Source: a virus
DNA length: 27,255 bases
Virus record (IMG/VR): IMGVR_UViG_3300025648_000072
Span: 1 to 27,255 of that record
Strand: one strand, 5' to 3'
The notes below the pieces were generated by a model. It was not told the origin of the DNA, did not search any database, and saw nothing but the letters and a program-made list of their open reading frames with translations. Positions 1-27,255 of this stretch are shown here, piece by piece (the first letter of the stretch is position 1; each line of letters begins with the position of its first letter). Position numbers and translations under genes: made by a program.

Positions 1-906
1 ATTGTATTGAACTTGGGTGTTTGAACCGCCAGCACCACCGATTACAGAAGAGGCTAATACCCATGTCGGAGCAGAACCATTGGACTGCAAAATATAGCCA
101 TTAGTACCAATTGCTAATTTAGATAATGCAGTGCCTGTACTGTAATACGGTAAATCACCAGCAGTAAATGAAGTTAATCCAGTACCGCCATAAGAAGTAG
201 TAAGCGCATTAGTTAAATTTAATGTATTTGCAGTTAATGTAGTGCCATTAAACGTAAGATTAGCAGAATCTTGCAATAGCCCTGCTGTACCAGCGTAGGT
301 AACACGACCAGAAGTCAGACCTGAATCTGTTATGGATGTAGAAGTAACTACACCACTAATTGGACCAGCAAAGCCTGTTGAGGTTAAAGTTGTTCCATTA
401 AATGTAAGGTTAGCAGAGCCAGCTAAAGCGCCAGAACTGTTGTACTGCACTTGAGTATTAGAGCCACCAGCACCTCCAATAATACTCGAGGCATTTACCC
501 ACTGTGGAGCTGTGGCCCCGCTGTTAACCGTTAGTACTTGTCCCGCCGTGCCAATTGCTAAGGCAGCATGTGCACTTGTTCCTTGACCATACCCTATTGA
601 CCCCGTAGCTAAAGTTGTTTGCCCAGTACCACCGTTTGATACCACCAAGGTGCCCGCAACAGTTACCGCACCCGTAGTTGTTGTACTTGGTGTTAATCCT
701 GTTGTACCAAAACTAATTGAGGACACGTTGATATTACCAGCTTTAGAGGCTAGAACTTGAACTGTGCCGGCGTTGTCTTTGTAGTACAACTTACCGTCAG
801 CAATGTTAATGCCAAGCTCACCACTGGTAAGGTTTGCTGCTAACGGGACATTAGTAGCTGTTGCGCTATAATAAATTGAAATTGGTGTGTAGCCGCTTTG
901 TGCCAT
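1..906 (-). CDS. Tail fibre-like repeat protein, C-terminus off the window
   Basis: An open frame runs from ATG at 906 to the left edge (302 codons, no stop). It begins MAQSGYTPISIYYSATATNV and has a strong ribosome site (GGAGGAAC) upstream. The N-terminal stretch SGELGINIADGKLYYKDNAG is the kind of module found at the head of phage tail fibres. The rest is Gly/Thr/Ser/Asn-rich with repeated units: GGAGGSNTQVQYN occurs twice and ANLTFNGTTLT occurs twice. Such beta-rich repeats are typical of trimeric fibres that touch the host surface. It follows the preceding fibre gene with no gap, so the two are probably made together. Role as a fibre is inferred from composition and neighbours; the receptor-binding end is not in view. 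Confidence 0.8.
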   Translation of the reverse strand, partial: MAQSGYTPISIYYSATATNVPLAANLTSGELGINIADGKLYYKDNAGTVQVLASKAGNINVSSISFGTTGLTPSTTTTGAVTVAGTLVVSNGGTGQTTLATGSIGYGQGTSAHAALAIGTAGQVLTVNSGATAPQWVNASSIIGGAGGSNTQVQYNSSGALAGSANLTFNGTTLTSTGFAGPISGVVTSTSITDSGLTSGRVTYAGTAGLLQDSANLTFNGTTLTANTLNLTNALTTSYGGTGLTSFTAGDLPYYSTGTALSKLAIGTNGYILQSNGSAPTWVLASSVIGGAGGSNTQVQYN

Positions 907-3576
907 TTAAAATGTTCCTCCGGATATACCGACGTATTTTGTTGCAGTGATAGTAGTACCTGTTATGGTATTTGCTGTTGTACCACCGATTGCTGGTGGG
1001 CTAGATAAATCTAATGTGCCGCCAAGTGTTAAGCTACCACTTGATGTTACGGTGCCTGTTAAAGTAATGCCGCTAACTGTACCAGTACCAGATACGCTTG
1101 TCACCGTGCCCTGTGGGTTTGATGCTGTTGTAATCGTAGTTACACGGCCATAAGTATCCACCGTTACAACTGGGATTAGTGTGCTTGAGCCCGTTGTGCC
1201 TGCGGTAACGATACCGCTAGTTAAGTTAACTGTTGGTATAGCAGATGTACCTGCCACCGTTAAGGTAGACGATGTGATTGACGTTACAGTACCCTGTGGG
1301 TTCGATGCCGTAGTAACGCTGGTAACCTGACCCTGCGCATTTGTAGTAATAACAGGAATTAATGTAGCAGATCCGTATGTCCCCGCCGTCCCCGTGTTGG
1401 TAATACTAAACTGTGTGCCTGTTAGGCTTAGTCCTGTACCAGCTGTATATGTGCCCGCGCCAGAGAACTGGACCCAAGTAACTGCTGTAACGCCTAATGT
1501 GCCGCCCGGGTCGCTAGTACAGACCCAGCCTGTATCGCCATTAATTGTTCCTTCTTCGACAAACACATAGGCGGAGACTAACTGATTCCAGGTATTGGCG
1601 TCTGTGGTGCGAGCCCAAGCAGCTGGATTAGATAAATAGATGCCGTTGTTTGCAGGTAGTGTTTGGTTCTTAACCAGCACACGACTAAGTGACGTTGTAA
1701 ACCCATCAATCGTCTGCTCACCAGAAAGTGTAATGTTTGCCGTTGTGGCAACTAGTGCCGGTGCCTTGGTGCTTAACCCCTGCGCTATATTATCAACGTA
1801 CTGCTTGGTTGCTAGTTGTAGTGCGCTTGTTGGGTCTTGTGTTACGGCGACGCTTGTTAGTCCACCAAGTGTAAGGCTTGTTGCACCCAACGCGATGCTT
1901 GTTGTTCCAACGGTTAATGTGCTGTTTGTTAACGAGCTGTTACCAATGTTGCTTAGTGTGTTGCTCGCGCCGCTAATTGTCTTGTTGGTTAATGCCTGTG
2001 AGCCTGTTAGGGTAGCCACGGTGCTATCAATAGCAATAGTAACCGCCGCCGAACCATTGAAGCTGGTACCAGATAAACCCGTACCAATTGTCAACGCATT
2101 TGTTGTGTTGGCTGTTACTGTGGTGCTTCCTCCTAAACTAACCAAGTTACCATTTACTGTGATACTTGAGTTAGTTAACTGGGTGTTTCCAATGCCACTA
2201 AGTGTACCACCGAGTGTCAGGCTACCAGTGCTTGTCACTGTGCCCGTGAGTGTGATGCCATTTACTGTGCCTGTACCTGCGACAGATGTCACAGTGCCCT
2301 GAGGATTTGCGGCTGTTGTTACCGCTGTTACTCTGCCATACGTATCCACAGTGACGACAGGTATTAATGTTGCGGAGCCCGTGGTTCCTGCTGTAACAAT
2401 ACCAGACGAAAGGTTAATTGTTGGTATAGTGCCTGTTCCAGCGATTGTTAAAGTGCTGGAGGTAATACTGGTTACATAGGTACCCGCTGGCTGTTTGTTG
2501 TTAAACGTATTCCAGTCGGTGGATGTTAAATATCCGCTCACCGACGTTGTCGCCGCGGCCATACTAATCGCTGGTGTATTGCCCCCACTACTAACTACGG
2601 GGGCCGTGCCTGTGACGCTGGTCACCGTTCCGCCACTTGATGGCGCTGTATTAGTTACTGTAAAGTTAGGGTAAGTACCCGTAACACTAATGCCTGTGCC
2701 GTTGGTAAATGCTACTGTCTGGTCCGGGGCCGTATTGGTAATGGTCAACGTACCGCTAGAAGTGATTGGACTTCCCGATACGCTAATTCCTGTCCCCGCA
2801 GTGGCGGCCACAGAGGTCACTGTCCCTACACTAATCGAGCCTCCAAGGCTCGTAGCCGTACCGTTGATAGTGATCGCTGAGTTAGCTAACTGTGCGTTTG
2901 TGACGGTGCCACTTAAATCCGTTGTTGGTACCGTTGAACTGGCCGTCATGGCCGACGTGCCATTGCCTTTTACGTAGCCCGTCAGAGTTACCACACCAGT
3001 ACCACCATTAGAAGCATTTAACGTACCACCGAGCACCACAGCGCCAGAGGTTGGTGTGTTTGGTGTAAAGCCCGTCGTGCCGCCACTAAATGTTCCGGTT
3101 GCACCAGGGGCACCCGCTGGTATTCCAAAGTTAAACGTTGCTGCAGAACTACTACCTGAATTTGTTACCGTTGGGGTTGCGCCGTAAGGTAATGTTGTTG
3201 CTGTGCCCGCCGCAATAGTCGCTGCAGTGCCTGTGGCGCCTGTGGGTCCAACTGGGCCCTGAGGTCCGACTACATTACCACAGTCAACAGTGCCACCAGT
3301 GGTGAGTGTCAGTATTAAATGACCTGAGCCATTGATTGTTGCTGAGATATATCCTGGTATTGGGCCAGTCTTTGATGTAGTACCATCACTGTAATAAAAC
3401 ACCAAATAGTTCTGTGCGTCTAGTACGACGTTGGTGATCAACTTGCCGGGGGATACCGCGTTGGCAATCAGGCTAACCTGTACCTGCTTGGTGACGCCCC
3501 TCTGAACCACGACCGTCTGCTCATCCCCTGTTAGGGAGATAGCGACGGGTAGTTGTGTGATACTTTGGTCCGCCAT
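907..3576 (-). CDS. Long repeat-rich tail fibre with collagen-like segment
   Basis: This 889-aa protein is dominated by Thr, Gly, Ser, Val and Asn. Residues 104-117 (GPQGPVGPTGATGT) are collagen-like Gly-X-Y triplets. Residues 368-460 and 764-856 are a near-identical duplicated module containing LIPVVTVDTYGRV and ITLTGTVTS. Residues 581-708, beginning DPTSALQLATKQYVDN and including RVLVKNQTLPANNGIYL and ending WVQFSGAG, match a module widespread in phage tail fibres. The role is probably host adhesion as part of a fibre trimer, inferred from family style. Its ATG overlaps the TAA of the upstream GIY-YIG gene (TAATG) and no clear ribosome site precedes it, so translation is probably coupled. 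A second fibre gene follows immediately. Confidence 0.85.
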   Translation of the reverse strand: MADQSITQLPVAISLTGDEQTVVVQRGVTKQVQVSLIANAVSPGKLITNVVLDAQNYLVFYYSDGTTSKTGPIPGYISATINGSGHLILTLTTGGTVDCGNVVGPQGPVGPTGATGTAATIAAGTATTLPYGATPTVTNSGSSSAATFNFGIPAGAPGATGTFSGGTTGFTPNTPTSGAVVLGGTLNASNGGTGVVTLTGYVKGNGTSAMTASSTVPTTDLSGTVTNAQLANSAITINGTATSLGGSISVGTVTSVAATAGTGISVSGSPITSSGTLTITNTAPDQTVAFTNGTGISVTGTYPNFTVTNTAPSSGGTVTSVTGTAPVVSSGGNTPAISMAAATTSVSGYLTSTDWNTFNNKQPAGTYVTSITSSTLTIAGTGTIPTINLSSGIVTAGTTGSATLIPVVTVDTYGRVTAVTTAANPQGTVTSVAGTGTVNGITLTGTVTSTGSLTLGGTLSGIGNTQLTNSSITVNGNLVSLGGSTTVTANTTNALTIGTGLSGTSFNGSAAVTIAIDSTVATLTGSQALTNKTISGASNTLSNIGNSSLTNSTLTVGTTSIALGATSLTLGGLTSVAVTQDPTSALQLATKQYVDNIAQGLSTKAPALVATTANITLSGEQTIDGFTTSLSRVLVKNQTLPANNGIYLSNPAAWARTTDANTWNQLVSAYVFVEEGTINGDTGWVCTSDPGGTLGVTAVTWVQFSGAGTYTAGTGLSLTGTQFSITNTGTAGTYGSATLIPVITTNAQGQVTSVTTASNPQGTVTSITSSTLTVAGTSAIPTVNLTSGIVTAGTTGSSTLIPVVTVDTYGRVTTITTASNPQGTVTSVSGTGTVSGITLTGTVTSSGSLTLGGTLDLSSPPAIGGTTANTITGTTITATKYVGISGGTF

Positions 3577-4079
3577 TACGCTATTGATCTTTCAAAAGTA
3601 TAGCCTTTGTGTGTTTTTCTTTTTCCAGAAACGCATCTGTAAACGTGACTGTTATCAAAACCAAAAGCCTCTAGTTCTTTATTTCCGACAAACAATTTTT
3701 GTTCCCCGGTTTTTATATTTTTTGCAATAATATTGCCTTTAAAATGTGGATTATTGCTCCCCCATTTTGTTGCTCTAATTTTGTCCTTGGCAGCTTTAGA
3801 CATTTTATATCCAACTAACCCTTCTCCGCCGGAGGTAATATTGGTAAGATTATTGAACTTTTTAAAATGGGCTATTAACAAAATTTCTTCTGCAAGCGCT
3901 TTTTCATTGGTTAAATTATCTGCCAGTATTACAATATTGTAACCGTGCTTATTTACAACATTTTTCCAATATTTGTTTCTTAATCTAGTTTCTTTAGATC
4001 TTCTTTTTAACCCTTTTCCAATATAAAATATTGTTCCATCGGGCTTTGTATGGGCATAAACACAAAATTTATTTATCAT
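3576..4079 (-). CDS. GIY-YIG homing endonuclease (free-standing)
   Basis: This 167-aa protein shows the GIY-YIG fold: VYAHTKPDG (GIY position) and FYIGKG near residues 7-24, then KRRSKETR carrying the likely catalytic Arg, the Glu pair in LAEEILLI, and NITSGGEG near residue 83. After it come a NUMOD3-like stretch (MSKAAKDKIRATKWGSNNP) and a C-terminal NUMOD1-like DNA-binding segment ending GYTFERSIA. Such enzymes cut DNA at unoccupied sites and spread by repair. The gene is visibly more A/T-rich than the structural genes around it. It is joined to both neighbours by overlaps (ATGA upstream, TAATG downstream) and has no Shine-Dalgarno of its own. It is a late insertion into the structural operon (inference). 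Confidence 0.85.
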   Translation of the reverse strand: MINKFCVYAHTKPDGTIFYIGKGLKRRSKETRLRNKYWKNVVNKHGYNIVILADNLTNEKALAEEILLIAHFKKFNNLTNITSGGEGLVGYKMSKAAKDKIRATKWGSNNPHFKGNIIAKNIKTGEQKLFVGNKELEAFGFDNSHVYRCVSGKRKTHKGYTFERSIA

Positions 4080-4699
4080 GTCGTGTAGGTAAACGCCCCG
4101 TACGCTGTGCTGTTACCGAACGGAGAAAATACCTCGACGTTGACGATACCAGTGACGGCATAGGCTGGCGTTACTGCGGTGATAGTGGTGGAGTCAACCA
4201 GACTAAATGTTGCTACTGTGCCACCAAAGCGGACAGTCGCGACATCGGTAAAGTTACTACCATAGATTGTTACATGTGTGCCGCCGGACTTAGTCCCGGT
4301 CGCTGGTGATACTGATCCAACCTTTGGTGCCAGGGTCATTGGTGACGGCACCACGTTGCTCATGGTGTTTAAATCACCCTGAGTATTTGCAGATGGTACG
4401 CCCTCAATAAATAAAGCGTTTTGGTTAGTGAACCCGTTCTCGGTCATAATCTGATTACCACCGATTGGGCCTGTAGCAACGGATACATCAGGACGTGGAA
4501 AGCGTAGTGCAATGTTTTCAGTCTGACGGGCTGGTAGGCGCCATGGATCAAAGTTATCTAAATCTTCCTTGCATACCCGCATCCCAGGGAAGTTGGGATC
4601 GGGCATCAGGTCTACATAGGCGAACTTTCTGCTGCACCGATCACACAGTGCAACAGAAAGTACCGAGTTTCCTCTTGTATCCAAATATACAGGAGGCAT
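4076..4699 (-). CDS. Structural protein with Cys motif and IPT/TIG domain
   Basis: This 207-aa protein has two parts. Residues about 15-55 (ALCDRCSRKF, then PGMRVCKEDLDNFDPWR) form a short Cys-containing motif, CxxC plus one later Cys, of a type seen in many small phage proteins; the usual fourth Cys is an Asp-like position here, so metal binding is uncertain. Residues about 125-207 (VGSVSPATGTKSGGTHVTIYGSNF to the end) are a clear IPT/TIG immunoglobulin-like fold, common in virion surface and tail proteins. The ATG has a GGAGAA ribosome site lying in the end of the upstream GIY-YIG gene. Lying between tail fibre and other structural genes, it is probably a virion component, exact place unknown. 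Confidence 0.7.
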   Translation of the reverse strand: MPPVYLDTRGNSVLSVALCDRCSRKFAYVDLMPDPNFPGMRVCKEDLDNFDPWRLPARQTENIALRFPRPDVSVATGPIGGNQIMTENGFTNQNALFIEGVPSANTQGDLNTMSNVVPSPMTLAPKVGSVSPATGTKSGGTHVTIYGSNFTDVATVRFGGTVATFSLVDSTTITAVTPAYAVTGIVNVEVFSPFGNSTAYGAFTYTT

Positions 4700-5262
4700 T
4701 ATAGTTCTCCGTTTTTATAGCGTTTTTTAAACGTTCTAATATGTATGCCAAAATGCTCAGCTGCTAATTTTTGTGAAATAAATTCTATTCCGTTTACAAA
4801 AACTTTTTTGCCAGGTTTTAGTTTACCAAATTTACTTAAAGCTATTTTATTTTTAGTGTCTTCAGAATGTTGCCAACCATACCCCCTTGTTGCAATTCCT
4901 TTTTTAGTTGCTGCTGTTTTGGCTGCAACAATTGGGTTTCGCATTGGGTTTTCATTGCCAAATTTAACATTTGGCATACCACCACCGGGGGCAATGTTCC
5001 AACCAATTTCTTTTGTGTTTCTTAGTTTTGATTCTATTTCTAAACAATATTCTTTATTGCCTATTAAAATAATATCTTTCACTAAATTATTCCAACCGTA
5101 TTTTTTAACAGCATTTGTTAAAATTGGGTTTATGTGTGTGTTTTGATTAGTTTGTGATTTGTGTTTAGAAAATCTTTTTTCAGTATTATTGGATACACCG
5201 ATATAACCTTGAGTAAACAAGTTATTATGATCTTTATGGTGTATCCAGTATACTTGATACAT
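4699..5262 (-). CDS. GIY-YIG homing endonuclease (second copy)
   Basis: This 187-aa protein begins MYQVYWIHHKDHN and has TQGYIGVSNNTEKRF, the GIY and YIG strands plus the following Arg. ESKLR and WNIAPGGG supply the conserved Glu and Asn regions. A NUMOD3-like stretch (HSEDTKNKIALSKFGKLKPG) and a C-terminal helix-turn-helix-like NUMOD1 segment (ISQKLAAEHFGIHIRTFKKR) follow for DNA binding. It is not a recent duplicate of the other GIY-YIG gene, as the two sequences differ throughout. It is strongly A/T-rich compared with neighbours. Its stop overlaps the ATG of the IPT/TIG gene (TAATG). The upstream ribosome site is weak (AAGGC). It probably acts as a mobile endonuclease targeting an allele of this region. 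Confidence 0.85.
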   Translation of the reverse strand: MYQVYWIHHKDHNNLFTQGYIGVSNNTEKRFSKHKSQTNQNTHINPILTNAVKKYGWNNLVKDIILIGNKEYCLEIESKLRNTKEIGWNIAPGGGMPNVKFGNENPMRNPIVAAKTAATKKGIATRGYGWQHSEDTKNKIALSKFGKLKPGKKVFVNGIEFISQKLAAEHFGIHIRTFKKRYKNGEL

Positions 5263-5270
5263 CTAGTGCC

Positions 5271-6056
5271 TTAAGCCGACTGGCTATCGTTCTTGATTAA
5301 CTTACCAGCTACAATAATACCTACTGCAACAGAACCTGTGCTAGTTGATAGCTGCCATTGAATGTCAGTTTTTTCAGCGTAAGCAAATGGATCCGTTGGT
5401 CTAGTAATTGTATAAATAGCAACAAATGGTTGTTGTAGTGCTACAATTTTAACACCGTTAGTGTTGTTAATTGTTTGTACTTTGTAAGTTAAAATTGTTG
5501 CGCTAGTGTAGCTGTTTGATGAATTAACTTCAACTTGATCTAAGTAAAAAGTATAACCCGCTGGAACAGTGTACACGGTGCTTTGTGATTTACCAATACC
5601 GATATTAATCTGTGCAACAGTATTGCTAGATTGTTTAGCGGTGATAGTGCCGACGTTAGTATTTTGGCTTGTGCCTGCGGATGTTAGTACCATGCTATTA
5701 ATACGTAAATAGCTATTAACAGTTGTTACACCAGTGGTACCATTTAGGGCAATAACTTCAGATATAGGTGCAAAGTTTGCATCTAAACCAGAGATTAAAA
5801 CCTTTGCAAGCGTGTCATCAGAGGCTGAGGTACTCACTACAGTCATTTGACCTGCAACTGTCGGGTATACATAAGCAGCAGCATTTTCCCAAACAGCAAT
5901 AGGTGTAGTTGTTACAGCAGCTTGATAACCAAAAATACTTAGGATTTGGTGGCCCATGATTTGATTGCGTGAAACTTGCAAGTCAAACGGCTCGTAAGCG
6001 CCTTGGACGGTTACGGAATGGGGTGGGGATGTATACGGATTGTAGGCGTTAGCCAT
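5271..6056 (-). CDS. Virion structural protein, unknown role
   Basis: This 261-aa protein (start MANAYNPYTSPPHSVTVQ) is rich in Thr, Ser, Val and Asn and reads as beta-strand-rich, with no transmembrane segment or enzyme motif that I recognise. A good ribosome site (TAGGAGAAAC) precedes the ATG, and a GC-rich hairpin separates it from the upstream gene. Its place between capsid and tail fibre genes suggests a head, neck or tail protein. Phrases such as VYTVPAGYTFYLDQVEV recall virion proteins that adopt jelly-roll folds, but this is inference. No specific family can be named. Confidence 0.65.
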   Translation of the reverse strand: MANAYNPYTSPPHSVTVQGAYEPFDLQVSRNQIMGHQILSIFGYQAAVTTTPIAVWENAAAYVYPTVAGQMTVVSTSASDDTLAKVLISGLDANFAPISEVIALNGTTGVTTVNSYLRINSMVLTSAGTSQNTNVGTITAKQSSNTVAQINIGIGKSQSTVYTVPAGYTFYLDQVEVNSSNSYTSATILTYKVQTINNTNGVKIVALQQPFVAIYTITRPTDPFAYAEKTDIQWQLSTSTGSVAVGIIVAGKLIKNDSQSA

Positions 6057-6080
6057 AGGTTTCTCCTAAAAGTTAAAGGA

Positions 6081-6096
6081 GGCGGGTTGCCCCGCC
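6081..6096 (-). terminator. GC-rich hairpin after the 190-aa structural gene
   Basis: A perfect 6-bp stem GGCGGG/CCCGCC with a four-base loop reads GCAA on the transcribed minus strand, a stable GNRA-type loop. It is followed by a broken T-run (TCCTTTAACTTTT). It sits 8 bases after the stop of the upstream gene and ahead of the next ribosome site. The weak U-tract suggests an attenuator or RNA-processing and stability hairpin rather than a full terminator. Confidence 0.5.
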
Positions 6097-6103
6097 GTCA
6101 ATA

Positions 6104-6676
6104 TTAGCTGTTAGAAAGACCAGAACCATAGGCAGCAATAGAACCATCATAGTTACGTGCTGTGTAGTCAACAGAGATTGTACCGCCCAAAGAGCCGCTT
6201 GACAATGTTGTTACAGAAGCCGCAGAGAAAGTCAATGTAGCGTCCAGTGTACCAATGTTTTCGATGATAGCCGCAGTTGCTGCAGTAGCTGTGAACGCAC
6301 CAGCGATACGGCCACCAGCTGCTGTTGGGGTTACTGTACCAATAGCGGTAGTGGTAACAGCGCCAGTTGTTGGGTTAGTTTGGCTGATAGATACAGTGAT
6401 AACGCCGCCTACGAGGCCACCAGCTGCTACGTCTTGATACAGTGTAAAACCTTCAATAATAGCGCCAGCTGGCAATACGAATGGGGTTACAGTTGTAGAA
6501 CCGAGGTCGGCTGTTGTTAAGGTAGTAGCTGTACCGGTTGTAGTGGTGATTGGGTTTGTGATGTAAGACTGTTGGCTAATACGGGCTGCGCCAGTGTTGT
6601 CTGGAAAAATAGTACCATCGTTTGTAGGGTTGTTACGCTTAAAAACGCGTAGGGGGGATGTAAATGTGCTTGACAT
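6104..6676 (-). CDS. Ala/Thr-rich virion structural protein
   Basis: This 190-aa protein (start MSSTFTSPLRVFKRNNP) is almost wholly small and beta-prone residues, with long Thr/Ala/Gly runs (ITTTTGTATTLTTADLG) and an ending ISVDYTARNYDGSIAAYG. No enzyme motif is visible. A ribosome site (AAGGAAA) is present. It has its own leader of about 96 nt starting at a copy of the TTTGCATTAATAT element and is followed by a hairpin, so it may be made as a separate, abundant transcript. That pattern suits a decoration, head or tail-tube-like protein, but homology is not recognisable by eye. Confidence 0.65.
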   Translation of the reverse strand: MSSTFTSPLRVFKRNNPTNDGTIFPDNTGAARISQQSYITNPITTTTGTATTLTTADLGSTTVTPFVLPAGAIIEGFTLYQDVAAGGLVGGVITVSISQTNPTTGAVTTTAIGTVTPTAAGGRIAGAFTATAATAAIIENIGTLDATLTFSAASVTTLSSGSLGGTISVDYTARNYDGSIAAYGSGLSNS

Positions 6677-6772
6677 TTGGGTGTTTCCTTATCTTAGTGG
6701 GTATCCCAAGCTGTCTCTAAGTCGTCTCACCGGGAAGTGTCGGCGGTCAGAATGGGATTAATCTTCCTATAC

Positions 6773-6785
6773 ATATTAATGCAAA
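6773..6785 (-). promoter_or_regulatory. Repeated TTTGCATTAATAT element, copy 1
   Basis: An exact copy of the 13-nt element on the minus strand, just after a short GGG/CCC hairpin behind the HNH gene. The downstream sequence is GTATAGGAAG. It precedes the 190-aa structural gene by a leader of about 96 nt that contains its own ribosome site. Interpreted as a phage promoter from its repetition and position; no -35 box is visible. Confidence 0.55.
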
Positions 6786-6803
6786 ATAAAGGGATATTCC
6801 GCC

Positions 6804-7274
6804 CTAAACTACGAACTTATTCGATTTTTTGGAGTTGTCTGAGCCAGGGATGACTCTGAGATTGGAAAAGACATGAAGACCTGATACTTTTTTACCCTGC
6901 AGTGGGATAATGTGGTCTACGTGGTATGGCTCGCCAGATGCTTGAGATAGCATATTGGCTAGTTGATACTTGGCTATAATAAGATGTGCGTGGGGGCCCC
7001 AAGTTGGAACTCTTTGCAATAACGCTGCCTGGCGTTTACGTGTACGAGCTAAATGCATTTCTGGGTGCTTTTTGTTGTGAGCATTTGCTCTAGCAATTGA
7101 TGCTGATTTTATATGAGGTTGAGAACCCCATTTTATTTTATCTAATCGTTTGCATTCAACACAGGTTCTATTACTTAATAATTTTTCAGTAATATGGCCA
7201 TGTTTACATGGCTTACCAGTAAAATACCGGGTTAGCTTTTGTTCAATGGCTTGTTGTCTGGAAACTATTTTCAT
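6804..7274 (-). CDS. HNH homing endonuclease with N-terminal Cys/His finger
   Basis: This 156-aa protein has an N-terminal metal-finger-like region (PCKHGHITEK, then RTCVECKRL, residues 22-43). Its C-terminal HNH nuclease motif is YHVDHIIPLQGK (His118, Asp120, His121), then HVFSNLRVIPGSDNSKKSNK with the conserved Asn residues. It sits alone between the capsid gene and a structural gene. It is bounded by copies of the TTTGCATTAATAT element on both sides. Its ATG lies 4 nt after one copy with no Shine-Dalgarno, so it is predicted to be translated from a leaderless mRNA. The role is probably a mobile intergenic endonuclease. Assignment to HNH is firm; the target is unknown. Confidence 0.85.
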   Translation of the reverse strand: MKIVSRQQAIEQKLTRYFTGKPCKHGHITEKLLSNRTCVECKRLDKIKWGSQPHIKSASIARANAHNKKHPEMHLARTRKRQAALLQRVPTWGPHAHLIIAKYQLANMLSQASGEPYHVDHIIPLQGKKVSGLHVFSNLRVIPGSDNSKKSNKFVV

Positions 7275-7278
7275 ACAT

Positions 7279-7291
7279 ATATTAATGCAAA
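7279..7291 (-). promoter_or_regulatory. Repeated TTTGCATTAATAT element, copy 2
   Basis: An exact copy on the minus strand. Its leading T residues are shared with the U-tract of the terminator behind the capsid gene, so the terminator and the new start signal are physically fused. The ATG of the HNH gene begins 4 nt downstream and no ribosome site intervenes. Confidence 0.6.
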
Positions 7292-7319
7292 AAACCCAGC
7301 TTTTTGGGCCGGGTTTTTT
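7289..7319 (-). terminator. Rho-independent terminator after the major capsid gene
   Basis: A 9-bp inverted repeat, AAAAAACCC and GGGTTTTTT, encloses a partly paired GGC/GC inner segment. On the minus strand it ends in a T-run leading straight into GCATTAATAT. It lies about 30 nt after the capsid stop codon. The A-tract on the other side could make it work in both directions. Confidence 0.8.
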
Positions 7320-7348
7320 GCTTTTTTACAACTTTATTTTAAAGCTGA

Positions 7349-8266
7349 TTACAGACCTGCTGTACCGAAGATGTTACGTGCATCGTGCCATCCAGTCGCG
7401 TAACGCTCGGTTGCTTTGTAACGCATGGAGTCAGTTTCAAAGTCTCCTTCCATAGATTTCTCTAGGTTACGGCGATTAACAAGCATGAGACCATTTTCAG
7501 CGTCGGTCTGAACCCACCAGGCTTTGCTAGAGGACAGACGTGTAACCACGTGTGTACCTTTAGGCAACATGCCTGTTGATTTGATAGGGTTCAAATCGTT
7601 GTCAGCTGTACCAGAACGGAGTACAGATTTGAGGATAACCTCAGCCTGGAACTCGAGTGCTGGTGGAACAACTAATTGTTCAGCCTTGAGACGAATACGC
7701 TTACCATTGTTGTCAATAGCGCCGCGGATTTGAATCAACATCTGTTCAACAGAAGTTTGTGACAATGAAGCTGCTGTGGATAACTGGTTTGAGTATGTCA
7801 AACCGTTAGCTACAGGGTGAGCTGTATTGATCAATGTAACGCCATCGCCACCAACGTAGCCAGTTGTGAACGCGAAGTTCAACAAGTTAGCACAAAGGGT
7901 TTCTTTGGTTTCAATCATAGACTGAGCCAAGTGTTTAGCGAAGGTGCTACCGATACGGATGTGATCGCCGTCTTCCATCAATACTTTGGTCAAGGCATAA
8001 GCCAAGCCATAGATTTGGTAGATGAAACGGGTGATGTACAATGTACCACCTTGGTCATAGCTGACAGGAGTACCGTCAGGCATGGCAGGTGCAGCATTCA
8101 TACCGAAGAGCATTACTTCTTCGTGATAGTTACGTGGAATACCTTGGATCTGTTCTACAAATCCTTTCCACTCGTCGGCGCGTTGTTCATACACACCATC
8201 AAAGACTTCGTTGATAATCGGTTCGACTACCGCACGAAAGTCGGTACTACGCATTGGGGTTGCCAT
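7349..8266 (-). CDS. Major capsid protein
   Basis: This 305-aa protein (start MATPMRSTDFRAVVEPI) looks like an HK97-fold major head protein of the Mu gpT-like or podovirus type. Supporting features are FDGVYEQRADEWKGFVE at the N-terminus, INTAHPVANGLTYSNQL mid-protein, LVVPPALEFQAEVIL, and the ending RYATGWHDARNIFG, all of which recur in capsid proteins of this group. Length is typical. It has an AAAGGAAA ribosome site, is preceded by scaffold and structural genes, and is followed by a strong terminator, as expected for the most abundant late product. It assembles the procapsid shell with the scaffold and portal encoded upstream. No protease gene is visible nearby. Confidence 0.8.
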   Translation of the reverse strand: MATPMRSTDFRAVVEPIINEVFDGVYEQRADEWKGFVEQIQGIPRNYHEEVMLFGMNAAPAMPDGTPVSYDQGGTLYITRFIYQIYGLAYALTKVLMEDGDHIRIGSTFAKHLAQSMIETKETLCANLLNFAFTTGYVGGDGVTLINTAHPVANGLTYSNQLSTAASLSQTSVEQMLIQIRGAIDNNGKRIRLKAEQLVVPPALEFQAEVILKSVLRSGTADNDLNPIKSTGMLPKGTHVVTRLSSSKAWWVQTDAENGLMLVNRRNLEKSMEGDFETDSMRYKATERYATGWHDARNIFGTAGL

Positions 8267-8286
8267 TTGCTATTTCCTTTCGTTAA

Positions 8287-8961
8287 TTAGATCGAGACCG
8301 AAGCGGCTGCAAACATGTTGTTTGCGATCTGTACTTGAACAATCGTGTATGTATCACCCCAAGCATTGTTGCTGCCTGCTGGGTATGCTACTTCACGGCC
8401 TAATCCAACAACACGTACTTGACCTTGTGCACCAGCTGCAACAGGAGTTGCCAAGAGAGCTGTAGTAGAGAAGCCTGCGCCACCTACACCAATAGCTGTA
8501 CCATCAGTTACGAGGGAGCCGGCGGTTGTGTCAAAGTTGTATTGTGTACCAATAGCTGCAGTTGTTACTGAACCATTAGCTTGGATCTCATAAACCAACT
8601 GAGGATCAGCAAAGATCCAGAAGATGATCTGTGTAGACGCATCCAAAGTTGTCTTCAGAGCATACTTAGCTACTGAACGACGACCATCGGAGTTTGTGTA
8701 CTCTACGCCATCAAACACGCCATAAACACGGCTGATTGAAGTTGTAGATGCTGCTTGTGCTGCTACGGTTAATTGACCTGAAGCTGTCAATGCTACTGGT
8801 GTGTACTGGTAGAACGCAACTTGCGCGCCAGACAACGAGTAGGGAGCTGTGTAAGTCGTACCGGGATTGTATGTGTTAGTGCCAACGAATGGCACTGCAC
8901 GATCAAGACCGCTAGGATGATACACTGGCTTCAGACCAAAGGGTTTAAATGTTGTGGACAT
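8287..8961 (-). CDS. Head-associated structural protein
   Basis: This 224-aa protein (start MSTTFKPFGLKPVYHPSG) lies immediately before the capsid gene, with an AAAGGAAA ribosome site. The FGLKPVYHPSGLDRAVPF opening recurs in small virion proteins of related environmental phages. The body is Ala/Thr/Val/Gly-rich with GVFDGVEYTNSDGRRSVAKY and FADPQLVYEIQA. No enzyme motif is visible. Position suggests a head decoration or minor capsid protein; this is inference from order. Confidence 0.65.
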   Translation of the reverse strand: MSTTFKPFGLKPVYHPSGLDRAVPFVGTNTYNPGTTYTAPYSLSGAQVAFYQYTPVALTASGQLTVAAQAASTTSISRVYGVFDGVEYTNSDGRRSVAKYALKTTLDASTQIIFWIFADPQLVYEIQANGSVTTAAIGTQYNFDTTAGSLVTDGTAIGVGGAGFSTTALLATPVAAGAQGQVRVVGLGREVAYPAGSNNAWGDTYTIVQVQIANNMFAAASVSI

Positions 8962-8994
8962 TTATATTATTTCCTTTGTTATTTTTGAAGAATG

Positions 8995-9552
8995 TTATTG
9001 GAAACGAATGTTTTTGTTATTCGCTTTTGCAGTATCTTTTTCCATCTCCAAAAGACCGCCCTCAAGAACTGAACGTCCACCTTTATTACCTTGCGCTGTG
9101 TCGCGAACCTGCGCTGTAATATTGCGTTGATGTTCAAGCGGATCTTCCAAATGGAGCATCCGCATTACTTCTTGATAGATATCCTCTGGTAACTTAAAAA
9201 GTACCATTTCGTTACAACTAACACAGCCTTCAAACTTGCCGGAGCTCATTTTGCCTAGTCCTTCAAAGCCTTTTCCGAGATCGGAGGCTTTAACTGGCTC
9301 ATAACCCAACGCCATACGTTTGTCGATACTGTCGTAAGTGTTGGTTGTTGACAACCAACATAAGTGCATTCCAGGAATAATGCCACCTGGAAGATCTGGC
9401 AACGCACTATTTGCCCACTTGTCTCTAAACGCATCAAGGCGTTCACGACGTGCAATGTCATCAGGAGCGGCCGTTGTAGCGCGCTCGGTTACTTCTTGTG
9501 CTCTGTCGGCCATGCGGTCGTCTAAGTCACGTTTAATTCTTGTATTTGCCAT
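8995..9552 (-). CDS. Conserved phage protein between scaffold and capsid genes
   Basis: This 185-aa, charged, mostly helical protein contains LCWLSTTNTYDSIDKRMALG and FEGCVSCNEMVLFKLPEDI, followed by a long helical C-terminus rich in Lys, Asp and Gln. The single CVSC pair is notable, but no second pair is present to bind metal. A ribosome site (AAGGAA) precedes the ATG. Located between scaffold and head genes, it is probably an assembly or minor head protein. I do not recognise a named family. Confidence 0.6.
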   Translation of the reverse strand: MANTRIKRDLDDRMADRAQEVTERATTAAPDDIARRERLDAFRDKWANSALPDLPGGIIPGMHLCWLSTTNTYDSIDKRMALGYEPVKASDLGKGFEGLGKMSSGKFEGCVSCNEMVLFKLPEDIYQEVMRMLHLEDPLEHQRNITAQVRDTAQGNKGGRSVLEGGLLEMEKDTAKANNKNIRFQ

Positions 9553-9557
9553 GATAA

Positions 9558-10553
9558 TTATTCCTTATTAGCGCGGTCATACGTGGCGTATGCGCGGATC
9601 ATTTTATTTCGTTTAGTTACATCGTCCCACGAACCAGCGTCTTTAATGGCCTGTACACGCTCACGGCTTAGTGTGATTGTTCCTGGCTTAACGCTTGATT
9701 CATTTGCTACTCGGCTGGAGGCTGTTGGGCCCGCTGAGCGCTTTGCTTGCTTTCCACCTTGCGATGTATAGCGGTGTGGTAAACGTGCGGATAAACGACT
9801 ATCTAACTCATCCCAGTACTCAGGGTCACTTGGATCCCATCCGTCTGTGGCGAGTTCTTGATCTATTACCTTGGCAATTCTACTATCTGTATCTCGAGCT
9901 TGCGGATCGTACCAGTTGTTCTTTTTAAGCCACTTTGTTGCATTGGCTTGAACCTCTGTACTGATCTCGTTAGGCACATTTTGTTTAGGTGTCTTTGCCT
10001 GCTCGAGTTGTTGTTTTTTGTAGTACTGTACTTGTTGCAGACGCTGTTTGGCATCTGTCAATTGCTCCAAGTACTCTACCTGACCTGCCGCGTCGCCGTT
10101 TTGAGCCGCCTGCAACATCTTCATTTTTGCATATTCAACGCGGGTGGCTTCATCTTCCACCTGTTTGTCGATTTGTGCGAACTGATATGATGCCGCGGTG
10201 CTCTCTACAGCAGCCAAACGTCGAGCAAGCTCTTCATTTCGGCGTTCAAGCGTTGTAATCTTGTTTTTAGAGGTAAGATCGCGCTGTCTCTTTAAATCTT
10301 TCTTAAGTCTGCGCTCTTCACGACGTGCCTCACGGATTTTTTCGCGTTCTTCATCAGATTCGGCACCTTCGTCGTCATCTGCATCTTCTTCTGCGTTATC
10401 CTGAGCATCTTCGTCATGCTCTTCTTCTTCTTTTTTGTCTTTTTTTGGTTTTTTGGTTTCTTCGTCCTCAATTTCTTCAGGAAAATCTACCTTTGCAAGG
10501 AATGAACCATCCTCGCGTTCCTTAATAGGAACATCTTTTTCATTTTCTGCCAT
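9558..10553 (-). CDS. Capsid scaffolding protein
   Basis: This 331-aa, very hydrophilic protein has an acidic N-terminal third (residues about 25-75, rich in Glu/Asp, for example EEDADDDEGAESDEEREK). A basic/acidic helical stretch predicted as coiled coil (about 75-195, with Gln-rich KQRLQQVQYYKKQQLEQ) follows, and the C-terminus is Ser/Arg-rich. This layout and its place between portal and capsid genes are typical of podovirus scaffolds, which line the inside of the procapsid and leave during packaging. The upstream ribosome site is weak (AAGAAAG). No protease motif is visible. Confidence 0.75.
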   Translation of the reverse strand: MAENEKDVPIKEREDGSFLAKVDFPEEIEDEETKKPKKDKKEEEEHDEDAQDNAEEDADDDEGAESDEEREKIREARREERRLKKDLKRQRDLTSKNKITTLERRNEELARRLAAVESTAASYQFAQIDKQVEDEATRVEYAKMKMLQAAQNGDAAGQVEYLEQLTDAKQRLQQVQYYKKQQLEQAKTPKQNVPNEISTEVQANATKWLKKNNWYDPQARDTDSRIAKVIDQELATDGWDPSDPEYWDELDSRLSARLPHRYTSQGGKQAKRSAGPTASSRVANESSVKPGTITLSRERVQAIKDAGSWDDVTKRNKMIRAYATYDRANKE

Positions 10554-10576
10554 ACATACTTTCTTTTTTACAAAAG

Positions 10577-11020
10577 TTAATCAACAAACGCCTTCATTTT
10601 CTGTGCGTATTCAAAAGATCGAATACGAGAAATGATTTCACGGGCCTGTAAGGTAATGAACACCACGGGTGCTCCCTCATCTCCTGCGTCAACCACAAAT
10701 CGGTCACCGCCGTACTTAATTGTACGTACCAAGTCGCCTTCTTTACACCAAGGACCTTCAATCCAGGGGGTTAAGTCGTCTAGGTTTCGGTATGCCAAAG
10801 GTCCAACCTGGACAACCTTAGCTACAGTCTCATTAAATTTAATCGTTTGTGTGGTCTCATCTACAAAAATGATCCCGCCTTTACTTGCTGTTTTAGGGCG
10901 TCTTAGTTGAACTAAAACTCTATCTCCAGCTACTTCAGTTCCATGCTCTACAACCGGGAAACATTCTTCTTCGGATCTAGTATCTGGTTCTTCTTTTGCT
11001 CTAACATCAAATGCTGCCAT
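10577..11020 (-). CDS. GroES-like co-chaperonin
   Basis: This 147-aa protein carries the GroES core at residues 30-110: VAGDRVLVQLRRP, SKGGIIFVDETT in place of the mobile-loop region, TVAKVVQVGPLAY, and KEGDLVRTIKYGGDRFVV, matching the GroES pattern of DRVLV, SxGGI, VxxVG and GDxVxxxKYGG. N- and C-terminal extensions lengthen it over the usual 97 aa. Phage co-chaperonins such as T4 gp31 replace host GroES so that GroEL can fold the capsid protein. Lying one gene upstream of the scaffold and four genes upstream of the major capsid gene, it probably does the same. A strong ribosome site (TAGGAGG) precedes the ATG. Confidence 0.8.
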   Translation of the reverse strand: MAAFDVRAKEEPDTRSEEECFPVVEHGTEVAGDRVLVQLRRPKTASKGGIIFVDETTQTIKFNETVAKVVQVGPLAYRNLDDLTPWIEGPWCKEGDLVRTIKYGGDRFVVDAGDEGAPVVFITLQAREIISRIRSFEYAQKMKAFVD

Positions 11021-11040
11021 TCGGCTGCCTCCTATAACCT

Positions 11041-11232
11041 TTACAGGTCGTCTTCGTCTTCCGTCAAAATCTCGTTAATAATGTTCAGTATCTCTGAAAA
11101 ACCTTCATGTCTTCCAACTAGGCGTTGGTAATCCTCAAAGGAGTTTACATTATTTCCAGCGGTGACGGCTTCCGCTATTTTCTTTTGTTCGTCTCTCGTA
11201 CGAGAGATAATTTCACTAATAAAGTCTTTCAT
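11041..11232 (-). CDS. Small acidic helical protein
   Basis: This 63-aa protein (start MKDFISEIISRTRDEQKK) has a central YQRLVGRHEGFSEIL and an acidic tail EDEDDL. Small helical proteins with a YQxLVGxxxG pattern sit near portal genes in many tailed phages, function unknown. The ATG lies 4 nt after an exact TTTGCATTAATAT element with no ribosome site, so it is predicted to be leaderless and to be the first gene of the GroES-scaffold-capsid transcript. Confidence 0.7.
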   Translation of the reverse strand: MKDFISEIISRTRDEQKKIAEAVTAGNNVNSFEDYQRLVGRHEGFSEILNIINEILTEDEDDL

Positions 11233-11236
11233 ACTT

Positions 11237-11249
11237 ATATTAATGCAAA
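11237..11249 (-). promoter_or_regulatory. Repeated TTTGCATTAATAT element, copy 3
   Basis: An exact copy on the minus strand, preceded by a GGGC/GCCC hairpin and followed by AAGT and then ATG of the 63-aa gene. It would start the transcript for the co-chaperonin, scaffold and capsid genes. No -35 box or Shine-Dalgarno is visible. Confidence 0.6.
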
Positions 11250-11276
11250 TAGGGCAGTATTCCGCCCCAATTTATA

Positions 11277-11498
11277 TTAATAAAAGTTACCTGTCTTAAC
11301 TTCTTTTAAATTTTTGTCTGGTCCAACTTTGCTGGAACGAACTTTGTTTTGATTAAGTACTGCGTTGTTAGCACGTTTAGAACCTGAGGTTCCTGTGTCT
11401 ACTTTAGCTGCTGGACCGCCGCCAGAACTTTGAGTTCCAGTCATTTTGTATGTTTTACGGAAGCCTAATTCGCCGCCGTCTTGTGGGTTTTTTGCCAT
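11277..11498 (-). CDS. Small basic hypothetical protein downstream of portal
   Basis: This 73-aa, low-complexity protein is rich in Gly, Lys, Asn and Ser (MAKNPQDGGELGFRKTYKM, ending KEVKTGNFY). No domain is recognised and it looks disordered. Its ATG overlaps the stop of the portal gene (TAATG), so it is probably translationally coupled to it. Such short disordered proteins next to portals may be minor head components, but this is only position-based. Confidence 0.55.
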   Translation of the reverse strand: MAKNPQDGGELGFRKTYKMTGTQSSGGGPAAKVDTGTSGSKRANNAVLNQNKVRSSKVGPDKNLKEVKTGNFY

Positions 11499-14341
11499 TA
11501 TTGTGCTCCTGGTGTGGTAGTTGGTTGTGGTGCTGATGCTTGTTGTTCTAATGCCTGTTGATGCTGTTGATCATTTTGTTGCAGTTGTTGACCGTGTTGT
11601 TGCGCAGCCAATGCAGCTTTTTGCTGTGCATCAGCCTGTTGTTTAACTTGATTTGCCTGTACCTCAAATGCCTGCTGCTGTACTGTTAGTCCATGCTGGC
11701 GTATGTCCTGATCCGATGCAGCAATGGCCTGCATTGCGGATTGGTTTTGCTCATGGTCTAGTTGGGCCTGTTGTTGATCCATCTGAGCACCGGCTGATAT
11801 CATAGCAATACGCTCTTTTGCGGCGTTATTGATGTTTGCCATTGCAATATCTGTGGCGTTGCGTTGGTTATCAATGTTCGTCTGTGTGGAGTACTTAGCC
11901 TGTAACTCTTGAACCTGTTGTTGAAGTCTTGCAACCTCAAGCTGGTAGTTCTGTTGGTCCTGTTGCATCTCCAGCTGCATCTTAGCCTGTGACTCTTGTG
12001 TCTTGCGCTGGGTCTCAGCCATTTGAGTCTTAAGAATAACCTGTGCTGTTGGGTCTGAATTAGCGGCTTGTTGTTGCTGAGCCTGTTGGGCCTGTTGAAC
12101 TTTTTGGGCCAAGGTTGAAATTCTTTGTGAAAATTCAGACATATTTTCTTTAGCATCCTGATCTACCATGTGCGACGCCAATGCTAAGGCCTGTTGTGAC
12201 TCTATGTCTAGGGCGTTTTCTTGATGTAGATTAAGTGTATCTTTACCGCCTGATGCTTGTGCTACGTATGATCGCATTGACTGGAGGTAGTGCAGTGTTA
12301 AATGCTGCTTGATATGGTCGAGTGCATGTGGAGCAAATACTGGCCCAATGACTGGGCTTCCACCATACGCTGGATTTTCTGCATACTCTAGGTGGACCTT
12401 AATGTGTGAGATGTGGTCTTGGTCTGGGTAGGCCGCGGCTGGTCGTCCCATTGTCATGGAGACATTCTCAAGCGCTGGGTTAGACTCAGAGGCACCTAAC
12501 GGATTTGGCAGTACTTCCTCTACTGATGGAATCTTTAGCTGGTGTAGTACGCGGCGGTACACGGCACGGATATCAAACATCCCCGGAGGCGCGGAAGAGG
12601 CCATCTGTAAGAGTGCCTGGTTCTGCGCAACACGTTGTGATTCGGAGAATATGTTAGGGTCAGATACTGGACGTACATCAGAGTTGTACGCAAAGTCACG
12701 TACCTTAATCTCTGTTCCGGACTGGTTGTCCATCTCATCTAGGTACCAGTGGTTGATACGTGAGATGATGGCAAGAGATTTAGCCTGTGAGCGATGCAGA
12801 CGGGCATGAATAGAGGAGAATACCTTGGCACCCTGCTCAATAAGCGCCTGGGTTGTGCCAACGGGCATGTTGTTGTTTGCTTCGCCAATTTTTTCTTCGG
12901 CGGTAGTTACTACACCTTTAGCTGCGTCTGTTAAAAAACCTAATAAGTTAAACAGTACAGAAGACGGTTGGTTAAACGGCATCGGCATCGCGATCTTACG
13001 TACATCATCAACACCAGGTGCGCCTTCAATCTCTACAACTTGCGTTGGCTCGATTCTATCAGACTGTCCACCAATTCTTCCACCTTTGAGCTTAAGTAGC
13101 GTCTGGCTGTTGTTGATGTGCGCAGCGTCAAGTAAAGCACGCAGAGCGCCGGTAAGAGCAGCAGATAGCCCACCAATAAGCTGAGGCAGTCCAATGGCGT
13201 AAGCTCCACGCCAAGGAATAAATTTAAACTCGACAAACCAGTCCAGTTTTTCCAGTTTTTCATCGTTACATTCCCAGTTGCGGTAGAGTGCTAATACTTT
13301 GGATGTTGTCTCATCAATAGTTAGGATGTACGGGGCGCGTCGGCCTTCTGTTTCTGTATCGTCATCTAAACGCATGAAACAGGTTACTTCATAAATACGG
13401 CGTAGACCATCAATGTTTTTAGATGGCTCTTCTTTGCCCTCGATCTTATTGTTAGCCTCTTGTGAGCGAGTCTGTTCTGTTAACGGGGCATCTGATGTAT
13501 AGTCTGAGTCAATATCAATGTAGATACCTGCCTCGATACGTTGTAAGAATGTATCCTCTGTAATGTCTTGTACTTCAGTTACACGTTGCGCTGTGTAAAA
13601 GTTTGTAGATGAATACGGAAGGAGTATATTGTCAATTGGGACCCACTCACATGTTGGTCTTGCTTGCTCGGCGTCATAGCGCCATTTAAGGAACTGAGAA
13701 CCGCCTAGTGGGAGTTGGGTCAGCAACTGCTCCATTTCGTCGCGGAACTCAGGTATTTGTTCTGTGAGCTGCCAGTTCATAAATTCTACTTTACGATTAG
13801 CAACTTCTTCTTTTGTTCTGTCGGCTGTGCCCTTGATGTTTGATTTAACAATTCCATCGGGTGGCAATAATTCTTTTGACGATGATGCACCAAAATCTAC
13901 GCAGCTTTCTGCCATGACTGGGTGCACAACCTTAGAGGCACCATCAAATGTGGCACCACCGGGTGCGTCTTTACCGAGACCAGTGCGGCGAAGACCCTCT
14001 TCGTATTGTTTGTCTCGTTGCTTACGTGACTCCCGGTCAACGTCAATGTAGTCTAAATATTCATTAGCAAGTTCGTTTAAATCGTCTTGGTCAAATACAC
14101 CGGCTAAGTTTGCATAAAATTCTGGGGAGTCTTTTGGACTAGATTTTGGCATGAAGTTTACAATAACCGAGCCATCATCATTTTCAATGACCTCTTGCTC
14201 AACTTCGTCTTCGTCTAATCCAAGGGCGTCCTCAAATTCTTCCATCTCGATGTCTTGGTCTTTGGCGTCATGGATTTCATCTTCCCGGTCCTGCATAGGT
14301 AGATTGTTGCCTGCTTGAATCGGAAGTTTTGGATTTGCCAT
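11498..14341 (-). CDS. Portal protein with long Gln-rich C-terminal tail
   Basis: This 947-aa protein begins with an acidic segment, then YLDYIDVDRESRKQRDKQYE and GASKVVHPVMAESCVDFGAS, followed by a core with CEWVPIDNILLPYSS and VEFKFIPWRGAYAIGLPQLIGG. These features are typical of large portal proteins of podovirus-like phages. Residues from about 740 onward form a Gln/Ala-rich coiled-coil tail (KVQQAQQAQQQQAANSD) that may form an elongated barrel inside the capsid, as in P22. The dodecameric portal is the DNA gate and docks terminase. The ATG has no clear ribosome site and lies just after the HNH stop, consistent with insertion of that gene ahead of it. Confidence 0.8.
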   Translation of the reverse strand: MANPKLPIQAGNNLPMQDREDEIHDAKDQDIEMEEFEDALGLDEDEVEQEVIENDDGSVIVNFMPKSSPKDSPEFYANLAGVFDQDDLNELANEYLDYIDVDRESRKQRDKQYEEGLRRTGLGKDAPGGATFDGASKVVHPVMAESCVDFGASSSKELLPPDGIVKSNIKGTADRTKEEVANRKVEFMNWQLTEQIPEFRDEMEQLLTQLPLGGSQFLKWRYDAEQARPTCEWVPIDNILLPYSSTNFYTAQRVTEVQDITEDTFLQRIEAGIYIDIDSDYTSDAPLTEQTRSQEANNKIEGKEEPSKNIDGLRRIYEVTCFMRLDDDTETEGRRAPYILTIDETTSKVLALYRNWECNDEKLEKLDWFVEFKFIPWRGAYAIGLPQLIGGLSAALTGALRALLDAAHINNSQTLLKLKGGRIGGQSDRIEPTQVVEIEGAPGVDDVRKIAMPMPFNQPSSVLFNLLGFLTDAAKGVVTTAEEKIGEANNNMPVGTTQALIEQGAKVFSSIHARLHRSQAKSLAIISRINHWYLDEMDNQSGTEIKVRDFAYNSDVRPVSDPNIFSESQRVAQNQALLQMASSAPPGMFDIRAVYRRVLHQLKIPSVEEVLPNPLGASESNPALENVSMTMGRPAAAYPDQDHISHIKVHLEYAENPAYGGSPVIGPVFAPHALDHIKQHLTLHYLQSMRSYVAQASGGKDTLNLHQENALDIESQQALALASHMVDQDAKENMSEFSQRISTLAQKVQQAQQAQQQQAANSDPTAQVILKTQMAETQRKTQESQAKMQLEMQQDQQNYQLEVARLQQQVQELQAKYSTQTNIDNQRNATDIAMANINNAAKERIAMISAGAQMDQQQAQLDHEQNQSAMQAIAASDQDIRQHGLTVQQQAFEVQANQVKQQADAQQKAALAAQQHGQQLQQNDQQHQQALEQQASAPQPTTTPGAQ

Positions 14342-14343
14342 GT

Positions 14344-14808
14344 TTATTGGTTTTGTTCTATTGATTTCATCCAGTCTGCTACAGCCTGGATTTCATTGAA
14401 GGAAGCATTGCTTTTAATTGTATTTGCTTTAAAGGATATCCAAGCCACATTACCTTTAATATACCCCAATTTGGGATTAAATTTATCTAAAGACGGAGAG
14501 TTATCTGTGGCCTTACCATTTCTTTCAGTCCAAGATAATGTTATCCCTAAAACGGGGCAAATATCTTGAGCAAGACTAAATGCGTATTCGGAGTCTATTT
14601 CAAACACAACATTTTGTTTTTTAGATTCTGCGCGTCTTTGGTTTATTATTCTGTTTACATGCCCGCGTTTATCTTTCATTTTAGCATCTTTTTTAAAATT
14701 TGTTTGTTTATTTTTACAAATTCTACACCAAGAAGCTAATCCATCTTTTGTATGCTTATGTTTTCCAAAGTTGTCGGATAATAAATCACATTTTGTACAT
14801 TGTTTCAT
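14344..14808 (-). CDS. HNH-type endonuclease with N-terminal zinc finger
   Basis: This 154-aa protein has paired Cys motifs CTKCDLLSDNF and CRICKN (residues 4-32), a probable zinc finger. A Lys/Arg-rich linker follows, then CPVLGITLSW and ATDNSPSLDKFNPKLGYIKGN, with WISFKANTIKS near the end. The last segment matches the phage HNH group in which DNSPSLDR and GYxxGNV surround the catalytic centre. It is A/T-rich relative to the terminase and portal between which it lies. A GGGAG ribosome site and an 84-nt structured leader precede it. It is probably a mobile intergenic endonuclease. Confidence 0.75.
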   Translation of the reverse strand: MKQCTKCDLLSDNFGKHKHTKDGLASWCRICKNKQTNFKKDAKMKDKRGHVNRIINQRRAESKKQNVVFEIDSEYAFSLAQDICPVLGITLSWTERNGKATDNSPSLDKFNPKLGYIKGNVAWISFKANTIKSNASFNEIQAVADWMKSIEQNQ

Positions 14809-14841
14809 TTTAACTCCCGTAAGTTGAATAGTTGGAAGCTA

Positions 14842-14876
14842 GTTTAGGTACGGGCCTAAACGGGCGCTGCAGGCGC
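14842..14876 (-). other. Structured leader ahead of the HNH/portal genes
   Basis: Two consecutive inverted repeats occur: GTTTAGG/CCTAAAC (7-bp stem, 14842-14861, loop of six) and GCGC/GCGC (14864-14876, loop of five). They lie in the leader between the promoter-like element at 14893-14905 and the HNH start. On the plus strand the second hairpin is followed by TTTTT, so it could also stop opposing transcription. Function is not known. Confidence 0.4.
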
Positions 14877-14892
14877 TTTTTACTTCCTATTC

Positions 14893-14905
14893 ATATTAAT
14901 GCAAA
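14893..14905 (-). promoter_or_regulatory. Repeated TTTGCATTAATAT element, copy 4
   Basis: An exact copy on the minus strand, 32 nt after the terminase stop, preceded by a GGGG/CCTC imperfect hairpin and a T-run. The downstream sequence GAATAGGAAG resembles that after copy 1. It would start the HNH-portal transcript. Confidence 0.55.
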
Positions 14906-14936
14906 AAATGAGGTAAATACGCCCCATTTATTAAAA

Positions 14937-16382
14937 TTATTGTGAATAAGGGTTAGAAAACTTTCTAGCAGATATGTCATCTGAATAATCATAGTCGCGA
15001 GCAGGAAGGAAATCTAATTGAATCCAACCAGAATCCCTTAATATTCTCAAGGCTTGGGAAAGACTATCAACATAGTCGTCATGGCCTCCGGCTTCTGGAA
15101 ATGAGCACACTTGGCGAAGAAATCGCTTAGCCCACTCGGCAAAGTCACCTTTGATTTTAGAATCTTCTGGTATGTAAACCTTTCCCTTGGCAACGAGGGG
15201 CGCGACAATGTTAAGTCTTTGAACCTTATCAGCACGTTGTGGATTGTAGCCCCTTACAGGCACCCCGGAGCCCTGCAGTTCCTGGATGAGGGATATACCT
15301 GCGCTCTTGTCCTCCATGAGTATCAGGTCGGCTTTACGGCCCTTAGCGAAGGTGTTATCAGATCCGTACACAACTTCTTTGAAGTCATCAATTACTTTAC
15401 GTCGTAGTTGTGGGTACGCAAGGTGTTGGTCCCATGCGTCCAGTAAAATAATGGATGTCCCCTTGTCTTCTTGTTCAAAAATTCCCCATACGGTACATGC
15501 GGTGGGGTCATTCATTGTTTTTTCGGATGTTGCTGGGTCATAGGAGGCAATGACGTACTCTAGCTCGGGGGTTGGTTTGTCTGCGGGCCACATCTTAAAC
15601 ATTTTACGTTTGATGATACCCGTTGCTTCGGGGTCAAGGATCTGTCCATAGATCTCCTGCCTTCCAATATCTGTTCCCTCATACGTCTCTAGCTGCTTGA
15701 AGAATGTCTCTGATAGGTTGTCCCGGTTGTCGTATGATGAGGCATTGACGACGTAGACATCCCCTCCGACCTTACCCTCGTTGAGGTCAACGATGAGCTC
15801 TTTAGGTTTTGGGGTGGTGGTAATAATTTGCTGCACCCTGGGGATTCTGGGGTCTTTGAGTCGGAGGGTAAACTGGACGCCGTCGTAGGCTTGGTCAAGG
15901 TAGTCAAAGGCGCAGAGCTCGTCAAACCAGGCGCCATGGAACTGCTTGCCGCGGTAGCGCTCCGGCTCGGAGGCGGGGATGCCTTGAATGATGGATCCGT
16001 TGGTGAGGGTGATCTCAAACAGGGATTTGTTGTAGTCTTTGATGAGGCTGGCGGGGATGATGTTGAGGAGTCCTGAGTCTCCCTCGAAGCAGGTAGCCCG
16101 AATATCATTTGAAGTGGGTGCCGTGACAAGCCAGCGGGTTCCGCTGTACTTCCAAGCACGAATACCAATCCAATGACTAGCAGTGTGTGTCTTGCCAGAG
16201 CCGCGGCCGGCAAGCATAAGGAATGTATCATACTCTCCATCTTCTGGTTCTTTTTGGTGTGGTAGTGCCTGCAGGGACCATTTGACTTGCCACAGTGTGG
16301 AGTCTAGCTGTTGCTTGGGCCAGTGTTTATGGGCATCTGCGAATTTACTTAACGTAACTTCTTGTTTTTGTGTTAAAGACAT
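14937..16382 (-). CDS. Terminase large subunit
   Basis: This 481-aa DNA-packaging motor has its ATPase domain in the N-terminal half. Walker A is AGRGSGKT (58-65), Walker B is GAWFDE (150-155), and ITTTPKP (187-193) is the coupling motif. The RNase H-like nuclease domain follows with acidic residues in ASYDPATS (Asp282), LILMEDKS (Glu357/Asp358) and GGHDDYVDSLSQALR (Asp435/436/439). Length is normal. It cuts concatemers and pumps DNA through the portal. The ribosome site GGGGAAGG lies in the end of the upstream Hint gene, whose stop overlaps this start by 10 nt. No intein interrupts the P-loop here. Confidence 0.95.
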   Translation of the reverse strand: MSLTQKQEVTLSKFADAHKHWPKQQLDSTLWQVKWSLQALPHQKEPEDGEYDTFLMLAGRGSGKTHTASHWIGIRAWKYSGTRWLVTAPTSNDIRATCFEGDSGLLNIIPASLIKDYNKSLFEITLTNGSIIQGIPASEPERYRGKQFHGAWFDELCAFDYLDQAYDGVQFTLRLKDPRIPRVQQIITTTPKPKELIVDLNEGKVGGDVYVVNASSYDNRDNLSETFFKQLETYEGTDIGRQEIYGQILDPEATGIIKRKMFKMWPADKPTPELEYVIASYDPATSEKTMNDPTACTVWGIFEQEDKGTSIILLDAWDQHLAYPQLRRKVIDDFKEVVYGSDNTFAKGRKADLILMEDKSAGISLIQELQGSGVPVRGYNPQRADKVQRLNIVAPLVAKGKVYIPEDSKIKGDFAEWAKRFLRQVCSFPEAGGHDDYVDSLSQALRILRDSGWIQLDFLPARDYDYSDDISARKFSNPYSQ

Positions 16383-22734: not shown

Positions 22735-22895
22735 AGATATTTGGATTCTTAATGATTATATTCGCGTGGGCGGAGCTCGATAAGAGCTTTCAATTCTCAG
22801 AGCTTATTTGGCTTATCTTGGGTATTGCCATTGTGATGTACGAGGAGATACTAGCGCGTGTTGAGATTTTGTTTAGGAGAAACCACAATGAGTGA
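22731..22895 (+). CDS. 54-aa membrane protein with TTG start
   Basis: A frame from TTG at 22731 reads (M)KIFGFLMIIFAWAELDKSF, then FSELIWLILGIAIVMYEEIL, ending RRNHNE. It has two hydrophobic stretches with a charged loop between and a basic end. AGAGG lies at good spacing before the TTG, and TTGA couples it to the previous stop. It overlaps the sigma factor start by 8 nt. A later ATG at residue 8 would lose half of the first helix. Confidence 0.5.
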   Translation: MKIFGFLMIIFAWAELDKSFQFSELIWLILGIAIVMYEEILARVEILFRRNHNE

Positions 22896-23469
22896 CAACA
22901 ACGACATCAAGTCAGACTACCTGCAAGAGCTCTTACGCATGGATATCTCTAAGCTACCAATGGAGTACGAGCACGAGCTCGGGCGTCGTATTGCCAAGGG
23001 TGACGAGGAGGCGTTCAATGAGCTGGTGACGCACAACCTCAGACTGGTGCCGTACATGGTATCCTCCAAGATGACGGCGTGGCACCACGGCAAGACACCG
23101 CTCGAGGACTTGATTGGCATGGGCAACGAGGCGTTACTATTAGCGGCACGTAGCTGGAAACCAACCAAGAGCGTACGATTCTCTAGCTACGCCTGCGCAT
23201 TTATCAGGCGGTTTGTACTGCGTGAGCTCAACAACACCTCAAACATTATCCGACTGCCGGTCAACATCATGCTGAACATCAAGAAGATGAAGTACGAGGA
23301 GCGTGTACTGTCTCAGTTACTGGGACGTGAGCCAACAGTGACCGAGCTATCTGCCATACTTGACATCAGTGTATCAAGGGTGCACCAGCTTAGGGGGTAC
23401 ATCAGCCGTGAGCCAGTATCATTGGACTCACTTGAAAATGAGAAGTTCTTAGAAGAAAATGAGGAGTAA
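22888..23469 (+). CDS. Sigma-70 family factor lacking region 4
   Basis: This 193-aa protein starts MSDNNDIKSDYLQELLRMDI. The ATG at 22888 follows TAGGAGA; the longer frame has no such site. Region 1.2 is at residues 11-42 (LGRRIAKGDEEAFNEL). Region 2 is at 43-118 (HNLRLVPYMVSSKM, PLEDLIGMGNEALLLAARSW, SVRFSSYACAFIRRFVLREL). Region 3 follows at 119-185 (NIIRLPVN, EPTVTELSAILDISVSRVHQ, PVSLDSLE). The protein ends without region 4, the part that reads the -35 box. It should therefore direct host RNA polymerase to promoters recognised by the -10 area alone. It is placed to switch on the TTTGCATTAATAT promoters (inference). Confidence 0.85.
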   Translation: MSDNNDIKSDYLQELLRMDISKLPMEYEHELGRRIAKGDEEAFNELVTHNLRLVPYMVSSKMTAWHHGKTPLEDLIGMGNEALLLAARSWKPTKSVRFSSYACAFIRRFVLRELNNTSNIIRLPVNIMLNIKKMKYEERVLSQLLGREPTVTELSAILDISVSRVHQLRGYISREPVSLDSLENEKFLEENEE

Positions 23470-23470
23470 T

Positions 23471-23770
23471 ATGACACACCTATCAACCGAGCAGACCAAG
23501 GTGTACAACCGCTTTATAAGGGCGCGCAACAAGCTACGTGGCACGCCATGGGTACGGCAGGCAGACGTGGTATGTACAGTCGACATAGAGGGCATGAACC
23601 ATCCCCTGTTTGAGCCTAATGATGACTTCCTAGAGTACAAGGAGGCCTCACTGGCGTGGTGGACAGTAGAGCCACGATACCGAGACGAGGAGCGTATGCG
23701 CTCCAGCCGTGGGGACTATGGGTCGCCCGATAACTGGGAAGAGAAACAATTAACCAAGGAGCAACTATGA
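23471..23770 (+). CDS. Hypothetical protein after the sigma factor
   Basis: This 99-aa protein starts MTHLSTEQTKVYNRFIRARN, with GAGGAG upstream of the ATG. It is Arg/Glu/Trp-rich (ASLAWWTVEPRYRDEERMRS) with a charged C-terminus. No domain is recognised. Its place directly behind the sigma factor could suit a partner or anti-host factor, but nothing in the sequence says so. Confidence 0.55.
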   Translation: MTHLSTEQTKVYNRFIRARNKLRGTPWVRQADVVCTVDIEGMNHPLFEPNDDFLEYKEASLAWWTVEPRYRDEERMRSSRGDYGSPDNWEEKQLTKEQL

Positions 23771-23967
23771 AACAAGAAGTAATACCAACCGATATCTACC
23801 AAGATGGTGACCTTATTGGCATCGAGTTTAACAATCTAGAGGGGGAGTTTGTCTTAGTGGCAGAGTGGGATCCGACAGATGAGCAGACCAATGAAAACCG
23901 AGTGGCCTTCCGGAAGTGGGCGTATAACTTCCTAAATGACAACTTAAACTATCAGGTGAAACTATGA
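23767..23967 (+). CDS. Small acidic hypothetical protein
   Basis: This 66-aa protein (start MKQEVIPTDIYQDGDLIGIE) looks beta-rich then helical (RVAFRKWAYNFLNDN). ATGA-coupled on both sides. Function unknown. Confidence 0.55.
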   Translation: MKQEVIPTDIYQDGDLIGIEFNNLEGEFVLVAEWDPTDEQTNENRVAFRKWAYNFLNDNLNYQVKL

Positions 23968-24116
23968 ACATGTTTATCAAAATCTTATTGCTTGTTACCG
24001 CCGTTTACTTCCTAGGGCACATTGCCTATGCACTGGCAGACACAGTGGTATTCACCCCTGACGGCAGGGTAGTGACCTGCATGCCAGCCCCAAACGGGAC
24101 TGTGTTCTGCCTCTAA
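23964..24116 (+). CDS. Secreted or periplasmic 50-aa protein with two cysteines
   Basis: A frame starting MNMFIKILLLVTAVYFLGHI with a Lys and a hydrophobic core followed by AYALADT. This is a Sec signal peptide with likely cleavage after ALA, around residue 26. The mature part is about 24 residues (TPDGRVVTCMPAPNGTVFCL) with Cys39 and Cys49, able to form a disulfide. It is ATGA-coupled to the gene before and is the last gene of the small-gene block. A role at the host envelope, such as superinfection exclusion, is possible but not shown. Confidence 0.55.
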   Translation: MNMFIKILLLVTAVYFLGHIAYALADTVVFTPDGRVVTCMPAPNGTVFCL

Positions 24117-24149
24117 CTTTATTTTAATCCATTGGGGCGGAATTTTTGA

Positions 24150-24268
24150 TTGTATGGGTAGTATGGGTAGTACGGGTATAAACGCACTTTACCCACTACT
24201 ACGTTTTTATTTTTTTAAAAATATTAAAAATGATAAAGTAAGGGGTACTACCCATACTACCCATACAA
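24150..24268. repeat. AT-rich block bounded by a 24-bp perfect inverted repeat, copy B
   Basis: Positions 24150-24173 and 24245-24268 are perfect reverse complements over 24 bp, built of two TATGGGTAGTA-type units on each side, with a third partial unit at 24173-24178. The 71-nt centre is AT-rich (24201-24240) and nearly identical to block A. The block sits before the primase-helicase gene. Candidate replication origin or binding site for a replication or partition protein; function is inferred. Confidence 0.65.
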
Positions 24269-24310
24269 ATCTAGTGGTTGACCACTGGAAAAACACTACA
24301 TCTAGTAGTT

Positions 24311-24340
24311 AGGGTTTACCCTAATAGGGTTTACCCTAAT
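24311..24340. promoter_or_regulatory. Tandem 15-bp palindromic repeats
   Basis: AGGGTTTACCCTAAT occurs twice in perfect tandem (24311-24325 and 24326-24340). Each copy holds the palindrome AGGGT-TT-ACCCT. The 15-bp period is near one and a half helical turns. Likely a cooperative repressor or activator site controlling the primase-helicase gene. Confidence 0.55.
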
Positions 24341-24387
24341 ACAATTTACACCATATTTCACATTATGAAACCACAAATACCCTAGTT

Positions 24388-24400
24388 TTTGCATTTATAT
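24388..24400 (+). promoter_or_regulatory. Plus-strand copy of the repeated element (TTTGCATTTATAT)
   Basis: It matches the minus-strand element with one change (A to T at position 9) and is followed by AGGTAAGAAG, similar to the downstream sequence at copies 1 and 4. It ends 19 nt before the primase-helicase ATG, with an AAAGGA ribosome site between. Confidence 0.5.
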
Positions 24401-24419
24401 AGGTAAGAAGAAAGGAACT

Positions 24420-26720
24420 ATGAAGCCAACAACATTACCCGTCCTGACACACAATATCCCCACCACACTCAAAAAGGTGCCGAGGTGGGTGATGTGGTCG
24501 TTCGTGGAGGTAGGCGAGGGAGACAACAAGAGATGGTCAAAAATGCCACTACAGACCAATGGCAGACCGGCCTCATCGACCAACCCCGAGACATGGACAG
24601 ACTTCCTTGCGGTTGAGGAGGCATACACGACAGATAAGTTCTCAGGTATTGGGTTTGTCTTCTCAAAGGACGACGACCTAGTGGGCATCGACCTAGATGA
24701 CTGCTACGACCACACCATTGAGGGATTCACCAATCAGGCAATGCAGGATCTAGCCAACACAGTCGATGGTTACATGGAGATCAGCCCATCGGGGACAGGG
24801 GTAAAGATTTTCACACGCTCCTCCCTGTTTGCATCACACGCAGATCACGCCATTGGGTTTGAGGCATACAGTACCGGACGATTCTTCACAGTCACAGGGC
24901 ACCACCTATCAGGCACCATACCAACAACACCACAAGACCTGACCTCTGTCATCCCCGAGCGCACACTAAGACACACCGGCGACGCGTTTGGTGACTACAC
25001 ACCACCCGTGGAGGACTGGGATATTAGCCGCGTCGAGACGGAATTACTCACCCAGTTAGACCCGAACTGTGGTTACCATGAGTGGCTTAAGGTCGGCGCC
25101 ATACTGCACCACCAGTTTGGCGGTGATGTGGAGGCCTGTGAGGCGTGGGATCGCTGGTCAGCAACGGGCTCATCCTACACCTCAACGGGTGACTACTCAT
25201 GCGAGAACAAGTGGAGGACATTTAAGGGATCGGGTGCCACACTGCGCTCATTGATTTTCCAAGTGAACCAGCGGGTACGCACGCAGGCACTCGCCAAGGG
25301 AGACATCATCCTAGACGCTGGCACCATGAACCACGCCCGTACATTCTTAGATAACTATTACTCCTCTGAGGAGGGCTATAAGCTGGTGCACTACGCCGAC
25401 GACTTTTATATCCACGTAGGCACACACTACGAGGTCATCGAGGAGGCCACCATACGGGCAAGGGTGTACACCTTCCTAGATAAGTGCAAGAAGGCCGGCA
25501 AACAGGGCGCTCTCGCACCATTTAACCCATCACCGGCCTCAGTATCGGGCGCGTTAGACGCGGTCAAGTCGATTGTCCACCTACCTAACCACCCAAACAC
25601 CAAGCCACCCATTTGGTTGGAGGACTACGCACGCACCAAGCCTGAGGCCTCAAAGCTGGTCAGCCTGATGAATGGGTTGTTTCACTTAGAGGACTCGATA
25701 CTGATACCGCACTCACTGGGTTTCTTTACACAGAACTCGTTGCCCTTTGAGTACAACCCACTAGCCACAAGCCCAACGTGGGAGGCGTTCTTGCAGTCTA
25801 TATGGCCTGATGACCAAGAGTCTATCGACCTACTGCAGGAGATGTTTGGTTATATCCTGTCGGGTGATACAAGACAGCAGAAGTTTTTTAACGTGATTGG
25901 TCCTCGCAGATCCGGCAAGGGGACGATCAACAAGGTGCTAGTGGCACTGCTTGGACAGCACAACACAGTCGCGCCAGAACTAGGAGAACTTTGTGATACT
26001 TTTGGCCTGCAACCTTGGCTGGGTAAGCTACTCGCTTCTTTCACAGACGCCCGTGCCCCTGAGCGTAACCGCAGTGCTGTTGTCTCTCAACTCCTTAGAA
26101 TTGTTGGCGGCGACACTATTACAGTCAATAGAAAGAACAAGGAGAGCTGGAACGGATACCTACCAACGCGATTAGTAATCTACTCCAATGAGGTACTACA
26201 GCTAACTGAGAACTCTAACGCGCTTACCGGACGTATGCTGGTGCTTAAGATGACCAAGTCATTCTTTAACAAGGAGGACACAGACCTATCACACAAGCTA
26301 GAGCAAGAACTTTCCGGCGTCTTTAACTGGGCAATGGCTGGACTTAAGCGACGCATTGCAAGGGGCGGTCACTTTGTACAGCCTGAGTCAGGTAGGGAGT
26401 ACTTAGACCTTATGGCTGAGCTGGGCAATCCTATTGGCTCTTTTGTTGAGGACGCATTGATCTTTGAGGCGTCAGCAGTGGTAAGTAAGGATGATGTATT
26501 CTCGGCGTACAAGCACTGGGCCCTTAAGAAGTCAATGGCCCCAGGAACCGAGCAGGCATTTAAGAGACGTTTCTTAGCCGCGACACAGGAGAACTGTGTC
26601 AAGTCAGACCTGATACGCACCAATGGTGAGAGATCACACGTATACATGGGTGTTAAGTTTAATGACAAGGCACAGAAATATATTGACTCAATAGAAACAT
26701 TTGATGAAGGAATTTTTTAA
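24420..26720 (+). CDS. AEP primase (PrimPol)-SF3 helicase fusion
   Basis: This 766-aa replication protein has three parts. Residues about 1-190 are an archaeo-eukaryotic type primase-polymerase with metal-binding GIDLDD (Asp91, Asp93), SPSGTGVKIF (122-131) and EAYSTGRFFTVTG (148-160). Residues about 195-285 match PriCT-2 (GYHEWLKVGAILHHQF, CENKWRTFKG). Residues about 290-680 are a D5/P4-type SF3 helicase: Walker A GPRRSGKG (494-501), Walker B region LLASFTDAR (537-545) and motif C RLVIYSNE (584-591). It would open DNA and make primers, perhaps at the AT-rich block upstream. In motif II the His usual in many AEPs is Lys. An AAAGGA site precedes the ATG. Confidence 0.9.
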   Translation: MKPTTLPVLTHNIPTTLKKVPRWVMWSFVEVGEGDNKRWSKMPLQTNGRPASSTNPETWTDFLAVEEAYTTDKFSGIGFVFSKDDDLVGIDLDDCYDHTIEGFTNQAMQDLANTVDGYMEISPSGTGVKIFTRSSLFASHADHAIGFEAYSTGRFFTVTGHHLSGTIPTTPQDLTSVIPERTLRHTGDAFGDYTPPVEDWDISRVETELLTQLDPNCGYHEWLKVGAILHHQFGGDVEACEAWDRWSATGSSYTSTGDYSCENKWRTFKGSGATLRSLIFQVNQRVRTQALAKGDIILDAGTMNHARTFLDNYYSSEEGYKLVHYADDFYIHVGTHYEVIEEATIRARVYTFLDKCKKAGKQGALAPFNPSPASVSGALDAVKSIVHLPNHPNTKPPIWLEDYARTKPEASKLVSLMNGLFHLEDSILIPHSLGFFTQNSLPFEYNPLATSPTWEAFLQSIWPDDQESIDLLQEMFGYILSGDTRQQKFFNVIGPRRSGKGTINKVLVALLGQHNTVAPELGELCDTFGLQPWLGKLLASFTDARAPERNRSAVVSQLLRIVGGDTITVNRKNKESWNGYLPTRLVIYSNEVLQLTENSNALTGRMLVLKMTKSFFNKEDTDLSHKLEQELSGVFNWAMAGLKRRIARGGHFVQPESGREYLDLMAELGNPIGSFVEDALIFEASAVVSKDDVFSAYKHWALKKSMAPGTEQAFKRRFLAATQENCVKSDLIRTNGERSHVYMGVKFNDKAQKYIDSIETFDEGIF

Positions 26721-26869
26721 TGACACAAGACGAACAACTATTTGCCTTTGCAGTGGCCGCCACCATGGGGCTCATTGCACGGGGCGCAACCCCCGCAGAG
26801 GTACGCGATACAGCGTGGCAGTACGCACAGTTTGCCCTAGCTGGTAATCCACAGAATGAAACACTTTAA
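26720..26869 (+). CDS. 49-aa hypothetical protein
   Basis: A frame starting MTQDEQLFAFAVAATMGLIA and continuing RGATPAEVRDTAWQYAQFAL. A helical hairpin with Ala-rich faces. Its ATG overlaps the helicase stop (TAATG), so it is made with the helicase. No family recognised. Confidence 0.55.
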   Translation: MTQDEQLFAFAVAATMGLIARGATPAEVRDTAWQYAQFALAGNPQNETL

Positions 26870-27101
26870 CCGACGCAAGTTTATTAAGCGCAACGACTTC
26901 ACCTCCGTGTTTGGGGGGTTTGGTCGGCGTAGGACACTTGTTACTAGACAAAAATCAATTAGTCTAGTACTGCGCTTTAAGATGCAGCAAATCCGTAGGG
27001 CGCATCAAGGCCACCGCAACAAGACATTCGGCATGATACAAGCGCTACGCATTCGCCGTGTATACGGCAGACGTAAATCAACAGCACTGTTTAGGAGATA
27101 G
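26856..27101 (+). CDS. Very basic small protein
   Basis: This 81-aa protein (start MKHFNRRKFIKRNDFTSVFG) has Arg and Lys in about a third of positions (GFGRRRTLVTRQK, RRVYGRRKSTALFRR) and only one acidic residue that I see. It overlaps the gene before by 14 nt. Such composition suits nucleic acid binding, perhaps assisting replication. Because a basic frame can arise by chance opposite acidic coding, confidence is moderate; no gene is seen on the other strand here. Confidence 0.5.
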   Translation: MKHFNRRKFIKRNDFTSVFGGFGRRRTLVTRQKSISLVLRFKMQQIRRAHQGHRNKTFGMIQALRIRRVYGRRKSTALFRR

Positions 27102-27102
27102 T

Positions 27103-27255
27103 ATGACAAAGCACGACGGAGGTAAGGGTGACAAACAAATTACCCCACAAAACAAAGAGCAGTTCAACGCACAGTGGGACGCAATCTTTAAGAAGGAGCC
27201 TAAGTTATTAGCCAACCGCATCATCACACCGGACGGCACAGTGATGCAGAGCTAC
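27103..27255 (+). CDS. Start of a small conserved-looking phage protein, cut by window end
   Basis: ATG at 27103 has TAGGAGA upstream. The visible 51 codons read MTKHDGGKGDKQITPQNKEQ, then WDAIFKKEPKLLANRI, and run off the right edge without a stop. Small proteins with GGKGDK and FxxxWDxIF patterns occur in replication regions of other environmental phages, function unknown. Confidence 0.6.
   Translation, partial: MTKHDGGKGDKQITPQNKEQFNAQWDAIFKKEPKLLANRIITPDGTVMQSY

What the first reader, a model, noticed from the sequence alone, without database searches (positions are those of the whole stretch)
24150..24268. Second matched block with a 24-bp perfect inverted repeat before the primase-helicase
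The arms are longer than in block A, with two units on each side plus a third partial unit, and the block lies about 150 bp before a D5-type replication initiator. This is the classic place for an origin recognised by the neighbouring protein. Two origins, or an origin and a terminus, would bracket the whole small-gene block, so the block could behave as a replicon-like module.
Basis: partly seen in the sequence, partly recalled or inferred. Interest (0 to 1): 0.7.

Follow-up and report, generated by a model that had tools for sequence, protein, structure and literature searches.

The report
Iteron-hairpin replication origin beside phage primase-helicase
The marked DNA is very probably a start site for copying a bacterial virus's genome: mirrored sets of short 9-letter repeats flank an easily opened AT-rich stretch beside the gene for the virus's own copying enzyme, as in known phage satellites but here in a large phage and in two matched copies.

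Summary
Block B (24150-24268) has perfect 24-bp inverted arms; simulated windows give 11 on average and 16 at most. Each arm holds 9-bp iterons (NGTAYGGGT) flanking an AT-rich core, 151 bp before an AEP/SF3 (D5/P4-alpha-type) primase-helicase.

Nearly all of the 40 relatives that hold DNA upstream of the helicase carry the block. It usually comes as a pair 5-8 kb apart: one beside the helicase, one far upstream. Three 64-66 kb relatives with end repeats carry exactly two. The iteron letters differ between genomes but agree between arms and between A and B within a genome.

A block-first scan of IMG/VR found a D5/SF3 helicase within 600 bp of 25 of 45 informative new sites (15% at random positions).

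The organisation matches PICI/SaPI origins, phage P4 (crr beside the initiator gene, ori about 4.7 kb away) and the pRN1 stem-loop origin. The helicase ends in a winged helix resembling RFX1, as does the P4 origin-binding domain.

Best reading: a replication origin bound by the neighbouring primase-helicase. Binding, melting and replication are inferred. No iteron-helicase coevolution was detected; one relative lineage lacks the block. The "replicon-like module" idea is not supported.

The parts
24150..24173 (+). Block B left arm: iterons TGTATGGGT (24151-24159), AGTATGGGT (24160-24168); a third, AGTACGGGT, at 24169-24177
   Evidence: read directly
24204..24241 (.). Block B AT-rich core (TTTTTATTTTTTTAAAAATATTAAAAATGATAAAGTAA), proposed melting site
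   Evidence: PICI origins have the same arrangement
24245..24268 (-). Block B right arm: mirrored iterons 24250-24258 and 24259-24267, plus a partial third unit
17710..17829 (.). Block A, second copy with the same iterons, between leftward structural genes and rightward small genes
24420..26720 (+). AEP-type primase plus SF3 helicase (PriCT_2, D5_N, DUF5906, Pox_D5); profile match to SaPI5 primase-helicase 7ola (E 6e-41) and NrS-1 primase
26430..26669 (+). C-terminal winged-helix domain of the primase-helicase (about aa 671-750), proposed iteron-binding domain
   Evidence: Pox_D5 match; AF2 pLDDT 87; Foldseek to RFX5/RFX1 DNA-binding domains
24388..24401 (+). Promoter-like TTTGCATTTATATA before the primase-helicase gene; same element on the - strand at 6772, 7278, 11236, 14892, 17643
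   Evidence: 7 matches against 1.2 expected; promoter role inferred
24309..24339 (.). Two copies of the palindrome TAGGGTTTACCCTA between block B and the gene; possible operators
24356..24370 (.). Palindrome TTTCACATTATGAAA, recurrent near blocks in relatives

Best explanation
Block B, with its partner block A, is the cis-acting replication origin system of this phage. Proposed mechanism: the primase-helicase binds the 9-bp iterons through its C-terminal winged helix. Its SF3 domains assemble in opposite orientations on the two mirrored iteron sets, melt the AT-rich core between them, and its AEP domain primes both forks, giving bidirectional initiation. Block A, with the same iterons, is a second origin or a P4 crr/ori-like partner needed in cis, probably brought to B by protein bridging. 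Shown here: the anatomy, its conservation, its association with D5/SF3 helicases, the matching of A and B, and the predicted winged helix. Inferred: binding, melting, initiation, and the division of labour between A and B.
For: (1) Anatomy: mirrored 9-bp iterons around an AT-rich core. (2) Of the 40 relatives holding DNA upstream of the helicase, nearly all have the block; three contigs with end repeats (65.9, 64.1, 64.8 kb) have exactly two copies. (3) A and B arms match within a genome (17.8 of 18) and not between genomes (13.2); permutation p = 1e-5. (4) Block-first scan: 35 of 82 new sites, 25 of 45 with at least 1.5 kb on both sides, have a D5 helicase homologue within 600 bp against 15% of random positions; neighbouring genes of further sites carry DUF5906, D5_N, VapE-like or Toprim_3 domains. 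Many of these helicases are only 21-32% identical to the window's. [quoted passage not shown] SaPI Rep and Cch2 bind iterons with their C-terminal domains (PMC7581432); the pRN1 ORF904 origin is a 100-bp stem-loop whose sequence varies while the stem is kept (PMC4234260). (6) P4 record: crr beside alpha and ori about 4.7 kb away share type-1 repeats, and the scan that finds these blocks also finds crr. (7) The C-terminal model resembles RFX1/RFX5, and so does the P4 origin-binding domain (PMC10516667).
Against: No biochemical or replication data exist. Iteron divergence does not track divergence of the helicase or its C-terminal domain (Mantel p 0.15; partial p 0.08). The L029/L030/L031/L044 lineage has the helicase but no block in the DNA held; L036 has only the distant copy. 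Blocks also sit near promoter-like elements, so an operator role is not excluded. GC skew turns between A and B in two of three complete-looking relatives but is confounded by gene direction.
Confidence: 0.78

Rival explanations
1. A and B are a paired operator, like lambda OL/OR: a phage regulator binds the repeats at the early/late divergent region and at the replication operon, loops the DNA and switches transcription.
For: A lies in the divergent intergenic region and B before the helicase; promoter-like TTTGCATTARTATA elements stand next to both; many other palindromes lie nearby.
Against: Only the helicase and a sigma-like factor occur in all block-bearing genomes examined, and no repressor does. 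In L024/L028-type genomes the block lies about 30 bp before the gene without that promoter element. In distant phages the block lies at the 3' end of the helicase gene, where an operator makes little sense.
Confidence: 0.12
2. The element works as a folded single strand: an RNA hairpin or attenuator in the transcript, or a DNA hairpin for single-strand initiation or packaging.
For: Mirror symmetry is better than iterons alone require: in-register arm identity 22.1 of 27 against 16.5 at a one-unit shift, with irregular units mirrored exactly in L024, L028, L036 and L037. pRN1 origins need an intact stem-loop. Strong predicted fold.
Against: A pure hairpin does not explain the 9-bp period (16.5 against 8.0 at other shifts) or A-B identity. 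No Rfam family matches. The in-register figure is somewhat inflated because the best register was chosen. Hairpin formation is compatible with the origin reading.
Confidence: 0.07
3. A and B are recombination or resolution sites bracketing an invertible or mobile module of small genes.
For: The two matched copies lie in direct or inverted relation in different lineages.
Against: The block is quasi-palindromic, so its orientation says little; no recombinase is tied to it; exactly two copies sit in fixed places in complete-looking relatives; the closest neighbours in the block-first scan are helicases.
Confidence: 0.03

Closest known systems
PICI/SaPI replication origins (rep-ori)
   Same: [quoted passage not shown] initiator C-terminal domain binds the iterons (PMC7581432)
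   Different: PICI origins lie 3' of rep in small satellites; here the block is 5' of the gene, duplicated 5-8 kb away, and in a large tailed phage
Phage P4 ori and crr with gp-alpha
   Same: Two separate sites sharing iterons, one next to the initiator gene and one about 4.7 kb away; crr units are about 120 bp with inverted repeats at 9-bp spacing around a T-rich core; homologous SF3 helicase (E 9e-16); RFX1-like winged helix in the P4 origin-binding domain
   Different: P4 alpha has a Toprim primase, not AEP; P4 ori is asymmetric; crr is a tandem pair 3' of the gene
pRN1 ORF904 stem-loop origin
   Same: AEP primase, SF3 helicase and C-terminal winged helix; about 100-bp stem-loop (21-nt stem, 58-nt loop) whose sequence varies while the stem is kept
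   Different: pRN1 lacks iterons; its origin is 3' of the gene and single
SCCmec Cch2 origin
   Same: D5_N-type helicase binding short direct repeats with its C-terminal domain
   Different: Binding there needs direct repeats only; deleting the inverted repeats did not matter

Membership tests
[quoted passage not shown]
   definition
PICI/SaPI-type iteron origin | Next to the gene for an initiator helicase | tested here: met
   151 bp from the primase-helicase gene; block-first association
PICI/SaPI-type iteron origin | Located immediately 3' of the initiator gene | tested here: not met
   In this family it is 5' of the gene; in more distant phages it is 3'
PICI/SaPI-type iteron origin | Element belongs to a phage satellite | tested here: not met
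   Window and relatives carry terminase, portal and capsid genes; complete-looking relatives are 64-66 kb
PICI/SaPI-type iteron origin | Initiator C-terminal domain binds the iterons | not testable with these tools
   Only a predicted winged helix
P4 ori/crr system | Two separated cis sites with the same repeats, one beside the initiator gene | tested here: met
P4 ori/crr system | Toprim-type primase fused to SF3 helicase | tested here: not met
   AEP-type primase with NrS-1/SaPI5 matches
P4 ori/crr system | Both sites required in cis for replication | not testable with these tools
   Needs mutants
pRN1-type stem-loop origin | Conserved stem with diverging sequence beside an AEP-SF3-wHTH protein | tested here: met
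pRN1-type stem-loop origin | Stem integrity required for replication | not testable with these tools
   Needs mutants

The most novel reading that the evidence does not exclude
A widespread, so far undescribed class of phage origin: paired, mirrored iteron-hairpin sites evolving in concert inside each genome. The mirror symmetry itself (not only the iterons) is maintained, and host-protein-like boxes (an IHF-consensus ATCAANNACTTA, Fur-like palindromes) sit at fixed distances outside the arms, so that two distant sites act together as one replication switch.
Probability: 0.3. Interest if true: 0.65.

Novelty: new variant of a known kind. Interest (0 to 1): 0.5.

Why it matters
[quoted passage not shown] Here the same organisation appears in a family of large freshwater tailed phages and, by a search that started from the DNA element alone, next to many distant D5-type helicases. 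This gives a sequence rule for finding origins of uncultured phages, and a natural series of iteron variants for asking how SF3 initiators recognise origins and why P4-like systems need two sites.

Tried and rejected
Iteron-initiator coevolution: iteron distances did not correlate significantly with helicase, C-terminal-domain or sigma-factor distances; two small-protein clusters gave p of 0.01-0.02 among 14 tested, not followed. GC skew as an origin marker: minimum between A and B in two of three complete-looking relatives, confounded by gene direction. RNA element: no Rfam match. Full-length AlphaFold model was poor (pLDDT 64), so only the C-terminal domain was used. Direct DNA similarity of block B in named phages: none. 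Bordetella phage BIP-1 stem-loop (from PMC4234260): the scan found no block in the fetched region. First P4 paper searches found nothing useful, so the P4 layout was taken from its genome record.

Full report
CHECK OF THE OBSERVATION. The 24-bp perfect inverted repeat at 24150-24173 / 24245-24268 is present exactly as described. It is far beyond chance: the longest perfect inverted repeat in 100 simulated windows was 16. The arms are built from 9-bp units NGTAYGGGT: three on the left, two plus a partial one on the right, mirrored around an AT-rich core. The block ends 151 bp before the start of a 766-aa protein with PriCT_2, D5_N, DUF5906 and Pox_D5 domains. That protein's profile matches the SaPI5 primase-helicase (7ola, E 6e-41) and the NrS-1 primase (the names SaPI5 and NrS-1 for these entries are from general knowledge).

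SETTING. The window is a 27-kb virus fragment. Structural genes (terminase, portal, capsid) run leftward. Small genes, a sigma-70-like protein and the primase-helicase run rightward. Block A (17710-17829) lies in the divergent region and has the same units.

RELATIVES. A protein search gave 46 loci in IMG/VR. Of the 40 with DNA upstream of the helicase, nearly all have a block 5' of the gene, and most with enough DNA have a second copy 5.1-8.3 kb upstream. Three contigs with end repeats (65.9, 64.1 and 64.8 kb) have exactly two copies. A beta-proteobacterial MAG contig (L049) has it too. Exceptions: one lineage (L029, L030, L031, L044) has no block in the DNA held, and L036 has only the distant copy.

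CONCERTED VARIATION. The unit differs between genomes (TATGGGTAG, CTAGGGTTG, CACAGGTTG, CGGGGGTTG and others) but agrees between arms and between A and B. The best 18-mer match of A to B is 17.75 of 18 within a genome and 13.2 between genomes; permutation p = 1e-5, phylogeny not modelled. Cores also match better within a genome (0.79 against 0.67) but less strongly than arms (0.88 against 0.66). Arms match best in mirror register (22.1 of 27), less at a one-unit shift (16.5), and least elsewhere (8.0). So there is both a 9-bp period and a mirror symmetry beyond it. The first figure is somewhat inflated because the best register was chosen, but exact mirroring of irregular units in L024, L028, L036 and L037 is not explained by that.

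BLOCK-FIRST TEST. Scanning IMG/VR for two GGGT-type iterons, a 60-90 bp gap and their mirror image, without reference to any gene, gave more than 100 stretches. Among sites not already found through the helicase, 35 of 82 (25 of 45 with at least 1.5 kb on each side) have a D5 helicase homologue within 600 bp, against 15% for random positions. Pfam adds SF3 domains (DUF5906, D5_N), a VapE-like domain and a Toprim_3 primase next to further sites. Many remaining sites resemble the distant A copy of this family. In the distant phages (helicases 21-32% identical) the block lies at the 3' end of the gene, as in SaPIs.

NAMED PHAGES. By reading their intergenic DNA, four D5-primase phages show mirrored short repeats around AT-rich DNA: Proteus RS10pmA (GTTTCACTT), Flyfo Tbat2_2 and Morganella Henu15 (GTTGCAGTT), and Marinobacter PS6 (TTGTCCCCT, just after the primase gene). 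This reading was by eye; the stricter automatic scan picked up only the Proteus one.

MECHANISM. The primase-helicase C-terminus is predicted as a winged helix (pLDDT 87) closest to RFX5/RFX1 DNA-binding domains. The P4 gp-alpha origin-binding domain is also RFX1-like (PMC10516667). SaPI Rep and Cch2 bind iterons with their C-terminal domains (PMC7581432). PICI origins are two iteron sets flanking an AT-rich region and drive plasmid replication (PMC6092414). The pRN1 origin is a stem-loop beside an AEP-SF3-winged-helix protein (PMC4234260). P4 has two sites with shared repeats, crr beside alpha and ori about 4.7 kb away, and the scan used here also finds P4 crr. The most economical reading is an origin system in which the helicase binds mirrored iterons, melts the core and starts bidirectional replication, with A as a second origin or crr-like partner. 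Binding, melting and the role of A versus B are inferred.

WHAT DOES NOT FIT OR IS WEAK. Iteron distance does not track helicase distance. GC skew is only suggestive. The operator reading cannot be excluded where promoter-like elements stand next to the blocks.

FLANKING ARRAY. In relatives, ATCAANNACTTA (within the IHF consensus WATCAANNNNTTR, from general knowledge) occurs 28 times in the loci scanned, 27 of them within 150 bp of a block (about 1 expected), at fixed distances outside the arms. TGATAATNATTATCA-like (Fur-box-like) and TTTCACANNGTGAAA palindromes are also enriched. The window itself lacks the first two. Whether host IHF or Fur binds is untested.

VERDICT. A real element, very probably a replication origin or cis-replication site of a known general kind, in a new setting and with a paired, concerted arrangement. 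The 'bracketed replicon-like module' is not supported.

Noticed in passing
22888-23469: Sigma-70-like protein with regions 2 and 3 matched but no region 4, present in all 25 genomes compared; could recognise promoters without a -35 element.
   Followed up: partly
6772, 7278, 11236, 14892, 17643 (-) and 24388 (+): TTTGCATTANTATA element before genes on both strands (7 matches against 1.2 expected); candidate promoter for the phage sigma factor.
   Followed up: partly
Relatives, within 150 bp of blocks (e.g. L011, L014, L040): ATCAANNACTTA (IHF-consensus-like) and Fur-box-like palindromes at fixed spacing outside the iteron arms; 27 of 28 ATCAANNACTTA sites lie at blocks.
   Followed up: partly
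L118, L122, L133, L141, L144 and similar block-first loci: Blocks next to distant helicases have a core that is not AT-rich but holds alternating runs such as ACGCGCGCG.
   Followed up: no
18098-18284: Three repeats containing the palindrome GCACCANNNTGGTGC in a non-coding stretch right of block A.
   Followed up: no
16373-17365, 3576-4079, 4699-5262, 6804-7274, 14344-14808: A weak LAGLIDADG match beside the terminase (possibly an intein or homing gene) and four ORFs that look by eye like GIY-YIG or HNH homing endonucleases among the structural genes.
   Followed up: no
24309-24339: Two copies of the palindrome TAGGGTTTACCCTA between block B and the helicase; not seen in the relatives read except the near-identical L001 and L002.
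   Followed up: no
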